This document shows, piece by piece, positions 1-64,000 of a stretch of 64,000 nucleotides of DNA. The stretch comes from Sphingomonas cavernae (lineage in GTDB: Bacteria > Pseudomonadota > Alphaproteobacteria > Sphingomonadales > Sphingomonadaceae). The stretch spans positions 1,366,501 to 1,430,500 of the forward strand of contig NZ_QYUM01000003.1 of assembly GCF_003590775.1 (NCBI RefSeq), read 5' to 3'. The position numbers and the translations under genes are program-made. The stretch's first letter is position 1. Each line of letters begins with the position of its first letter. The notes under the pieces are model-generated. The model made no database searches. It worked only from the letters and a program-made list of their open reading frames with translations, and was not told the origin of the DNA.

Positions 1-778
1 CGCGGCCGGTGAGGATTGGCAGGAAATGCACAACGAGCGCGAGGATCGTAAAGGTAAAGAGCAGGCTCGCGAGAAGCAGCCGGAGATAGACCGAGGAACG
101 AAGCCCTTCTGAAAAGCTGAAGCCAACGGCTTCCGCCATCTCTGGCGCCGGAGCTTCGTCACGTGCTTTTTTGGGCTGCCTGTCGCGCGCGCCGCGGAAG
201 AAGAGCAGGATGACGGGGAAGGCCACAACCACCCAGACAAGCGCCTGGATGGCCATCGCGGTCTGCCATCCATAGGCCGCGATCAACCTGGTGCCCAGAT
301 AGGGAAACAGCGCCGCTGCAACGGACGCTCCGCAGAGAGTGACGGCAAATGCCAGTCCCCGCGACGCTTCGAACCGTGTCGCCACTGCGCTTGTCCAGAT
401 CGTCGCCTGAACGGGGAGCGTAGCGGCGGCCATCACGACCCAAAGCATGTACCAGTTGGCAGCCGCGCCCGTCGCCGTTCCGATCAGGGCAAATGCCGCG
501 CAGGTCAGCACCACGCCGACAAGGCCCAGTGGGCGCGGACCGATACGGTCGACAAGGAAACCGATCGGAACGCCGAAAACTGCCTGGATCAGCGTGGCGA
601 TCGTCAGCCCGGCGGTGGTTTGCGTCCGCGTCCAGCCGAATTCGGCGCTGATCGGTTCGATATAGGGGCCAAGACCATAGATATGGATTACGCTGGTGGC
701 GTAGCCGAGCGCCGCAGCGATGGGCAGCATCGGATAGCGTTGCCATTCGCCAGCCCGGCCGGTTGCGATTGCGGTCAT
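1..778 (-). CDS. MFS transporter, N-terminal part (cut by window edge)
   Basis: Reading the minus strand from the ATG at 778 gives an open frame that runs off the left edge, about 259 residues without a stop. It begins MTAIATGRAGEWQRYPMLP and shows hydrophobic stretches typical of a major facilitator. The loop between TM2 and TM3 reads GFLVDRIGPRPLGL, which matches the MFS GxxxDRxGxR signature. Roughly six to seven membrane segments are visible, with a polar central loop rich in charged residues (RDRQPKKARDEAPAPE). This suggests a plasma-membrane symporter of the monocarboxylate/OFA type. The neighbouring CoA-transferase and acyl-CoA genes suggest uptake of an organic acid, which is inference. 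The C-terminal half lies outside the window. Confidence 0.85.
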   Translation of the reverse strand, partial: MTAIATGRAGEWQRYPMLPIAAALGYATSVIHIYGLGPYIEPISAEFGWTRTQTTAGLTIATLIQAVFGVPIGFLVDRIGPRPLGLVGVVLTCAAFALIGTATGAAANWYMLWVVMAAATLPVQATIWTSAVATRFEASRGLAFAVTLCGASVAAALFPYLGTRLIAAYGWQTAMAIQALVWVVVAFPVILLFFRGARDRQPKKARDEAPAPEMAEAVGFSFSEGLRSSVYLRLLLASLLFTFTILALVVHFLPILTGR

Positions 779-849
779 GTTCCCCCCTTGAGCATCTATC
801 AAGTTCTGCCACGCGAAACGTGATCGCATCCGGCTACTAGTGCGCCTGT

Positions 850-2019
850 TTAACGGGTGTCGTCTGCCGTGAAACGGATTTCGCCCAGTATTTCCTCGCT
901 ATGTTCTCCAAGCGTTGGCGTGGCCCCTGCGACGCCACCGGGCGTGCGTGAGAACCAGGTCGGTACGCCCGGGTATCGGACAGGACCGTGTTTGGTCTCG
1001 ACCGTCTCGAAAAAGCCGACCGCGTTCAGATGCGGGTTGTCGAAAAGCTCCTCGGGCGTTCGCAGCGGGGCGGCAGGGATGCCGAGTTCGCGCAGCAGAT
1101 CGAGCCATTCCTGCGTCGTGCGTTCAAGGAAGGTTTCGGCCAGCAGTCCGTAGACGCGGTCGATCTGCTTCGCGCGCGCCTCGAGCGTGGCCAGGTCGGG
1201 CCCAACCCAGGCGGGCTTCACGGCATTGACGAACAGCGTCCAGTGCTTGTCATTGTAGATAAGCGCGGAGACGTAGCCGTCCTTCGTGCGATATGGCTTG
1301 CGATTGGGCGCGACCACGCGCGGATAGCAGGCGGGGCCAAGCGGCGGGTTGAACATTGCGCCATTGGCGTGTTCGACGAGCATGAATGAGGCCATCGTCT
1401 CGAACATACCGACTTCGACTTCCTGCCCCTCGCCCGTCCGTTCGCGGTGGAACAGCGCCATGACCGTCGCGTAGAGAGAGGTCAGCCCCGCGACCTTGTC
1501 CGCGACGATCGTGCCGACGAAATTGGCCTCGCCCGTCAACATCTGCTGGACGGCGGGCAGCCCGCATTCGGCCTGGATCGTATCGTCATAGGCGGGCTGG
1601 TCGCGGTCGGGCCCGCGATGACCATAGCCATAGCAGTTGGTATAGACGATCGAAGGGTTGATCGCGGCGACCGCTTCATAGCTGAATCCCAGCCTGGCGA
1701 TCGCCTTGGCGCGCATCGAATGGATGAAGACATCGGCGTCCGCGATCAGCGCGCGCAAGGCAGCCTTGCCCTCGTCGCTCTGGAGGTCGAGGACGATGCT
1801 GCGCTTGCCGCGGTTCACATTGACGAACACGCCCGACATGCCCGGTTCGGGCGCGACCGAGATGAAGCGGGTATTGTCGCCCGCCGGCGGCTCGACCTTG
1901 ATCACATCGGCGCCCATGTCCGCCATGATCTGTGTCGCATAGGGACCCATCACCATGGCGGTGAGGTCGATGACGCGGACGCCGGCCATGGGGCCTTTGC
2001 CGCGGGTGCCATTACCCAT
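850..2019 (-). CDS. CaiB/BaiF (class III) CoA-transferase
   Basis: The 389-residue protein has the family start (GVRVIDLTAMVMGPYATQIM, then ADMGADVIKVE) and the middle signature GANYVDxD-like region with GKRSIVLDLQSDEGK. Members transfer CoA between a carboxylic acid and an acyl-CoA, or racemise 2-methylacyl-CoA. The substrate cannot be read from sequence. The ATG at 2019 is chosen because GGAGG lies 5 nt upstream; an in-frame GTG at 2037 would add six residues but has no Shine-Dalgarno. The gene is divergent from the acyl-CoA dehydrogenase operon with about 160 bp between starts, and its job is probably to activate the acid that the operon consumes. Confidence 0.9.
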   Translation of the reverse strand: MGNGTRGKGPMAGVRVIDLTAMVMGPYATQIMADMGADVIKVEPPAGDNTRFISVAPEPGMSGVFVNVNRGKRSIVLDLQSDEGKAALRALIADADVFIHSMRAKAIARLGFSYEAVAAINPSIVYTNCYGYGHRGPDRDQPAYDDTIQAECGLPAVQQMLTGEANFVGTIVADKVAGLTSLYATVMALFHRERTGEGQEVEVGMFETMASFMLVEHANGAMFNPPLGPACYPRVVAPNRKPYRTKDGYVSALIYNDKHWTLFVNAVKPAWVGPDLATLEARAKQIDRVYGLLAETFLERTTQEWLDLLRELGIPAAPLRTPEELFDNPHLNAVGFFETVETKHGPVRYPGVPTWFSRTPGGVAGATPTLGEHSEEILGEIRFTADDTR

Positions 2020-2181
2020 CCATTCCTCCAAACTCACCCTTAAGCGGCTAGTTCAAGCGGGTCGGGAAATCCATTCGCGTTCACTTCGCCCCGCCGATAT
2101 GTGCAAGGCGTCCGGTTGTGTATGCTCGGGGGCCACTGCTACCCGCAGGGCATCCAATATTCGCAAACGGGGCAGAGAGCC

Positions 2182-3348
2182 GTGGATTTTTCGTTCACCG
2201 ACGACCAGCAGAACATCCGGGACGCGATCCTGAAGCACTGCACGCAATATCCTGACGAGTATTGGCTTGAGCGTGACAGGGAAGAGGCGTTCCCCGAGGA
2301 CTTCTACCGATCGCTTGCCGATGCGGGGTGGCTTGGGGTCGCGATGCCCGAAGCGTTTGGCGGGTCGGGCCTCGGCATCACGGAGGCCGCGATCATGATG
2401 CAAGCGATCGCGGAATCGGGCGCGGGGATGAGCGGCGCTTCGGCGGTCCACATCAACATCTTCGGGCTCCAGCCGATCATCCTGTTCGGGACCGAGGAGC
2501 AGAAGCAGCGCTCTATCCCCGGCATCATCAGCGGCGCCGACAAGGCGTGTTTCGCGGTGACCGAGCCCAATGCGGGGCTCAACACCACGCAGCTCAAGAC
2601 CCGCGCCGAGCGCAAGGAGGGCGGCTATCTCGTCAATGGCGAGAAGATCTGGATCTCGACCGCGCAGGTCGCGAACAAGATGCTGCTTCTCGCGCGCACC
2701 ACGCCTCTCGATCAGGTGAAGAAGAAAACTGATGGGCTCTCGCTTTTCTATACCGACCTCGACCGCTCGAAGATCGATGTGCGGCTGATCCACAAGATGG
2801 GCCGTCATGCGATCGACTCGAACATGCTCTTCATCCAGGATCTGTGGATCCCGGAAGAAGACCGGATCGGGCCAGAGGGCGAGGGCTTCAAGATCATCCT
2901 GCACGGCCTCAATCCCGAGCGCGTGCTGCTCGCGGCGGAAGCCGTCGGGCTCGGTCGCGCCGCGATCAAACGCGCCGCGCGTTATGCGCGGGAACGCATC
3001 GTGTTCGACCGCCCCATCGGCCAGAACCAGGGTATCCAGCATCCGCTAGCCAAATGCTGGGCTCAGCTAGAGGCTGCCAACCTGATGGTGATGAAGGCCG
3101 CGTACCTGTTCGACAAGGGCGAGGACTGCGGCGTCGAGGCGAATGCCGCCAAATATCTGGCAGGCGAGTTCGCGTTCGAGGCGTGCCACACCGCGATGCT
3201 GACGCTCGGCGGCATGGGCTATGCGCAGGAATATCATGTCGAGCGCTATGTCCGCGAAAGCCTGATCCCGCGCACGGCCCCCGTGAGCCCGCACATGATC
3301 CTCAATTTCCTCGCCGAAAAGGTGCTGGAACTGCCCAAATCCTACTGA
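2182..3348 (+). CDS. acyl-CoA dehydrogenase family protein
   Basis: This 388-residue flavoprotein starts DFSFTDDQQNIRDAIL, and has the FAD/substrate signature CFAVTEPNAGLNTTQLKT near residues 117-134 and the C-terminal GGMGYAQEYHVERYVRES. It should oxidise an acyl-CoA to the enoyl-CoA with transfer to ETF. The GTG at 2182 is preferred because homologous sequence begins there and a GAGAG stretch precedes it; the upstream in-frame extension is cysteine-rich and not family-like. The segment after the last signature reads IPRTAPVSPHMI instead of the IYEGT loop that carries the catalytic Glu in most family members, so its base may sit elsewhere. It is first in a five-gene plus-strand operon. Confidence 0.9.
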   Translation: MDFSFTDDQQNIRDAILKHCTQYPDEYWLERDREEAFPEDFYRSLADAGWLGVAMPEAFGGSGLGITEAAIMMQAIAESGAGMSGASAVHINIFGLQPIILFGTEEQKQRSIPGIISGADKACFAVTEPNAGLNTTQLKTRAERKEGGYLVNGEKIWISTAQVANKMLLLARTTPLDQVKKKTDGLSLFYTDLDRSKIDVRLIHKMGRHAIDSNMLFIQDLWIPEEDRIGPEGEGFKIILHGLNPERVLLAAEAVGLGRAAIKRAARYARERIVFDRPIGQNQGIQHPLAKCWAQLEAANLMVMKAAYLFDKGEDCGVEANAAKYLAGEFAFEACHTAMLTLGGMGYAQEYHVERYVRESLIPRTAPVSPHMILNFLAEKVLELPKSY

Positions 3349-3364
3349 TCAACCGGGGAATGGA

Positions 3365-4258
3365 ATGACGATGTCCGAAGACCTTCCGCTGCAGATGCGG
3401 TCCTGGCTGTTCGCGCCGGGGGACAGCGAGAAGAAGATGCAGAAGGCCGCAGCCAGCGCCGCCGACATCGCGATCTTCGACCTCGAGGACGCGGTGGCGA
3501 CCGAGGAAAAGCCCAAGGCGCGCGTGATGGTGCGCGAATTCCTGGAAAGCCAGCCTGCCGACGCGCTCCACCGCCTTTGGGTGCGCGTCAACCCGCTCGA
3601 CGGGCCGCACACGCTGGCGGACCTCGCCGCCGTCATGTCAGCGCGGCCCGGCGGCATTATGCTTCCCAAGGTTTACGGCCGCCCCGATGTCGAGCGGCTC
3701 GACCATTATCTCTCCGCGCTTGAGGCTGCGCATGGCATCGATCAGGGCGCGACGCGCGTCATCGTGCTCGTCACCGAAACGGCCGCCGCGATGTTCACCA
3801 CCGGCGACTATGCCGGTGCGCCGCGCGTCGTCGCGCTCACCTGGGGCGCCGAGGATCTGGCGGACTCGATCGGCGCGAGCTCCAACCGCAATGCCGATGG
3901 CAGCTACAGCTTCACCTACGAACTGGCGCGCAGCCTGTGCCTGCTCGGTGCGGCGACCGCGGGCGTCGCGGCGGTCGAGACGATCCAGGGCGATTTCCGC
4001 GATCTGGAGGGGTTGAAGGCGCGCGCCGAAAAGGTCCGCCGCGACGGCTATCGCGGCATGCTCGCGATCCATCCCGCACAGGTCGACGTCATCAATGCGG
4101 CCTTCTCGCCCAATGAGCAGGAGATCGCCGAAGCACAGGAGATCGTCGATATTTTTGCCGCGAACCCCGGCGTCGGCGCGATCGGCTATAAGGGCGGGAT
4201 GCTCGACCGGCCGTACCTTGCGCGCGCGGAGGCGCTGCTGCGTCTGGCGGGACGTTGA
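3365..4258 (+). CDS. HpcH/HpaI aldolase / CitE-like CoA-ester lyase
   Basis: The 297-residue protein has the CitE-type TIM-barrel marks: RSWLFAPGDSEKKMQKA at residues 12-28, DIAIFDLEDAV with the metal-side Glu/Asp, RVNPLDG, LPKV, the ETAAAMF strand and TWGAEDLADSIGASSNR. Relatives cleave malyl-, citramalyl- or citryl-CoA type esters to an acyl-CoA plus a 2-oxo acid using Mg2+. It follows the dehydrogenase by 16 nt with GGGGAATGG as ribosome site, and its stop overlaps the next start (TGATG). With the enoyl-CoA hydratase and CoA-transferase downstream, a hydrate-then-cleave pathway for a dicarboxylic or branched acyl-CoA is plausible (inference). Confidence 0.85.
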   Translation: MTMSEDLPLQMRSWLFAPGDSEKKMQKAAASAADIAIFDLEDAVATEEKPKARVMVREFLESQPADALHRLWVRVNPLDGPHTLADLAAVMSARPGGIMLPKVYGRPDVERLDHYLSALEAAHGIDQGATRVIVLVTETAAAMFTTGDYAGAPRVVALTWGAEDLADSIGASSNRNADGSYSFTYELARSLCLLGAATAGVAAVETIQGDFRDLEGLKARAEKVRRDGYRGMLAIHPAQVDVINAAFSPNEQEIAEAQEIVDIFAANPGVGAIGYKGGMLDRPYLARAEALLRLAGR

Positions 4259-5529
4259 TGACCGTCGTCACCGACGCTGACAGGCTTGATCTCAGCCAGT
4301 ACCTCAAGGCTGGCGACCGGATCGTCATGGGGCAGGCCTGCGGCGAGCCCACGACACTGGTCGAAGCGCTGATCGCGCAAGGCCGCGATATCGGCGGGCT
4401 GACCGCCTTCATCGCGACCAGCTTTTCGGGCCTGTTCACGCCCGAAACCACCGACAGCTTCGCCCTGTCGAGCATGGGCGCGATCGGCGCCCTCCGCAGC
4501 ATGACCAAGGCGGGCAAGCTTGCGGTCATCCCGGTGCATGTTAGCCAGGTCGCGCCGATGATCGCGGCCGACATCATTGGCTGCGACGTTGCCTTCATCC
4601 AGGTGAGCCCCGCCGATGCCGACGGCAACCATAGCTGCGGTCTGATCAGCGACTATGTCCGCGCCGCGGTGGACAAGGCGCGCATCGTCATTGCCGAGGT
4701 CAATGATCAGGTTCCCTGGACGCCGGGCGAGCTCATCGCGGGCTCGCAGATCGACGTGGCGGTGCATGTCTCGCGCGCGCCCGTGGAGGTGCCGCCGGCG
4801 AAGATCACCGGGACCGACGAGGCCATCGCGCGCAACTGCGCCGCCTATATCGGCGACGGCTCGGTGATCCAGACGGGCGTGGGCGCAGTGCCCGACGCGA
4901 TCCTCCGCCTGCTTCTCGACCGGAAGAATCTGGGCGTCCATTCGGGTATGCTGGGCGACGGTCTTGTCGAACTGGTGGAGGCGGGCGTCGTCACCAATGC
5001 ATGCAAGGAAATCGACGCGGGCGTTTCGATCAACGGCGCGCTGATCGGCACTGAGCGGCTCTACAAATGGGCGCACCACAATCCGGCGATCCGCATGTGC
5101 GCGACCAGCTACACGCACGATGCCGCGGTGTTGGGCCGGCTTTCGCGCCTCGTCACGATCAACTCGGCGCTCGAGGTCGATCTGACCGGGCAGGTCAATG
5201 CCGAGCAGAGCGGATCGGCCTATCTCGGCGGCACCGGCGGTCAGCTCGATTTCGTCCGCGCGGGCGCCCGCTCGCCCGGCGGCCACGCGATCATCGCGCT
5301 TTCGGCGACCGCAAAGGGCGGTACGCTCAGCAAGATCGCGCCCGCGCTTTCGGGGCCGGTAACCACGGCGCGTACCGAAGTGGACGTGATCGTCACCGAA
5401 TTCGGTGCGGCCGAGCTCAAGGGGCAGACGCTCGCCGAACGCACCCGCCGCCTGATCGCGATCGCGCATCCCGATTTTCGGGAAGAACTCGACCGAGCGG
5501 CGCATGTCATCCAGCAAAGGGGTTTCTAG
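4258..5529 (+). CDS. acetyl-CoA hydrolase/transferase family protein (4-hydroxybutyrate CoA-transferase-like)
   Basis: The 423-residue protein has the two-domain layout of the family: an N-terminal RIVMGQACGEPTTLVEAL segment and a C-terminal domain with QTGVGAVPDAIL, GMLGDGLVELVEAG and NSALEVDLTGQVNAEQSG. The last segment holds the Glu that forms the glutamyl-CoA intermediate in characterised members (ALEVDLTGQV). It should move CoA between acetyl-CoA or a similar donor and a carboxylate. The start ATG at 4258 shares its A with the preceding TGA, suggesting translational coupling; a TTG at 4255 is also in frame. Size is normal for the family. Confidence 0.85.
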   Translation: MTVVTDADRLDLSQYLKAGDRIVMGQACGEPTTLVEALIAQGRDIGGLTAFIATSFSGLFTPETTDSFALSSMGAIGALRSMTKAGKLAVIPVHVSQVAPMIAADIIGCDVAFIQVSPADADGNHSCGLISDYVRAAVDKARIVIAEVNDQVPWTPGELIAGSQIDVAVHVSRAPVEVPPAKITGTDEAIARNCAAYIGDGSVIQTGVGAVPDAILRLLLDRKNLGVHSGMLGDGLVELVEAGVVTNACKEIDAGVSINGALIGTERLYKWAHHNPAIRMCATSYTHDAAVLGRLSRLVTINSALEVDLTGQVNAEQSGSAYLGGTGGQLDFVRAGARSPGGHAIIALSATAKGGTLSKIAPALSGPVTTARTEVDVIVTEFGAAELKGQTLAERTRRLIAIAHPDFREELDRAAHVIQQRGF

Positions 5530-6297
5530 ATGAGCGACGCGGTTCTGTTCGATGCGCGCGATGACGGCATCGCGATCATCACCATTAACCGGCCCGATCA
5601 GCGCAATTGCCTCTCGCTTGAGGTGCGCGAAGGGCTGCGCGCAGCATGGACCCGGTTCGAGTGCGACCCCGCGCTGCGCGTCGCCATCCTTACGGGCGCG
5701 GGCGAAAAGGCGTTCTGCGCGGGCGGCGATCTCAAGGAAATGGTCGAGACGGGGATGACGGTGCCGCCACGCGACATGTTCGCGCTGCCCTATGACAGTA
5801 TCGAACTGAGCAAGCCGACGATCGCGGCGGTCAACGGCGTTGCCTTCGCGGGCGGCTGGATGATCGCGCAGGCATGCGACCTCTGCGTCGCGAGCACGAG
5901 CGCGAAGTTCGCGATCACCGAGGTCAGGGTGGGGCGCAGCTCGCCCTGGGCCGCGCCGCTGATCCACATGATCCCGCAGCGGATTATGATGGAGATCATT
6001 CTGACCGGCAAACCGATCACCGCGCAGCGCGCCTATGAGATCGGCCTTGTGAACCGTCTGGCCGAGCCCGAGAGCCTTATCGCCACGGCGTTGGAATTGG
6101 CGGGCGAAATTCTTGACGGCGCCCCGCTTTCGGTCAAGGCTGGCCGCGATACGGTGATGCTGTCGACGGAGATGGGACGCTCCGCCGCGTTGCAGGCCGC
6201 CAGGCACGCCTCGGAACATTGCTATATGAGCGAGGACGCGCAGGAGGGCCCAAGGGCCTTTGCCGGGAAACGCCCCCCTGAGTGGAAGGCGCGCTAG
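5530..6297 (+). CDS. enoyl-CoA hydratase/isomerase family protein
   Basis: This 255-residue crotonase-fold protein has IAIITINRPDQRNCLSLE at the N terminus and the oxyanion-hole segment AFCAGGDLKEM near residues 62-72, followed by AAVNGVAFAGGWMIAQACD. The region that usually carries the catalytic glutamates reads ITEVRVGRSSPWAAP rather than the common PEVxxGLxPGxG, so hydratase chemistry is not assured and isomerase, hydrolase or decarboxylase activity is possible. Its ATG directly abuts the upstream TAG with no spacer, so it is clearly co-transcribed with the CoA-transferase gene. Confidence 0.85.
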   Translation: MSDAVLFDARDDGIAIITINRPDQRNCLSLEVREGLRAAWTRFECDPALRVAILTGAGEKAFCAGGDLKEMVETGMTVPPRDMFALPYDSIELSKPTIAAVNGVAFAGGWMIAQACDLCVASTSAKFAITEVRVGRSSPWAAPLIHMIPQRIMMEIILTGKPITAQRAYEIGLVNRLAEPESLIATALELAGEILDGAPLSVKAGRDTVMLSTEMGRSAALQAARHASEHCYMSEDAQEGPRAFAGKRPPEWKAR

Positions 6298-6317
6298 GAT
6301 TTAGAAGCGAGGATAAG

Positions 6318-7679
6318 ATGAACGAGATGAGCAAGGTCGCCGGAGCGGGCGAGGAACTGATCGAGCCGGTCACCGTCCCTGCCGAAGCCTATATCTCGCA
6401 AGATTATGCCCGCGCCGAGCGCGAGCGGCTGTGGCATAAGGTCTGGCTGCAGGCGGGCCGCGTCGAGGAAATTCCCGAAGTCGGCAATTTCATCACCTAT
6501 GACATCATGGAGACCTCGGTCATCATCGTGCGGACCGCGCCCGATGCGATCAGGGCCTATCACAATGTCTGCCCGCATCGCGGCCGCCGGCTGATCGACA
6601 CCCCAGCGGGCGCACGCAACGCCCGCGGCAAGAAGACCAGTTTCATCTGCGGCTTCCACGGCTGGACCTTCGACAGGGAAGGGCAGTGCACCTTCGTCAA
6701 CCATCAGGACGACTGGCAGGGCGCGCTTACGCCTGAGCGCACGAGCCTCGGCAAGGTCAGCGTCGACACATGGGGTGGCTGGATCTGGATCAATCTCGAT
6801 CCTGATTGCGGCCCGCTGGCCGATTATCTCGGCCCGGTGCCGGAGATGCTCGATCCGTTCGAGCTGCAGAACATGCGCTATCGCTGGCGCAAATGGATCG
6901 TCTTCGAATGCAACTGGAAAGTCGCGCTCGAGGCGTTCAGCGAAACCTACCACGTCCAGACGACGCATCCCGAATTCAACGCTTTCGGCGAATTCCGCGG
7001 CTGGGCGCGCAGGCACGGCCTGCACACCAATATCGGCTATGAAGCGCCCAAGAACATGGACGAGAACCAGGCCAAGCTGCGCATCGGTTCGGGCGAGGAT
7101 CCGCGCCTCTCCACCGCCGAAATGCAGGTCTATACCTGGGAAAATGCCAACACCAACACGACGATGACGCTGGTCAATGCGGCAAAGCGCCTCAAGGACG
7201 AGCTCCCCGAAGGCACCCCCGCGATGGAAGTGCTCCAGCACTGGCTCAAGTCGGCGCGCGCGGATGATGAGCAGCGCGGCGTCTTCTGGCCCGTCGTCGA
7301 TCCCGCGCATACCGCGAAGAGCGGCACCGCCTGGCAGATCTTCCCCAATTTCCAGATCGGCCACGCCGTCAACAACATGCTCTGCTATTCGGCGCGGCCC
7401 TATGGCGGCGATCCCGACAAGTGCATCTTCGAAGCCGCGGTTTACGAGCTGTTCCCCAAGGGCGAAGCGCCCGAGACCGATTGGGAATATACCGATCCCC
7501 AGAACTGGCCGCCCGTTCTCCAGCAGGATTTCGCCAATATGGCGGCGGTCCAGCAGGGCATGAAGAATGTCGGCTTCCGCGGCACCCAGCCCAATCCCTA
7601 TATGGAGCGCGCGATCGCCAGCCTGCATCAAAACCTTGCGGGCTATATGGGCACGGGGGCCCCACAGCCGCTCAAATAG
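6318..7679 (+). CDS. Rieske non-heme iron oxygenase, large subunit
   Basis: The 453-residue protein has a Rieske [2Fe-2S] site of the form CPHRGRR (C85, H87) and CGFHGW (C111, H114), with a somewhat long 23-residue spacer between the pairs. The catalytic domain carries EAFSETYHVQTTHPEFNA, which supplies the two His of the mononuclear iron. It should hydroxylate or demethylate an aromatic or alicyclic substrate using electrons from a separate reductase; no reductase or small subunit is seen nearby. The ATG at 6318 follows GCGAGGATAAG and is preferred over an earlier in-frame start that would overlap the hydratase gene. It is the last gene of the operon. Confidence 0.9.
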   Translation: MNEMSKVAGAGEELIEPVTVPAEAYISQDYARAERERLWHKVWLQAGRVEEIPEVGNFITYDIMETSVIIVRTAPDAIRAYHNVCPHRGRRLIDTPAGARNARGKKTSFICGFHGWTFDREGQCTFVNHQDDWQGALTPERTSLGKVSVDTWGGWIWINLDPDCGPLADYLGPVPEMLDPFELQNMRYRWRKWIVFECNWKVALEAFSETYHVQTTHPEFNAFGEFRGWARRHGLHTNIGYEAPKNMDENQAKLRIGSGEDPRLSTAEMQVYTWENANTNTTMTLVNAAKRLKDELPEGTPAMEVLQHWLKSARADDEQRGVFWPVVDPAHTAKSGTAWQIFPNFQIGHAVNNMLCYSARPYGGDPDKCIFEAAVYELFPKGEAPETDWEYTDPQNWPPVLQQDFANMAAVQQGMKNVGFRGTQPNPYMERAIASLHQNLAGYMGTGAPQPLK

Positions 7680-7774
7680 GGTGATCGGGTCAGACTGCAG
7701 ATTTATCGGCCGCGATGTCTGCCATGGCTGGCTCGTGGACGGGCCTGATCCTCCGGCGTCGCGCGAAATAAGAA

Positions 7775-7889
7775 CCGCTCATCCTGAGGAGCTGTTGAGC
7801 GAAGTCGAAACGGCGTCTCGAAGGACGCACCGAGCCAGTCCTTCGAGACGGATCTTCGCCGTCGCTCAGTCCCTCCTCAGGATGAGCGG
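7775..7889. repeat. Long imperfect inverted repeat (REP-like) downstream of the Rieske gene
   Basis: The left arm begins CCGCTCATCCTGAGGAG and continues GAGCGAAGTCGAA; the right arm is its near reverse complement and ends CTCCTCAGGATGAGCGG. The inner parts CGTCTCGAAGGAC and GTCCTTCGAGACG also pair. The whole forms an imperfect hairpin of about 115 bp. This resembles dispersed intergenic palindromes common in alphaproteobacteria (from general knowledge). It could also serve as a transcription end for the upstream operon. Confidence 0.8.
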
Positions 7890-7926
7890 ATTTGTGGTGC
7901 TGATATAGCGTACGGTGCTCTAAACC

Positions 7927-8571
7927 ATGCGGATGACACCGCCTTTACCCCGTCTCTATTCCTTCCGCCGCTGCCCCTATGCGATGCGCGCGCGGATGGC
8001 GCTGCTGGTGAGCGGCGTGTCCTTCAGCCTGACCGAAGTCTCGCTCAAGGCCAAGCCGCCCGCCATGCTCGCGGCTAGCCCCAAGGGAACGGTGCCCGTC
8101 CTCATTTTTCCGGGCGGGCAGGTGCTGGACGAGAGCCTCGACATCATGCGCTGGGCGCTGGGGCAGAATGATCCGGAGAACTGGCTGGTCGATGATCGCG
8201 AGGGCAGCGAGACGCACGCCCTGATCGCCCGCAATGACGGCCCCTTCAAGCATCACCTCGACCGCTACAAATATGCGACCCGCTACTCGGACGATGGCGA
8301 TGCGATGTCGGCGGCCGCCCATCGCGCCGCCGCCATGGAAATCCTCGTCGACCTCGATACCCGCCTTGCGGGGCGCCTCAATCTCGTCGCCGAGCGTCCG
8401 ACCCTCGCCGATATCGCGCTCTTTCCATTCGTTCGACAATTTGCGAGGCATGATCCCGACTGGTGGGCCAGCCAGCCCTTCGCACATCTTCAGCAGTGGC
8501 TCGAGCGGCACCTGTCATCACCGCTCTTCCAGATCGCAATACGCAAGGACGCATCCGTCGACGCGCCATAA
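7927..8571 (+). CDS. glutathione S-transferase family protein
   Basis: The 214-residue protein opens with a thioredoxin-fold GST domain: LYSFRRCPYAMRARMALLVSG at residues 9-29, with a CPYA active-site-type motif, then SPKGTVPVLIF and the DESLDIMRWAL segment that binds the gamma-glutamyl moiety. A helical C-terminal domain follows (RPTLADIALFPFVRQFA). It probably uses glutathione for conjugation, reduction or isomerisation. It is flanked by repeats on both sides and separated from the Rieske operon, so a functional link is weak. Confidence 0.85.
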   Translation: MRMTPPLPRLYSFRRCPYAMRARMALLVSGVSFSLTEVSLKAKPPAMLAASPKGTVPVLIFPGGQVLDESLDIMRWALGQNDPENWLVDDREGSETHALIARNDGPFKHHLDRYKYATRYSDDGDAMSAAAHRAAAMEILVDLDTRLAGRLNLVAERPTLADIALFPFVRQFARHDPDWWASQPFAHLQQWLERHLSSPLFQIAIRKDASVDAP

Positions 8572-8623
8572 CGTGCTTGGCCATCTGCATGTCTGAGATG
8601 TCGTGGTGTCCGGACATTGCCCT

Positions 8624-8787
8624 GAGCCCTCTCCCGCCTTCGCGGGAGAGAGTTGGGTGAGGGTCTTCTTCTCTCGCCTCTATTCCGCTCAAGAGGCTGA
8701 AAACGAGTAAAAGACCCTCACCGACTTCGACTAGGCCGCGAGCGGCCAAGTCTCCATTGCCTCTCCCGCGAAGGCGGGAGAGGGCTC
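8624..8787. repeat. Inverted-repeat intergenic element
   Basis: Outer arms 8624-8650 and 8761-8787 are reverse complements of one another: the left reads GAGCCCTCTCCCGCC, then TTCGCGGGAGAG, and the right mirrors it. Inner arms 8656-8667 (GGTGAGGGTCTT) and 8711-8722 (AAGACCCTCACC) also pair exactly. Each outer arm is itself a short hairpin. No coding signal is evident inside. It is a REP/BIME-like element of unknown role. Confidence 0.85.
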
Positions 8788-8809
8788 ATATCAAACGTCC
8801 GACTTGTGG

Positions 8810-8828
8810 GCGTGTCCGGACGGTCCGG
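8810..8828. repeat. 19-bp direct repeat, copy 1 (contains a palindrome)
   Basis: The 19-mer begins GCGTGTCCGGACGG and ends TCCGG; its last 13 bases are a perfect palindrome (CCGGAC-G-GTCCGG). An identical copy in the same orientation lies at 9155-9173. Together they bracket the 34-bp inverted repeats and the GIY-YIG remnant. Confidence 0.8.
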
Positions 8829-8894
8829 TTTTGTCGAGGGCAAACGATGTCGCCAGCGTCGAAAAGGTCGGGGTTAGCGGACGTTTCGTAACCT

Positions 8895-8928
8895 CGTCAC
8901 CCCGGGCTTGACCCGGGGTCCCGCTTTT
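8895..8928. repeat. 34-bp terminal inverted repeat, left copy
   Basis: This copy starts CGTCACCCCGGGCTTGACCC and ends CCCGCTTTT. It is the exact reverse complement, 34 of 34 bases, of 9097-9130. Each copy is also internally palindromic around CCCGGG-CTTGA-CCCGGG. It marks the left end of a unit of about 236 bp containing a truncated GIY-YIG gene. Confidence 0.9.
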
Positions 8929-8942
8929 CACATCCATCGGTG

Positions 8943-9092
8943 ATGGAGCGCGCGAGACAAGGCGGCTGGGTTTATATCATGGCCGATCTCGCGCACGAAA
9001 AACGTTTCAAGCGCTGGCATCGCCAATGGAAGTTCGACCTGATCGAATGCGGCAATCCCGACTGGCAGGATATGTTCGCCTTACTGGCCTGA
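8943..9092 (+). pseudogene. GIY-YIG nuclease remnant with internal deletion
   Basis: The short frame of 49 codons joins the two ends of a GIY-YIG (UPF0213-type) nuclease. The N-terminal part, GGWVYIMAD at residues 7-15, matches the usual first beta strand. The C-terminal part, HEKRFKRWHRQWKFDLI and then NPDWQDMF, matches the usual EKxIKxWxRxWKxxLI...NPxWxDL ending. About 45 middle residues, including the YIG half and the catalytic Arg, are missing, so it cannot be an active nuclease. It lies exactly between the two 34-bp inverted repeats, which suggests a decayed mobile or REP-associated unit. Assignment rests on motif recall, not a search. Confidence 0.75.
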
Positions 9093-9096
9093 TCCA

Positions 9097-9130
9097 AAAA
9101 GCGGGACCCCGGGTCAAGCCCGGGGTGACG
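9097..9130. repeat. 34-bp terminal inverted repeat, right copy
   Basis: Exact reverse complement of 8895-8928. It begins AAAAGCGGGACCCCGGG and ends GGGGTGACG, and starts 4 nt after the stop codon of the GIY-YIG remnant. A further short palindrome (AAAGGA...TCCTTT, 9132-9149) follows it. Confidence 0.9.
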
Positions 9131-9154
9131 ACAAAGGAAGCGTCTCCTTTGCCG

Positions 9155-9173
9155 GCGTGTCCGGACGGTCCGG
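9155..9173. repeat. 19-bp direct repeat, copy 2
   Basis: Identical to 8810-8828 in the same orientation. It lies 24 nt outside the right 34-bp repeat, whereas copy 1 lies 66 nt outside the left one, so it is not a simple target-site duplication at the inverted-repeat boundary. Confidence 0.75.
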
Positions 9174-9246
9174 ATTCTGCATCCGCTTTCGAGGACGGCA
9201 CCGTCCGAGATTGGGTCGAAACCGGCCGACAAGCGTTCGAGACGCC

Positions 9247-10257
9247 TCACCGAAAGGCCGGAATGACCTCGTTCGCGAAGAGTTCTGCGTAAGGCACGAA
9301 TTTCGCGGGCGGCAGGCCGGACGGGAGCATCATCATGAAGTGCTCCACGGGGATCCGCGCCTGCATCGCCCTGAAATAGTTGACCGCCTGTTCAGGCGTC
9401 AGGATCTTCAGGATCCCGCTCGTCTTGAAGGCCTCGAGCGACATGGGCTTGAGCGCAACATCGTCGATGCCTGAGGCCTTGTCCTCGTTCAGCCACTGGC
9501 CATAGGTATTGTTGACGTGATGGAAATAGGGCGCGAGCTCTTCCATCGCGGCGTCGGGATCGCGCGCGACCGTCAGGAACAGCCCCTGGATGCGGATGCG
9601 CGCCTCGGCCGGGTCCTTGCCCTCTTCGCGCAGCTTGTCCGCATAGAGGCCGCACACGTCCTCATTGCCGAAATAGCCGTCGGCATATCTGGCGACGCGC
9701 GCCAGCGCCTTTTCGGCAAAGCCGCCGATATAGAGCGGGATCTGGCCGCGTGGGGACGTCGGCATGATCGCCGCGTTGCTGACGTTGTAATGTTTGCCTT
9801 CGAAGCTGACCGTCTCACCCGCCCACAGCCTGCGCACGATCTCAAGAAACTCGTCGAACCGGCTGCCCCGCCTGGAGAAGTCGACGCCGTAAGCTTCGGT
9901 CTCGCGGCGACGATAGCCGATGGCCAGCGCCATTTCGAGGCGGCCATTGGACAGGATGTCGAGCACCGCGCATTCCTCGGCGAAGCGCACGGGATGGTAG
10001 AGCGGGGCGAGCGCGATCGCCGAACCGAGCCTGATCCGTTTGGTGCGCGCGGCAATCGCGGCGAGCGCAACGAGCGGGGAGGGCATATAGCCGTCTTCGG
10101 CGCCGTGATGTTCGGGCACCCACGCACCCTCGAACCCGACCGTCTCGCTCCACGCGATGAAATCCAGTATCTCGGCGTAGAGGTCGGCAGATGGCCGCTG
10201 CCACTGCGGCGGATTCCGGAAATCGCAGAGATAGCCGAACGTCAGTTTATTGAGCAT
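9247..10257 (-). CDS. LLM-class flavin-dependent oxidoreductase
   Basis: The 336-residue luciferase-like monooxygenase fold starts MLNKLTFGYLCDFRNP and has GFEGAWVPEHHG, the RIRLGSAIALAPLYHP strand, and LDILSNGRLEMALAIGYRRRE with the family SxGRxxxxxGxG-type loop. The middle segment EIVRRLWAGETVSFEGKHY is also typical. Such enzymes use FMN or F420; this one looks FMN-type by its EHHG motif, with low certainty. The ATG at 10257 is chosen over an upstream start that would run into the repeat at 10317. It is the last gene in a minus-strand series behind a TauD/TfdA dioxygenase. Confidence 0.85.
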   Translation of the reverse strand: MLNKLTFGYLCDFRNPPQWQRPSADLYAEILDFIAWSETVGFEGAWVPEHHGAEDGYMPSPLVALAAIAARTKRIRLGSAIALAPLYHPVRFAEECAVLDILSNGRLEMALAIGYRRRETEAYGVDFSRRGSRFDEFLEIVRRLWAGETVSFEGKHYNVSNAAIMPTSPRGQIPLYIGGFAEKALARVARYADGYFGNEDVCGLYADKLREEGKDPAEARIRIQGLFLTVARDPDAAMEELAPYFHHVNNTYGQWLNEDKASGIDDVALKPMSLEAFKTSGILKILTPEQAVNYFRAMQARIPVEHFMMMLPSGLPPAKFVPYAELFANEVIPAFR

Positions 10258-10316
10258 GGCGCGTTTTCCACCGTTCCGGAGCTTGCAGCCAGAAAGAGCG
10301 TTGTGTTCATCCATTG

Positions 10317-10398
10317 AGTACCCCGGCGAAGGCCGGGGTCCAGAGGCTACAGACCTCCGCGCCCGGGATTCCTGGACCCCGGCCTTCGCCGGGGTACT
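10317..10398. repeat. REP-like inverted repeat with 27-bp perfect arms
   Basis: The arms are 10317-10343 and 10372-10398. The left arm begins AGTACCCCGGCGAAGGCC and the right arm is its exact reverse complement, ending GGCCTTCGCCGGGGTACT. Each arm contains its own hairpin (CCCCGGC...GCCGGGG). It fills most of the spacer between the LLM gene and the upstream dioxygenase gene. It may terminate or attenuate transcription between the two, which is inference. Confidence 0.9.
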
Positions 10399-10416
10399 GG
10401 TTCAGAAGCCATCTGC

Positions 10417-11262
10417 TTATTCGAAGGGCTCTTCGCCCTGCAGCTTGGTCCGGTGCATCATGCGGTTGCATTCGGGATCATATTTCTCGGCGCGGTGCAT
10501 GGTGCCGGTATTGTCCCAGATCACGAGGTCGCCGACGCTCCATTCGTGGCTGTAGCTGAATTCGTCGCGGGTCGCCCATTCGCGCAGGCCGACCAGGATT
10601 TCGGCGCTCTTGGCCGGCTCGACATTGGTGACGCGGTGCGCGGTGCAGCCCAGGATCAGCGACTTGCGTCCCGATTTATGGTTCCAAACCAGTGGCAGTT
10701 CATTCTCGCCGATCGCCTGCATGCCCTTGATCTTGGCGAGGCTCGGCTCGGGCTCGTAATAGAACACCGTCGCCCAGACCGAATGGATGACGCGCAGCTT
10801 TTCATATTCGGCCTTCTGCTCGTCGGTCAGCGCTTCATAGGCGGCGTAGGTGTTGCAGAAGCCGGTGTTGCCACCCCATGTGGCGGGCACCTTGCACGAC
10901 AGAAGCGACGCCAGGATCGGCACCTCGTTCATCGTGCCGTCGATATGCCAGTAAAGCGAGCCCTTGAGATATTCGGCGCTCTGCGGGTTTTCCTTCACGT
11001 CGAGCGTGATCTTGTGGATCTTTTCCTCGCCGCCGTCGCGCATCTCGGGCGCGAATTCGCCGAGCGTCTTGGTGAAGGCGATCTGCTCCTCGTCGGTGAA
11101 GCTGATCTTCGGGAAGACGAGCACGCCGCGCTGTTCGAGGAGTTCGCGGATCTGCGGGCCGAGCTCGCCGGCGAGCAGCTCTTCCTTGGTGTTCAGAATG
11201 CGGCTGCCGATGCTCGGCTTGATCTCTTCATGTGCAAAGCGCGTCATTTCCCCGACGATCAT
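10417..11262 (-). CDS. TauD/TfdA-family Fe(II)/2-oxoglutarate dioxygenase
   Basis: The 281-residue protein carries the facial-triad motif HxD in YWHIDGT near residue 108, and the distal His in NTGTMHRAE near residue 255, followed by NRMMHRTKL with the 2-oxoglutarate-binding Arg. Family members hydroxylate sulfonates, phenoxyacetates and other substrates using O2 and 2-oxoglutarate. The ATG at 11262 has an AGAGGAG ribosome site, and the frame upstream of it is not family-like. It is clearly paralogous to the dioxygenase at 14587-15405; long colinear stretches are shared, such as NTYAA and WDNTGTMHR. A TetR gene lies immediately upstream with a palindrome between. Confidence 0.9.
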   Translation of the reverse strand: MIVGEMTRFAHEEIKPSIGSRILNTKEELLAGELGPQIRELLEQRGVLVFPKISFTDEEQIAFTKTLGEFAPEMRDGGEEKIHKITLDVKENPQSAEYLKGSLYWHIDGTMNEVPILASLLSCKVPATWGGNTGFCNTYAAYEALTDEQKAEYEKLRVIHSVWATVFYYEPEPSLAKIKGMQAIGENELPLVWNHKSGRKSLILGCTAHRVTNVEPAKSAEILVGLREWATRDEFSYSHEWSVGDLVIWDNTGTMHRAEKYDPECNRMMHRTKLQGEEPFE

Positions 11263-11291
11263 CGCCGACTCTCCTCTCGATGCGAATGTGT

Positions 11292-11305
11292 TGAACACAT
11301 GTTCA
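11292..11305. promoter_or_regulatory. Short palindrome, possible TetR operator
   Basis: TGAACA-CA-TGTTCA is a dyad with 6-bp perfect arms and a 2-bp centre. It lies 30 bp upstream of the dioxygenase start and just after the TetR stop, a natural place for an operator controlling the dioxygenase gene. The short length makes it a modest prediction. Confidence 0.4.
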
Positions 11306-11324
11306 GCACGAGCGTCATCCGGAG

Positions 11325-11930
11325 TCAAGATTCCTGGCTCGGCCCGGCGCGCGCTGGCAGCAATTCGTCCAGCCATTTGTCGACAAAGGCGCGGGCTTCC
11401 GCATGTCCGGAATGCACGCCGAGCGCACCTTCCATCACCAGCGCGCGGCCAATACCGGCGAGCAACAGGCTGAGACCTGCGGGCGCGCATCCACCCGAAC
11501 CCGCCAGCCGTTCGCCCAGAATCTGCTCGAACAGTTCCGATTGACGCGCGCGCATCGCCTCGCTGTGCTTTGCGATTTCGGCCCGGATGGCCTTGCGGTG
11601 GTTGGCCAGCGCCATGAACTCCAGCGCCAGCGCCGTGCGGCTGGTATCGGCGAAGAAGCGCCAAAGCGATCGTACGGGATCCTCGCTCGTCAGCGCCTGT
11701 TCGATCATGGCATCGCTCTGTTCGGCGCCGCGCTGGAAGACCGCGAGGAACAGGTCGTCGGTCGTCGGGAAATAGTAATGGACAAGCGAGGGTTGCAAGC
11801 CCGCATGTTTGGCCACCTGCCTTGTGCTGGCGGCGGCATAGCCCTCGTCGCGGATAACCTGCTCGGCCGCCTCGACAATGCGCGCGCGGGTTTCAGAGCT
11901 TTTTGCGCCAATTCGCCGTTTTTGCGTCAT
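11325..11930 (-). CDS. TetR/AcrR family transcriptional regulator
   Basis: The 201-residue protein has an N-terminal helix-turn-helix: SSETRARIVEAAEQVIRDEG, then ASTRQVAKHAGLQPSLVHYYFPTTDDLFLAVF at about residues 31-62. The C-terminal half is variable and should bind ligand. The ATG at 11930 is chosen because the TetR domain starts soon after; an ATG at 11957 is possible and neither has a clear Shine-Dalgarno. It lies between the LysR gene and the TauD/TfdA gene on the same strand and probably represses the latter. Confidence 0.85.
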   Translation of the reverse strand: MTQKRRIGAKSSETRARIVEAAEQVIRDEGYAAASTRQVAKHAGLQPSLVHYYFPTTDDLFLAVFQRGAEQSDAMIEQALTSEDPVRSLWRFFADTSRTALALEFMALANHRKAIRAEIAKHSEAMRARQSELFEQILGERLAGSGGCAPAGLSLLLAGIGRALVMEGALGVHSGHAEARAFVDKWLDELLPARAGPSQES

Positions 11931-12009
11931 GGCGCAAGCATAGGAGCCGGACGGCATGGCGCAAGAACGTAGCGCGGGACGCGCACCGGGCTAATCATAT
12001 TGGCGCGGC

Positions 12010-12975
12010 TCAGCCGTTTTTCACGATCAGCGCAAGGTCCCTGCGTCTGGCCCGACTTTCCTGTTCGGCTTGCGGTTCGTGCGCCGGTATTGCCAGCAGC
12101 CGCTGCAGCATGGCCACAAGGCGCATCGCAATGGGCGAGAGCACTTGCCCTCTCATCGTCACGATGCAGATTTCGCGGGAGAGCGGCGGATCCACGATCG
12201 GCAGCGCGACCAGCCGAACGTCAGGCGTCGCGGGAATAGCGATGCGCGGCACGATGGCGGCGCCAAGGCCCGCCGCCGCCATCGCAATCTGCGTCTGCAC
12301 CTGGCGCACTTCATATTTGATGTTCAGCTTCACGCCTGCGATGTGCTGGGCATCGTCAAGCACGGACTGGATGGCCGACGAATTGGTCACGACGAGCAGC
12401 GGCAACCGCGCCAGTTCGGCAAAGGCGATGTTCCGCGCGCCCGCATAGCCGAGATGCGCGGGGATAAGTGCGCAAATCTCGTCCACCATGATCGGTTGAA
12501 ACTGGAACTCGGTTGCGTTGGGAACACGGGGTCCGATTCCAAAATCCACGTCCTGCCGGCGGATCGCATCCAGCATCTCGGCCGAAGCGATCTCGCGGAT
12601 GTCGGCAGTGACGCTGGGCAAGGATTTCTGGAGTGCGTTCAGGATTTCGGGAAGACGCGTCGAGGCGATCGTTGGCACGCAGGCAAGCGACAGGTGCGCG
12701 CGTTGCATGTCCACCACGTCCCTGATCTTTCTCAGACCCGTCTCCAGCTCCTGAATCGCCTTGCGCGCGGAATCGAGCAGCATTTCGCCTTCGCGCGTCA
12801 ACTGGACCGTGCGCGTCGTTCGCTGAAACAGGGATACTCCCAGTTGCAGCTCTAGCTGGCGCACCTGCATGCTGACCGCGGACTGTGACCGGTTGGATTC
12901 CTCGGCGGCACGCCTGAAGCTGCAATGCTCCGCCACCAGTAGGAAGGTGTGGAGCAGCTTCAGGTTGATGTTCAT
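12010..12975 (-). CDS. LysR family transcriptional regulator
   Basis: The 321-residue protein begins with a LysR winged helix: LKLLHTFLLVAEHCSFRRAA, NRSQSAVSMQVRQLELQLG and LFQRTTRTVQLTREG within the first 60 residues. A periplasmic-binding-protein-like effector domain follows. Its ATG overlaps the stop of the upstream SDR gene (ATGA, 12972-12975), so regulator and enzyme are translationally coupled. That is unusual for LysR genes, which are more often divergent from their targets. The C-terminal tail is basic (ESRARRRDLALIV). Confidence 0.9.
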   Translation of the reverse strand: MNINLKLLHTFLLVAEHCSFRRAAEESNRSQSAVSMQVRQLELQLGVSLFQRTTRTVQLTREGEMLLDSARKAIQELETGLRKIRDVVDMQRAHLSLACVPTIASTRLPEILNALQKSLPSVTADIREIASAEMLDAIRRQDVDFGIGPRVPNATEFQFQPIMVDEICALIPAHLGYAGARNIAFAELARLPLLVVTNSSAIQSVLDDAQHIAGVKLNIKYEVRQVQTQIAMAAAGLGAAIVPRIAIPATPDVRLVALPIVDPPLSREICIVTMRGQVLSPIAMRLVAMLQRLLAIPAHEPQAEQESRARRRDLALIVKNG

Positions 12976-13772
12976 TTGGCGAATGCCTGGACCGAAATGC
13001 CGCTCATCGCGCTCCAGCCCGCATCGTTGTTGAATGAGGCGCCGGTTGCGAAACTGGACTCGTCGCTGGCGAGGAAGAGCGCCATCATCGCCATTTCCTC
13101 GGGCTGCGCCATGCGGCCGAGCACACCCATCCGGTCGATCAGCGCATTGGACGTCGGCAGGCCCTGTTTCTGCATTTCTTCGCGCTGGTGGCGCGCCATC
13201 GGGGTCTCGGTCGCGCCGGGGCAAAGCGCGTTGACGCGGATCCCGTGGGGTCCGAGCTCGACCGCGGCGACCTTGCTCAGCATCACCACGCCCGCCTTGG
13301 ACGCGCAATAGCCCGCCGAACTGCACACGGTGAACGCACCGATCGAAGCCGTGTTGATGATGGAGCCGCCGCCCGCCTCGATCATCCGGGGCGCGACATG
13401 CTTGATCATCAGCCACACGCCCTTGAGGTTCACCTCGACGCAGCGATCGAAGGCCTCCTCGGAGATGTCGAGGATCGACTGCTTGTTCTCGGTATCGACG
13501 CCCGCATTGTTGAACAGGACGTTGGGCAGGCCCAGTTCGGCGACCGTGCGATCGGCGATGCGCTGCACGTCCGCCGTGCGGCTGATATCAGCGCCGATGA
13601 CGATCGCCGTGCCGCCCGCCGCGCGAATGGCGTCGACAACGGGCGCGACGCGGGCCTCGTCGAGGTCGACGGCGGCGACCTTGGCGCCTTCGCGCGCAAA
13701 GAGCAGCGCGGAGGCCTCGCCCATGCCGCCCGCGGCGCCCGTGATGATGGCGATCTTCCCCGCGAGCCGCAT
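12972..13772 (-). CDS. SDR family oxidoreductase
   Basis: The 266-residue classical short-chain dehydrogenase has a TGAAGGMGEASA nucleotide loop near residues 11-22, VDLDEARVAPV after beta-2 (the Asp suggests NAD(H) rather than NADP(H)), NNAGVDTE, and YCASK as the catalytic YxxxK. The product is likely an alcohol/ketone dehydrogenase acting on a hydroxylated intermediate made by the adjacent dioxygenase or P450 (inference). GGAAGGGAC precedes the ATG. The stop overlaps the LysR start. Confidence 0.9.
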   Translation of the reverse strand: MRLAGKIAIITGAAGGMGEASALLFAREGAKVAAVDLDEARVAPVVDAIRAAGGTAIVIGADISRTADVQRIADRTVAELGLPNVLFNNAGVDTENKQSILDISEEAFDRCVEVNLKGVWLMIKHVAPRMIEAGGGSIINTASIGAFTVCSSAGYCASKAGVVMLSKVAAVELGPHGIRVNALCPGATETPMARHQREEMQKQGLPTSNALIDRMGVLGRMAQPEEMAMMALFLASDESSFATGASFNNDAGWSAMSGISVQAFAK

Positions 13773-13794
13773 GATCCGTCCCTTCCGTTATCTG

Positions 13795-14547
13795 TTAGTG
13801 CGAGCCCATGTAGCGGCCGCCATTGGTGCTGATCGTCTGGCCGGTGATGTAGCTTGCCTCTTCGGAGGCGAGATAGGCGCAGGCGGCGGCGATATCCTCG
13901 GGCTTGCCGACGCGCTTCATCGGCAGCGTCTGCGCGAAGGCCTCGACGTCGATGGGCGCGGCCCGCAGCATCGGGGTATCGATAAAGCCTGGTGGCACCA
14001 TGTTGAACGTGACGCCACTCGGTGCGAATTCGAGCGCCAGCGCCTTGGTCATGCCCATCAGACCGCCCTTCGAGGACACATAATGCCCCTGCGCGAAGGA
14101 ACCGGACTGGACCGAGGAGGATGTGATGTTGATGACCCGCCCCCAGCCGGCGGCCAGCATATCGGGCAGCACTTCCTTGACGACCAGATAGGGGCCGCGC
14201 AGGTTGATGCGGATGACCTTGTCGAACAGGTCGTCGTCGATGTCCATGAACGGCGTGAAGGGCGCGATCCCTGCATTGTTCACGAGGATCGCGACAGGCC
14301 CCAGCTTGGCGCGCGTTTCCTCCGCCGCGGCGTGGATCGCGGCCTTGTCAGAGCAATCCGCATCAATCGCAATTGCCGTTCCGCCCGCGTCCTCGATCAT
14401 CTTCGCGGTTTCGGCGGCGCCTGCGGCGTTGATGTCCCAAATGGCGACCTTGGCGGTGTCCTCGGCAAGGCGGATCGCGATGGCGCGGCCAATGCCCGAC
14501 CCCGCGCCGGTAACCACGGCTGCCCTGCCGTTCAGAGACCTCGTCAT
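13795..14547 (-). CDS. SDR family oxidoreductase
   Basis: The 250-residue classical SDR has VVTGAGSGIGRAIAIRLAE at residues 11-29, WDINAAG (Asp pointing to NAD(H)), NNAGIAPF, the catalytic Tyr/Lys in HYVSSKGG, and VPPGFIDTPM. AAGGAATTGCG precedes the ATG. It lies 22 nt upstream of the next SDR and 39 nt downstream of the second TauD/TfdA gene, so the four genes look like one transcript. Substrate unknown. Confidence 0.9.
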   Translation of the reverse strand: MTRSLNGRAAVVTGAGSGIGRAIAIRLAEDTAKVAIWDINAAGAAETAKMIEDAGGTAIAIDADCSDKAAIHAAAEETRAKLGPVAILVNNAGIAPFTPFMDIDDDLFDKVIRINLRGPYLVVKEVLPDMLAAGWGRVINITSSSVQSGSFAQGHYVSSKGGLMGMTKALALEFAPSGVTFNMVPPGFIDTPMLRAAPIDVEAFAQTLPMKRVGKPEDIAAACAYLASEEASYITGQTISTNGGRYMGSH

Positions 14548-14586
14548 CGCAATTCCTTCCTGTGCGTGTGTTCTGCTGAGCCGGCG

Positions 14587-15405
14587 TCAGGCGCCGACGA
14601 GTTGCTCGATCGCCTCGATCGTCGTGCGGTGCATCATGCGATTCTCTTCCAGCGGATAGGGATCGACGCGATGCATGGTGCCGGTATTGTCCCAGATGAG
14701 CAGGTCGCCCTCGGTCCAGTCATGGCGGTAGACGAATTGCGGCCGGATCGCCCATTCGCGCAATTTGGACAGCAGCACGCGCCCCTGCGCCGGGTCCATC
14801 CCCTCAATATGATCCGCCGTCGATCCCAGCACCAGCGACTTGCGCCCGGTCTCGTGGGTCCAGACCAGCGGATGCACCTTGGGCGTGCGCATCTGCCAGA
14901 AGTTCAGCTCGCCGACCGTTGGTTCCGGGTTCACGTAACGCTGCGACGTTTCAAAGCTATGGACGACGCGCAGCCCGTCATAGGCCTGCTTCTCGTCCTC
15001 GGGCAGGTCGTCCCAGGCGGCATAGGTGTTCGCGAAATAGGTGCTGCCGCCGGTCTTCGAGAGCGCCTTGGCATTCAGCGTCGCGGCGAAGTTCGGCACA
15101 TCGTCGCTCGCGCCGTCGATATGCCAGAAAAAGGCGCCCTTGATATATTCCGCGCCCGGATTTTCCTTGGGATCGATCGTGACCTTGAAAATGCCGCCTT
15201 CGCCCTGCGGCTGCACCTGGCCCAGCGTATGCGAAAAAGCGAGTTGATCCCCGCGGCTGAGATGCAGGCCGCGCATGACGATAACGCCGCGTTGCTGCAA
15301 CAGCTCGCGAATCGTATCGGCATGTTTGCCGGACACGAGCGTTGCCGCGTCCGTCCGGATTTCGGTGCCGATGCGTGGAGTCAGGTCGATAGTTTCAAGG
15401 CCCAT
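14587..15405 (-). CDS. TauD/TfdA-family Fe(II)/2-oxoglutarate dioxygenase (paralogue of 10417-11262)
   Basis: The 272-residue protein has HxD in FFWHIDGA near residue 95 and the distal His in NTGTMHRVD near residue 243, followed by NRMMHRTTI, so the iron ligands and 2-oxoglutarate Arg are present. It aligns along its length with the dioxygenase at 10417-11262, at roughly half identical residues by eye. The two may act in succession on one pathway or on related substrates. ATG at 15405 with GGAG upstream. About 170 bp upstream separate it from the SnoaL-like gene; no clear operator is visible there. Confidence 0.9.
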   Translation of the reverse strand: MGLETIDLTPRIGTEIRTDAATLVSGKHADTIRELLQQRGVIVMRGLHLSRGDQLAFSHTLGQVQPQGEGGIFKVTIDPKENPGAEYIKGAFFWHIDGASDDVPNFAATLNAKALSKTGGSTYFANTYAAWDDLPEDEKQAYDGLRVVHSFETSQRYVNPEPTVGELNFWQMRTPKVHPLVWTHETGRKSLVLGSTADHIEGMDPAQGRVLLSKLREWAIRPQFVYRHDWTEGDLLIWDNTGTMHRVDPYPLEENRMMHRTTIEAIEQLVGA

Positions 15406-15575
15406 TATCCACTCCAATGCCGCACCCCGCGCGGTCTATTCTGCGCTTCATGAACAGCATTGTTGATTAGAGTGTCAAGCAAGCCTCGTCTTAAATCGCC
15501 TCGGCGAAGCATCGCGCTTTCGGCAGGGAAATCAGCCGAAAATCGCGATTGGGGCGGTCATAACCGCGTCCGGTT

Positions 15576-16088
15576 TCAGGTGCGCCCGCCGCGGGCAAAG
15601 AGGCTGGTGAGCAATTCGCCATAGCTCGGATCCTTTTCAGGATCGGGCTTGTCGCCATGATCCGCCGCAGGCTGGATCAGCTTCATGTCGAAGGACACGA
15701 CGCGCTTGGCGAAACGCCATTTGCCGTTTTCTCGGCGGTAGCGATCGATATAGCGCACGCCCTGAATATCGTGGAGCAAACCGCCCTTGCCGTCGGGGAT
15801 CAGATGCCAGGCAATGGCATAGACTTCACCTTCCCCCGTATCACCGTTGACTGTCACCAGATGGTTGCAGACGAAATGGCCGCCGACATGCATGTGCGGC
15901 AGGGATCGCTCGAGAAAGCCGATATATTCGTCCGCCGGCCCATCGAAATGGTGACCGTGACGGTCGATTCCGTCGGCCGTGTAGAGCGTCTTGAGCAGGC
16001 CGATGTCCTTGCGGTCGACGCCGCGCGAATAGAGCTGTGCCAGTTCGCGGATTTCGTCCTTGGCGACCAGCATTTCGAGCGCGTCCAT
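15576..16088 (-). CDS. SnoaL-like (NTF2-fold) protein
   Basis: The 170-residue protein has the SnoaL-like pattern: LVAKDEIRELAQLYSRGVDRKD, LKTLYTADGID, the HMHVGGHFVCNHLVTVNGD core strands and a C-terminal YIDRYRRENGKWRFAKR. Members include dehydratases, isomerases, small non-catalytic partners and some ring-hydroxylating dioxygenase-like small subunits. Function cannot be fixed. ATG at 16088 with AGGAGGGATTG upstream. It is 35 nt downstream of the P450 gene and so probably shares its palindrome-controlled promoter. Confidence 0.8.
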   Translation of the reverse strand: MDALEMLVAKDEIRELAQLYSRGVDRKDIGLLKTLYTADGIDRHGHHFDGPADEYIGFLERSLPHMHVGGHFVCNHLVTVNGDTGEGEVYAIAWHLIPDGKGGLLHDIQGVRYIDRYRRENGKWRFAKRVVSFDMKLIQPAADHGDKPDPEKDPSYGELLTSLFARGGRT

Positions 16089-16123
16089 CAATCCCTCCTC
16101 ATTCGTTGAGGGGGAGCCTAGCC

Positions 16124-17320
16124 TTACGTCCGGTCGCAGGTCACCACCGCATTGCGCAATTCATAGCTCTGCAGCATGTCCGACCAGCCAATATCGGGGG
16201 CGCGATCAAGGCGGATACCGGGCACGCGGAACAGGGCGTCGAGGAACATGCGCGTTTCATGCAACGCCACCTGCGAGCCCGGACAGAAATGCGCGCCGTC
16301 GCCAAAGCTCAGGAAGGAACCATTGGCCTTCACCTTCGTCGCGCGGTCCGGATCGAGCGCGTGGGGGCAGGCACCGACGGCGGCTTCATCCATATTGGCG
16401 TCGCGCAGGCAGAGCGCATAGAAGCCTGTATCGGATTTGCCCCCCGTGGGCGCAGTCGGGTCCGCTTCCGCCCGGCGGTATAGGAACGCGGCAATCGGCT
16501 CCAGCCGCAATATCTCCTGCAGGATGGTGAACTGGTCGTCCTCGCTGCCGTTCAGAAAGCGCTCGCGCAGCGCATCATTATCGAACATGTGCCACGCGGC
16601 CATCACGATGAACTCGCGCGTCGTCACCATGCCCGCGGCGGCATAGGTCATGCACTCGATCAGGATAGACTTGTCCGAATAGCCCTCCTTGACGAGGTGG
16701 GAGAGGACGTCGTCCTGCGGATTGGCCCGGCGGTCGCGGATCGCCGGCTTTACGTCGTTGTAGAAGAAGTCGATCGAATTGAAGAACTTCGTGGCAACAG
16801 CATAAAGGCGGCCAAGATAGTTGCGCTGGTGATAAAAGGCGGCCGACAGCGATACCGCGAGCCTCCGCGCCATCTTCTTCCGGTCGGTGACGGTCAGGCC
16901 GACAATGTCGGCCGCGACCGCGACGGCGAGGTCGAAGCTCATCAGGTCGAGCCTACCCTTGCCCGTGCGGCGCAGTTCGCCAAGCTGTTCGGCGGTCACC
17001 TGCTCCATGATGATATGGTAGCGGTTGGCGATGGCCTTGGGCGTGAAGTAGCGGGCGATGGTGGCGCGCTTTTTCTTGTGCGCCGGCCCGTCGAGAAAGA
17101 AAACCGGCGCGTGATCCGGGTTGCTCGTGTCGAAATGCTCAGCGCCGCCGCCGGCCTGCTTCATTGTCGTGCTGCGCAGGACCTCGCGTGCCTGGGCAAA
17201 GCTGGTGATCGGCGTGGAGCCTTGCTCCCGCTTCGCGCGGGCGGCAACGATGTCCGCGGTCTTGCGATCGTCGCGATTTGCAGCAAAGGTTGAGGAATGC
17301 GCTTGTCCGACGGTCGCCAT
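16124..17320 (-). CDS. Cytochrome P450 (atypical I-helix)
   Basis: This 398-residue soluble P450 has the heme loop FGDGAHFCPGSQVALHE with the thiolate Cys near residue 345 and the K-helix ExxR in EILRLEP. The I-helix segment reads AAAGMVTTREF, so the acidic residue normally before the conserved Thr is a Val. That residue helps protonate oxygen in ordinary monooxygenases, so this enzyme may use another mechanism or a substrate group for proton relay. ATG at 17320 with GCGAGG upstream. It is divergent from a TetR gene with a perfect 21-bp palindrome between them. No adjacent ferredoxin. Confidence 0.9.
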   Translation of the reverse strand: MATVGQAHSSTFAANRDDRKTADIVAARAKREQGSTPITSFAQAREVLRSTTMKQAGGGAEHFDTSNPDHAPVFFLDGPAHKKKRATIARYFTPKAIANRYHIIMEQVTAEQLGELRRTGKGRLDLMSFDLAVAVAADIVGLTVTDRKKMARRLAVSLSAAFYHQRNYLGRLYAVATKFFNSIDFFYNDVKPAIRDRRANPQDDVLSHLVKEGYSDKSILIECMTYAAAGMVTTREFIVMAAWHMFDNDALRERFLNGSEDDQFTILQEILRLEPIAAFLYRRAEADPTAPTGGKSDTGFYALCLRDANMDEAAVGACPHALDPDRATKVKANGSFLSFGDGAHFCPGSQVALHETRMFLDALFRVPGIRLDRAPDIGWSDMLQSYELRNAVVTCDRT

Positions 17321-17338
17321 GTTGAAACCTCGCCTTCT

Positions 17339-17359
17339 TATGATACACTGTGTATCATA
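17339..17359. promoter_or_regulatory. Perfect 21-bp palindrome, predicted TetR operator
   Basis: TATGATACAC and GTGTATCATA flank a single central T, a perfect dyad of 10-bp arms. It occupies the 44-bp gap between the divergent starts of the P450 (17320) and the TetR gene (17365). It must overlap both promoters, so the TetR protein is expected to control both itself and the P450/SnoaL unit. Confidence 0.85.
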
Positions 17360-17364
17360 GAAAA

Positions 17365-17928
17365 ATGAGCACCTTTCAGTCAACCCTGACCGACGCCCGA
17401 CAGGTCCGTACGCGCGGCAACCTGTTTGAGGCGCTTCTACGTTTGATCGAGACGCGCCCGTTCGAACAGGTGACGATCCGTGAAATCGCGCGCGAGGCGG
17501 GCATCGGCTATGCCACCTTCTTTCGCCATTATGCCTCGAAAGAGGCGCTGCTTCACGATCTTGCGGCCAATCAGATCGCCGAGCTGCTGAACCAGGCGCT
17601 GCCGGTGCTGTTTTCGGTGGACAGTCGTCAGTCCTGCATCGCGCTGTTCGACTATGTGGCCGAACGGCGGGTGCTGTGGTCGGCGCTTCTCACCGGCGGC
17701 GCGGCCACCATGCTCAAGCAGGAATTCACGGCGCAGGCAAAGCGGATTGCGGACGCCCAGGGGCCGGTGGATGGATGGCTGCCAGACGATCTGCGCGTCA
17801 CCTTCGCGGTTAGTGCGACGGTCGAGATCATTGCCTGGTGGTTGCAGCAAGCGCCCGACTTCCCCGTGGCGCGTATGGCCGAAATCCTCGACCGCCTGGT
17901 CGTCATGCCCGCCATCGCCACCGACTGA
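17365..17928 (+). CDS. TetR/AcrR family transcriptional regulator
   Basis: The 187-residue protein has the helix-turn-helix IETRPFEQVTIREIAREAGIGYATFFRHYASKEALLHDLAAN in its first 70 residues. The ATG at 17365 lies 6 nt beyond the palindrome; an earlier GTG at 17350 would start inside it and is disfavoured. The downstream gene is a sulfotransferase after a 127-bp gap, so the regulator may be monocistronic or lead a plus-strand unit. Confidence 0.9.
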   Translation: MSTFQSTLTDARQVRTRGNLFEALLRLIETRPFEQVTIREIAREAGIGYATFFRHYASKEALLHDLAANQIAELLNQALPVLFSVDSRQSCIALFDYVAERRVLWSALLTGGAATMLKQEFTAQAKRIADAQGPVDGWLPDDLRVTFAVSATVEIIAWWLQQAPDFPVARMAEILDRLVVMPAIATD

Positions 17929-18055
17929 GCAGGGCGCAAAACCGCTCCCTGCCATAGGCTTGCATCGCCCTGCCGATGCCTGCCGCGAGGTGGCGGTTGG
18001 CATTGTGCGCAGAGCGGTGTTTCCAATAGCCTGCCAGCCGAAAGGCAGGGCAGGC

Positions 18056-19198
18056 ATGCAGCGTGTTGCTCAACTCATCGACAAGGCCAAGGCCGCGACG
18101 GGCCTTGTCGACTTCGGCGACGTCTCTTTCCGCGAAGGCCTGGAAATCCTGACCGGCTCCGTCGATCGTGAGGCGCGCTTCACCGAAATGGGCGCCGCTG
18201 CCTTCGACATGCAGATCGTCGATCTTCTGGGCTGCCGGTTGCAGGTCGAGGACTGGTATCGGCGCCATCCCGAGATCGACGCGCAGGAGATTGTGGCGCC
18301 GCTGGTCGGGCTCGGCTTGCCACGTACGGGATCGACCGCGCTTTCGCATTTGCTCGGCGAAGACCCCGCGGCGCGATCGATCCGCGGCTGGGAGGCGATG
18401 GCGCCTTGCCCGCCGCCCGAACTTGCCACGCAGGACAGCGATCCGCGCATCGTCAAAGCCGAGGCGTCGATGGAACGCCGCAACCGGCTGTTCCCGCGCA
18501 TGAAACAGATGGTACCGAGCACCGCGACGTCGCCGACCGAATGTCAGACCTTCATGGGCTATGACTTCAAGTCGCAGCTTTTTCAGGCCTTCGCGCATGT
18601 GCCGACCTATGTCGAATGGCTCAATCACAAGGCCGATCTCGTTCCTACCTATGCCTATGTGAAGCGCGTGCTCAAGCTGCTCCAGTGGCGCTGCCCGCCG
18701 ACCCGCTGGCGGCTCAAGAACCCGTCGCACATCCTCTTCATCGGCGCGCTGACAGAGGTCTTCCCCGACGCGCGTTTCTGGATGACCCACCGCGATGTCA
18801 CGAATGTCATCCCGTCGGTCGCCGATCTCTATTGCGAACTCTCCAGCGCCTACTCCGATCAGATCGACAAGGCGTGGCTCGGCGCGGTGACCACCGATTT
18901 CTGCGAGCTTGGCATGCGTCGCATGATCACCTTCCGCGACGCCGGCCATGACGACCGCTTCTTCGACATCCAGTTCGCGCCCTTCATGAAAGACCCGTTC
19001 CCGGTGATCGAGCAGCTTTACGGCTGGATGGGCGAGGATTTCACCGAAGAGGCGCGGGGACGGATGCAGGCATGGCGCGCGAATACGCCCAGAGACAAGC
19101 ACGGCAGCCACACATATGACCCGGCGGAATTCGGCCTCGACATCGCCGCGCTGCGCGCGCGTTTCGCATTCTATTCCGATCGGTATGGCGTCAATTAG
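18056..19198 (+). CDS. Sulfotransferase family protein
   Basis: The 380-residue protein has the PAPS phosphosulfate loop as LGLPRTGSTALSHLL near residues 83-97 and a second conserved element, FWMTHRDVTNVIPSVADLY, that fits the 3'-phosphate-binding Arg/Ser region. The substrate is unknown. It is a distant relative of the protein at 38109-39269 (shared opening: GLxDxGDxSFR). ATG at 18056 with a GGCAGGG stretch upstream. It is followed after 11 nt by an AttH-like gene and then a carboxylesterase, an unusual trio. Confidence 0.85.
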   Translation: MQRVAQLIDKAKAATGLVDFGDVSFREGLEILTGSVDREARFTEMGAAAFDMQIVDLLGCRLQVEDWYRRHPEIDAQEIVAPLVGLGLPRTGSTALSHLLGEDPAARSIRGWEAMAPCPPPELATQDSDPRIVKAEASMERRNRLFPRMKQMVPSTATSPTECQTFMGYDFKSQLFQAFAHVPTYVEWLNHKADLVPTYAYVKRVLKLLQWRCPPTRWRLKNPSHILFIGALTEVFPDARFWMTHRDVTNVIPSVADLYCELSSAYSDQIDKAWLGAVTTDFCELGMRRMITFRDAGHDDRFFDIQFAPFMKDPFPVIEQLYGWMGEDFTEEARGRMQAWRANTPRDKHGSHTYDPAEFGLDIAALRARFAFYSDRYGVN

Positions 19199-19209
19199 GA
19201 GAGGCAGGA

Positions 19210-20220
19210 ATGCAAGCTGGCCTGTGGACCGCGGGGCTGGAGCCCGAAAAGGATCTCGTCTTCCCGGCATGCCCCGACAATCCCGACATGCGCGAAAGCG
19301 TCTCGCTCTGGTTCTTTGAGGAGAATGGCCGCTTCGCCGCCCCGCGCATGGGGATAGAGGCGGAGGCGTCGTCGTGGGAGGACCGGCTCTACCAGGGCAA
19401 TTTCGCTGCCGAAGGCGGGCGCGTGCTGATCGGGCCGGGGAAGGGGCCAGCGCCCTCTGCCATCGACGCCAACGGGCAGCCGACGATCATCGGCGCCGGG
19501 CCCGTGACCTTCCAGTGCATCGAGCCCTTCAAGCGCTGGACCGCGCGCTTCGACGGGACCGCCGCCGACGGCCATGTTTCCGAGCAGATCGCGCGCACTC
19601 TCGACCCGCAACGGCGTTCGCCGCTTTCATTCGAGATCGAGATGGAAATGGCGGTGCCGCCCTGGGGGCAGATCGTATCGGGCGATGACGCGGAGGCGGG
19701 CTTCATGGGCGTCGGTTATCGCTTCGAGCAATTGTTCCGCGCGCACGGAACGGTCGAACTCGACGGCGAGCGCCGCGCGATCAGCGGCACGGGCCTGCGC
19801 ATCCACCGCCAGAGCGTCCGCCAGCTCGAGGGCTTTGCGGGCCATTGCTGGCAGTCCGCACTGTTCCCCGACGGTCGCGCCTTTGGCTATATCGCCTATC
19901 CGCCGCGCGACGACGGCAAGCCGAGCTACAATGAGGGCTATATCTGGGACGGCAAGCGGATGATCGCCGCGCGCGCTGCCGAGGCTCCATGGCTTCGCCG
20001 CATCATGCCAGAGGGGCTGGACGTGTCGCTCATCCTCGAATCCGAGCTTGGGCTGACGCACATCAAGGGCAGCACCACGCTGTCGACCTTCCGCGTCGGC
20101 AATCCCGATATCGGCGGGCTCAACCTGCAGCAGAGCGGGGTGCTGTATGAGTGGGACGGGCAGCAGGCCTACGGCATGATAGAACGGTCGGCGCATGAAA
20201 GCCTGACCGCCATCGGATAG
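19210..20220 (+). CDS. Uncharacterised protein, possible AttH/CrtC-like lipocalin fold
   Basis: The 336-residue soluble protein has no signal peptide. The many short Gly- and Trp-bounded strands (SLWFFEENGRFAAPRMGIEA, FKRWTARFDGTA, QSVRQLEGFAGHCWQSALFP, FGYIAYPP) suggest a two-domain beta-barrel like the AttH/hydroxyneurosporene-synthase group. This is a fold guess only, and no catalytic motif can be named. It is tightly packed between the sulfotransferase and a carboxylesterase (gaps 11 and 5 nt) with a strong AGGAGAGGCAGGA ribosome site, so it likely acts in the same process. Hypothetical but certainly coding. Confidence 0.8.
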   Translation: MQAGLWTAGLEPEKDLVFPACPDNPDMRESVSLWFFEENGRFAAPRMGIEAEASSWEDRLYQGNFAAEGGRVLIGPGKGPAPSAIDANGQPTIIGAGPVTFQCIEPFKRWTARFDGTAADGHVSEQIARTLDPQRRSPLSFEIEMEMAVPPWGQIVSGDDAEAGFMGVGYRFEQLFRAHGTVELDGERRAISGTGLRIHRQSVRQLEGFAGHCWQSALFPDGRAFGYIAYPPRDDGKPSYNEGYIWDGKRMIAARAAEAPWLRRIMPEGLDVSLILESELGLTHIKGSTTLSTFRVGNPDIGGLNLQQSGVLYEWDGQQAYGMIERSAHESLTAIG

Positions 20221-20225
20221 GGGGA

Positions 20226-21695
20226 ATGATGGAAGACCTGACAATCACCACGACCGCGGGGGCGGTCCGGGGCGAGAACCATAATGGCGTGCACCGCTGG
20301 ATGGGCGTGCCCTATGCGCATGTCGAGCGTTTCGCAGCACCCGGGCCCGTAGAGGCGTGGGACGGGGTGCGCGACGCAACGCAGCCGGGTTCGCAATGCC
20401 CGCAAATGTTCGGCAACAGCCCCAAGCGCGCGATGCTCGCGGCGCCCGAATTCGCCGAGGATTGCCTGTCGCTTAACATCTATGTGCCCAAAGGTGGCGC
20501 GGATCTGGGCGGGAAGCCGGTCTATGTCTGGATCCATGGCGGCGCCTTCGTCGTCGGTTGCGGCAGCACCTATGACGGGTCGGAGATGGCGCGGCGTGGT
20601 GACATCGTCGTCGTCACGATCAACTACCGTGTCGGCGTGCTCGGCTTCGTGAACTTCGGTGAGGCGCTGGGCCTGCCCGACATCCCCTCCAATCTCGGCC
20701 TGCGCGATCAGATCGCGGCGCTCGAATGGGTGCGCGACAATATCGCGGCCTTTGGCGGCGATCCCGACCGGGTAACGATCGGCGGGCAGTCCGCGGGCTC
20801 GATGTCGGTCTCGCTGCTCCTCCACGCCAAAAGCGCATGGCCGCTCTTTCGCGGCGCGATCATGCAGAGTGGCGCAATCAGCCTGATCCACAGCCGCGAG
20901 ATGAGCCGCAGGATCGCGCGGCGTTTCGCGGAGATTCTCGGCCTCGATCAGGGAAACCTTGAAGCGCTCAGGACGATGGACCTCAAGCGCTTGTTCGAGG
21001 CTCAGGGGCAGGTGGGCGCCGAAAATCCGGGGACGATCCCCGCCGCGCCGTGGTTCGACGGCGACCTGCTCCCCGCCTCGCTGGAGGAGGCGATTGCAAG
21101 CCCCACCGCGCCAATCCCCCTCATCGCTGGCGCGGCACGCGACGAAATCCGCCTGTTCGAGCTTATGCCAGGCGATATCCTGCCCACCAAATGGCCCGAG
21201 CTGGAGGCGCTGCTCGAGGGGCAGCTCGGCGCGGAGCACGCCGCGCGCGTGCTCGCCGCCTATCCGCGCACCAAGGCGGGCCGGCGCGCGCTGGCGAGCG
21301 ACCTGACCTTCCTGATGCCCACGCGCAACTTCGCCGAGCGCCATGCCCGGCACAGCCCGACCTGGTGCTACCGTTTCGATTATAGCCACCCCATTGCGGG
21401 CGCGACCCATGGGCTCGACCTAACGATCACCTGGCCAATGCAGAGCTTCCGCGCGACGCTGGCGCGCGGCGGCCCGATGCGCGGCAAGCGCGCCGAACTG
21501 GGCGGCCGAATGACCGGCCATTATGCGCATTTCGTCCGCCACCTGACGCCCGGTGCGGGCTGGCCCGCCTACGCGCCGGAGGAGCGCCCGGTGATGATCT
21601 TCAATCTGGAAGATCGGATCGAAGCCGACCCCGAAGCCGCACGCTTCGCAGCCTGGGGCGGGCGTGACGCGGGGCCAGGGATCGTCGAAGGCTAG
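20226..21695 (+). CDS. Carboxylesterase type B
   Basis: The 489-residue alpha/beta-hydrolase has all the type B markers: EDCLSLNIYVP, the oxyanion hole VWIHGGAFVVG, FGGDPDRVTIGGQSAGS with nucleophile Ser near residue 188, and a catalytic His in GATHGLDLTI near residue 394. It should cleave carboxylic esters or carbamates in the cytoplasm, as no signal peptide is present. It is the last gene of the sulfotransferase unit. Its final 4 nt overlap the end of the convergent dienelactone-hydrolase gene. Confidence 0.92.
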   Translation: MMEDLTITTTAGAVRGENHNGVHRWMGVPYAHVERFAAPGPVEAWDGVRDATQPGSQCPQMFGNSPKRAMLAAPEFAEDCLSLNIYVPKGGADLGGKPVYVWIHGGAFVVGCGSTYDGSEMARRGDIVVVTINYRVGVLGFVNFGEALGLPDIPSNLGLRDQIAALEWVRDNIAAFGGDPDRVTIGGQSAGSMSVSLLLHAKSAWPLFRGAIMQSGAISLIHSREMSRRIARRFAEILGLDQGNLEALRTMDLKRLFEAQGQVGAENPGTIPAAPWFDGDLLPASLEEAIASPTAPIPLIAGAARDEIRLFELMPGDILPTKWPELEALLEGQLGAEHAARVLAAYPRTKAGRRALASDLTFLMPTRNFAERHARHSPTWCYRFDYSHPIAGATHGLDLTITWPMQSFRATLARGGPMRGKRAELGGRMTGHYAHFVRHLTPGAGWPAYAPEERPVMIFNLEDRIEADPEAARFAAWGGRDAGPGIVEG

Positions 21696-22402
21696 GCTCG
21701 CAGAACGGAATCCAGCAGGGCGAGCGTACCCGCCCAGGATACCCGATCGGCGAGCGCGTCATAAGCGACCCCCGGCCGCCCGAGCGAAGCCGCGTCGCGA
21801 TCGGTGAAGCTATGTGCGGCGCTGGCAAAGACGGTGATCTGCGATGACGCGCCCGCCGTCGCCATTTCGGCGCGGAACCCCTCGATATGGCCGGACGGGA
21901 CAAAGGGATCCTGCCCGCCGCACCATGCCGCGACCTCGCCCCTGATCACACCGGGCGTGGCGGGAAGCGAGGTGGTCAGCAGGCCGTGAAAGCTGACGGC
22001 CGCCTTCACCGCCGCGCCGCTGCGCGCGAGCTCGAGAACGCAAAAACCCCCAAAGCAGTAGCCGATCGCCGCGGTCCGGTCGATATCGACATCGGGCAGG
22101 CCGGCAAGCCTGTCATGCCACGCCACGACGCGGGACCGCAGCACATCGGGCTGCGCCTGCAACGCCGCGAAATAGGCGCCCGCCCTGGCCGGATCACCAC
22201 CAAACTCGGCACCGAACATGTCGGTCGCGAGCGCGGCAAAGCCGCGTTCGGCGAGGTCAGCCGCGACTTCGCGCACCTGCGCGCCCAGTCCCAACGCATT
22301 GTGCATCACGAGCACGCCGGGATGCACACCGGTCCCCTTGGGAAGGAAGAGTTCACCGTTGAGCACGGCTCCCTCATGCGCCAGCGTGACCGGCTGCATC
22401 AT
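21692..22402 (-). CDS. Dienelactone hydrolase family protein
   Basis: The 236-residue protein has the DLH triad: Cys in GYCFGGFC, Asp in GGQDPFVP and His in AAHSFTDRD, in the usual order and spacing. The family opens enol-lactones, but many relatives hydrolyse other esters. Its ATG at 22402 overlaps the TGA of the upstream LLM oxidoreductase (22399-22402), so the two are translationally coupled. A lactone or ester product of the flavin/F420 enzyme is a reasonable substrate guess (inference). Confidence 0.88.
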   Translation of the reverse strand: MMQPVTLAHEGAVLNGELFLPKGTGVHPGVLVMHNALGLGAQVREVAADLAERGFAALATDMFGAEFGGDPARAGAYFAALQAQPDVLRSRVVAWHDRLAGLPDVDIDRTAAIGYCFGGFCVLELARSGAAVKAAVSFHGLLTTSLPATPGVIRGEVAAWCGGQDPFVPSGHIEGFRAEMATAGASSQITVFASAAHSFTDRDAASLGRPGVAYDALADRVSWAGTLALLDSVLRA

Positions 22403-23322
22403 GCCGTCCCCAGCTTCGCGATCACATCCTGTCCGAAGCGCTCGGCATTGTCGCACCATTCGGCGCGCGTGCGGCCCTCGATGTTCATGCCCGCCGCGAC
22501 GACGCCCATTTCGGCGAACTGTCCGGCGCGGTCGACGATCATCTGCGGTGTCCAGCTCTCGCCGGGCTTCACAATGCTGCCGATCGCGACAACGGGCGGG
22601 TTTTCGCGGCCCACGGCCTCGCAATGCGCGCACATATAGACGAGCGCCTCGGCAAGGTCTTGCTCATTGGTGATGTCGGCCGTCCGCGTCGTCGTGGTCG
22701 AGACGCCGCCGACGGTAAAGAACGGATACCAACCGTCGCCAAGCTCGACCGCGCGACGGATGGCGCGCCTTGCATTGCCGCCGACATAGAGCGGCGGGTG
22801 CGGCCTTTGCACCGGGCCGGGTTGGATGCGGTTGCCGAACGCCTGATAGCCCGTGCCCTCAAAGGCGAATTCCTCCCCCGAGAGCGCAAGCTTCAACGCC
22901 TTCAGATATTCGTCCATCAGCACGTTGCGCTGCTCGAAATCGACGCCCAGCGCGCGATATTCGCCTTTCAGGTAACCCGCGCCCATGCCGATCGTCACGC
23001 GCCCGTTCGAGAAACGGTCGAGCGACGCGATCGAGCGCGCGACGATGAAGGGGTTGCGATAGGGGAGGACGAGAATGCCCGTCTGCAGCCGGATTCGCGT
23101 CGTCACTGCCGCGACCAGCGACAGCATCACGAACGGGTCCTGCGCATGGTGCCCGCCCGCATCGAGCCAGCGTCCGGTGGGGCAGGGATGATCGGTAACG
23201 AGACAGGCCGAAAAGCCAGCGCGCTCGATCGCGGCACCGACATCGCGCACCGCCTCCATCGTCAGGAATTCCTCGCCGGCGGCCAGATGATCGAAGGGAA
23301 GGGGGATATTGAACTGGAGCAT
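22399..23322 (-). CDS. LLM-class oxidoreductase, F420-dependent type (TIGR03619-like)
   Basis: This 307-residue luciferase-like protein resembles the F420-associated subgroup: FSACLVTDHPCPTGRWL, RIRLQTGILVLPYRNPF, SLDRFSNGRVTIGMGAGYLK, YRALGVDFEQRN and RPHPPLYVGGNARRA. F420 genes start 0.9 kb upstream, supporting F420 rather than FMN as cofactor. Reaction unknown. The ATG at 23322 is chosen because the fold starts there. It lies between an SDR (17 nt upstream) and dienelactone hydrolase (4-nt overlap), forming a three-gene unit. Confidence 0.85.
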   Translation of the reverse strand: MLQFNIPLPFDHLAAGEEFLTMEAVRDVGAAIERAGFSACLVTDHPCPTGRWLDAGGHHAQDPFVMLSLVAAVTTRIRLQTGILVLPYRNPFIVARSIASLDRFSNGRVTIGMGAGYLKGEYRALGVDFEQRNVLMDEYLKALKLALSGEEFAFEGTGYQAFGNRIQPGPVQRPHPPLYVGGNARRAIRRAVELGDGWYPFFTVGGVSTTTTRTADITNEQDLAEALVYMCAHCEAVGRENPPVVAIGSIVKPGESWTPQMIVDRAGQFAEMGVVAAGMNIEGRTRAEWCDNAERFGQDVIAKLGTA

Positions 23323-23339
23323 CGGCTTCGTCCCTGTTC

Positions 23340-24191
23340 TCAGATTTCGCTGAGGACCCATTTGCCCTGGCGATCACGCACCCACCCGCTCGATGCCCAA
23401 CTGCCGCCGTCAACGGGCAGGACAATGCCGGTGACATAGCTGCTGGCGGGCGAAGCGAGGAACAGCGCGGCCTGCCCGCATTCTTCTGCCAGCCCCGGTC
23501 GTCCCAGCGGGATCCGCCGGGCGATGCCATTTTCCTGCTCGGGCGTGGGCTGGATCCACTTGCTCTCGTCCACGGGCCCGGTGACGTTGCCGCGCAAGCC
23601 GGGCGTGGTCGTGAAATCGGGCGCGATCGCGTTCACGCGGATGCCGTCATCGGCGAGTTCCAGTGCCATGGTGCGCGTGAAATTGTTCATCCCCGCCTTG
23701 CATGCGGCATAGACCGCATAGCCCGGCGCAGCACGCGCGGCCTCGATGCTCGTCACGTTGATGATCGCGCCTCCGCTGCCGCCGCGGACCATGATCGGGA
23801 TGGCGGCCGAGGTTGCCGCAAGCATGCTCACCAGATTGAGGTCTATATGCTTGCGCCACGACCGTTCCGACTGCTCCGAAAACGTCCGCCGCGAAACGCC
23901 ACCCGCATTGTTGACGAGGATGTCGAGCCGCCCGAACGCGGCATCCGCCGCCTCGATCGCGGCACGAATCTGGTCGGTGTCGGTCACGTCGGTGGGGCAG
24001 GCTACCGCCCGGCGGCCAAGTTCGCGCACGCGCGCAGCCGCTTCGTCGCAACGCTCGGGAACGATGTCGGCGATCGCGATGTCCGCGCCAGCGCCGGCAA
24101 ATGCCAGCGCGATGGCGCGACCGATACCGCCGCCACCGCCTGTGACAAGCGCTGCTTGTCCTGCGAGCGGCTGGATGGGGTCTAGCGCCAT
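23340..24191 (-). CDS. SDR family oxidoreductase
   Basis: The 283-residue classical SDR has LVTGGGGGIGRAIALAFAG, the Asp-containing IADIVPERC after beta-2 (NAD(H) preference), NNAGGVSR, and YAACK as the catalytic YxxxK. The extended C-terminal tail ends SGWVRDRQGKWVLSEI. AGGAGAAAGG precedes the ATG. First gene of the SDR-LLM-DLH unit. 77 bp separate its start from the end of cofC, so read-through from the F420 operon into this unit is possible. Confidence 0.9.
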   Translation of the reverse strand: MALDPIQPLAGQAALVTGGGGGIGRAIALAFAGAGADIAIADIVPERCDEAAARVRELGRRAVACPTDVTDTDQIRAAIEAADAAFGRLDILVNNAGGVSRRTFSEQSERSWRKHIDLNLVSMLAATSAAIPIMVRGGSGGAIINVTSIEAARAAPGYAVYAACKAGMNNFTRTMALELADDGIRVNAIAPDFTTTPGLRGNVTGPVDESKWIQPTPEQENGIARRIPLGRPGLAEECGQAALFLASPASSYVTGIVLPVDGGSWASSGWVRDRQGKWVLSEI

Positions 24192-24268
24192 GTCCGCCTT
24201 TCTCCTCTCAGGTCCGAAACTGGCGGAGAGGCTTTGGCCAAGTCAAATGGCAGGCATCGGTGAGCGTC

Positions 24269-24841
24269 TCATATCGGGCAGGCGATGGACGTAGCGCCCG
24301 ATTTCAGGGCGAGCTCAAGATCTTCCGGCGTGTCGACGTCGATCTGGAGGCCAGGACGCTCGACGAGCGCGGCATTGGGCAACAGCGCCCGATGTCGTGC
24401 GAAACTGCCCTCTCCGAACGCAGGGACAAATGACGTGGCCTGGGTAAGCGCCAGCGCATTGGTGCCCGTTCCCAACCGATCGGGCGCAATCGCCGCGCCG
24501 GCGTCAACCGCTTCGCGCAGCAGCGCCTCCACCTCGTTCGCGGCGAGCAACGGCAGGTCGGCGTGGATGACGAGCACACGTTCGCCGCCCAGCACGCGGG
24601 CAAGTTCCTGATTGAGCCCGTCGCCTGTGTCCTTCAGCCATTGAACGCCGGAAAAACCGGGCTTTGCGGGCGACAGAACACGAACCTCGGCAACACTTGG
24701 CGCGGCGCGGAGCTGATTGATGACATGCAGCGCCATCGCTTCGACAAGGTGTTCCCGTTCGCTGGCCGAGAGGCGCCCAGCAAGCCGTGTCTTGCGCTCC
24801 CTGCCCAGATTGAGCGGGATGATCGCCCTCCAGCCGGTCAC
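24269..24841 (-). CDS. cofC: CofC/FbiD-type guanylyltransferase (F420 biosynthesis)
   Basis: The 190-residue nucleotidyltransferase couples GTP to 2-phospholactate or phosphoenolpyruvate to make the activated side-chain donor for F420. Visible marks are IIPLNLGRERKTRLAGRLS near the N terminus (a GTP-binding-like loop with the KTRL pattern), VLVIHADLPLL with the metal-binding Asp, and ALTQATSFVPAFGEGSF. The C-terminal IDVDTPEDLELAL is also typical of the CofC fold. The start overlaps the cofD stop by 4 nt (ATGA). Which three-carbon acid it uses cannot be told by eye. Confidence 0.9.
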   Translation of the reverse strand: MTGWRAIIPLNLGRERKTRLAGRLSASEREHLVEAMALHVINQLRAAPSVAEVRVLSPAKPGFSGVQWLKDTGDGLNQELARVLGGERVLVIHADLPLLAANEVEALLREAVDAGAAIAPDRLGTGTNALALTQATSFVPAFGEGSFARHRALLPNAALVERPGLQIDVDTPEDLELALKSGATSIACPI

Positions 24842-25758
24842 GCCTTCAACGCTTTTGCAAAGGCGATCGCACCCCTCGCGACGCGGATCTTGTCGTCGAG
24901 ACTGGTCATCAGGGTTGCGGTCGAATGCGCGGGCACGGACGTCGGCGGCGTGTCGCCGCTATCATGCAGCAGGCCGCTGACAAGACCCGCATAGTGACGG
25001 GCAATGGCCTCATTGTCCGCATCGATGCCAAGCTCGGCCATCAATTTGGTCGTCGGCCCTTTGACCGCCTTGCCGCCGACCAGCGGCGAGATCGCGATGA
25101 CGGGAGCGGATATTGCGCGCAAGGCCGCGGCGATGCTGGGTACGGCAAGCACTGGATCGACCGAAAGCCATGGATTGGAAGGCGCGATGAAGACTGCGTC
25201 CGCATCGGCCAGCGCTTCCAGTACGCCGGGTGCCGGGCGAGCCTCTTCGGCACCCTCGAAGCGGATCGCGCGCGTGACCGGGCGGCACTGTCGCTCGACG
25301 AAATAGCTCTGGAAGGGCAGCGCTCCTTCGTCGGTTTCCAGCCAGGTCGCGACCGCATTGTCGCTCATCGGCAGCACCGACGCGGCGATTCCCCAAGCTT
25401 GGGCGAAACCGGCGGTGAGCGTGGACAGCGTTTCGCCTTGCGCAAGTCGCTCCGTCCGCAGCACGTGAAGCGCAAGGTCGCCATCGCCGAGGTTGAACCA
25501 GTCCGGGCCGCCGAGCCCTTTAAGCGCCGCCATGAAATTCCAGCTTTCGCCCTCGCGCCCCCAGCCTTGCATGGCGTTGGCCTGCCCGGAAAGCGTGTAG
25601 AGCAGCGTGTCGATATCGGGTGAGACGTGCAGCCCCAGATGCCGGAAGTCATCGCCCGTGTTCACGATCGCTGTGAGCTGGGCGACCTCCGCGCAGTGCT
25701 GCAGTCCGAGGACGAACTTGGCGCCACCGACGCCGCCGGTCAGGACCACGACCTTCAC
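24838..25758 (-). CDS. cofD: 2-phospho-L-lactate transferase CofD/FbiA
   Basis: The 306-residue enzyme moves the phospholactyl (or phosphoenolpyruvyl) group to FO, giving F420-0 or its dehydro form. It has the family start VVVLTGGVGGAKFVLGLQ and the strongly conserved NTGDDFRHLGLHVSPDIDT at about residues 33-51. Later come IAPSNPWLSVDPVL and ISPLVGGKAVKGPT, typical of CofD. The length matches the family. ATGA overlaps with cofE upstream and cofC downstream make this a tightly coupled three-gene unit. Confidence 0.95.
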   Translation of the reverse strand: MKVVVLTGGVGGAKFVLGLQHCAEVAQLTAIVNTGDDFRHLGLHVSPDIDTLLYTLSGQANAMQGWGREGESWNFMAALKGLGGPDWFNLGDGDLALHVLRTERLAQGETLSTLTAGFAQAWGIAASVLPMSDNAVATWLETDEGALPFQSYFVERQCRPVTRAIRFEGAEEARPAPGVLEALADADAVFIAPSNPWLSVDPVLAVPSIAAALRAISAPVIAISPLVGGKAVKGPTTKLMAELGIDADNEAIARHYAGLVSGLLHDSGDTPPTSVPAHSTATLMTSLDDKIRVARGAIAFAKALKA

Positions 25759-26504
25759 CGGAACAGGTCCTCCTCAACCGCGCGGACAAGCGCGGATGCG
25801 GGCTGGGGTGCACCCGACAGGGTGAGACCGCGGATCAGCACCGCGGGCACGCCTTCGTCCGCTTCGCCCATGGCCAGCCCTGCGGCGGAAGCGATCAGGT
25901 CGCCATAGGCAATCAGGGTAGCCTGCAATGTCCGACCGTCGCGATCAGTCTCGCCGCGCTTGTCATGAATCGATGGAACGCCAGCGCAGCCGACCGCGAC
26001 ATTGACCACACCGTTGCGCCACGGACGCCCGAAACTGTCGGAGATGACGACGCCAGGACGAACGCCGCACAGCGCTTCGACCGCATCGGCAATCCGCTCG
26101 GCCGACGCATCTGGATCCAGCGGCAGCAGCAGCGCGCGCTCACCCGATCCCGCACCGACATTGGAACAATCGATCCCCGAATTGGCCATCACCAGCCCCA
26201 GCCGGTGACGCGTGATGAGTACGCCGCGTTCGGCCCGGAGCACCTCGACGGACTCCGCCAGAACCAGTTCGACGAGACGCGGATCCTTGCCAATCGCTCC
26301 GGCGATTTCGGTCGCGCGCTGACCCGGAACGACATCTTCCAGCGCCACCATTTGCCCCTCGGCCTTCGAAACGACCTTCTGCGTTACAACAAGAAAATCG
26401 CTGCTTTTCGGGGCTATTGGCGCGAGCGCACGGGCAAGAATACCGCCCAGATCTTCGCCTTTTTCGATTTCCCCGATGCCCGTGATCGGGCGAATCTCGA
26501 TCAT
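25755..26504 (-). CDS. cofE: Coenzyme F420-0:L-glutamate ligase CofE (single domain)
   Basis: The 249-residue protein adds glutamate residues to F420-0 using GTP. It has IRPITGIGEIEKGEDLG at the N terminus, LVVTQKVVSKAEGQ, ITRHRLGLVMANSGIDCSNV and ISDSFGRPWRNGVVNVAVG, all classical CofE blocks. It ends after this domain and so lacks the C-terminal nitroreductase-like domain of actinobacterial FbiB that reduces dehydro-F420. The ATG at 26504 has AGGAG 10 nt upstream. It is divergent from fbiC with only 48 bp between starts, so shared regulation is likely. Confidence 0.95.
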   Translation of the reverse strand: MIEIRPITGIGEIEKGEDLGGILARALAPIAPKSSDFLVVTQKVVSKAEGQMVALEDVVPGQRATEIAGAIGKDPRLVELVLAESVEVLRAERGVLITRHRLGLVMANSGIDCSNVGAGSGERALLLPLDPDASAERIADAVEALCGVRPGVVISDSFGRPWRNGVVNVAVGCAGVPSIHDKRGETDRDGRTLQATLIAYGDLIASAAGLAMGEADEGVPAVLIRGLTLSGAPQPASALVRAVEEDLFR

Positions 26505-26552
26505 TGTTTTGAACTCCTGAACTTGCTTAGTCTGTAGCATGTTGTCGCGCGA

Positions 26553-28994
26553 ATGAAGGCGCGAGGGAGAAGGACCCGATCGCGCGTGATGCACATTGCC
26601 GGACATGATGAGGAACAGGACGTGCTGCTGCGCGCGCGGCTGCTCGACGACGCGCCTGACCTGCTCATGGCCGAAGCGCGTGCGCTACGAGATGCGGGCC
26701 ACGGTCTGATCCAATCCTTTTCGCCCAAGGTCTTCATTCCGCTCACCCGGCTGTGCCGCGACTATTGCCACTATTGCACCTTCTCGCGACCGCTCGAGCG
26801 GGGCGAGACGCCGTATCTGACGGCCGATGAAGTGTTGGCGATCGCCCGCGAAGGCGCGGCGCAAGGCTGCACCGAGGCGCTGTTTACCCTTGGGGACAAG
26901 CCCGAGCTGCGCCATGCCGCCGCGCGTGAGGCGCTGGACGCGATGGGCTATGCTTCCACCATCGCCTATCTCGTCGACATGTGCGCGCTGGTGCTGAAGG
27001 AAACCGGCCTGCTGCCGCATGTAAATGCGGGCGTGATGGGTCGGGATGATCTGCTCGCGCTGCGTCAGGTTTCCGTTTCACAGGGCCTCATGCTGGAAAC
27101 CGTGGCCGAGCGACTCGGCGAAAAGGGCGGTGCGCATTACCGCTCGCCCGACAAGGTGCCCGCCGCGCGGCTGGAAACGATCCGGCTGGCGGGCGAGCTT
27201 GCGATTCCCTTCACCAGCGGCATCCTGATCGGCATTGGCGAAACGCGGGAGGAGCGGTTGGACGCGCTGTTCGCGATCCGCGATCTGCACCGCGAACATG
27301 GCCACATCCAGGAAGTGATCGTCCAGAACTTCCGCGCAAAGCCGCGCACGCCCATGGCCGACGCGAACGAGCCCGACATGGCTGACCTGCTCTGGACCAT
27401 CGCTGCGGCGCGCCTGATCCTCGGTCCGGGCATGAACATTCAGGCGCCGCCAAACCTGTCCGCGGACGATTTCCCGCGGCTGTTGGACGCGGGCATCAAT
27501 GACTGGGGCGGTATTTCTCCCGTCACTCCCGATCATGTGAATCCCGAGGCGCCGTGGCCCGAACTCGCGCGGCTCAAGGCGGGGACGGCGGAGGGCGGAC
27601 GTGTGCTGGTTCGCCGGTTGCCGGTCTACCCGGCATGTCTGGCCGAGGCGAAGCGCCGGATCGCGCCCGAGGTCCTGCCCGCCGTCCTGCGCCACAGCGA
27701 CGCGCATGGCTGGGGTCGCGACGATCTTTGGCACAGCGGGGACAGCGCGATCGCGCCCCCGCAGCGGGTCGCGATTTCCGGGCCGGGTGATCCCGCAATC
27801 GCACAGGCGCTTGCCGCATTGAAACAGGGCCGGGATCCTGACGCCAATCTGGTCGAGCTGCTCTTTTCAGCGCGCGGCGGCGATGTGGAGCGCGTCTGCG
27901 CGGCCGCCGACGATCTGCGTCGGCGCGTGAATGGCGATGCGGTCGGCTATGTCGTCAACCGCAACATCAACTACACCAATATCTGCGCATATGCCTGCGG
28001 CTTCTGCGCCTTTTCAAAGGGGCGGACGCACGAGGATCTGCGCGGGCGTCCCTATGATCTCGACCATGACGAGATCGCGCGGCGCGTCCGCGAAGCGGCG
28101 GCGCGCGGCGCCAGCGAGGTCTGCCTTCAGGGCGGCATTCATCCGGCCTACACAGGCCAGACCTATCTCGACATACTCCGGACCGCCAAAAACGCGGTGC
28201 CCGGCATCCACGTCCACGCCTTTTCTCCGCTGGAAGTCATGCACGGCGCGAAGACGCTCGGCCTCAGCGTGCGGGCCTTTCTTGAGCGGCTAAAGGCCGA
28301 AGAGCTTGGCTCGCTGCCCGGAACAGCCGCCGAAATCCTCGATGAGGATGTCCGCGCCATCATCTGCCCCGACAAGCTGACCGCTGCCGAGTGGCTGGAG
28401 GTCGTGGGCACCGCGCACGAGGTCGGGCTCAGGACCACGGCCACGATCATGTTCGGCCATGTCGAAACCCCGGCGCACTGGGCGAAACACCTGCTTTCCA
28501 TACGCGCGCTTCAGATGCGCACCGGTGGCATCACCGAGTTCGTGCCCTTGCCCTTCGTCCACATGGAAGCCCCCCTTGCGCGCAAGGGACAAACGCGCGC
28601 CGGCCCCACCTTCCGTGAGGTGCGGCTGATGCACGCCGTCGCGCGGCTGGTGCTTCATCCGCACATCACCAATATCCAGACGAGCTGGACCAAGCTGGGT
28701 CCGAGCGGCGCGGCCCAATGCCTTCAAGGGGGCGCCAACGACATCGGCGGCACGCTGATGAACGAGAGCATCTCGCGCGCCGCGGGCAGTGCCCATGGAC
28801 AGGAGTTTCCGCCGCGGGAAATAGAGGCGTTCATCGGCTCGATCGGCCGCGTTCCGCATCCGCGGACGACGCTCTATGTCGATGCCGATGCCGACATGAT
28901 CGATCGCGCACACAATGCCGCGCCCCTTGAGCCGGTTATCCAGACCCCGCCACGCAAACGGCCCGTCGGCGCCGCATTGGAGCTTCACGCATGA
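26553..28994 (+). CDS. fbiC: FO synthase, CofG-CofH fusion (FbiC)
   Basis: The 813-residue two-module radical-SAM enzyme makes the deazaflavin FO from tyrosine and the flavin precursor. The N-terminal (CofG-like) module has CRDYCHYC at C68, C72, C75 and the C-terminal (CofH-like) module has CAYACGFC at C478, C482, C485, both CxxxCxxC 4Fe-4S sites. FTLGDKPE, GHIQEVIVQNFRAK, EVCLQGGIHP and TEFVPLPFVH match actinobacterial FbiC closely. Length is slightly below the roughly 850 residues of mycobacterial FbiC. The start is uncertain: ATG 26553 lacks a Shine-Dalgarno, and GTG 26586 or ATG 26589 are alternatives with AGGA upstream. Confidence 0.95.
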   Translation: MKARGRRTRSRVMHIAGHDEEQDVLLRARLLDDAPDLLMAEARALRDAGHGLIQSFSPKVFIPLTRLCRDYCHYCTFSRPLERGETPYLTADEVLAIAREGAAQGCTEALFTLGDKPELRHAAAREALDAMGYASTIAYLVDMCALVLKETGLLPHVNAGVMGRDDLLALRQVSVSQGLMLETVAERLGEKGGAHYRSPDKVPAARLETIRLAGELAIPFTSGILIGIGETREERLDALFAIRDLHREHGHIQEVIVQNFRAKPRTPMADANEPDMADLLWTIAAARLILGPGMNIQAPPNLSADDFPRLLDAGINDWGGISPVTPDHVNPEAPWPELARLKAGTAEGGRVLVRRLPVYPACLAEAKRRIAPEVLPAVLRHSDAHGWGRDDLWHSGDSAIAPPQRVAISGPGDPAIAQALAALKQGRDPDANLVELLFSARGGDVERVCAAADDLRRRVNGDAVGYVVNRNINYTNICAYACGFCAFSKGRTHEDLRGRPYDLDHDEIARRVREAAARGASEVCLQGGIHPAYTGQTYLDILRTAKNAVPGIHVHAFSPLEVMHGAKTLGLSVRAFLERLKAEELGSLPGTAAEILDEDVRAIICPDKLTAAEWLEVVGTAHEVGLRTTATIMFGHVETPAHWAKHLLSIRALQMRTGGITEFVPLPFVHMEAPLARKGQTRAGPTFREVRLMHAVARLVLHPHITNIQTSWTKLGPSGAAQCLQGGANDIGGTLMNESISRAAGSAHGQEFPPREIEAFIGSIGRVPHPRTTLYVDADADMIDRAHNAAPLEPVIQTPPRKRPVGAALELHA

Positions 28995-29668
28995 CAGTCG
29001 AAATCCCGAGCATGAAGATCGCGGTCCTTGGCGGTGCTGGCAAGGAAGGCAGCGGCCTCGCGCTGCGCTGGGCGGATGCCGGGCACAGCGTCATCATCGG
29101 TAGCCGTGACCCGGCCCGCGCGCAGGAAGCTGCTGCCGAGATCAACACCACACTCGGACGCGAAGCCGCGACGGGCGCGGACAATCTGTCCGCCGCCGCT
29201 GAGGCCGAGCTGATCGTTCTCGCCGTGCCTTATGCCGCGCAACAGGCGACCGTTGAAACCTTGCGCGGTTGTCTTGCCGGCAAGATCCTGATCGACGTGA
29301 CCGTCCCGCTCGTGCCGCCCAAGGTTGCCCGGGTGCAATTGCCCGAAGGCGGCTCGGCGGTCGAGGCGGTCCAGCGCATGCTGGGCGAGGAGGTGAGGGT
29401 GGTCTCCGCCTTCCAGAATATCTCGGCGCATCACCTGAAGCATCTGGGCGAGGAGATCGATTGCGATGTCCTTGTCTGCGCCGATGACGCCGAAGCGGGC
29501 GAGCTTGTCGTCAGGCTCGCGCGGCAGATCGGCCTTGGCGCGTTCTATGGCGGCGTGCTCGCCAATTCGGTGGTGGCTGAAGCGCTGACCAGCGTCCTGA
29601 TCGCGCTCAACAAGCGCTACAAGGTACCGGGCGCGGGTATCAGGATCACGGGTATCCCGCGGGATTGA
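28991..29668 (+). CDS. npdG: F420H2:NADP+ oxidoreductase (Fno/NpdG)
   Basis: The 225-residue enzyme transfers hydride between F420 and NADP. It has a Rossmann loop KIAVLGGAGKEGSGLALRWA at residues 9-28, then IGSRDPARAQ where Ser-Arg fits the NADP 2'-phosphate, and VLAVPYAAQQATVE. VVSAFQNISAHHL is a family hallmark. ATGA overlap with fbiC (28991-28994) shows translational coupling, so deazaflavin synthesis and F420 reduction are made together. It ends 7 bp from the convergent hydantoinase gene. Confidence 0.93.
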   Translation: MTVEIPSMKIAVLGGAGKEGSGLALRWADAGHSVIIGSRDPARAQEAAAEINTTLGREAATGADNLSAAAEAELIVLAVPYAAQQATVETLRGCLAGKILIDVTVPLVPPKVARVQLPEGGSAVEAVQRMLGEEVRVVSAFQNISAHHLKHLGEEIDCDVLVCADDAEAGELVVRLARQIGLGAFYGGVLANSVVAEALTSVLIALNKRYKVPGAGIRITGIPRD

Positions 29669-29675
29669 AACGCCG

Positions 29676-31751
29676 TCAGCCCGTGCGGGTCATTTCATAG
29701 TCGCCCGCGATGTCGACGATCGTCTTCCAGCCGGGATAGACGACGATCGTCGTGAAGCTTTCCTCGATGATGGCAGGGCCGTTCACGATATGCCCGGGTT
29801 GCAGATCGCATCCGAGAAAGATCGGCGTATCAGCATAGCCGCTCCCCAGATTGGCGCGGCGCGATTTGGTAGGAACCGGATTTCCCGTGCTCACCGGAAA
29901 GCCCTTGGCGAAGACAGGCGAGGGCGTGTTCACATGGGTGGCGAGACGCACGCCGGTCACCTCTGGCACCTCATGCTCTCGAATATGGCTGTATTCGGCC
30001 ATGTGCCGCTGGTTGAACAGCGCGATCGCGCGCGCGCCGAGATCATCATCGATGAAGGACAGGTCGTGCAGCCTGCGGTCCGGCGCGACGTCGAAGGTGA
30101 GCGAGAAATTCTGCCCGGCATAGCGCATGTTGAGCTGGTAGTTGGCGACCACCTGATCCGAATTGAAGCTGGAATCCGCGAAGAATTTTCTCGCCCGGGC
30201 GCCAAGCTCGGTCCACAGCGACCTGAGCTGGTCCAGATCGAGCGCATCGGCCTTGGCGATGCATGAGCGTTCCTCGTCGATGCTCGGATTCGCGACCAGC
30301 GTGCCAAGCGCCGAGAAGGTCGGCGACGCCTTGGGCACCAGCACCTTTTCGATGCCGAGTTCTTCTGCCTGCGTCGCGGCAAAGGCGGGGCCATTGCCGC
30401 CATAGGCAAGCATGACCAGATCCTTGGGATCGATCCCCTTGCCAGCGGTCGTGCGCCGCACGCCTTGCGACATCCTGGCGTTGACGACGCGCCAGCAATC
30501 GAATGCGGCCTGCTCAGCGCTCGTCCCCATCGCCTCGCCAAGCTTGGCGAAGGCTGCTTCGACGCCATCGCGTTTCAACGTGAAGCTGCCGCCGGCAAAG
30601 CCTTCTTCGGTTGAAAGTATGCCGAGCATGACAAGCGCATCTGTTACCGTCGGCTCGATCCCGCCGCGCCCATAGGCGATGGGGCCGGGTTCCGATCCCG
30701 CCGAGCGCGGCCCGACCTGCAGCGCGCCGCCATTGATCTGGCAGATCGATCCACCGCCGGCGCCCAATGTCTCCACCTTCACCATCGGCACGCCGATCAG
30801 GTAGCGATGGTGCATGGTCCAGCCCGCCTCGGCCGGAGCAGCGCCGTCCAGCACCAGCGACATGTCGTAGGAGGTGCCTCCCATATCGACGCAGAGCAGG
30901 TTGGGATGGCCCTTTGCATTGCCGACATGCGCCGATCCGACGACGCCGCCCGCGGGGCCGGATGCGAGAACGCGGATGGGAGAGCCCCGGATATAGTCCA
31001 CGGTCATCACGCCGCCCGAGGCCTGCATGACCATCAACTGGTTCCTGTATCCTCCCTCGCCGAGGCGGGTCACCAGACTTTCGAGATAGGAGGTCACGCG
31101 CGGCGCAACATAGGCGTTGACCACGGCAGTGCTCGTCCGGTCATATTCGGGGCCGCGCGGCAGCACCTCATGGCTCAGCGAGACCTGCACACCCGGCAGT
31201 TCCTCTTCGATGATCTCGCGCGCGCGCCTTTCATGTGCCGCGTTCACGAAGGAGAAGAGGAATGAGACGGCGATCGATTCCACGCCCTGCTTCTTCAGCT
31301 TGCGGCATGCCTCGCGCACCGCGGCCTCATCGAGCGGCTTGTGCACAGACCCGTCATGCAGCACGCGTTCGGGCACGGTCAGGCGGCGACGGCGCGGCGT
31401 GATCTGCCTGGGCGGTTCCAGCCGGACGTCCCAGATGTCCTCTTTGAATCCGCGGCGATACTCGATCTCGTCACGGAAACCCTCGGTGGTGATGAGACCG
31501 GTGACCGCACCGTTCATTTCAATGAGCGTGTTGTCCGCCACCGTCGTGCCATGGACGATCGCGTCGCAGCGCCCGAGAAAGTCGGTGAGCGACAGCCCCT
31601 CCTTCTGCGCAAGGCTGCCGAGCCCCTCCATCACGCCGAGCGACCGGTCCTGTGGAGTGGAGAGGTTCTTGTGGACGATGACATCGGCGCCTTTGAGCAG
31701 CGCGAAGTCTGTAAAGGTGCCGCCAATATCGATGCCGACGCGGTAATTCAC
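29676..31751 (-). CDS. Hydantoinase/oxoprolinase subunit A (HyuA) family protein
   Basis: The 691-residue protein begins YRVGIDIGGTFTDFALL, the ASKHA ATPase phosphate-1 loop, and continues with GTTVADNTLIEMNGA and the LLCVDMGGTSYDMSLV phosphate-2 loop. The C-terminal region (PGHIVNGPAIIEESFTT) is also typical. The family hydrolyses ATP to open cyclic amides such as 5-oxoproline or hydantoins, or to activate ketones in acetone carboxylase. Substrate not assignable. Its ATG overlaps the HyuB stop by 4 nt. Confidence 0.92.
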   Translation of the reverse strand: MNYRVGIDIGGTFTDFALLKGADVIVHKNLSTPQDRSLGVMEGLGSLAQKEGLSLTDFLGRCDAIVHGTTVADNTLIEMNGAVTGLITTEGFRDEIEYRRGFKEDIWDVRLEPPRQITPRRRRLTVPERVLHDGSVHKPLDEAAVREACRKLKKQGVESIAVSFLFSFVNAAHERRAREIIEEELPGVQVSLSHEVLPRGPEYDRTSTAVVNAYVAPRVTSYLESLVTRLGEGGYRNQLMVMQASGGVMTVDYIRGSPIRVLASGPAGGVVGSAHVGNAKGHPNLLCVDMGGTSYDMSLVLDGAAPAEAGWTMHHRYLIGVPMVKVETLGAGGGSICQINGGALQVGPRSAGSEPGPIAYGRGGIEPTVTDALVMLGILSTEEGFAGGSFTLKRDGVEAAFAKLGEAMGTSAEQAAFDCWRVVNARMSQGVRRTTAGKGIDPKDLVMLAYGGNGPAFAATQAEELGIEKVLVPKASPTFSALGTLVANPSIDEERSCIAKADALDLDQLRSLWTELGARARKFFADSSFNSDQVVANYQLNMRYAGQNFSLTFDVAPDRRLHDLSFIDDDLGARAIALFNQRHMAEYSHIREHEVPEVTGVRLATHVNTPSPVFAKGFPVSTGNPVPTKSRRANLGSGYADTPIFLGCDLQPGHIVNGPAIIEESFTTIVVYPGWKTIVDIAGDYEMTRTG

Positions 31752-33577
31752 TCTACGGCCTCCAGAGCGGGCAGCTTTCCGCCCATTTCCTTGCGCAGCG
31801 CCTCGGTCGCGGCGTGATCAACCGCGAGATCATAGTCCTCGAGGCTGCCCGTGAGCACGACGCCATATTTCTTGCGCGCCGCTTTCAGGCTCACATACTC
31901 GTCGAGCACATCCTCCCTCACGGCCTCAGGATCGCGCAGCAGCGGCGAACCAAAGCCCGCCCCGCCGCCATGCTGGTAGGCGATGACCGCATCGGCGGGG
32001 AGTTGCGCCTGTGCCGTGCGCTCGATCTTGTATTCGCCCGACGTTCCGACCTCAAACCGGTTGGAATAGGGGATGGCATCATCCCCACCACACATGCCGC
32101 GCAAGGGATGGTCGGCCGATACCATCCACGCCATCGCCATGGTGGGCGCCAGAACCTGCTTCACGTTGAGGCTGCCCGGCGCGCCGCGCCACTGGCCAGC
32201 ACCACCGGCATCGGTCGTCATCTCACGGCTGATATTGAGGATCGGGAAACGGCATTCGGCGTCCTCGGCCTCGGAAAGGATCAGATTGCCGAGGCTGACG
32301 GGGCAGGAGCCCCAGCCGTCGATGCCCTGCACCGCGGATACGTCCATCGAGCGGCAATCGACGCCCTGGTCCATCCACATCTGGCCGTTCTCGTCGAAGC
32401 CGATCACCGCATTGGGCATGCCGATCTTGTAAAGTTGCGGCGCGGATCGTTCGGGCACGACCTGCGACAGCGCCAGGCACACCGCCTCGGTGATCTCGCA
32501 TGCCGGGTGGAAGGAACCGAGCGCCGCCGGCTTGTTGGGCGGTGGTTGAGCGATGCAGCCTTCGGGAATGATGATCTCGACCGCGTTGAACATCCCTTCG
32601 TTCTTGACGATCGTTGGGTCGACCGCCGCGCAGAGCTGCGTCATGACATAGGACCGGCTGTTGGCGAAGGTGTTCCATACGCCGACGAGATTGGGCCGGT
32701 CGTCGGTGCCCGTCAGGTCGACGGTCAACTGGTCGGCCTTCACCGTGCACGCGACATGAACCTTCACGTCCTTCGTCCCCACCGTGTCATGGTCGATCAG
32801 CACCGTCGCCTCATAGATGCCGTCGGGCCAGCGCGCGACTTCCTCGCGGACAAGGCGTTCGGTGTGGTCGATCGATTGGTTGATCGCTGCCTTCACGACA
32901 TCGGCACCCCATTTGCCGATCATGCCGTCGAGCATCTTCGCTCCACGTTGAACCGCGCCGATCATCGCCGCGAGATCGCCCGCAAAGGTGGCGAAGCGGT
33001 TATTGCGCTCGATCATGTGGATCACGTCGCTGCGTTTCTCGCCGCGATGCACGAGCTTCACACAGGGGAAGGACACACCCTCAGTGAAGATGTCGGCCGC
33101 CTCCAGCGTGAAGCCGCCCGGATCCTTGCCGCCGGTATCGCCCTGATGCGCCTGAAGCGTCAGGACGACGATCAGTTCGCCCTTGTCGTCATAGACCGGG
33201 GAATAGACACAATAATCGGGCAGGTGCCCGCCGCCATGATCGGGGTCGTTCGAGAGAAACACGTCGCGCGGGCCCCAGTCATAGACCTCGACATTCATCA
33301 GGCCCCAGCGAACCATCATCTGGTTGACGAAGGTCAGGTGCGGTGTTCCGATCGCGCCCATCGCCAGCCGGCCATTGGCATCGACGATGGCTGCATTGCG
33401 TTCGTTCGACTGGTTGATGATCGGGGAGGAGGCCGCGCGGCCCAGATGCGTCGCCGCCTCGAAGCAGACCGTCTCGAACGCGCCGCGGACGATGTCGGCC
33501 GTCACGGGATCGATATTGATCGACGTCGGCAGCGGATCGCGCCTTGCCGCAAGCTTGCGGTTCAGTTCGAACGACAT
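31748..33577 (-). CDS. Hydantoinase/oxoprolinase subunit B (HyuB) family protein
   Basis: The 609-residue protein has the HyuB signatures IDPVTADIVRGAFETVC, INQSNERNAAIVDANGR, FLSNDPDHGGGHLPDYCVY and QAHQGDTGGKDPGGF. It is the partner of the downstream HyuA. Only the two-subunit hydantoinase pair is present; there is no third (gamma) subunit as in acetone carboxylase. GGAGCC precedes the ATG at 33577. A cyclic-amide or lactam intermediate in the island is one possible substrate (inference). Confidence 0.92.
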   Translation of the reverse strand: MSFELNRKLAARRDPLPTSINIDPVTADIVRGAFETVCFEAATHLGRAASSPIINQSNERNAAIVDANGRLAMGAIGTPHLTFVNQMMVRWGLMNVEVYDWGPRDVFLSNDPDHGGGHLPDYCVYSPVYDDKGELIVVLTLQAHQGDTGGKDPGGFTLEAADIFTEGVSFPCVKLVHRGEKRSDVIHMIERNNRFATFAGDLAAMIGAVQRGAKMLDGMIGKWGADVVKAAINQSIDHTERLVREEVARWPDGIYEATVLIDHDTVGTKDVKVHVACTVKADQLTVDLTGTDDRPNLVGVWNTFANSRSYVMTQLCAAVDPTIVKNEGMFNAVEIIIPEGCIAQPPPNKPAALGSFHPACEITEAVCLALSQVVPERSAPQLYKIGMPNAVIGFDENGQMWMDQGVDCRSMDVSAVQGIDGWGSCPVSLGNLILSEAEDAECRFPILNISREMTTDAGGAGQWRGAPGSLNVKQVLAPTMAMAWMVSADHPLRGMCGGDDAIPYSNRFEVGTSGEYKIERTAQAQLPADAVIAYQHGGGAGFGSPLLRDPEAVREDVLDEYVSLKAARKKYGVVLTGSLEDYDLAVDHAATEALRKEMGGKLPALEAVE

Positions 33578-33683
33578 AGGCCGGCTCCTATCCTGGCGAC
33601 CTTGCGTTCACTCCGGTTGGCCGGGGGAGCATAGGCCTTGCCATGGTGGATAGAGCCGGCCCGAGACGCAATCTGAACAAGTC

Positions 33684-33708
33684 GCGCGAAGCGATGTGCG
33701 TTTCGCGC
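33684..33708. terminator. Possible weak stem-loop after the P450 gene
   Basis: GCGCGAA (33684-33690) pairs with TTCGCGC (33702-33708), with further partial pairing inside. It lies 21 bp beyond the P450 stop in the direction of transcription and upstream of hyuB. No T-tract follows, so termination is doubtful. Confidence 0.3.
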
Positions 33709-33728
33709 AAGCTGGCTCGAGGGCCGAT

Positions 33729-34940
33729 CTACCAGACGAGCGGCAGCGCTTTCGGTCCCACGACACCCCCCGGGTAATATTCGATCGCCGCGCCGGGCTT
33801 CACGCTGAAATCGGGGATGCGACGCAGCCATTCCTGCAGGCCGATCTTGATTTCCAGCCGCGCCAGATGCGCGCCGATGCAGCTATGGACGCCGCCGGCA
33901 AAGGCCAGGATCGGTTTGCGCTGGCGGTTGAAGTCGATTTCCGTCGGGTTGGGGAAGATCTCGGGGTCGTAGTTGCACGCCGGCAGGATGCTCATGAACT
34001 TGTCGCCGGCCTTCATCTGCACGCCGCGCATCTCCAGATCCTGGGTCAGCGTCCGGCCGGAGAAGGTGACGGAGAAGACGCGCAGCAGCTCTTCCACCTG
34101 CCCGTTGATATTGCCGGGATTCTCAATGATCTCGCGGCGCCGGTCGGGGGTGTTGGCGAGCCACAACCACATGTTGTTGAGCGTCGCGAACACCGTGTCG
34201 AGGCCGGCGATGAACAGGAAGAAGGTGAAGCCGAAGATCTCGCGCTCGGTCAGTGGCACGCCATCGGGCCGCGCCTGGATGATCGTGCCGATCACACCAT
34301 CATCGGGATTGGCGGTCTTTTCCTCGATCACCTTGGCGAGATAGGCCTCGATCCCGCGCATCGCCATGCCGGCGGTCATGCGGTCGCCCGAATGAAGCAG
34401 ATCCACCGCCCAGCCGACAAAGGTGTCGCGCATGTCCTGTGGCAGACCCATCAGGTCGAGGAAGATCGAGACGGGGAGCGGACGGCCGAAATCTGTCGTG
34501 AACTCGCATTCGCCCTTGTCGATGAACTCGTCGATCAGGTCGTTCGACAGCTTGCGCATATAGCCTTCGAGCTTCGCCACGCCCTGCGGCGAGAAGGTCT
34601 TGTCGAGGATCGCGCGGTACTTGCGGTGATGCGGCGGATCGATTTCGAGCGGGATGAAGTAGAAATAATTGTTGGGGTCGCGCGGGAAGGGCGTCGCGCC
34701 CGCCGTCGTGAAATATTCGGGGTGGCGCAGCGCGAAGAAGGCGTCCTCATGCTTGATTGTTGCCCACGAGTTACCCGTCAGCGGATTTACGCTGTAGAAA
34801 AGCGGCGGGTGGGTCTCGTGCAACTCCGCCATGAACTTGTGCGGCGCGGCCAGGAATTCCGGCCCGGTGGTCAGCCCGATCTCGCGGATCAGTTCCGGCG
34901 GGACGTGCGAGGGGATTTCGGCGGCGGGGGCGGTGGCCAT
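33729..34940 (-). CDS. Cytochrome P450
   Basis: The 403-residue soluble P450 has a canonical I-helix FIAGLDTVFATLNN, the K-helix ExxR in VEELLRVFS, and the heme loop FAGGVHSCIGAHLARLE with the Cys near residue 351. The pattern resembles camphor/terpenoid-type class I P450s. ATG at 34940 with AGGAGAG upstream. A [2Fe-2S] ferredoxin gene lies 22 nt upstream on the same strand and is the probable electron donor; a ferredoxin reductase is not in the window. Likely controlled by the TetR at 35397. Confidence 0.95.
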   Translation of the reverse strand: MATAPAAEIPSHVPPELIREIGLTTGPEFLAAPHKFMAELHETHPPLFYSVNPLTGNSWATIKHEDAFFALRHPEYFTTAGATPFPRDPNNYFYFIPLEIDPPHHRKYRAILDKTFSPQGVAKLEGYMRKLSNDLIDEFIDKGECEFTTDFGRPLPVSIFLDLMGLPQDMRDTFVGWAVDLLHSGDRMTAGMAMRGIEAYLAKVIEEKTANPDDGVIGTIIQARPDGVPLTEREIFGFTFFLFIAGLDTVFATLNNMWLWLANTPDRRREIIENPGNINGQVEELLRVFSVTFSGRTLTQDLEMRGVQMKAGDKFMSILPACNYDPEIFPNPTEIDFNRQRKPILAFAGGVHSCIGAHLARLEIKIGLQEWLRRIPDFSVKPGAAIEYYPGGVVGPKALPLVW

Positions 34941-34962
34941 GATCGCTCTCCTGTGGCTCTTA

Positions 34963-35286
34963 TCAGTATTGGGCTTCGGGCAGGTGGACGACGATGCCAT
35001 CCAGCGCTGGCGCCATGACGATCTGACAGCTCAGACGGCTGGTCGGTTTGCGCTCTGACGATGTGGATTCGAGCATGTCGAGTTCGGCCTGATCCGCCGC
35101 AGGAAGCCTGTCAGCCCATTCATCGTCGACATAGCAGTGGCACGTCGCGCAGGCGAGGCCGCCGCCGCACTCGCCGACAATGCCGTCAATGCCGTTGTCA
35201 AGCGCGCCGCGCATCACATTTTCGCCCTCGGGCAGATCGACCACATGCTGCGCGCCATTCGCTTCGACATAGGTGACGGATATCAT
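34963..35286 (-). CDS. [2Fe-2S] ferredoxin (putidaredoxin/adrenodoxin type)
   Basis: The 107-residue ferredoxin has the four ligands C40, C46, C49 and C87 in the C-x5-C-x2-C-x37-C pattern of vertebrate/bacterial class I P450 donors; the core reads CGGGLACATCHC. An additional Cys at 51 is present. It starts at the ATG at 35286 behind AAGGAGAGG. It is transcribed ahead of the P450, so the pair forms a two-component hydroxylation module missing only its reductase. Confidence 0.95.
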   Translation of the reverse strand: MISVTYVEANGAQHVVDLPEGENVMRGALDNGIDGIVGECGGGLACATCHCYVDDEWADRLPAADQAELDMLESTSSERKPTSRLSCQIVMAPALDGIVVHLPEAQY

Positions 35287-35315
35287 CAACCTCTCCTTAT
35301 CCGACTGTCATGATT

Positions 35316-35330
35316 GAGAACGTCGTTCTC
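35316..35330. promoter_or_regulatory. Predicted TetR operator, site 1
   Basis: GAGAAC-GTC-GTTCTC is a perfect 15-bp dyad. It lies 30 bp upstream of the ferredoxin start and is therefore placed to block the ferredoxin-P450 promoter. Its half-site GAAC/GTTC recurs 50 bp away as site 2. Confidence 0.75.
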
Positions 35331-35366
35331 TTGGCTGGTACTATAGCGCGAGGCTGCTAAAAGGGA

Positions 35367-35379
35367 AGAACATTGTTCT
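35367..35379. promoter_or_regulatory. Predicted TetR operator, site 2
   Basis: AGAACA-T-TGTTCT is a perfect 13-bp dyad with the same AGAAC-n3-GTTCT core as site 1. It ends 17 bp upstream of the TetR start at 35397. Centre-to-centre distance to site 1 is 50 bp, close to five helical turns, so two dimers would sit on the same DNA face. Confidence 0.75.
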
Positions 35380-35396
35380 CATCGGGAAGGGGCGGA

Positions 35397-36053
35397 ATGC
35401 ACAGTGCAGCAATGCAGCCGGTTGAAGCCGAAGCCGATGCGGACGCGCTGGATCGCACGCGCCAGATCGTGGCGGCCGCCTACGAACTGCTCGACGAAGC
35501 AGGACTCGAAGGGCTGACGATCCGGGCGGTGCTCAATCGCACCTGCCTCGCACGGCGCGCCTTTTACGACCGGTTTGCGGGCAAGGACGACCTCGTGCTC
35601 GCGGTCTTTGCCGATACGCTGCGTCTTGCCGCCACTTTCTTTGGCGAACAGGTCCGCGCGCTTCCCGACCCGATGGCGCGGCTCCACCATATCGTGACGG
35701 GCATCGTGCTGGGGCGCGGCTCGATCGATGATAGTGCAACAGGGCGCGGCGACCGGCGCGGAGCTGCCTTGAGCCGCGAACATCTACGCCTTGCCGAGGC
35801 ACGCCCGGCCGAACTGCAAAAGGCGGTGAGCCCGCTGATCGACCTGATTGCCGACCAGCTATCGGACGGCATAAGAGTGGGCCAAGTGCGCGAGGCGCCG
35901 GTGCATTGGATGGCGATGCTCGTCTATAATCTCGTCTCGACCACCGTACACACCGAATTGCTGTCGGAAGAAGCGGCGCATCGTGACCCGCAGCGCCGTC
36001 AGCAGCTTGCGGAGGAAATCTGGGAATTCTGCCGTCGCGCCATCGCGGCCTGA
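35397..36053 (+). CDS. TetR/AcrR family transcriptional regulator
   Basis: The 218-residue protein has DRTRQIVAAAYELLDEAGLEGLTIRAVLNRTCLARRAFYDRFAGKDDLVLAVF-type helix-turn-helix architecture in residues 20-72. ATG at 35397 follows GGAAGGGGCGGA; an in-frame TTG at 35373 would lie inside operator site 2. It is divergent from ferredoxin-P450 with two matching dyads in the gap, so it should regulate both directions. It ends 1 bp from the convergent DUF1214 gene. Confidence 0.92.
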   Translation: MHSAAMQPVEAEADADALDRTRQIVAAAYELLDEAGLEGLTIRAVLNRTCLARRAFYDRFAGKDDLVLAVFADTLRLAATFFGEQVRALPDPMARLHHIVTGIVLGRGSIDDSATGRGDRRGAALSREHLRLAEARPAELQKAVSPLIDLIADQLSDGIRVGQVREAPVHWMAMLVYNLVSTTVHTELLSEEAAHRDPQRRQQLAEEIWEFCRRAIAA

Positions 36054-36054
36054 G

Positions 36055-37290
36055 CTAAAGCCCCAGACGCTGGCGCTGGATGCCGCGAAAGCGCTCGATG
36101 AATTGCACGTGCCGCGCCTCGGGCGTCGCGCGCGCGCTGTCGGCAGGTAAAAGGTCCGAGAGATCGGCGCGTTTGACAAGCCGCGTCTCGATTGCCGGGC
36201 CGGAGGCGCTCATGAGCATGCGGATGGCGAGATTGCCCTGTTCGAAACCACTGGTGTCCATCCAATTGTGAAATCCCGGGTCTTCGGCGCAGAGGATCAG
36301 GCGGACGTGGCCGTCGCTGTCCGTTCGCGCCCTTGACGGCGTGTAGCTCACAGGCCGGTAGAGATAATCGAGACTGTTCATGAAGACGCCGCCCAGCGAC
36401 GCCATCCAGAAACCGTCGCCGGGCTTGAAGCTCACGACCAGCGCCTCGTCCGGCGCGAGCGCCCACACCATGTTCGCGACCGCTCGGCCGCGCTTACCAT
36501 CGCCGGCATCGCTGGAAGGCAGTGGTGGAAAACGGTTCATCGAAGCGGGGTCAACCGCGCCGCCACTGTAAAGATAGGGATGATCGGGCCAGTCACGCAT
36601 CAGGCCGGTGACGAACTCTCCGGCCCAGTCGAATGCGCCGATCATCTCCGCGGGCGTCGGCATCGGGCGCGGCTCGACCATGCCGATCCGCTCGATGCGC
36701 AGAGTCCAGTGCGTCTCATCCCAGCGGTCGAAGCCCTGCCGGATGAAAAGCTTGCGCGAGCCCGGAGTCGTCGGGAGCCAGTTGCACGCCCGCTCCGGCC
36801 CGCCGACAAACAACTCGAAGCTGCCATCGGGCGCGGTTTCGATCTGGTGGCCGAAAAGATTGGCCTCGGGAACGTCGCCAAAAGGCTCATGCAGGCTCGG
36901 CCAGCCCGTGCCCGACTGGGTCTCGGGTCGCGGTCCCTGCACGGTGATGTTGAAGAAGCGCGCGGTGCCCTTGGCCCCGGTGATGCGATAGGCGCTTTCG
37001 CCGTCGATCCAGGCCTGCTGATAGGTGAAGTCCGCAGCATCCGCGCCCAGCTTGCGGAAGGGCGTGCAGAAGGCGTGGATGTGGGGATAGCGCGGATCCC
37101 TGGTTTCGAGCGCTAGGTCGAATGCCTGTCCGAGATTTTGAGTCAGGAAGCGGAAGGCATCGGCACGGTGAAGGTCCAATGAGGGGTTGTGATCCTTGAA
37201 CACCTGATCCCCCGCGGCGCGGAGGCGGTCGCAGAATTGCTCCCAGCCAGCGCGGAGGGCTTCATCGTCCGTGCCATCACCAAATGCCAT
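36055..37290 (-). CDS. DUF1214 domain-containing protein
   Basis: The 411-residue protein has a C-terminal DUF1214-like region (GQPRYDP-type surroundings represented here by DSDGHVRLILCAEDPGFHNWMDTSGF and GNLAIRMLM), and an N-terminal part with DPRYPHIHAFCTP and AWIDGESAYRITGAKGTARFFNITVQG. No signal peptide is visible. The function of the domain is unknown; it occurs near P450, sulfotransferase and LLM genes in actinobacteria and sphingomonads by general impression. ATG at 37290 with GGAG upstream. It follows the TIM-barrel gene by 2 nt. Confidence 0.75.
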   Translation of the reverse strand: MAFGDGTDDEALRAGWEQFCDRLRAAGDQVFKDHNPSLDLHRADAFRFLTQNLGQAFDLALETRDPRYPHIHAFCTPFRKLGADAADFTYQQAWIDGESAYRITGAKGTARFFNITVQGPRPETQSGTGWPSLHEPFGDVPEANLFGHQIETAPDGSFELFVGGPERACNWLPTTPGSRKLFIRQGFDRWDETHWTLRIERIGMVEPRPMPTPAEMIGAFDWAGEFVTGLMRDWPDHPYLYSGGAVDPASMNRFPPLPSSDAGDGKRGRAVANMVWALAPDEALVVSFKPGDGFWMASLGGVFMNSLDYLYRPVSYTPSRARTDSDGHVRLILCAEDPGFHNWMDTSGFEQGNLAIRMLMSASGPAIETRLVKRADLSDLLPADSARATPEARHVQFIERFRGIQRQRLGL

Positions 37291-37292
37291 GG

Positions 37293-38102
37293 TCAGGCTC
37301 CAAGTCTCTCGAGCATCGCCGACACGTGTTGAGCGGCGCGGGTGGTCGCCGCGAGATGCCCCTCGGCGTCGATACGCGGGCCAATCAGTTCGATATCGAA
37401 GGCACCCCCGTAGCCGGCGTCGAGCAACTCGCTGATGATCGCCTCGAGCGGGATAACGCCGTCGCCCGGCACTGCGCGGGCCGGCAGCGACCGATCGCCG
37501 AGCACATAGTCGCTGAGCTGCACCAGTCCGCAACGCGGCAGCGCATGGCGGAGCAGATCGCCAAGGCCTGCGTCGCCCCAGCAAAAGAAGAGTTCGACGC
37601 ACACGCCGATCTTCGCCTGTTCGGCGAGGCGGATCGTGTCGGCGAGGCTGTGGGCGATATGGATGTCGGCATAGAGCGCCGGAGCATTTTCGATCATGAG
37701 CGCAAGGCCAGCCTGACGTGCGGCTTCGGCGCAGGGCGCGACGCGCTCGGCAAATCCGTCGGCGGCCGCTTCCCAACTCAGGCCGCCCCGTCCACCGGTC
37801 AGCAAGTAAATGGATCTGGCGCCCAGCTCCGCGCCGATGTCGATAACGCGCATCAGCGTCTCGGCGGCTCGGCCTTCATCTTCCTCCAGATTTGCGTGGA
37901 TGCCGAAGGGATGGTTGATTGTCTCGATGATCAGGCCGTGGTTGCGGACCGCCGACCGCGATTCCGACGTGCCGCCCTCCGTCAGCAGGGAAGGGCTCGC
38001 AATGCTCATCCGTCCCGCGCCGATCGTGCGGCAACTTTGGGCAAAGGCGCTGATGCTCGATGCGGGGAAGCAGACCTGATGGATCGAGATCCGCTCGTGC
38101 AT
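37293..38102 (-). CDS. Sugar phosphate isomerase/epimerase family (xylose-isomerase-like TIM barrel)
   Basis: The 269-residue protein has the AP-endonuclease-2 barrel pattern: ARSIYLLTGGRGG, ALMIENAPALYADIHIAHS with the first metal Glu, IGVCVELFFCWGDAG, CGLVQLSDYVLGDRSL and a final FDIELIGPRIDAEGH Glu. The family covers isomerases, epimerases, dehydratases and some C-glycoside-type lyases. The usual metal Asp/His after the second Glu is altered (ELFFCW rather than DTGH), so catalytic competence is uncertain. Packed between the second sulfotransferase and the DUF1214 gene. Confidence 0.8.
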   Translation of the reverse strand: MHERISIHQVCFPASSISAFAQSCRTIGAGRMSIASPSLLTEGGTSESRSAVRNHGLIIETINHPFGIHANLEEDEGRAAETLMRVIDIGAELGARSIYLLTGGRGGLSWEAAADGFAERVAPCAEAARQAGLALMIENAPALYADIHIAHSLADTIRLAEQAKIGVCVELFFCWGDAGLGDLLRHALPRCGLVQLSDYVLGDRSLPARAVPGDGVIPLEAIISELLDAGYGGAFDIELIGPRIDAEGHLAATTRAAQHVSAMLERLGA

Positions 38103-38108
38103 CGCGCC

Positions 38109-39269
38109 CTAGCCCCGTTGCTCGATATCGAGGCCGAAGCGTTCACGATAGGGCGCGAATTCCTCGTGGAGCGCCGCGATATCGCCATCGATCAGGTCGG
38201 TCGAATAGCAGAACTTGCCGTAGCGATCGCCGCGGTTGGTGGCGAGATAATCGCGCATTGCGGTTTTCGCGTTTGCGGTCAGCTCGTAATCCGCAAAGTC
38301 GTAGAAGCCGCGGATCACGCTCACCTGATCGGTCACGAAATCCTGATAGCGGACATGGTGGATCCGCGGATCGTCGATCATCGGATTGTCCAGGATAGCC
38401 TTGAATCCCGCGCGGCCAAGCCGGGTGTGAAGCTCGGCAATCGCTTTCAGATCCACGCTGCCGGTCAATCCCTCGGTCAGGTCTGCCGCCATCTGGATGC
38501 GCGACGCGATCGACTGCACCGGATCGCGGTGGATGTAGAGCACGCGCGCGTCGGGATAGGCTTCGAAAAATGCGGGGAAACGTGTCGCGTGAAACCCCTT
38601 GAGCACCCACTTCTTTTTCGGCCGCCCGTGCTGGATCGCCTGCAGCATCATCTTGTGGATGCGGTACTGCGCTGGTGGGTCGGAAGGTAGCCCACCCACA
38701 ACCATGCCCATCGGCAGGCGCCACCAGGCGGTGGGGGTGAGCACGCGGAAATCGAAAGCCCAGCTCCGCTCGCATTCGGGAAGGCCATCGCCCAGCATGT
38801 CGTTATAGGGATGGCTCTTGAGCCAGTTGGGCAAGCGCGCGTTGATCTCGCTCCATTCGGCATCGGCTTGCGCGCGCCGGGGATCGTCAGGCGCGACAAG
38901 CCCCGGCGGCGGGGAAGGGTGCATCACCTCCCAGAAGCGCAGCGCTCGCGCGTCCGGATCGACCGAAAGCAGGGCGTGGAGCAGTGTCGTCCCCGAGCGC
39001 GGTTCGCCGGTGACGAACAGCGGCCGCTCGATCACTTCCTCGTCGAGACCATAGCGCTTGTGATCGTCGAAGAAGCGCAGCCGGTCAGTCAGCAGCCAGA
39101 GGCAGTTGGCGGCGGCAATCTGCTCGCCCGCTTCGTCCATATTGGCTGACCGGATCAGGTCCACTGCTTGGCCAAAGCGATCGCGAAAGCTCGGGTCCCC
39201 CCAGTCTGACAGCCCCGTCTCTGCCTCCGCTGCCGCCAACAGGGCTTGGGTGTCCAGCGGCACCGCCAT
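38109..39269 (-). CDS. Sulfotransferase family protein
   Basis: The 386-residue protein has the PAPS loop as VTGEPRSGTTLLHALL near residues 86-101 and VLYIHRDPVQSIASRI for the 3'-phosphate side. The His-Arg-Asp and Ser residues fit the family. It is about the same size as the protein at 18056-19198 and shares the N-terminal pattern GLSDWGDPSFR. It lies 2 nt after the stop of the LLM gene, so the two are co-transcribed. Substrate unknown; a hydroxyl product of the P450 is possible (inference). Confidence 0.87.
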   Translation of the reverse strand: MAVPLDTQALLAAAEAETGLSDWGDPSFRDRFGQAVDLIRSANMDEAGEQIAAANCLWLLTDRLRFFDDHKRYGLDEEVIERPLFVTGEPRSGTTLLHALLSVDPDARALRFWEVMHPSPPPGLVAPDDPRRAQADAEWSEINARLPNWLKSHPYNDMLGDGLPECERSWAFDFRVLTPTAWWRLPMGMVVGGLPSDPPAQYRIHKMMLQAIQHGRPKKKWVLKGFHATRFPAFFEAYPDARVLYIHRDPVQSIASRIQMAADLTEGLTGSVDLKAIAELHTRLGRAGFKAILDNPMIDDPRIHHVRYQDFVTDQVSVIRGFYDFADYELTANAKTAMRDYLATNRGDRYGKFCYSTDLIDGDIAALHEEFAPYRERFGLDIEQRG

Positions 39270-39271
39270 CG

Positions 39272-40393
39272 TCACACGCCCTCGCACAGGCGCAGCAATT
39301 CATCCTCGGCCTCGCGCACCTTTCCAGGGGATTTTGCACCATAGGCCAGCCCCGCCATGCCGCCATAGTCGAGGATCTTGGGCACGCGCAGGCCCGCGTC
39401 GCAGAAACTCTTCACGATCTTCGCTACCTGCTTCGGCGTTCCGTGCGGAATGAGGTCGAGGATCATTTCGGGATAGACCTGCTCGCAAAACGCGAGAAAG
39501 CGTTCGCGCGTCAGAACGGCGGGGTCGATATCGACGAAGCCGCGCCAGTTCTCGCCCAGAGGATGCTCATGTCCATGCTTCCGCAATTCTGCCGCGGATA
39601 TCTGGAGGACGATCGCCTTGACGAGAGGCGCCGCCAGCATCTCCGCAAGTTCGGCGTCATCGCCGATCAGGCAGGTCTGGATGAAGGCGGGCGTGATCGC
39701 CATCGGGTCGCGTCCGGCCTTTTCGGCGGAGGCGCGGACGGCGCCCAGCTTCTCGGCATAATCCTCCGGGCTCCACGCACCCGCCGGCCACCAGCCATCG
39801 GCAAATCGTCCGGTGATCTCCAGCATGCGAGGGCCGCCCGCGCCGATCCAGATCGGCGGGCATTGGCCGTCGTAGAGTTCGGTGTCCATGCGCGCATGAT
39901 GGAGGTGGAAGAACTTGCCCTCGAAATCGACGGGCCCTTCGCTTTCCCACAAAAGCTTGATGACCTGCAGCGCTTCCTCGAAGCGGCCGACGGGCTTCGA
40001 AAAATCGAAGCCGTAAGGCACCGTATTCTCCATCTCGCCGCTGCCAAGGCCCAGGATGAAACGGCCCTTGGACAGATGATCGAGCGTCAGTGCGGTCTGC
40101 GCGAGCATCGACGGATGGCGGCGGACGGTATCGACCACGCTGGTCGCAATCGGCACATTTTTCGTCAGCGCCGCGGCCGCGCCCGCGACCGCCATGGCGT
40201 CGAGGTGCCTGTGGGGCGAGGGCGAAACGGTGGCGAGATCGGTGAATTCGGGCGTCCAGATCGAGTCGGGCCAGAAGCTCACCATATGGTCGGGCAGCCA
40301 GATAGAATGATAGCGGCCGGTGTCGAGGTCGCCGATCTGGTCGATGCCCAGCGGCAAGGTTGTTCTCAGGAACGCAGCCGGCTGAACCTTCAT
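39272..40393 (-). CDS. LLM-class oxidoreductase resembling F420-dependent ketoreductases
   Basis: The 373-residue protein has the luciferase fold and resembles the mycobacterial phthiodiolone ketoreductase/methylenetetrahydromethanopterin reductase branch: YHSIWLPDHMVSFWPDSIW, LDHLSKGRFILGLGSGEMENTVPYG, PPIWIGAGGPRMLEITGRFADGWWPAG. That branch uses F420H2 as hydride donor, which agrees with the F420 genes 10 kb away. It should reduce a ketone or alkene on a hydrophobic molecule (inference). GGGAGAG precedes the ATG. It heads the unit LLM, sulfotransferase, TIM barrel, DUF1214. Confidence 0.85.
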   Translation of the reverse strand: MKVQPAAFLRTTLPLGIDQIGDLDTGRYHSIWLPDHMVSFWPDSIWTPEFTDLATVSPSPHRHLDAMAVAGAAAALTKNVPIATSVVDTVRRHPSMLAQTALTLDHLSKGRFILGLGSGEMENTVPYGFDFSKPVGRFEEALQVIKLLWESEGPVDFEGKFFHLHHARMDTELYDGQCPPIWIGAGGPRMLEITGRFADGWWPAGAWSPEDYAEKLGAVRASAEKAGRDPMAITPAFIQTCLIGDDAELAEMLAAPLVKAIVLQISAAELRKHGHEHPLGENWRGFVDIDPAVLTRERFLAFCEQVYPEMILDLIPHGTPKQVAKIVKSFCDAGLRVPKILDYGGMAGLAYGAKSPGKVREAEDELLRLCEGV

Positions 40394-40468
40394 GCATTCT
40401 CTCCCGATGTGCCGGCTTGAACGCCGTTCTTCGCAAGGGTTTATCAGCCCTCAGGCAGCCAGCAACAA

Positions 40469-40492
40469 CCCGCCGACCATAATATCGGCGGG
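40469..40492 (-). terminator. Probable terminator hairpin of the esterase gene
   Basis: CCCGCCGA (40469-40476) and TCGGCGGG (40485-40492) are perfect 8-bp arms around an 8-nt loop. It is 26 bp beyond the esterase stop in the direction of transcription and is followed on that strand by TTGTTGCTGG, a modest T-rich run. Confidence 0.5.
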
Positions 40493-40518
40493 CCGATGCC
40501 TCCGTTCATGCTTGTGGT

Positions 40519-41619
40519 TTATTGAACCAGTTTCAAATGCTTGCGGAAAAATCCTGTCATCACATCGAAAGCCTCGCGTGATTCCGGCAGGGCGGGGTCG
40601 TAGAAGAAGGCGTGGCCAAGGCCGTCCCACATGTGCAGGTCCGCTGTCGCGCCGGCTTTCACGAGTTCGCGGTGCGTGTTGACCGCTGCGCTCATTTCGA
40701 ACGCCCTCGTTCCGGTGACAATCAGCGTCGGCGGGAAGCGCTTGAGCGTCTCCGGCGAGAGAACCGGGGACACCATCGGGTCAGTGAGATTCACGCCCTT
40801 GAAGTACGCCGGGCCGTCCTCGCGCGGCGGCAATGCCTCGAACGGGCGGCCAAAGGCGCGGCTATCTCCGCCCCAGCGGGCGTCGGCCGATGCGCAGAAG
40901 ATGCCGATGGCGGCGGGAAGCGGCAGCTTCTCCCTGGTGAAGGCGGCCATGGCCTGCGCCGTCAGCATGCCGCCGGCCGAACATCCGAAAATGGCGATGT
41001 TCTCCGGCTTATGGCTCTTGAGCAGCTCGCGATAGACTTTGACCACGTCCTCGGTCGCCGCCGGATAAACGTGTTCCGGTCCTTGCCGATAGGTGATGCT
41101 GACGATCTCCACCCCGGCAAGGCCAGCCAGCGGGATCGACTCCATCATGCCAGTGCCACCGGCAACGCCCATGACAAAGCCGCCGCCCGGCAGATTGAGC
41201 ATGATTTTCTTGGCATTGGCCTTGGGGACGCCACCGGCCGGAGCGGCATAGACAGCAGGGACGCCCGCGATTTCCGCGTCGCGGGTGCTCACCTTGTACA
41301 TCTCCTTCAGCTTGTTCAGCCGTGGCGCCACGATCTGCGGCATGCGTTGCCGCATCGCACCGGTCTGCCCGGCCGCAATGATACCGGCCAAAGGCGCCAT
41401 TTGATCGGTTGGCGTCCTGGGCAGCGCCTTCTTGGCTTCCTCGCTCAGATAGATAGAGGGCGGCAGCCGGAAGGAGGGAACGACGACAGTGCCGTCCGGC
41501 TCGATCGAGCCATTGGCGGGCCTGGCTTCCTGTGCGCTGGTGAGTTGAGCGGGCGAGACGGTCAGAGCTGTGACCGCCACGGCGACGGCAAGACGGCGAA
41601 GGCTCAGCTTATTGGGCAC
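40519..41619 (-). CDS. Secreted alpha/beta-hydrolase (HSL-like esterase)
   Basis: The protein opens with a signal peptide: basic PNKLSLRRLA, hydrophobic VAVAVTALTVSPA and a likely cut near SAQ-EA. The mature part has the HSL-type oxyanion segment LPGGGFVMG, the nucleophile elbow FGCSAGGML, and a His in GLGHAFFYDP. It should be a periplasmic or outer-surface esterase. GTG at 41619 is preferred since GGGGAG lies 7 nt upstream; an ATG at 41640 adds seven residues but has no ribosome site. It is divergent from a MarR gene with a palindrome between. Confidence 0.85.
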   Translation of the reverse strand: MPNKLSLRRLAVAVAVTALTVSPAQLTSAQEARPANGSIEPDGTVVVPSFRLPPSIYLSEEAKKALPRTPTDQMAPLAGIIAAGQTGAMRQRMPQIVAPRLNKLKEMYKVSTRDAEIAGVPAVYAAPAGGVPKANAKKIMLNLPGGGFVMGVAGGTGMMESIPLAGLAGVEIVSITYRQGPEHVYPAATEDVVKVYRELLKSHKPENIAIFGCSAGGMLTAQAMAAFTREKLPLPAAIGIFCASADARWGGDSRAFGRPFEALPPREDGPAYFKGVNLTDPMVSPVLSPETLKRFPPTLIVTGTRAFEMSAAVNTHRELVKAGATADLHMWDGLGHAFFYDPALPESREAFDVMTGFFRKHLKLVQ

Positions 41620-41661
41620 CGCAATTCTCCCCACTATCATCCGCGCAGAGTCGCACGGTAG

Positions 41662-41679
41662 TTATGTTATGAAACATAA
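41662..41679. promoter_or_regulatory. Palindrome, predicted MarR operator
   Basis: TTATGTT-ATGA-AACATAA, perfect 7-bp arms around a 4-bp centre. It is in the 105-bp gap between the divergent esterase (41619) and MarR (41725) starts, 45 bp from the MarR start. Size and AT-richness fit a MarR dimer site. Confidence 0.7.
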
Positions 41680-41724
41680 GATACATGCTTGAGCTTGCGG
41701 TGCAAGGGGGGTAGGCGACGAAAT

Positions 41725-42204
41725 ATGGACAAGCCCGAAGATCACAGGACCGCGATTTCCGATCCTTTGCAGGCGATGCTGGGTTTCCAGCTCCGCCGGA
41801 CCTCGGTCGCGGTGATGGCGGCGCTTGGCGATGAACTGGACCCGCTTGGCATCAATCCGAGCGAGGCGTCGCTGCTGATGCTGATCGGGGCCAATGAGGG
41901 TTGCACGCAAAGCGACATCAGTCGGGCATTACGCGCCAAGCCGGCCAATCTCGTGCCGCTGATCAACAAGCTTGCCATGGCTGGCGCACTGGATCGCGCG
42001 CCCGGCAAGGGCCGGACCATCGCGCTATCGCTATCCGATCGGGGGCGGGCGCTGCATGTCGAGGTCAGGCAAGCCTTTGCGCGACACGAAGCGCGTATCA
42101 CGCGCAATGTGCCCGAAGATCGCCGCGCCGACATTGTGGACCTGTTGCGCCAGATCTGTCTGGACGCGTGCTGTTCCTCGCACGGGACCGAAGGCGACGC
42201 CTAG
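41725..42204 (+). CDS. MarR family transcriptional regulator
   Basis: The 159-residue winged-helix protein has LGINPSEASLLMLIGANEGCTQSDISRALRAKPANLVPLINKLAMAGALDRAPGKGRTIALSLSDRGRA-type architecture in residues 42-110, typical of MarR. The C terminus has two adjacent Cys (DACCSSHG), which could respond to thiol-active compounds (speculative). The ATG at 41725 is chosen by homology. It is divergent from the secreted esterase and probably represses both genes through the palindrome between them. Confidence 0.88.
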   Translation: MDKPEDHRTAISDPLQAMLGFQLRRTSVAVMAALGDELDPLGINPSEASLLMLIGANEGCTQSDISRALRAKPANLVPLINKLAMAGALDRAPGKGRTIALSLSDRGRALHVEVRQAFARHEARITRNVPEDRRADIVDLLRQICLDACCSSHGTEGDA

Positions 42205-42218
42205 CAGCTTCCGCGTCG

Positions 42219-43001
42219 TCACTCCGCGTCGGGTTCGACCCACTTCGTCGTCAGCGCGCGCGGCGACAGATATTTGGTCGAAGTCCAGCCGCCATCCACC
42301 ACGATCGTCTGCCCGTTGATGAACCCCGCGCCCGGCGAACAGAGGAAAGCGATGGTGCTCGCAATGTCCTCGACCTCGCCGAGACGCGGAAAAGGCGTGG
42401 TTTCGACATTGACGCGCTTGAACATCTCGTCTTCGAAGCGGTGGCGCACCATGTCGGTCATCGTCACCCCCGGCGCGACGCAATTGGCGCGGATGCCCTT
42501 CGGCCCGTAATCGCAGGCGATGTGCTCGGTGAGCGAGGTGAGCCCGCCCTTCGCCGCCGAATAGGCCCCGCCGCGCCGCCCGCCGATCACCGCATAGGTC
42601 GAGGTGACGTTCACGATGCCACAGCCTTCGCCCATATGGCCGATCGCTTCCCGGCACAGGCGGAATGGCGCGCGCAACATCAGATCGAGGAACTGATCGA
42701 GCGTCTCGTCATCGGTTTCGTGCAGCGGCTTGGGGCTGCCCGCGCCGGCATTGTTAATCAGGAAGTCGATCCGCCCGAACCGATCCAGCGCCAGCGCGAC
42801 GATCCGCTGCGGGGCATCATCCTCGGTCACATCGATCGAAAGCGTCGCGACGCGTTCCGGATCGCCCAGCGTCGATTCGAGCGACGCGAGCTTTTCCGGA
42901 TCGCGCCCGACCCCGACAACGGCCATGCCCATGTCGTACAGCATCTTCGCGGTGCCAAGACCAATGCCGCTGCCGGCTCCCGTGATGATCGCAACCTGCA
43001 T
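42219..43001 (-). CDS. SDR family oxidoreductase
   Basis: The 260-residue classical SDR has VAIITGAGSGIGLGTAKML at residues 3-21, GRDPEKLASLE after beta-2 (Arg suggests NADP(H)), NNAGAGSPK, the catalytic YSAAK and VAPGVTMTDM. ATG at 43001 by homology; an in-frame ATG at 43034 adds 11 residues. It converges with the MarR gene, 14 bp apart. Role unknown. Confidence 0.88.
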   Translation of the reverse strand: MQVAIITGAGSGIGLGTAKMLYDMGMAVVGVGRDPEKLASLESTLGDPERVATLSIDVTEDDAPQRIVALALDRFGRIDFLINNAGAGSPKPLHETDDETLDQFLDLMLRAPFRLCREAIGHMGEGCGIVNVTSTYAVIGGRRGGAYSAAKGGLTSLTEHIACDYGPKGIRANCVAPGVTMTDMVRHRFEDEMFKRVNVETTPFPRLGEVEDIASTIAFLCSPGAGFINGQTIVVDGGWTSTKYLSPRALTTKWVEPDAE

Positions 43002-43283
43002 GTCGTGCCCAAACCCTTCTGCCAACGCCGGCAACCCTCATATCCAAACATGCGCCCGCAGCGAACCTCCCGGCAAGGAACGTCGCCTGTGCGATGACTT
43101 CTATATGATCGACGACGGCTGCCGCATCTGCCTTTGAAGGTCACCGCAGCACGTATAAGCCAGCCCAAACGCGCTGAACTGATGCAGAAATGGCGTCATC
43201 GACATGGGTGGGAAAGTTGCTCTGGTTTCACGAAGAGCATGACGCACGGATCTGTCAGCCCGTTTGAGTAAGAGGACTGTGGC
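43002..43283. other. 282-bp divergent intergenic region, nothing firm
   Basis: Spacer between two divergent SDR genes. A few in-frame codons end MIDDGCRICL near 43135, but they lack a ribosome site and family resemblance. I see no clear palindrome. Promoters for both SDR genes should be here. Confidence 0.4.
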
Positions 43284-44198
43284 ATGACTGAACTGAGATT
43301 CGACGATCGCGTTGCCGTCATCACTGGCGCAGGCCGGGGGCTTGGCCGCGCATATGCGCTGCTGCTCGCATCAAAAGGCGCAAAGGTGATCGTCAACGAT
43401 CCGGGCGTCGGTCTGAAGGGCGACGGCGTCGACGTCGGCCCTGCCGAGGAAGTGGTGCAGGAGATCAAGGCTGCTGGCGGCAAGGCCGTGGCGTGCACCG
43501 AGTCGGTCGCCACGCCCGAAGGCGGCAACGCCATCATTCAGGCGGCTCTCGATCAATACGGACGGATCGACATACTGATCCACAACGCCGGCAATGTGCG
43601 CTACGGCGCACTGGATGAAATCCCGCAGGAGGATTTCGACGCGGTCCTCGACGTCCATCTCCATGGCGCGTTCCATGTCGTCCGGGCTGCTTTCCCGATC
43701 ATGTGCGCGGCGGGCTATGGCCGCATCGTGCTGACGTCGTCGATCGGCGGGCTCTATGGCAACCACAAGTGCGTGAACTACGGCGTGTCGAAGTCGGGCA
43801 TGATCGGGCTCAGCAACGTCACTGCGATCGAGGGGGCGGACAGGGGTGTGAAAAGCAACATCATCGTCCCCGCCGCCGTAACCCGCATGGCGGAAGGGCT
43901 CGACACCAGCGCCTATCCGCCGATGGGGCCCGAACTGGTCGCGCCCGTGGTGGGCTGGCTTGCGCACGAAAGCTGCTCGATCACGGGCGAAATGCTGGTT
44001 TCGGTCGCCGGACGGGTGGCAAAGGCCTTCATCGCCGAAACAGAAGGCGTCTATCGCCCGTTCTGGACGATGGAAGAGGTCGGCCAGGACATCGACGCCA
44101 TTCGCGATACCGAAAAGCAGTGGATCTTCGCGCCCGTTCCTGCGGGGCATGCCGAGCATATCGGCAAGAGCTTCGAGATGGCGAGGAAGGGCGGCTGA
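43284..44198 (+). CDS. SDR family oxidoreductase, (3R)-hydroxyacyl-CoA dehydrogenase-like
   Basis: The 304-residue SDR resembles the N-terminal dehydrogenase domain of multifunctional peroxisomal-type enzymes: VAVITGAGRGLGRAYALLLASKGAKVIVNDPG, then VQEIKAAGGKAVA, NAGNVRYG and the catalytic YGVSK. The VNDxG motif after beta-2 is typical of hydroxyacyl-CoA or 17-beta-type dehydrogenases. It lies 32 nt before a carboxymuconolactone-decarboxylase-like gene and begins a short plus-strand unit. Confidence 0.9.
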   Translation: MTELRFDDRVAVITGAGRGLGRAYALLLASKGAKVIVNDPGVGLKGDGVDVGPAEEVVQEIKAAGGKAVACTESVATPEGGNAIIQAALDQYGRIDILIHNAGNVRYGALDEIPQEDFDAVLDVHLHGAFHVVRAAFPIMCAAGYGRIVLTSSIGGLYGNHKCVNYGVSKSGMIGLSNVTAIEGADRGVKSNIIVPAAVTRMAEGLDTSAYPPMGPELVAPVVGWLAHESCSITGEMLVSVAGRVAKAFIAETEGVYRPFWTMEEVGQDIDAIRDTEKQWIFAPVPAGHAEHIGKSFEMARKGG

Positions 44199-44230
44199 CC
44201 GTGCGGGATGCGCCGGACAGGAGAAGCCTC

Positions 44231-44803
44231 ATGAGAGGTAACGATCCCGAACTTCCGCCGCGCATCCCGCCCGTTCCGCGCGAGGGATGGACCGACGAGA
44301 TCCGGCAGTTCTTTGCCATCATGGAAGGGCCGCAGACGATCGAGCAGGGGACGCGCTTCAATGCCCAAGCCATCATGGCGAACCATCCCGAACTCTCCAC
44401 GGCATGGGCGCACTACAACAAGTTCGTTGCGCGCGAACTCGAGATCCCGGATTCCCTGAGAGAGATCGCTATCTTGCGGACGGCGTGGAACCTTCAGGCG
44501 GGATATGAATGGTACCAGCACCGCATCATCGGACGCCGGTGCGGGCTCAGCGAGGAGCAACTGGAAGCGCTGAAGGAGGGGGAGGGTGCTCCCGTCTGGA
44601 GCGAGGACGAGCGGCTCGTCATCCGCGCCGCGGACGAGATTTGCGCCAATGCGGAGGCATCGGCGGAGACGATTGAAAGCCTGCTCCAGCGCTTCGGCCC
44701 GCGCCAGCTCCTCGAAATCCTGTGGACCATCGGCACCTATGGGATGCTGGCCTGGATCTTCAATTCGCTGCGGATCCCGATCGAGGATTTCTGCATCACC
44801 TGA
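44231..44803 (+). CDS. Carboxymuconolactone decarboxylase (CMD/AhpD-like) family protein
   Basis: The 190-residue helical protein has the CMD layout: RFNAQAIMANHPELSTAWAHYNKFVARE, LREIAILRTAWNLQAGYEWYQH and GLSEEQLEALKEG. The CxxC pair of AhpD peroxidases is replaced by AGYEWYQH, so it is not an AhpD-like reductase; it fits the decarboxylase or unknown subgroup common near catabolic genes. The ATG at 44231 has AGGAG 8 nt upstream; a GTG at 44201 is also possible. It converges with the acyl-CoA ligase gene. Confidence 0.87.
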   Translation: MRGNDPELPPRIPPVPREGWTDEIRQFFAIMEGPQTIEQGTRFNAQAIMANHPELSTAWAHYNKFVARELEIPDSLREIAILRTAWNLQAGYEWYQHRIIGRRCGLSEEQLEALKEGEGAPVWSEDERLVIRAADEICANAEASAETIESLLQRFGPRQLLEILWTIGTYGMLAWIFNSLRIPIEDFCIT

Positions 44804-44824
44804 CGGGCGACGCACACCATCCGC

Positions 44825-46438
44825 TCAGGTCGCTGTAAGTGTTGCCCGGATCGCCTGTTTCAGCACCTTGCCCGCGTCATTCTTGGGCAGGGCCTCCCAC
44901 AACGCCACGGCTTCGGGATATTTGAACCGCGCCACGCCATAGCCGGCAAGAAACTCTCCGAGGGACGGGACATCGGGTGCGGCCCCATCCCGCGGCACGA
45001 TCACGGCCACTGCCCGCTCGCCCGTGCGCGCATCGGGGATGCCGACAATCGCGATCTCGGCGATGCCCGGATGGGCGATCAGCAAATCCTCAATCTCCTT
45101 GGGCGAAATGTTCTCGCCATTGCGGATGATGAGGTCCTTGATCCGACCGGTCACGACCAGATGATTACCGTCCACCCAGCGCCCCTGATCGCCTGTCCGG
45201 TAGAAGCCTGCTTCGTCGAAGGCGCTGGCTTCATCTTCGGAATGGACATAGCCGACCATCATCTGCGGCCCGCGCGCGCGGATCTCGCCATCTTCAGCGA
45301 TCTTCACGGTGGCGATGCCGGAGCACCCGTCCGTCTCAGCCGCATGCTCTACATCATCGGGACTGATGACGCCGACGGTGCTGACCGGAACCTCGGTCGA
45401 GCCATAGACGCGCGACACGATCGCCCGCTCGAAATAGCTTGAAGCTTCGCGGATCAGCGCGGGCGGCACCGACGCGCCGCCGCAAATGAAGAGTTTCAGC
45501 GAGGGCAGATGTGTCCCTGCCTTTCGTGCGGCCGCCAGCAATTGCTGCAGAAACGGTGTTGCGCCGGCCATGTGGGTGCAGTTCGCGCTGTCCATGGTCC
45601 GCACAGCGTCATCGGCATCCCATTGGTCCATCAGGATCGCGGTCGCACCCAGCAGCAACGGAGTCTCGAACGCGTAGATCGACCCCCCGATATGGCTGAT
45701 CGGCGACGGCACGAGGAAGCGATCGCCCGGCTCGACCAACCAGTGCCTGCCAATCTGGCGGATCAGCGCGTTGATCGAATTGTGCGTGTGCAGAACGCCC
45801 TTGGGTCGGCCGGTAGTGCCGCTGGTATACATGACCATGCGGACCTCGTCGGGGTCCAGAGTCGGCAGAGGTGACGCAGAAGCCGCGCTCTGCTCCAATA
45901 GCTGCGGACAGGACGTATGTGGACCGGATTCACCCCGGACGACAACGATCTCGGGTGGATTCTCGAGCTGTTCAGCCACCCGTCCAAGCATCGCCGAATA
46001 GTCGTGGCCGCGAAATTCGGCGGGTACGAAGATCATGCGGCTGCCGACATCGGCGAGCATGAAGCGCAGGTCATGGTCGCGGAGCGAGGGCAGGATCGGA
46101 TGCGCCACCATGCCGGCCAACGTCGCCGCCATATAGATCACGGCAGCTTCGTGCCAGTTGGGCAGCATGAATGAAACAACGCTGCCGGGGGCAAAACGGG
46201 CAAGCATGGCATGCGCGAGCCGCTGCGCCTGATCGTGGAGTTCGGCCGCCGAAAGGCGCACATTTCCGTCGATGACGAGAGTCCGATCGGGATCCTCCCC
46301 CGCAATCCGGCGGAGCGCGTCGACGCAGGTTTCCTCGCGCCACCAGCGATCGGCATAAGCCTGGCACGCGAGGTCATCATTCCACCGGATGCTCCATCCG
46401 CCGGCCGTCAATCGTCGTGCATCGCGCATATCGGTCAT
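44825..46438 (-). CDS. AMP-dependent acyl-CoA synthetase/ligase
   Basis: The 537-residue ANL enzyme has the P-loop-like VMYTSGTTGRPKGVLHTH near residues 205-222, AYGSTEVP-type substrate loop (RVYGSTEVPVST), YRTGDQGRWV with the hinge Asp/Arg, GRIKDLIIRNGENISPKEIE, and the catalytic Lys in PKNDAGKVLKQ. It activates a carboxylic acid to its CoA ester through an acyl-AMP. Substrate unknown. It shares strand and direction with the CoA-transferase upstream (106-bp gap). Confidence 0.93.
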   Translation of the reverse strand: MTDMRDARRLTAGGWSIRWNDDLACQAYADRWWREETCVDALRRIAGEDPDRTLVIDGNVRLSAAELHDQAQRLAHAMLARFAPGSVVSFMLPNWHEAAVIYMAATLAGMVAHPILPSLRDHDLRFMLADVGSRMIFVPAEFRGHDYSAMLGRVAEQLENPPEIVVVRGESGPHTSCPQLLEQSAASASPLPTLDPDEVRMVMYTSGTTGRPKGVLHTHNSINALIRQIGRHWLVEPGDRFLVPSPISHIGGSIYAFETPLLLGATAILMDQWDADDAVRTMDSANCTHMAGATPFLQQLLAAARKAGTHLPSLKLFICGGASVPPALIREASSYFERAIVSRVYGSTEVPVSTVGVISPDDVEHAAETDGCSGIATVKIAEDGEIRARGPQMMVGYVHSEDEASAFDEAGFYRTGDQGRWVDGNHLVVTGRIKDLIIRNGENISPKEIEDLLIAHPGIAEIAIVGIPDARTGERAVAVIVPRDGAAPDVPSLGEFLAGYGVARFKYPEAVALWEALPKNDAGKVLKQAIRATLTAT

Positions 46439-46544
46439 GATCGGCTCAATCCGGTCATCTGGTTTGGCTCAGCCCTGTGCGGAAGAAGCCGCGTCCACGC
46501 AAGCGAGGCGCGCAATCCACCGTCCCGGCGATCAGCCCAAAGCG

Positions 46545-47651
46545 TCAGTCCCTTTTGTCGGCCTTCCATTCGGCCGCGACGGCCGCACCGTCGCGCGCCG
46601 GTCCTATCGCACCAGGCGTTCGCGAAAAGCGCGGAACCGGGGCGACCTGTTCCATGCCGTCATGCATCACATAGACGCCGCGGGCAGCCATATGCGGGTG
46701 GCTGGCGGCTTCGCTGAGCGGAACGACAGGCGCAAAGCATGCGTCAGTACCCTCCAACAGCGTCGCCCATTCGCTGGCGGTACGGCCGCGGAAGATGCTT
46801 TCCAGGGTCGCGCAATGGTCGGGCCAACGCGATGCGTCGCGCTGCTCGTCAAGCAGGCGCGATGGCGCCCCGATCAGGTCCAGCATCTGGCCATAGAAAT
46901 GCGGTTCGATCGGGCCGATCGAGATTTCCTTGCCGTCGGCGCAAATGTAATTGCGATAAAAGGGCGCTGCCCCGCCGAGCAGATTCGTGTCGCGCTCCAT
47001 CGAAATCGCCCCGCGCGGGAGCAGGCCCGCGAACATGCTCATCAGCGACGACGTGCCATCCACGATCGCGGCGTCGATGACCTGCCCCTTGCCTGATCGT
47101 TCGCGCTCCCAGAGCGCGGCCATGATGCCAAAGGCTAGCAGCATCGATCCGCCACCGAAGTCGCCGACCAGATTGAGCGGTGGCTGCGCGGGCTCGCCGG
47201 GCCGGCCCATTGCCGCGAGTGCGCCGGTGAGCGCGATATAGTTGATGTCGTGCCCGGCAGATTTGGCCAGTGGCCCGGTCTGCCCCCATCCCGTGATGCG
47301 ACCGAAGACCAGCCTCGGATTGCGCGTAAGCAGCACGTCGGGGCCAAGGCCGAGGCGTTCCATGACGCCCGGACGGAAACCTTCGATGATCACGTCGGCA
47401 GAGTCGGCAATATCGAGGCAGTAGTCGCGCCCAGCGTCGCTGCGGAGATCGACAGCGACCGTGGCGCGTCCGCGGTCCACCACCGGGTTCTCCCAGCCAT
47501 TGCCACCTTCGCGGTCGATGCGAACGACGTCGGCGCCGAGATCCGAAAGAAGCATCGCGCAGTGCGGGCCGGGGCCGATGCTGACGAACTCGACGACGCG
47601 AAGCCCGGCGAGCGGGCCGGTGCCGGCACCCGAGAGGGCATCGTTTGTCAT
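46545..47651 (-). CDS. CaiB/BaiF CoA-transferase / alpha-methylacyl-CoA racemase-like
   Basis: The 368-residue protein has LAGLRVVEFVSIGPGPHCAMLLSDLGADVVRIDR-type N terminus in residues 13-46 and PRLVFGRITGWGQTGPLAKSAGHDINYIALTGAL-type core, which match the racemase branch (GHDINYIAL with the catalytic His/Asp) better than the formyl-CoA transferase branch. It may invert the 2-methyl centre of branched acyl-CoAs. ATG at 47651 with AGAGGAAG upstream. It is second in the minus-strand unit after nitronate monooxygenase (31-bp gap). Confidence 0.9.
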   Translation of the reverse strand: MTNDALSGAGTGPLAGLRVVEFVSIGPGPHCAMLLSDLGADVVRIDREGGNGWENPVVDRGRATVAVDLRSDAGRDYCLDIADSADVIIEGFRPGVMERLGLGPDVLLTRNPRLVFGRITGWGQTGPLAKSAGHDINYIALTGALAAMGRPGEPAQPPLNLVGDFGGGSMLLAFGIMAALWERERSGKGQVIDAAIVDGTSSLMSMFAGLLPRGAISMERDTNLLGGAAPFYRNYICADGKEISIGPIEPHFYGQMLDLIGAPSRLLDEQRDASRWPDHCATLESIFRGRTASEWATLLEGTDACFAPVVPLSEAASHPHMAARGVYVMHDGMEQVAPVPRFSRTPGAIGPARDGAAVAAEWKADKRD

Positions 47652-47682
47652 CGCGGCTTCCTCTTGTTGGACGCTGCCCGGC

Positions 47683-48690
<1,008 letters not shown>

Positions 48691-48700
48691 CTATTCTCGA

Positions 48701-48729
48701 CTCATTGGTCTATTATCTACTCACCAGTA
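48701..48729 (-). promoter_or_regulatory. 29-bp operator-like element, copy 1
   Basis: Read on the minus strand it is TACTGGTGAGTA, then GATAA, then TAGACCAATGAG. A gapless comparison with the copy at 49456-49484 gives 21 of 29 identical bases, including TAGACCAA and GAG. It sits 26 bp upstream of the nitronate monooxygenase start. Confidence 0.65.
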
Positions 48730-48775
48730 ACCTCACCATGGCGGTGTGTGTTGTCAACACGCCGCGCCCGCCGAT

Positions 48776-49387
48776 TCAACGGGGTGCGAGCCCGCCGGTG
48801 AGGATATCAACCATCTGCGTTGCGACGGTTTCCGCGCTCTCTCCACCGTCGGTCCGATGCCAGCGGGCCGGCCAGTTCAGCGCACCTGCGAGCGTGAACG
48901 CCGCAAGCTTGACGTTGACGGGGGCAATCGATCCATCGGCTATGCCCTCGGCAATCAGCGCGCGCATCGCCCCGTCGATTTCTCGCTTGAGCTCGCGAAA
49001 GCGGTCGGCGCTCTCGGCTGACAGCACTTCATCGGACGTGCGGATCACGCAGCGACCGAAATCCCCCATGGTGATTTCGGCATAGTGGCGCAGAAAGCTG
49101 CGCAGCCGGTCGAGGCCCGACCCCGGATGTTCGCGCGCGGCGCTGGCGGCATCGCGCAACTGCTCGATTCCGCGCGTCACGCATTCGAACAGAACCTGAT
49201 CCTTGTTTCCCAGATAATGGTAAATCGTCGGCTTGCTGACCCCCAGGCTCGCTGCGACATCGTCGAGCGATGCCGCGTGGAAGCCATGTGTGTTGAACAG
49301 GCGGACGGCAGCGCGGAGCACGGCCTCGCGCTTCTGTTCGCGCTCGACCTTGCGTTCTTCCACTGTGCGAAACGGCGACGTCTGCAT
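48776..49387 (-). CDS. TetR/AcrR family transcriptional regulator
   Basis: The 203-residue protein has EQKREAVLRAAVRLFNTHGFHAASLDDVAASLGVSKPTIYHYLGNKDQVLFECV-type helix-turn-helix in residues 14-68. The ligand domain includes a conserved-looking RHYAEITMGDFGRCVIRTSDEVLS segment as in acyl-CoA-responsive TetR proteins (impression). The ATG at 49387 is the only start near the domain. It is divergent from the semialdehyde dehydrogenase, with a 29-bp operator-like element between and a second copy before nitronate monooxygenase. Confidence 0.9.
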   Translation of the reverse strand: MQTSPFRTVEERKVEREQKREAVLRAAVRLFNTHGFHAASLDDVAASLGVSKPTIYHYLGNKDQVLFECVTRGIEQLRDAASAAREHPGSGLDRLRSFLRHYAEITMGDFGRCVIRTSDEVLSAESADRFRELKREIDGAMRALIAEGIADGSIAPVNVKLAAFTLAGALNWPARWHRTDGGESAETVATQMVDILTGGLAPR

Positions 49388-49455
49388 CGCGTCCGTGATC
49401 CCTCCAGCCCGTATCCGACCTCCGCAATTGACGAAGCGGTTGCCGATAAACGATA

Positions 49456-49484
49456 TACTCGCTGGTAAAATATAGACCAAAGAG
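49456..49484 (+). promoter_or_regulatory. 29-bp operator-like element, copy 2
   Basis: TACTCGCTGGTA, then AAATA, then TAGACCAAAGAG. It is central in the 162-bp gap between the TetR start (49387) and the dehydrogenase start (49550), about 65-69 bp from each. It matches the element before the nitronate monooxygenase gene at 21 of 29 positions. Confidence 0.65.
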
Positions 49485-49549
49485 TTTTGTGGGGAAGGAC
49501 ACTGAACTGTCCAGGACTCGCGCAGAACGCCCTCAATTTAGGTGAACCT

Positions 49550-50998
49550 ATGGCCATCTCTCTTGCTGATCCCTCCCTGCTGCGGGAGCAGTGTTTCGTC
49601 GACGGAAACTGGATCGGCGACTCCGCGATCGCGGTCACCGATCCGGCATCGGGCGAGAAGCTGGCTTTCATACCCGAGCTTCGCACGAACGAGGTCCGCG
49701 CCGCGATTGCGGCGGCGGAGGGCGCGCTGTCGGCATGGCGTGCACGCACCGCCGGCGATCGTGCGCGCATTCTGCGCCGCTGGTTCGATCTGATGATGGC
49801 CAACCAGGAGGATCTGGCGATGATCCTCACGCGCGAACAGGGCAAGTCGCTTGCCGAGGCGCGCGGGGAAATCGCCTATGCCGCATCCTTTATCGAGTGG
49901 TTCGCGGAGGAAGCAAAGCGCGTTTATGGCGAGGTGATCCCGAGCCATCGTACCGACAGCCGGATCGTCGTTATCCGTCAGCCCGTAGGCGTGGTCGCGG
50001 CGATTACGCCGTGGAACTTCCCCTCGGCGATGATCACGCGCAAGGCGGCGCCCGCGCTCGCTGCGGGTTGCACGATGGTGCTCAAGCCGGCGACCCAGAC
50101 TCCACTGAGCGCGCTGGCGCTCGCGGTCCTCGCCGAGCGCGCAGGCATTCCGGCGGGCGTGTTCAACGTCGTCACGGGATCGTCGCGTGTGATCGGGGCG
50201 GAGCTCACGAGCAATCCGTCGGTGCGCAAGCTCAGCTTCACCGGCTCGACCGAGGTCGGCAAGACGCTGATGGCGCAGTGCGCGCCGACGATGAAGAAGG
50301 TCTCGATGGAACTGGGCGGCAACGCGCCTTTCATCGTTTTCGCCGACGCCGATCTTGATGCGGCGGTAGAGGGGGCAATCGCCTCCAAATACCGGAACAG
50401 CGGCCAGACCTGCGTGTGCGTCAATCGCATCCTTGTGCAGCGCGATGTGGCCGCCGTGTTCGAGCAGAAGCTGGCCGAGGCTACTGCAAAGCTTCATGTT
50501 GGCGCGGGGATCGAGCCGGGCACGACGCAGGGCCCGCTGATCGACGAGGCGGCGGTCGCCAAGGTCGAGGAGCATGTTGCAGACGCGCTCGCCAAGGGAG
50601 GCCGCGTGGTCACAGGCGGGAACCGGCACGCGCTCGGTTTCAGCTTTTTCGAGCCCACCGTCATCGCCGGATGCACGCCCGAGATGGCGTTGGCGCGCGA
50701 AGAGACCTTCGGGCCGCTCGCCGCACTCTTCACCTTTGATACCGAGGAAGAGGCGATCGCACTCGCCAACGACACCGAAGTCGGGCTCGCCGGCTATTTC
50801 TATACCCGCGATCACGCGCGCGTGTGGCGCGTAGGCGAAGCGTTGGAAGTCGGCATTGTCGGGATCAATACGGGCATCATCTCAACCGAGGTGGCGCCAT
50901 TCGGCGGCATCAAGGAGTCGGGCATGGGGCGCGAGGGTTCGCGCCATGGCATCGACGACTATACCGAACTCAAATATCTCTGCATGGCGGGCATCTGA
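49550..50998 (+). CDS. NAD(P)-dependent succinate-semialdehyde-type aldehyde dehydrogenase
   Basis: The 482-residue aldehyde dehydrogenase has ITPWNFPSAMITRKAAPALAAG, FTGSTEVGK, MELGGNAPF with the general-base Glu, and SGQTCVCVNR with the nucleophile Cys near residue 287. GGIKESGMGREGSRHG and the TxxxGPL insert match the succinate-semialdehyde/glutarate-semialdehyde branch (GabD-like). Actual aldehyde unknown. ATG at 49550 with AGGTGA upstream. Controlled by the divergent TetR and followed by an SDR after 50 nt. Confidence 0.92.
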   Translation: MAISLADPSLLREQCFVDGNWIGDSAIAVTDPASGEKLAFIPELRTNEVRAAIAAAEGALSAWRARTAGDRARILRRWFDLMMANQEDLAMILTREQGKSLAEARGEIAYAASFIEWFAEEAKRVYGEVIPSHRTDSRIVVIRQPVGVVAAITPWNFPSAMITRKAAPALAAGCTMVLKPATQTPLSALALAVLAERAGIPAGVFNVVTGSSRVIGAELTSNPSVRKLSFTGSTEVGKTLMAQCAPTMKKVSMELGGNAPFIVFADADLDAAVEGAIASKYRNSGQTCVCVNRILVQRDVAAVFEQKLAEATAKLHVGAGIEPGTTQGPLIDEAAVAKVEEHVADALAKGGRVVTGGNRHALGFSFFEPTVIAGCTPEMALAREETFGPLAALFTFDTEEEAIALANDTEVGLAGYFYTRDHARVWRVGEALEVGIVGINTGIISTEVAPFGGIKESGMGREGSRHGIDDYTELKYLCMAGI

Positions 50999-51048
50999 GG
51001 CGCCAGGCGATTGCGCGAAGCGGCATCATTTTGGGAAAGGACTGAACA

Positions 51049-51720
51049 ATGGCGGGGATAGTCGCAGTGACGGGTGCCGCGGGTGCGCTTGGCCGTAAGA
51101 CTGTCGAGGTGTTGGGTGAGGCGGGATGGAAGGTTGTGGGAATTGATCTCGCCGACGTCTCCGGTGAGACTGTCGCGCTCGCGCTTGGCAATATCGACCT
51201 GACCAACGAGCAGGCAATGCAGGGTGTGGCACGCCGGATCGAGGCGGAACTCGGCGGGCTGGACGGTCTGGTCAACATTGCCGGCGGCTTTCGCTGGGAG
51301 ACGGTGCTCGACGGCGACGTCGCGACCTGGGACCGCCTCCATACGATGAATCTCAAGACCACGCTCGTCGCGTCGCGCGCGCTGCTTCCACTGCTGCGGA
51401 CGTCACAGGGCGCAATCGTCAATATCGGTGCCGCCGCGTCCAGCAAGGCCGGAATGGGGATGGGCGCCTATGCGGCGTCGAAGGCGGGCGTGGCGCGCCT
51501 TACCGAAGCTCTCGCCGAGGAGCTCAAGGACGAGCGCGTACGCGTCAATGCCGTGCTGCCGAGCATCATCGATACGCCCGCGAACCGCAGTGACATGCCC
51601 GATGCGGAATTCGATCGTTGGGTCACGCCCGAACAACTGGCGAACGTCATCGCCTTCCTGCTGTCTCCGGCAGCGAGCGCGATCACCGGCGCGCTGCTGC
51701 CGGTCACCGGCCGCGTTTGA
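51049..51720 (+). CDS. SDR family oxidoreductase (short)
   Basis: The 223-residue SDR has VAVTGAAGALGRKTVEVLGEAG at residues 5-26, NIAGGFRWE in place of NNAG, the catalytic YAASK, and VLPSIIDTPANR. It is shorter than most classical SDRs but retains the key residues. GGGAAAGGAC precedes the ATG. It follows the aldehyde dehydrogenase and converges with mmsA. Confidence 0.9.
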   Translation: MAGIVAVTGAAGALGRKTVEVLGEAGWKVVGIDLADVSGETVALALGNIDLTNEQAMQGVARRIEAELGGLDGLVNIAGGFRWETVLDGDVATWDRLHTMNLKTTLVASRALLPLLRTSQGAIVNIGAAASSKAGMGMGAYAASKAGVARLTEALAEELKDERVRVNAVLPSIIDTPANRSDMPDAEFDRWVTPEQLANVIAFLLSPAASAITGALLPVTGRV

Positions 51721-51757
51721 TTGAGAGGTGAGGGCGACCTGAACCGGCCGCCCCCGA

Positions 51758-53257
51758 TCATGCCATGGTCGGAATGACGAAGCTCTGGTCGAGCACGGCG
51801 CCGCCGCTCGGCCAGCGCTGCGTCACGGTCTTGGTCCGCGTGTAGAAGCGGATACCGTCCATGCCGTACTGGTTGAGGTCGCCGAAGCCCGAGCGCTTCC
51901 AGCCGCCGAAGCTGTGGTACGCGACGGGCACCGGGATCGGCACGTTGATGCCGACCATGCCAACTTCGACGCTGCTCGCGAACTTGCGTGCAAAGTCGCC
52001 ATTGCGCGTGAACAGTGCGACGCCGTTCCCGTACTGGTGCTGCGTCGGATAAGAGACCGCTTCCTCGAAGGTCTTCGCCCGCAGGATCTGAAGCACCGGG
52101 CCGAAGATCTCTTCCTGATAGCTCCGCATCTCGGGCGTAACGCGATCAAGCAGCGTGGGCCCCATGAAATAGCCGTCTTCATAACCCTGAAGCGAAAGCC
52201 CCCGCCCGTCGACGACCAGCTCGGCCCCTTCGTCGACTGCCATCTGGATATAGTTCTCGACCCGCGCCTTGTGAGCGGCGCTCACGACGGGGCCGTAATG
52301 CGCGTCAGGGTCGGTCGGAACACCGACGCGAAGGTCGGCGATCGCCGCGACCAGCTTCTCGCGAAGCCGGCTTGCGGTCTCTTCGCCCACCGGCGTCACC
52401 ACGGGCAACGCCATGCAGCGCTCGCCCGCCGAGCCATAGGCCGCGCCGATAATGTCGGCCACCGCCTGGTCGAGGTCTGCGTCGGGCATCACGATCCCGT
52501 GATTCTTCGCGCCGCCCATGCACTGCATGCGCTTGCCGGCCCCGGCGCCGCGTTCATAGACATATTGCGCGATGTCGGACGACCCGACGAAGCTCACCGC
52601 CTTGATGTCCGGGTGATCGAGGATCGCGTCGACGACCACCTTGTCGCCGTGAATGACGTTGAGGATGCCCTTGGGCATACCCGCCTCGAGCGCCAGTTCG
52701 GCGAGGCGCACGGGCACCGAAGGGTCGCGCTCGGAAGGCTTGAGGATGAAGGCATTGCCGCACGCGATCGCCGGCGCGCACATCCACAAGGGGATCATTG
52801 CCGGAAAGTTGAACGGCGTGATGCCTGCCGCGATGCCGATCGGCTGACGCATCGAATAGACGTCGATGCCGGGCCCCGCGCCCTCGGTATATTCGCCCTT
52901 GAGCAGGTGCGGCACGCCGCACACGAACTCGACGACTTCGAGCCCGCGCTGGATGTCCCCCTTCGAATCCGCGATCACCTTGCCATGTTCGCGCGACAGC
53001 AGCGCCGCGAGTTCGTCCATATGGTGCTCGATCAGTTCCTTGAAGCGGAACATCACGCGGGCGCGGCGCTGCGGGTTGAGCGCGGCCCAGGCGGGCTGAG
53101 CCGCCTTCGCGTTGGCTACCGCGCGCTCGACGAGCGCGATGTCGCCCAACGACACCTGCGCCTGAACCTTGCCGAGCGCCGGATCGAAGACGTCGCCCAG
53201 TCGCTGAGGCGTGTCGGACAGCGCGGCGCCGTCGATGAAATGCTGGATCAATCGCAT
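51758..53257 (-). CDS. mmsA: Methylmalonate-semialdehyde dehydrogenase (CoA-acylating)
   Basis: The 499-residue CoA-dependent aldehyde dehydrogenase of valine/myo-inositol catabolism converts methylmalonate semialdehyde to propionyl-CoA with CO2 release, or malonate semialdehyde to acetyl-CoA. It has ITPFNFPAMIPLWMCAPAIA, FVGSSDIAQYVYERGA, MQCMGGAKNHGIVMPDAD, and YGSAGERCMALPV with the active-site Cys near residue 281. The GAKNH motif in place of ELGGK marks the MmsA branch. ATG at 53257 with AAGGAAGGA upstream. Divergent from a LysR gene. Confidence 0.95.
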   Translation of the reverse strand: MRLIQHFIDGAALSDTPQRLGDVFDPALGKVQAQVSLGDIALVERAVANAKAAQPAWAALNPQRRARVMFRFKELIEHHMDELAALLSREHGKVIADSKGDIQRGLEVVEFVCGVPHLLKGEYTEGAGPGIDVYSMRQPIGIAAGITPFNFPAMIPLWMCAPAIACGNAFILKPSERDPSVPVRLAELALEAGMPKGILNVIHGDKVVVDAILDHPDIKAVSFVGSSDIAQYVYERGAGAGKRMQCMGGAKNHGIVMPDADLDQAVADIIGAAYGSAGERCMALPVVTPVGEETASRLREKLVAAIADLRVGVPTDPDAHYGPVVSAAHKARVENYIQMAVDEGAELVVDGRGLSLQGYEDGYFMGPTLLDRVTPEMRSYQEEIFGPVLQILRAKTFEEAVSYPTQHQYGNGVALFTRNGDFARKFASSVEVGMVGINVPIPVPVAYHSFGGWKRSGFGDLNQYGMDGIRFYTRTKTVTQRWPSGGAVLDQSFVIPTMA

Positions 53258-53324
53258 GGGCAGAATCCTTCCTTGGTTTCCGCAGCCATAGCCTTCACAA
53301 TCTTGTTCATATATGGGGGTGTAA

Positions 53325-53344
53325 TGCGAAACTGCTGTGCGAAA
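53325..53344. promoter_or_regulatory. Direct repeat in the mmsA-LysR gap
   Basis: TGCGAAA occurs twice, at 53325-53331 and 53338-53344, 13 bp start to start, in the 93-bp gap between the divergent mmsA and LysR starts. Its position just before the LysR GTG suggests an autoregulatory site, but LysR sites are usually dyads, so this is tentative. Confidence 0.35.
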
Positions 53345-53350
53345 ATGTAA

Positions 53351-54232
53351 GTGCCGGATTGGGATGATCTCCGCCTGTTCCTGTCGGTCGTGCGCTGCGG
53401 GAGCTTTGTGGCGAGCGGACGACAGCTCGCCTTGAACCACGCCACGCTTGCGAGGCGGCTGTCCGCGCTGGAGCAGTCGCTGGGCACCCGTCTTTTCGAT
53501 CGCTCGCCGCGCGGCGTGCAGCCGACACGGGCTGGACTCGAACTGCTCGGGCATGCCGAGCGCATCGAAGCCGAAGTGCTGGCGGTCGGCCGCAGCCTTG
53601 CGGGTCAGGAGCAGCAATTGTCGGGTAGCGTGCGCCTCGCGACTCCCGAGGCATTCGGAACCTTCTTCGTTGCGCCGCGCGTGCATCTGTTCGCCGCCGA
53701 CCATCCGCGCATCGAACTCGAACTTGTGCCGGAGTCGCGAACGGTGAACCTTTCGAAGCGCGAAGCCGACATCGCTATCGGTCTGCACAGGCCCGATCAG
53801 GGCCGGCTCCGTGCGGCGCGATTGGTCGACTATCGCATCGGACTTTATGCCTCGCAGGACTTTCTCGACCGGACCGGCCCGGTCGAGAGTATGGCAGATC
53901 TGCGTGACCGGCCATTCATCTCGTATATCGAGGAAATGATCGATCTGCCCGAGCTGCGTTATCTCGATGAATCGCTGGCCGGACGGTGCGTCTTCCGCTC
54001 GAGTTCCGTGGCCGCGCAGATGGGGGCCGTGGTTTCCGGTTTAGGCTTCGGACTGCTGCACTGTTTTGCAGTCACGCCGGAGATGCGGCTTGTTCGCGTA
54101 TTGCCCGGAGATGTCGAAGTGATCCGCAGCTATTGGCTCATCTATCACGCAGATCTGGCGCGATCGCCGCGCCTGCGTGCAGTTGCCGATTTCCTGACGC
54201 GAGAGGTGCGGTCGCGCGCTGCGCAATTCTGA
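53351..54232 (+). CDS. LysR family transcriptional regulator
   Basis: The 293-residue protein starts with PDWDDLRLFLSVVRCGSF, NHATLARRLSALEQSLGTRLFDRSPRGVQPTRAG-type winged helix in residues 1-64, then a substrate-binding domain. The GTG at 53351 fits the usual first residues of this subgroup. It is divergent from mmsA, the classic arrangement for a LysR regulator and its target. It probably activates mmsA in response to a semialdehyde or its precursor (inference). Confidence 0.92.
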   Translation: MPDWDDLRLFLSVVRCGSFVASGRQLALNHATLARRLSALEQSLGTRLFDRSPRGVQPTRAGLELLGHAERIEAEVLAVGRSLAGQEQQLSGSVRLATPEAFGTFFVAPRVHLFAADHPRIELELVPESRTVNLSKREADIAIGLHRPDQGRLRAARLVDYRIGLYASQDFLDRTGPVESMADLRDRPFISYIEEMIDLPELRYLDESLAGRCVFRSSSVAAQMGAVVSGLGFGLLHCFAVTPEMRLVRVLPGDVEVIRSYWLIYHADLARSPRLRAVADFLTREVRSRAAQF

Positions 54233-54313
54233 TCACCGCAGAAGCGAGGAGCTATCGAATGTGTATATACGTAGCTGTGGACGGGCTGCGTTTGAAAGTC
54301 TGAGGAAAGCAGG

Positions 54314-55348
54314 ATGTCGGATTCGGTTCGGGTGGCGTTGGTTGGCTATGGTCTGGCGGGTAAAATCTTTCACGCTCCGCTGATCACGTCGACCGAAGGG
54401 ATGACGTTGACCACCGTTGTATCCAGTGACCCGGACAAGGTGCACGCAGATCTTCCGGGCGTTCAGGTGACGGGTGATTTGGGAACTGCGCTGGAAAGCC
54501 ACGCCATCGACCTTGTGGTCCTTGCTACGCCTGACGCGCTTCATGCAGAACAAGCGCTTTCAGCACTGGACGCGGGCAAGCATGTCGTCGTCGACAAGCC
54601 GTTCGCACCAAGTCTTGCAGAGGCGCGCCTCGTTGCCGAGCGAGCGGCTGACCGCGGCCTTACGCTGGCGATATTCCACAACCGGCGTTGGGACGGCGAC
54701 TTCCTGACGGTCAGGCGTCTTGTCGAGGAAGGTGCCCTCGGCGAAATCATGCTGTTCGAAAGCCACTTCGATCGGTTTCGCCCCGAGGTGACCGATCGGT
54801 GGAAGGACAAGCGCGCCGGAGGAGTCTGGCAGGATCTTGGTCCACATCTCGTCGATCAGGCGCTGCGGCTTTTTGGCATGCCAGAGGCTCTGTTTGCGGA
54901 CATAGGCACCCAAAGGTCCAGCGCTTTGGTGCCCGATTATGCGCATGTCGTCCTCAGATATGGCGCTCGGCGCGTCATCTTGCAGGCATCTCAAATGACG
55001 CATGCCAATGGCTTGCGCTTCGCTGTCCATGGAACCCGGGGCAGCTATATCAAATATGGAACCGACCCGCAGGAGGGTCAGTCCAAGGCGGGTCTGAAGC
55101 CCGCGTCGCCTGTCTGGGGTATCGACGATCAGCCAGGATTACTGACGCGCCTTGCCCCGGATGGCCGAGCGCATGAAATCATCGTCGAAAGCGAGCGCGG
55201 CAATTATGCGGCTTTTTATGAAGCACTGCGTGATGCGATCCTGGACGGGAAACCGAATCCGGTTCCGCCTCAACAAGCGCTGGACGTGATGACTGTCATT
55301 GAAGCCGGACGCATCAGTGCCGACGAGCGGCGCGAGGTCCGTTTGTAG
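54314..55348 (+). CDS. Gfo/Idh/MocA family oxidoreductase
   Basis: The 344-residue protein has an N-terminal Rossmann loop VALVGYGLAGKIFHAPLI at residues 7-24, LVVLATPDALHAEQALSALDAGKHVVVDKPFAPS with the conserved EKP-type lysine, and FHNRRWDGDFLTV. The C-terminal domain has GGVWQDLGPHLVDQALRLFG, where the Asp-x3-His positions the catalytic residues. It resembles the YdgJ/scyllo-inositol dehydrogenase-like branch. AGGAAAGCAGG precedes the ATG. It lies between the mmsA region and the tRNA gene. Confidence 0.92.
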   Translation: MSDSVRVALVGYGLAGKIFHAPLITSTEGMTLTTVVSSDPDKVHADLPGVQVTGDLGTALESHAIDLVVLATPDALHAEQALSALDAGKHVVVDKPFAPSLAEARLVAERAADRGLTLAIFHNRRWDGDFLTVRRLVEEGALGEIMLFESHFDRFRPEVTDRWKDKRAGGVWQDLGPHLVDQALRLFGMPEALFADIGTQRSSALVPDYAHVVLRYGARRVILQASQMTHANGLRFAVHGTRGSYIKYGTDPQEGQSKAGLKPASPVWGIDDQPGLLTRLAPDGRAHEIIVESERGNYAAFYEALRDAILDGKPNPVPPQQALDVMTVIEAGRISADERREVRL

Positions 55349-55466
55349 CCCATGGCGGCTGACGCGGATGCATTGATGGCAACAGACCGCGACCATGCGA
55401 ATGCGGATGACGCTTTGGACAAGCTCCGCTTTCGTCAGAACTATATTCGTTTCTGAGAATTTGGAG

Positions 55467-55541
55467 TGGCTCCCCGAGTTGGATTCGAACCAACGACCAA
55501 GTGATTAACAGTCACCTACTCTACCGCTGAGCTATCGGGGA
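55467..55541 (-). tRNA. tRNA-Asn (anticodon GUU)
   Basis: On the minus strand the 75-nt sequence begins TCCCCGATAGCTCAGCGG and ends with CTCGGGGAGCCA; the acceptor arms TCCCCGA and TCGGGGA pair fully, the CCA is encoded, and the T-arm holds GGTTCGAATCC. The anticodon loop is CTGTTAA, giving GUU for asparagine. The gene separates the catabolic genes on the left from core genes on the right. Confidence 0.97.
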
Positions 55542-55558
55542 ACACTACGCGAGGCGCG

Positions 55559-55588
55559 CCTATAGCAGTGGGATTCGCGACTTGGCAA
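55559..55588 (-). promoter_or_regulatory. Probable tRNA-Asn promoter
   Basis: On the minus strand TTGCCA (55583-55588) and CTATAG (55560-55565) are separated by 17 bp, about 20 bp upstream of the mature tRNA. The boxes fit a housekeeping sigma-70 promoter. A run CAAAAAATTG just before it follows the nadK stop. Confidence 0.5.
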
Positions 55589-55615
55589 GCGCTCTCAATG
55601 ACAATTTTTTGTGGT

Positions 55616-56392
55616 TTAGATGACGAACTGCTCCATCGCGATCCGGTCGTCCAGCGCGTGATCGGGATCGAACATCATGGTCAGCGTGCACGAGGGATCG
55701 ATGCCGATCTCGACACGCGCGACATCGCGGACTTCGCGCTGGTCGGCGACCGCGCTCACCGGTCGTTTGGCGGGGTCGAGCACCTTGAGCGTGAAGCGCG
55801 ACTTTTCGGGCAGGATCGCGCCGCGCCAGCGCCGGGGACGAAAGGGGCTGATAGGCGTGAGCGCGACCATCGCAGAGCCCAGCGGCAGGATCGGCCCCTG
55901 TGCCGAAAAGTTATAGGCCGTCGACCCCGCGGGCGTCGCGACAAGCACGCCGTCGCAAACCAGTTCGGGCAGCACGACGTGCTTGTTGACCATCACTTCG
56001 ATCTTGGCCGTCTGGCGCGTCTCGCGCAGCAATGAGACCTCGTTGATCGCGGGGAGCGAGAATCGTTCGCCGTCGATCGTCTCGGCATCCATGCGCAACG
56101 GCGTGACCGCGAAAGCCCTGGTGCGCGAAATCCGGTCTTCGAGCAGGTCGGGACGCCATTCGTTCATCAGGAAGCCCACGGTGCCCAGGTTCATCCCGAA
56201 TACAGGCACAATCCGCCGTCGTTCGAGCATCGCGTGGAGCGTCTGGAGCATGAATCCGTCGCCGCCCAGCACCACGATCATGTCGGCGCGCTCGGGCTCG
56301 ACCCAGTGGTACATTTCGCGCAACTGCGCTGCGGCTTCCTGTGCGGCCGGGGTGGGGGAAGCGATCAGCCCCCGCGTCGGTTCGGGGTTCAT
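55616..56392 (-). CDS. nadK: NAD kinase
   Basis: The 258-residue enzyme phosphorylates NAD to NADP. It has IVVLGGDGFMLQTLH with the GGDG catalytic loop at residues 43-46, FGMNLGTVGFL, LPAINEVSL with the NE pair, and DGVLVATPAGSTAYNFSAQGP-type core. The length is typical of the compact alphaproteobacterial form. Its start overlaps the moaA stop by 4 nt (ATGA), so it is translated with moaA. Confidence 0.96.
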   Translation of the reverse strand: MNPEPTRGLIASPTPAAQEAAAQLREMYHWVEPERADMIVVLGGDGFMLQTLHAMLERRRIVPVFGMNLGTVGFLMNEWRPDLLEDRISRTRAFAVTPLRMDAETIDGERFSLPAINEVSLLRETRQTAKIEVMVNKHVVLPELVCDGVLVATPAGSTAYNFSAQGPILPLGSAMVALTPISPFRPRRWRGAILPEKSRFTLKVLDPAKRPVSAVADQREVRDVARVEIGIDPSCTLTMMFDPDHALDDRIAMEQFVI

Positions 56393-57408
56393 CCGCCGGT
56401 TACGCTCATGTGCCGCTCCACGGCGGGCGCGGCGTCGCGTCGGTCGATATGGAAATCGTGCCGCGCGGGCTTCAACCGCAGGGCCTCGTCAATCAGCGGG
56501 TCGACCGCGGCAAGCCCACCTTCGCGCAGCGCAGTCTTGAGGTCGACCCGGTCGTCATGGCCCAGGCACATATAGAGCCGTCCCGATACGGTGAGCCTGA
56601 TCCGGTTGCAGCCATCGCAGAAATTCCGCGTCAACGGCGAGATGAGGCCCAGGCGCACACCCAGTTCCTCGACCTGCGAATATCGCGCGGGGCCGCCCGT
56701 ACTGAAGTCGAGCGGGCGCAGCGTGAAGTGTTCGTTCAATCGTTCCTGCACGCGCGTCAGCGGCAGGAAACGGTCGACACGGTCTTCGTCGATCACCCCC
56801 AGAGGCATCGTCTCGATCAGGCTGAGATCGAAACCCTCATCGCCACACCAGCGCAGCATCGGTTCGATCTCGTCTTCGTTGAAATCCTTCAGCGCCACCA
56901 TGTTGATCTTGATCGCCAGACCAGCAGCCTTGGCGGCCTTCAGCCCTGTGAACACCTTTTCAACATCGCCGAAGCGCGTGATGTAGCGGAACCGCTCGGG
57001 ATCGCGGCTGTCGAGGCTGACATTGATCCGGCGCACGCCCGCATCGAACAGCGGCGCGGCCATATCGTCGAGCCGCGTGCCATTGGTTGTGAGCGTCAGT
57101 TCGTCGAGCTCACCTGTGTCGATGTGGCGTCCGATCGACCGTGCCAGACCCTCAAGCCCACGGCGCACCAGCGGTTCGCCACCGGTAAGGCGGATCTTGC
57201 GGATGCCGCGTTCCACGAACCGATCCGCGAGCGCCGCCATCTCTTCGAGCGAGAGGATCGCCGCCCGGGGCATGAAGCTCATATGCTCGGCCATGCAATA
57301 TCGGCATCTCAGGTCGCAGCGATCCGTGACCGAAAGGCGCAGATAGGTGATACGACGGCCAAGGCCGTCGATCAGTGCCGGCTGGGCGGGGGCGCGCACG
57401 TTCTCCAT
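56389..57408 (-). CDS. moaA: GTP 3',8-cyclase MoaA
   Basis: The 339-residue radical-SAM enzyme makes the first step of molybdenum-cofactor synthesis. The N-terminal cluster CDLRCRYC has C31, C35, C38 and the C-terminal cluster is FCDGCNRIRLTVSGRLYMC near residues 262-280 (CxxC-x13-C). GGEPLVRRGL, LTTNGTRLDD and a C-terminal Gly-Gly (VTGG), needed for activity in known MoaA, are present. Overlaps nadK downstream. Confidence 0.97.
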   Translation of the reverse strand: MENVRAPAQPALIDGLGRRITYLRLSVTDRCDLRCRYCMAEHMSFMPRAAILSLEEMAALADRFVERGIRKIRLTGGEPLVRRGLEGLARSIGRHIDTGELDELTLTTNGTRLDDMAAPLFDAGVRRINVSLDSRDPERFRYITRFGDVEKVFTGLKAAKAAGLAIKINMVALKDFNEDEIEPMLRWCGDEGFDLSLIETMPLGVIDEDRVDRFLPLTRVQERLNEHFTLRPLDFSTGGPARYSQVEELGVRLGLISPLTRNFCDGCNRIRLTVSGRLYMCLGHDDRVDLKTALREGGLAAVDPLIDEALRLKPARHDFHIDRRDAAPAVERHMSVTGG

Positions 57409-57492
57409 ACGCTTTAGCTAGGCGCAGCAAAGCCGTCGAGCAAGACAAAGCCGTTTGCGCTCGTTAGCATGGGCCTCTGATAAGGGGGTAGA

Positions 57493-59547
57493 GTGGGCAC
57501 AGAGGGCGACGAAGAGCTGGGCGCGCGTCAGGGAGCGCCGCTGTTCATGCTTTCGTTTCGACAGCGTGATGAACTGGCGGCAGCGGCCGAGGCGGCGGGC
57601 TGGCGGACGATCGCTGCGCGGCGCGCCGAGGGCGTCGAGCGTCGCTTCATCGTGAGCGGGGCGGCCGTAGCGGTGGTCGACGCGCGTGGTGCGCTCGATG
57701 AAGGCCTGGCCGCCGTAAAGGCGCTGGCCGATCCCGTGGAGGTCAATGCCGGCGCGCTGCTCGTTTTGCTGTCACGCAACGATGTGGCGGCGCTCGATAC
57801 CGTGTTCGCGGCGGGAGCGACGCACTATCTCGCCAGCCCCTTCGGCGACGCCGAGTTTGCGCAGGCACTCCGATTCGCTGAACGCCTCGCGGACAGGCTG
57901 GCAGGTGGCGCGCAGACGGGTGAGCGCGGACGCCTTGGTCTGGATGACATGCTGGGGTGGCACTACCATCCCGCTGGCGGCCTCAGGATCGGGGCGCCGC
58001 TTCGCGAGCGGCTGGCATTGCCCGCCGAAAGCCCTGTGTCGCTTGCGCGCTTTTACCGCCTGCTCGGCGTCGAGGGGCGTGAGGCCGCGCGCGGCGCTGC
58101 CCGTCGGCTGCGCGCGGGCTCACGCGCAACGGCCTTTGCGCACGACATGCCGGAGCCAAGCGGAGAGCGCGTCGCGCATCACCTGCATGTCGATCTTTCG
58201 GGCGTGGGTGTTTCGGGCAGCATCGAGACCCTCGACACGCTCGGTGAACTCGACGAGCGGCCCGAGCGCGGCAATCGCGATTCGCTGACGGGGTTGCGCG
58301 ATGGCGTCGCGACGCGTCGCTGGATCGAGGCGCGCCTCAAAACGGGCGGACCGGTGACGCTGCTGCTGCTGTCGATCAGCCGGTTCGACATGATCAACGC
58401 GGCCTTCGGACGCGCGACAGGCGACGCGCTGTTGCGATCGGTCGCGAGACGGATCGAGGCGCTGGCGATCGCCGCGGCGGGGCGAAGGGTTTTTGTCGCG
58501 CGCATGGCGGGCGCCGAGTTCGCCGTCGGGCTCGATCACGAGATAAACGAAGAAAAGGCGCGCTTTCTGGCCGAGGAGCTGTCGCGCTCGATCGCGCGCC
58601 CCTTTATCTCGGGTGCGCAAATGGTGCCGCTCGCCTGCCGGATCGGCATGGCGATCTCGGGCGCGGGCGAGGACGACGCCACCATTCTGCTTCGTCGCGC
58701 CAGCGCGGCACTCGCCGAGGCGCAGGCCACCGAATCGGGCGCGGTGCATGTGATCAGCGGCGCCGATCCCGGCGACGTCGCGCTGCACGGTCGGCTTCAG
58801 ATAGACCTTCGCCGCGCGCTCAATCATGGTGAGGTGGATATCGTCTTCCAGCCCCAGGTGTCGGTGACGACGGGCGCGATCGTCGGTGTCGAGGCACTTG
58901 CGCGCTGGAACCATCCCGATCTGGGTGAACTGGGCGCGGTCACGCTGTTCGCCGCTGCCGAACGGTCGGACTATGTCGCGCAACTCTCCGAGCATGTGCA
59001 GCGCCGCGCGGTTACGATCGCGGCCGCGTGGCCCGAAGCGCTCGCCGAACTCAGGCTTTCGATCAACGTCACCGCCGCCGACATTGCCGCGCCGGGCTTT
59101 CGCGAACGCCTGCTCGCTATGGTCGATGACAGCGGCTTTCCGCGGGCGCGGCTCACCGTGGAGATCACCGAATCGGGGCTGATCCGCGACCTGGGCGACG
59201 CTGCGGCGCTGCTGGCAGACCTTCGCGAGGCGGGATGTCGTGTCGCAATCGACGATTTCGGAACGGGCTATTCGAGCCTTGCCTATCTCAAGGCGCTCCC
59301 GCTCGACTATCTCAAGATCGACAAGAAACTGGCCGAGGACATCACCGGATCGACACGCGACCGCATCGTCGTGCGCGGCGTGATCGAAATGGCGCGCTCG
59401 CTCGGCCTCGCGGTGATCGCCGAAGGCGTCGAGAGCGAGGAACAACTCGCGCTGCTCGCGCGCGAGGGATGCAACTATTATCAGGGCTATCTCTGCTCGG
59501 AGCCGATTGACAGCGAACGGCTGAACGAGCTGATCGCGCGGCCATAG
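57493..59547 (+). CDS. GGDEF(degenerate)-EAL protein, probable c-di-GMP phosphodiesterase
   Basis: The 684-residue protein has four parts: an N-terminal receiver-like domain (LLSRNDVAALDTVFAAGATHYLASPF at about residues 90-115) lacking the acidic pocket; a PAS-like middle; a GGDEF domain at about 260-410 whose signature is AGAEF, so cyclase activity is unlikely; and a C-terminal EAL domain at about 420-680. The EAL part keeps VEALARW, SINVTA, EITES, DDFGTGYSSL, LKIDKK, AEGVE and YYQGYL, so it should cleave c-di-GMP. No membrane segment is seen. GTG at 57493 behind AAGGGGG. Converges with mfd. Confidence 0.92.
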   Translation: MGTEGDEELGARQGAPLFMLSFRQRDELAAAAEAAGWRTIAARRAEGVERRFIVSGAAVAVVDARGALDEGLAAVKALADPVEVNAGALLVLLSRNDVAALDTVFAAGATHYLASPFGDAEFAQALRFAERLADRLAGGAQTGERGRLGLDDMLGWHYHPAGGLRIGAPLRERLALPAESPVSLARFYRLLGVEGREAARGAARRLRAGSRATAFAHDMPEPSGERVAHHLHVDLSGVGVSGSIETLDTLGELDERPERGNRDSLTGLRDGVATRRWIEARLKTGGPVTLLLLSISRFDMINAAFGRATGDALLRSVARRIEALAIAAAGRRVFVARMAGAEFAVGLDHEINEEKARFLAEELSRSIARPFISGAQMVPLACRIGMAISGAGEDDATILLRRASAALAEAQATESGAVHVISGADPGDVALHGRLQIDLRRALNHGEVDIVFQPQVSVTTGAIVGVEALARWNHPDLGELGAVTLFAAAERSDYVAQLSEHVQRRAVTIAAAWPEALAELRLSINVTAADIAAPGFRERLLAMVDDSGFPRARLTVEITESGLIRDLGDAAALLADLREAGCRVAIDDFGTGYSSLAYLKALPLDYLKIDKKLAEDITGSTRDRIVVRGVIEMARSLGLAVIAEGVESEEQLALLAREGCNYYQGYLCSEPIDSERLNELIARP

Positions 59548-59559
59548 CGCAACACAACG

Positions 59560-62500
59560 CTACGCCGCGGCCTTTGCGAGCCCCTTGGAAAGTTGCAGTA
59601 CGCCGTTGAGCCGCGACTTTGGATCGCCCCAGGCCCGGTTGATGACGAGCTTGCTGTCGGGCCTCAGCTTCGCCACGCCGTCCAGCCGCTGCACATAGGC
59701 GAGCAGTCCCTCAAGATTGGGGAAATTGTCGTTGAAGAAGCTGACAAGCGCGCCGCGCGGGCCGACATCGATCTTCGCTATCGACGCCTTTTTGGCGTTC
59801 AACTTGATCTCGATGACGCGAAGCAGGTTTTCCGTGGAGTCAGGCAGTTTGCCGAAACGGTCGATCATCTCGGCGGCGAAGGCCTCGATCTGCTCGCGAT
59901 TCTCGAGCTCGTTCATGCGACGGTACAGCCCCATGCGCAGATCGAGATCGGGGACATAATCGTCGGGGATCATGATCGGCGCGTCGACGGTGATCTGCGG
60001 CGAGAAGTCCTCGCGCCGCGGTTCCAGACCCGCTCCGCCTGCACGTGCCTCGATGATCGCGTCCTCGAGCATCGACTGATAGAGTTCGAAGCCCACCTCC
60101 TTGATATGGCCCGACTGCTCGTCGCCGAGCAGGTTGCCCGCGCCGCGAATGTCGAGGTCGTGGCTGGCGAGCTGGAAACCCGCGCCAAGACTGTCGAGGT
60201 CGGACAGCACCTTCAGCCGCTTTTCCGCAGCCTCGGTCATTAGCCGGTCGGTCGTCATATAGGCATAGGCGCGCGTCTTCGAGCGCCCGACACGGCCGCG
60301 GAGCTGATAGAGCTGCGCGAGCCCGAAGCGATCGGCGCGATTGATGACGAGCGTGTTGGCGCTGGGGATGTCGAGACCGCTTTCGATAATGGTAGTCGAA
60401 ACCAGCACTTCGTAGCGCTTGTCGTAAAAGGCCGACATGCGCTCTTCCACGAGGCCCGGCGCCATCTGGCCGTGCGCCACGACATAGCGGACCTCGGGGA
60501 CTTCCTCGCTCAGGAACTTCTCGATTTCCGGCAGATCGGAAATGCGCGGCGTCACGAGGAAGCTCTGTCCGCCGCGATAATGTTCGCGCAGCAGCGCCTC
60601 GCGCAACACTACGGGGTCCCACGGCATCACATAGGTGCGCACCGCAAGCCGGTCTACGGGCGGGGTCTGGATCACCGAAAGCTCGCGCAGTCCCGACATC
60701 GCCATCTGCAGCGTGCGCGGGATGGGGGTGGCAGTGAGTGTGAGGACGTGGACGTCGGTCTTGAGTGCCTTGAGCCGTTCCTTGTGCGTCACCCCGAAGC
60801 GCTGTTCCTCGTCGACGATGACAAGCCCAAGCCGCTTGAACTCGATCCCCTTGGCGAGGATCGCGTGCGTGCCGACGACGATGTCGATCGTGCCGTCGGC
60901 CAGCCCTTCCTTGACCGTCTTGGCTTCTCCCGCGGGAACGAGGCGCGAGAGGCGCCCGACGTTGATCGGGAAGCCCTGGAAACGGTCGCGGAAATTCATG
61001 TGGTGCTGGCGCGCGAGCAACGTGGTCGGGCACACCACCGCGACCTGCATTCCAGCCATCGCCGCGACGAAGGCGGCGCGCAACGCAACCTCGGTCTTGC
61101 CGAAGCCGACATCGCCGACGACGAGCCGGTCCATCGGCTTGCCCGCGCCCAGATCGTCGATGACCTCGGCGATCGCGCGGTCCTGATCATCGGTTTCCTG
61201 ATAGGGGAAGCGGTCGACGAACGCGGGATAGCCGCCGCTGTCGGGTTCGGCCACCTGTGCGTGGCGCAGCGCGCGCTTGGCGGCGGTGGCGATGAGTTCG
61301 CCCGCGATCTCGCGGATGCGCTCCTTCATCCGCGACTTGCGGCGCTGCCAGGCTTCTCCGCCCAATCTGTCGAGCGTGGCGTTTTCGCCATCGGCGCCGT
61401 AGCGCGAGAGCACGTCGATATTCTCGACGGGCACGAACAGCTTGTCACCGCCCGCATAGGTCAGCCAGACGCAGTCATGCGGGCTCTGTCCGACGGGGAT
61501 CGAGGTCAGTCCCTCATAGCGCCCGATGCCGTGGTCGACATGGACGACGAGATCGCCCGGACTGAGCGTGGCCAGTTCGGCAAGGAACGCATCGGCGCTC
61601 TTCTTGCGCTTCTGCCGGCGGACCAGACGGTCGCCGAGCATGTCCTGCTCGGTCAGCAGCGCGACATCGGGCGCGGTGAAGCCGTGATCGAGGGGAAGGA
61701 CGATCAGCGCGATGGCCGAGGCGGCGGTGCCGAGCGCTTCCTGCCAGGTGTCGGCGGCACGGCCGCCTTTCAGCCCGTGATCGGCGAGGAGGCCACCCAG
61801 ACGCTCGCGTGCGCCTTCGGAATAGCTGGCGAGCACCAGCTTCTTGCCCTGTTTTCTGAGCGATGCGGCGTGCGCGGCAACCGCTTCGTAGACATTGGCG
61901 TTCTGGGCGCGCTCGGGCGCGAAATCCCGGGGCCCCTCGACCTGAAAGTCGAGGACGCTCGCGCTTTCGGGTTCGTGGAAGGGCGAGGTGAGGTGGATCG
62001 CATGCGCCGCGATCGCATCCGACCATTCGGCCGCATCGAGATAGAGCGTTTTGGGATCGATCGGGCGATAGCTGCCCGGATCGCTCGTCCGCGCGCGCTC
62101 GCGGTTGGCGTGATAGTCCGCGACCGCCTCGAAGCGTCCCTCCGCCGCGCCCGTCGAGCCGCTATCGCGTACGATCACCGCCTCGTCGCCGATATGATCG
62201 AACAGCGTCGTCATCCGCTCTTCGAGCAGCGGCAGCCAGTGCTCCATGCCTGCAAGGCGGCGCCCTTCGGAGATAGCCTGATAGAGCGGATCGCCCGTCG
62301 CTGTAGCGCCGAAGATCTCGCGATAGCGGCTCCGGAAGCGCTTGATGCTCTCCCCGTCGAGCAGCGCCTCGGACGCGGGGAGCAGCGTGAAGCCGTCAAT
62401 CCGTCCGGTGGTGCGCTGGTCGGCGGGGTCAAAGCGACGAACGCTCTCGATCTCATCGCCGAAGAAATCGAGCCGCAGCGCCTGTTCCTCCCCGGAAGGA

Positions 62501-63015
62501 AAGAGGTCGACGAGCCCGCCGCGCACTGCGAACTCGCCCGCATCGGCAACGGTATCGACGCGGACATAGCCATTGGCCTGAAGCAGAGTTGCAAGCGCGT
62601 CGCGCTCGATCCGCTCGCCGGGCGCCAGCTTTGCCACGAGTTGGCGGATGCGAAAGGGCGTAAGCGTGCGCTGCGTGATCGCATTGAGCGTCGTCACCAG
62701 CAGTTGCGGCCGCGTCGGTTTGCGCTGGAGCGCGTGCAGCGTCGCCAGCCGTTCGGAACTTACGCGCAGCGATGGCGAAGCGCGGTCATAGGGAAGGCAG
62801 TCCCAGGCGGGATAGGACAGGATTTCGAGTTCGGGCGCGAAATAGTGCGCGGTATCGACGAGCGAGCGCATCGCGATATCGTCGGAGGCGATGAACACCG
62901 CGCGGCCCTTGGCGGCGCGCGCGAGATCGGCCATCAGCCAGGGCAGGAAACCCGTAGGCGCGCCCGAGAGCGTTAGGGGGGCTGCGGCCTTCAGAATGCG
63001 GGAAAGGTCGGTCAA
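59560..63015 (-). CDS. mfd: Transcription-repair coupling factor Mfd
   Basis: The 1151-residue ATP-dependent translocase removes stalled RNA polymerase and recruits UvrA. It has the UvrB-like N-terminal domain with the SYPAWDCLPYDRASPS segment, the RNA-polymerase-interacting domain (PGDLVVHVDHGIGRYEGL, about residue 480), helicase motifs VVGDVGFGKTEVALRAA (Walker A, about residue 630) and DEEQRFG, then QLRGRVGRS and a C-terminal TRCF domain. The best start is TTG at 63015, which overlaps the sdhE stop by 4 nt; there is no ATG before residue 28. Length fits the family. Confidence 0.96.
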   Translation of the reverse strand: MTDLSRILKAAAPLTLSGAPTGFLPWLMADLARAAKGRAVFIASDDIAMRSLVDTAHYFAPELEILSYPAWDCLPYDRASPSLRVSSERLATLHALQRKPTRPQLLVTTLNAITQRTLTPFRIRQLVAKLAPGERIERDALATLLQANGYVRVDTVADAGEFAVRGGLVDLFPSGEEQALRLDFFGDEIESVRRFDPADQRTTGRIDGFTLLPASEALLDGESIKRFRSRYREIFGATATGDPLYQAISEGRRLAGMEHWLPLLEERMTTLFDHIGDEAVIVRDSGSTGAAEGRFEAVADYHANRERARTSDPGSYRPIDPKTLYLDAAEWSDAIAAHAIHLTSPFHEPESASVLDFQVEGPRDFAPERAQNANVYEAVAAHAASLRKQGKKLVLASYSEGARERLGGLLADHGLKGGRAADTWQEALGTAASAIALIVLPLDHGFTAPDVALLTEQDMLGDRLVRRQKRKKSADAFLAELATLSPGDLVVHVDHGIGRYEGLTSIPVGQSPHDCVWLTYAGGDKLFVPVENIDVLSRYGADGENATLDRLGGEAWQRRKSRMKERIREIAGELIATAAKRALRHAQVAEPDSGGYPAFVDRFPYQETDDQDRAIAEVIDDLGAGKPMDRLVVGDVGFGKTEVALRAAFVAAMAGMQVAVVCPTTLLARQHHMNFRDRFQGFPINVGRLSRLVPAGEAKTVKEGLADGTIDIVVGTHAILAKGIEFKRLGLVIVDEEQRFGVTHKERLKALKTDVHVLTLTATPIPRTLQMAMSGLRELSVIQTPPVDRLAVRTYVMPWDPVVLREALLREHYRGGQSFLVTPRISDLPEIEKFLSEEVPEVRYVVAHGQMAPGLVEERMSAFYDKRYEVLVSTTIIESGLDIPSANTLVINRADRFGLAQLYQLRGRVGRSKTRAYAYMTTDRLMTEAAEKRLKVLSDLDSLGAGFQLASHDLDIRGAGNLLGDEQSGHIKEVGFELYQSMLEDAIIEARAGGAGLEPRREDFSPQITVDAPIMIPDDYVPDLDLRMGLYRRMNELENREQIEAFAAEMIDRFGKLPDSTENLLRVIEIKLNAKKASIAKIDVGPRGALVSFFNDNFPNLEGLLAYVQRLDGVAKLRPDSKLVINRAWGDPKSRLNGVLQLSKGLAKAAA

Positions 63016-63278
63016 CGCGCCACCGGAATATAGTCGAGCTTCTTGATCGCGGTCATCATCGGGCCCTGATAGCGCTCGGGCACGTCCGCAGTGTCCATCG
63101 CCCATGCAAGGATATCAACGTCGGCTTCTTCGATCAGCACTTCAAATAGATCGACCTCTTCTAGCGTCCAGCTTTCCGAATAGGTGTCGAAGAACCCGCC
63201 GACCAACATGTCGGCTTCGCGCGTACCACGGTGCCATGCGCGGAAGCGGAGACGTTTGAGGCGGGTTTCGGCGTCCAT
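63012..63278 (-). CDS. sdhE: FAD assembly factor SdhE
   Basis: The 88-residue protein is required for covalent flavinylation of the succinate dehydrogenase flavoprotein. It has LKRLRFRAWHRGTREADMLVG with the RGxxE motif (residues 17-21), and LFEVLIEEADVDILAWAM, both standard for the family. ATG at 63278 with AGGAAAATC upstream. It is translationally coupled to mfd and divergent from recG, an arrangement usual in sphingomonads by general knowledge. Confidence 0.95.
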   Translation of the reverse strand: MDAETRLKRLRFRAWHRGTREADMLVGGFFDTYSESWTLEEVDLFEVLIEEADVDILAWAMDTADVPERYQGPMMTAIKKLDYIPVAR

Positions 63279-63354
63279 GATTTTCCTAACAGAAATAAGC
63301 CCACAGGCGCTGGCGGCGCATGTCGGCTCGGCTATAAGCGGTGCCCAGATAGAC

Positions 63355-64000
63355 ATGCGACCCGATATTCTCAATCCGCTCTTCGTCGAAATAACGGCGC
63401 TCAAAGGCATCGGGCCACAGCTCGCCAAGCCATTGGAACGCCTTGGCCTCGCGCGCGCGATCGATGTGGCGTTCCATCTGCCAACCGGCTGGATCGACCG
63501 GATGCGCGTCGATGAGCTGCGCATGGCCGATACGGGGCGGGTGATCACGATCGTGCTGACCCCGACCGACTATCGCAGCGGCGGTCCGCGCAGCCCGTTC
63601 CGCGTGCAGGCGACGGACAAGCACAGCAACTATGTCACGCTTGTCTATTTTGGCGGCAATCCGGGCTGGGCGAAGAAGCTGCTGCCGCTGGGCGAGGTGC
63701 GCGTGGTTTCGGGGAAACTCGAAAATTACGGGCAGGAACTCCAGATCGTCCATCCCGACTATGTGCTGGCGCCCGGCGAAAGCGCGAGCCTGCCCGAACG
63801 CGAGGCGGTTTACCCGCTTTCGGAAGGGCTGACGGGCAAGCGCGTCGCCCAGCTCGCCGAACAGGCGCTCGAGCGCGCGCCCGATCTGCCCGAATGGATC
63901 GAACCGAGCCTGAAGGGGCGGCACGACTGGCCGGATTGGCGTAACTCGCTCGTGCGCATCCACGCCAATCCCGCCGACAAGCTGGCCCGCGATCGCCTCG
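63355..64000 (+). CDS. recG: ATP-dependent DNA helicase RecG, N-terminal part (cut by window edge)
   Basis: From the ATG at 63355 an open frame runs to the right edge, about 215 residues. It begins MRPDILNPLFVEITALKGIG, with the wedge-domain helix-hairpin-helix opening ALKGIGPQLAKPLERLGL, then FHLPTGWIDR, the OB-fold strands (LVYFGGNPGWAKKLLPLG), and YPLSEGLTGKRVAQL, all typical of RecG. The helicase motifs lie outside the window. It is divergent from sdhE with 76 bp between starts. Confidence 0.93.
   Translation, partial: MRPDILNPLFVEITALKGIGPQLAKPLERLGLARAIDVAFHLPTGWIDRMRVDELRMADTGRVITIVLTPTDYRSGGPRSPFRVQATDKHSNYVTLVYFGGNPGWAKKLLPLGEVRVVSGKLENYGQELQIVHPDYVLAPGESASLPEREAVYPLSEGLTGKRVAQLAEQALERAPDLPEWIEPSLKGRHDWPDWRNSLVRIHANPADKLARDRL

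Follow-up and report, generated by a model that had tools for sequence, protein, structure and literature searches.

Inverted REP hairpins around small GIY-YIG nuclease genes: a deleted copy in Sphingomonas cavernae and candidate mobile units in other bacteria

Results

A deleted GIY-YIG gene between two REPs in Sphingomonas cavernae

The window, i.e. the whole stretch of 64,000 nucleotides analysed here, is part of contig C3 of the Sphingomonas cavernae genome (4.24 Mb in five contigs). Between a glutathione S-transferase gene (7927-8571, plus strand) and a luciferase-like monooxygenase gene (9247-10314, minus strand) it carries two repetitive extragenic palindromic (REP) sequences, the left at 8894-8928 on the plus strand and the right, its perfect inverted copy, at 9097-9131 on the minus strand. 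The two arms are 100% complementary and 168 nt apart; an earlier, sequence-only reading had described them as a perfect inverted pair, which they are, but had given their length as 34 bp instead of 35 bp. Each arm opens with TCGTCACCCC, has its CGTC tag facing outward and contains a hairpin with an 8-bp stem and a 5-nt loop. Folded as DNA the arm has a z score of -3.2 (one of 200 shuffles folds equally well), and its 23-nt core has two matches in the window at up to three mismatches and none in 100 dinucleotide shuffles. Tag, stem and loop agree with the CGTC REPs of Di Nocera et al. (2013), which are defined by a CGTC (or TGTC/CCTC) tag, a stem of 8-9 bp, a loop of 4-5 nt, complementary A/T at stem positions 1 and 2, and a CCA tail (PMC3733652). 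The window stem begins A-T then C-G and the tail is CCC; the REP of another locus in this genome, L010, has AT and CCA.

Between the arms lies a frame of 49 codons plus TGA (8943-9092, plus strand), and the right REP begins 4 nt past its stop codon, as had been noticed. By itself the frame has no Pfam hit. It aligns, at 91% identity across the residues kept, with the protein of a full-length GIY-YIG gene elsewhere on the same contig (L009, G000:C3:1126414-1126632), which lies between identical 35-bp arms. The homology blocks stop at 8988 and restart at 8989, and this junction marks a 150-bp in-frame internal deletion relative to L009, i.e. 50 missing codons, so that the unit measures 238 bp from REP to REP compared with 388 bp for L009. 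The frame was thus rightly taken for a GIY-YIG gene without its catalytic middle, and the contrary outcome, a frame that aligns to nothing in the family, did not occur. The remnant keeps the first strand and the C-terminal third, including the GIY tyrosine, the glutamate (EKR) and the NP asparagine, and is without Y17 (the YIG tyrosine), R27 and H31. Among 17 aligned proteins of the same type (type A, see below) Y6, Y17, R27, H31 and N83 are invariant and E64 is present in at least 90%; we presume that the two tyrosines and the arginine, histidine, glutamate and asparagine have the catalytic roles they have in I-TevI. Full-length copies score above the PF01541 cut-off (L009 41.4 bits, L005 57.7, L010 41.0, L001 65.6 and L003 62.6). 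A genome-wide pattern search for the exact core finds four places, all on C3, namely the window pair and the L009 pair. Judged from its sequence, the window unit appears to be a MITE-like, non-autonomous, internally deleted copy with a full-length partner, L009, in the same genome.

Comparison of copies further shows that the REPs "exactly" enclose the gene, as had been stated, but not the mobile unit, since copies share about 26 bp more outside each repeat. The left outer flank common to copies elsewhere covers 8868-8893 (its start differs by the copy compared, 8849-8882), and the right one, CAAAGG...CCTTTG, covers 9132-9157; it extends to 9157 in L208 and L209, 9171 in L207 and 9177 in L009.

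Two other repeats were noted near the unit. One is a second perfect inverted repeat of 28 bp, of the CCCTCTCCCGC type, at 8623-8650 and 8761-8788 (110 nt apart), with more copies elsewhere in the genome. The other is a 39-nt direct repeat (79% identity, GTGTCCGGACGGTCCGG core) at 8793-8831 upstream of the unit and at 9138-9176 at the right outer flank, which is perhaps part of an older repeat that the unit entered.

Stand-alone GIY-YIG genes of this genome lie between inverted palindromes

The genome has 12 PF01541 matches, one of them in a 642-aa frame reading as uvrC. The other 11, here called stand-alone although some frames run beyond the right palindrome (L002: 396 aa), all lie between inverted palindromes (11/11), and uvrC does not. 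When each upstream flank was scored against each downstream flank in an 11 x 11 matrix, the gene's own pair was strictly the best in its row and column in 11 of 11 cases; related repeats are visible as cross scores of 24 and 20 for L006/L010 and 19 for L001/L003.

A scan that was blind to genes and covered C3 (1.6 Mb, one of the five contigs) and gaps of 80-700 bp returned 19 inverted pairs. All seven with a gap of 200-500 bp, a range picked after the genes had been seen, enclose a GIY-YIG gene, and together they account for the seven stand-alone genes on C3. Of the bracketed genes of this genome, the five checked by profile are all PF01541. The remaining pairs are the window remnant (gap 168 bp) and 11 with gaps of 79-131 bp, i.e. 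on C3 no inverted pair with a gap above 131 bp is free of a GIY-YIG gene or remnant. Several of the nuclease-linked REP types are also dispersed as inverted doublets approximately 40-70 bp apart. At up to two mismatches C3 has 26 copies of the L005 type, 21 of the L006/L010 type and 18 of the L011 type, many of them as inverted pairs, as well as 17 copies of the L007 type, mainly single. The window REP type has only four copies on C3, all around GIY-YIG genes. Most of the GIY-YIG nucleases of this genome are single copies.

The association extends to other genomes

Two types of small GIY-YIG protein, A (...GTLYIGVTSDL...) and B (...YYTGHTDDLERR...), were distinguished by a loose motif rule, by which L120 is labelled B and groups with A, and L344 and L358 are labelled A and do not. 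A matched inverted pair was defined by a score of at least 16 within 350 bp on each side of the gene. PF01541 matches number 122 across the 38 other genomes of the family; 65 of these loci, with full flanks, were examined (the others being mainly uvrC-length frames and partial matches), and 48 of the 65 have a matched pair. In a sample of the class the count is 12/22 (8/18 outside the family), and in a set of named records from several phyla, found by protein similarity alone (the best 80 of at least 581 relatives, 74 with full flanks), it is 45/74. Rows dropped were L128 and L139 (contig ends) and L214, L215, L220 and L404 (partial matches) in the family set, L349 and L351 (contig ends) and L364 (partial) in the class set, L367 (contig end) among uvrC frames, and six of 80 with short flanks in the named set.

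Bracketed loci occur in records titled Erythrobacter, Thalassospira, Tistlia, Dechloromonas, Pseudoxanthomonas, Lysobacter, Rudaea, Nitrospira and others, and, of nine loci from records titled Sphingomonas in the named set, only two (L252 and L259) are bracketed. In Neisseria, a locus from a MAG (L226) lies within a matched pair, and N. gonorrhoeae L302 has a more distant pair amid dRS3-like repeats. Inverted pairs were also found at seven of the eight plasmid loci examined, of 33 hits. On a Rhizobium tumorigenes plasmid (L460) a type A GIY-YIG gene is without an inverted pair within 350 bp.

Next to the exact repeat of the window GIY-YIG genes are strongly enriched, so that the lack of enrichment named earlier as a refuting result did not occur: 10 of 14 mismatch-free copies in 39 genomes are within 700 bp of a PF01541 match, which by chance would apply to about 0.2% of the sequence; copies with one or two mismatches are left out of this count, and the window pair accounts for two of the four misses. 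The same repeat flanks full-length relatives, the existence of which had been anticipated, namely L009 in the own genome, L209 in a congener (G040) and L221 and L222 in other genera, and the repeat also bounds full-length relatives on the three Sphingobium plasmids examined. The suggestion of a REP-nuclease system is supported; the system extends beyond sphingomonads and has many repeat sequences.

Could the pairing arise by chance, or as an artefact of a flexible search in REP-rich genomes? CGTC REPs are common, and when the upstream and downstream flanks of the named loci were mismatched, 546, 459 and 362 of 3000 draws (12-18%) passed scores of 16, 18 and 20, respectively. These flanks were rejected as a null, since separate loci share the common REP types; among 27 family loci, a score of 20 was passed by 16 of 702 mismatched combinations. 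The nulls relied on are displaced windows, i.e. the same loci shifted by 500-700 bp, and ParE toxin genes of the same family sample, which have matched pairs in 4/334 and 0/30 cases, respectively. Frames of uvrC length gave 0/10; this control tests the domain and not the gene ends, because uvrC flanks fall within a long frame. If pair matching is ignored and outward CGTC-tagged hairpins are required on both sides, 81/130 type A loci have them, compared with 0/30 for ParE, 0/10 for uvrC and 0/195 for displaced windows. With these counts we regard chance or artefact as a negligible explanation. Loci with a RAYT domain were not useful as a positive control (five of seven testable; best inverted-pair scores 17, 14 and three with none).

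No matched pair was found at 42 of the 130 type A loci, 31 of which are also without outward tagged hairpins on both sides, and the other 11 have such hairpins all the same, which shows that pair matching overlooks genuine cases. In a tree of 94 proteins (four of 98 rows with stops dropped; few columns, many unresolved forks) six divergent basal rows are all without REPs. The bracketing label changes 18 times on the tree compared with a shuffled mean of 21.5 (12 of 500 shuffles as low), so the unbracketed cases are scattered and the clustering is weak.

Protein and REP vary together

Type A proteins pair with CGTC REPs, including GCTGAACTTGTTTCAGC and CCCGGGCTTGACCCGGG. At type A loci scoring at least 18 the tag faces outward in 59 cases, inward in eight and both ways in four, and is unclear in 13. 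Type B proteins pair with other palindromes, e.g. CCGTTCGTCCTGAGCTTGTCGAAGGAC and CCCGAGCGAAGTCGAGGG; a CGTC association for type B as well was not supported (0/25 B-labelled loci with tagged hairpins on both sides). At some type B loci, e.g. L116, L123 and L131, the frames pass through the right palindrome, which adds repeat-encoded C-terminal peptides (RPSTSLGT, FDKLR).

Protein distance correlates with REP distance (Mantel) for type A (n=67, r=0.40, 0/5000 permutations; 17 of 84 rows dropped for unclear or double tag orientation), both within the family (n=29, r=0.40, 0/5000) and in the named set (n=35, r=0.37, 6/5000), and likewise for type B (n=23, r=0.50, 0/5000). Individual clades have their own hairpins. 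Proteins of the GWVYIMADRYRG clade are mostly found between CCGGG-TTGA-CCCGG-like hairpins (with L388 as an exception), a clade across several genera between GTCATGCTGAACTTGTTTCAGCATCC or compensated variants, and type B proteins with FCDFT between GAGCGAAGTCGAG palindromes. This correlation supports recognition of the REP by the protein and does not prove it, because shared descent of whole loci gives it too.

The same data bear on the idea that the REPs or REP doublets are moved by a RAYT or a general transposase and that the GIY-YIG genes are chance cargo. RAYT transposases are linked to REPs in other bacteria (PMC3116915, PMC2817692), and Di Nocera et al. leave room for a wide range of transposases as possible movers of CGTC REPs (PMC3733652). 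A RAYT as the mobiliser was rejected for S. cavernae, the genome of which has no Y1 transposase (Y1_Tnp, PF01797) match at E 1e-5; only six of 39 family genomes have one. Moreover, chance cargo would be GIY-YIG neither in seven of seven pairs nor in step with the REP, and ParE genes, which are likewise small and accessory, are never bracketed in the sample given above. We therefore consider this explanation improbable.

Copies, derivatives and sites without the unit

In a congener (G021) a unit of 457-458 bp occurs at three sites unrelated to one another, each time with the same ends. All three copies start with CGACCACTTGCGGAC, and the last 15 nt have two base differences in L216. Two of the copies differ by 1 nt in 458 and have a frameshift in common, which means that the frameshifted copy was duplicated; this would fit action in trans, with recombination as the alternative. 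The third copy, L216, has an intact frame and tagged hairpins on both sides; its matched-pair score is 0 because its two REPs are different variants. In G040 a full-length copy of 389 bp is accompanied by derivatives with gene remains of 195, 191, 190 and 140 bp and by doublets of 89-91 bp without gene remains. Three of these loci (L207, L208 and L210) keep both ends of the gene region, and hence arose by deletion from a filled unit.

Units are absent from several sites in relatives, in line with the comparison of filled and empty sites that had been proposed, though the window site is not a clean case: G040 is without the unit there, but has other DNA of approximately 1 kb in that position. 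At the orthologous place G040, G039 and G021 are all without the region that holds the L008 unit, the REPs next to it and an IS, and a REP doublet near L009 (approximately 105-108 bp including short flanks) is absent in G040, G041 and G039. In Azospirillum lipoferum 4B the gene and two REP doublets lie between sufB and sufC, whereas the remaining 11 Azospirillum records, among the 30 matches listed, are without the gene (three confirmed by alignment); by eye, no REP is present at the gene-free junctions of A. ramasamyi and A. oryzae. Sinorhizobium meliloti Ak57 (L458) has a full GIY-YIG copy between gltA and lpxB and, at approximately 1420-2280 of L458, a derivative seen by eye that adjoins the full unit and is broken like the window copy. 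Three Sinorhizobium records with 95% identity are without the Ak57 units (junction inspected in one), and Sinorhizobium K101 has REP-like repeats and no gene at the Ak57 gene site. The L008 and sufB-sufC sites differ by composites (the gene with REP doublets, or with an IS) and not by one bare unit. By eye we found no clear case of a target duplication.

The IS at L008 (L008:1795-2649, own genome, contig C4) is approximately 855 bp long, lies between REPs beside the GIY-YIG unit and has 20 further near-identical copies in the genome; by eye we take it to be IS5-like.

These sites address the main rival, which stays within the same idea. GIY-YIG homing endonucleases exist, and a free-standing one might cut empty REP doublets and be copied in by break repair, the REPs having been moved by other means. 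The gene is found directly inward of two REPs, and the empty doublets consist of REPs of this kind; such homing would suit that arrangement, and likewise the gene-free REP-like repeats of K101. Against it, the G021 unit includes DNA beyond the REPs, with the same end points at three unrelated sites, the gene-free sufB-sufC junctions of A. ramasamyi and A. oryzae show no REP by eye, and the three G040 loci are deletions of a filled unit. The outer ends and the REP-free sites thus speak against homing, which we judge unlikely, if somewhat less so than chance cargo.

It might also be argued that nothing moves and that the palindromes are terminators or mRNA-stabilising hairpins of GIY-YIG repair genes that serve the host. 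REP hairpins can serve as RNA elements (PMC3733652), and in 27 of 63 outward type A cases the REP starts 0-15 nt past the stop codon. However, terminators need no matching inverted copy upstream, and a purely regulatory role does not account for the G021 unit, found with the same ends at sites that have nothing else in common, or for units missing in close relatives; we hold it to be very improbable.

Discussion

We propose that the GIY-YIG protein probably mobilises its cognate REPs and that the window holds a deleted copy of a small mobile unit. An intact unit has approximately 400 bp from REP to REP, or approximately 450-460 bp with the outer flanks where these were measurable, and its only gene, between the two inverted REP hairpins, encodes a GIY-YIG nuclease of approximately 95 aa. 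The architecture, its association with the gene relative to controls, the co-variation of protein and REP, the copies of one unit with shared ends and the sites without it in relatives are observed; recognition, cutting, action in trans and copying are steps that we infer. The nuclease would recognise its cognate REP as a hairpin, single-stranded or cruciform, and cut beside it, and so start the copying or transfer of DNA bounded by two such REPs. This DNA could be its own gene (an autonomous unit), a deletion derivative such as the window copy, or a minimal REP doublet; replication or repair would copy it, with derivatives and doublets following in trans. GIY-YIG enzymes cut by hydrolysis and form no covalent tyrosine intermediate, so host repair or replication would have to complete the reaction. 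Several observations weigh against the proposal: the type A loci without REPs, the low share of bracketed loci outside the family (8/18) and among records titled Sphingomonas, the other DNA at the window site in G040, the composite differences at the L008 and sufB-sufC sites, and the failure to see a clear target duplication; the protein/REP correlation could in part reflect shared descent.

A broader version of this proposal, to which we give an even chance, is that both subfamilies of small GIY-YIG nuclease serve as transposases, and that the units they move form a new class of minimal bacterial elements (approximately 0.4-0.46 kb). Type A would then be the source of most CGTC REPs, from the alphaproteobacteria to Nitrospira and Neisseria (dRS3-like), and type B that of CTGAGCTTGTCGAAGG and CCCGAGCGAAGTCGAGGG, repeats unrelated to these; REP doublets would represent the last stage of deletion and be moved in trans, and each enzyme would evolve together with its hairpin, the two forming a recognition pair that can be read from sequence. 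That most nucleases of the S. cavernae genome are single copies also fits a domesticated enzyme, as discussed for RAYTs (PMC3116915), and counts against the proposal.

CGTC REPs occur as many dispersed copies, mostly inverted dimers and mainly in alphaproteobacteria, and were described in 2013 as apparently having no dedicated transposase (PMC3733652). The term 'giy-yig' has no occurrence in PMC3733652, and no paper among the open literature searched has 'GIY-YIG' together with 'repetitive extragenic palindromic'. A link between GIY-YIG proteins and REPs was likewise not found among the matches listed from that literature, mostly titles and abstract openings, with subscription papers and preprints outside its scope. 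Since the pairs are found in many bacteria, the GIY-YIG family makes a good candidate for the missing machinery behind the spread of a common REP class. CGTC REPs thereby gain a named candidate enzyme family, matched enzyme/hairpin pairs, intact and broken copies, and unit-free sites, which makes the question testable with short hairpin DNA and these small proteins in purified form. Confirmation would mean that partnerships between REPs and nucleases have arisen at least twice, the enzymes being unrelated, and that small GIY-YIG proteins have a role. In plasmid records such proteins are named 'GIY-YIG nuclease family protein', 'hypothetical protein' or 'excinuclease ABC subunit C'; the GIY-YIG gene at AP027312.1 94116-94355 (L454) is an example of the last.

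Comparison with known systems

By sequence profile the closest solved structures are small GIY-YIG proteins of the UPF0213 type (PDB 1zg2, E 3.7e-8, and 1ywl, E 1.7e-6), both entered as hypothetical proteins. Homing endonucleases of the I-TevI type have the same catalytic domain and spread selfishly via DNA cutting. The units described here differ from them in that no intron or intein was seen, approximately 95 aa leave little room for a separate DNA-binding domain, and the units are bounded by REPs. In IS200/IS605 elements the hairpins are set inward of the element ends and there is no clear target duplication. Our units share the inset hairpins and show no clear duplication either, but they have no HuH transposase, their REPs are inverted, and they are smaller than 0.5 kb.

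The closest likeness is to the REPtron (REP/REPIN with a RAYT, TnpA-REP), where a small nuclease-type gene is also flanked by its own linked type of REP, the REPs are also dispersed as inverted doublets, and distinct enzyme/REP pairs are present in one genome; every RAYT is tied to a REP family of its own (PMC6006769, PMC3116915). The enzyme is unrelated, i.e. a GIY-YIG protein (PF01541) of approximately 95 aa in place of the HuH/Y1 RAYT, and the tag is CGTC where RAYT REPs have GTAG. The parallel that the sequence-only reading had drawn between RAYT/REP and a GIY-YIG protein is supported, and the nuclease would be what moves the repeats. The unit is thus neither a RAYT system, from which enzyme and tag set it apart, nor an IS200/IS605 element, which would have a HuH enzyme; by analogy, it would work like a REPtron with an unrelated enzyme.
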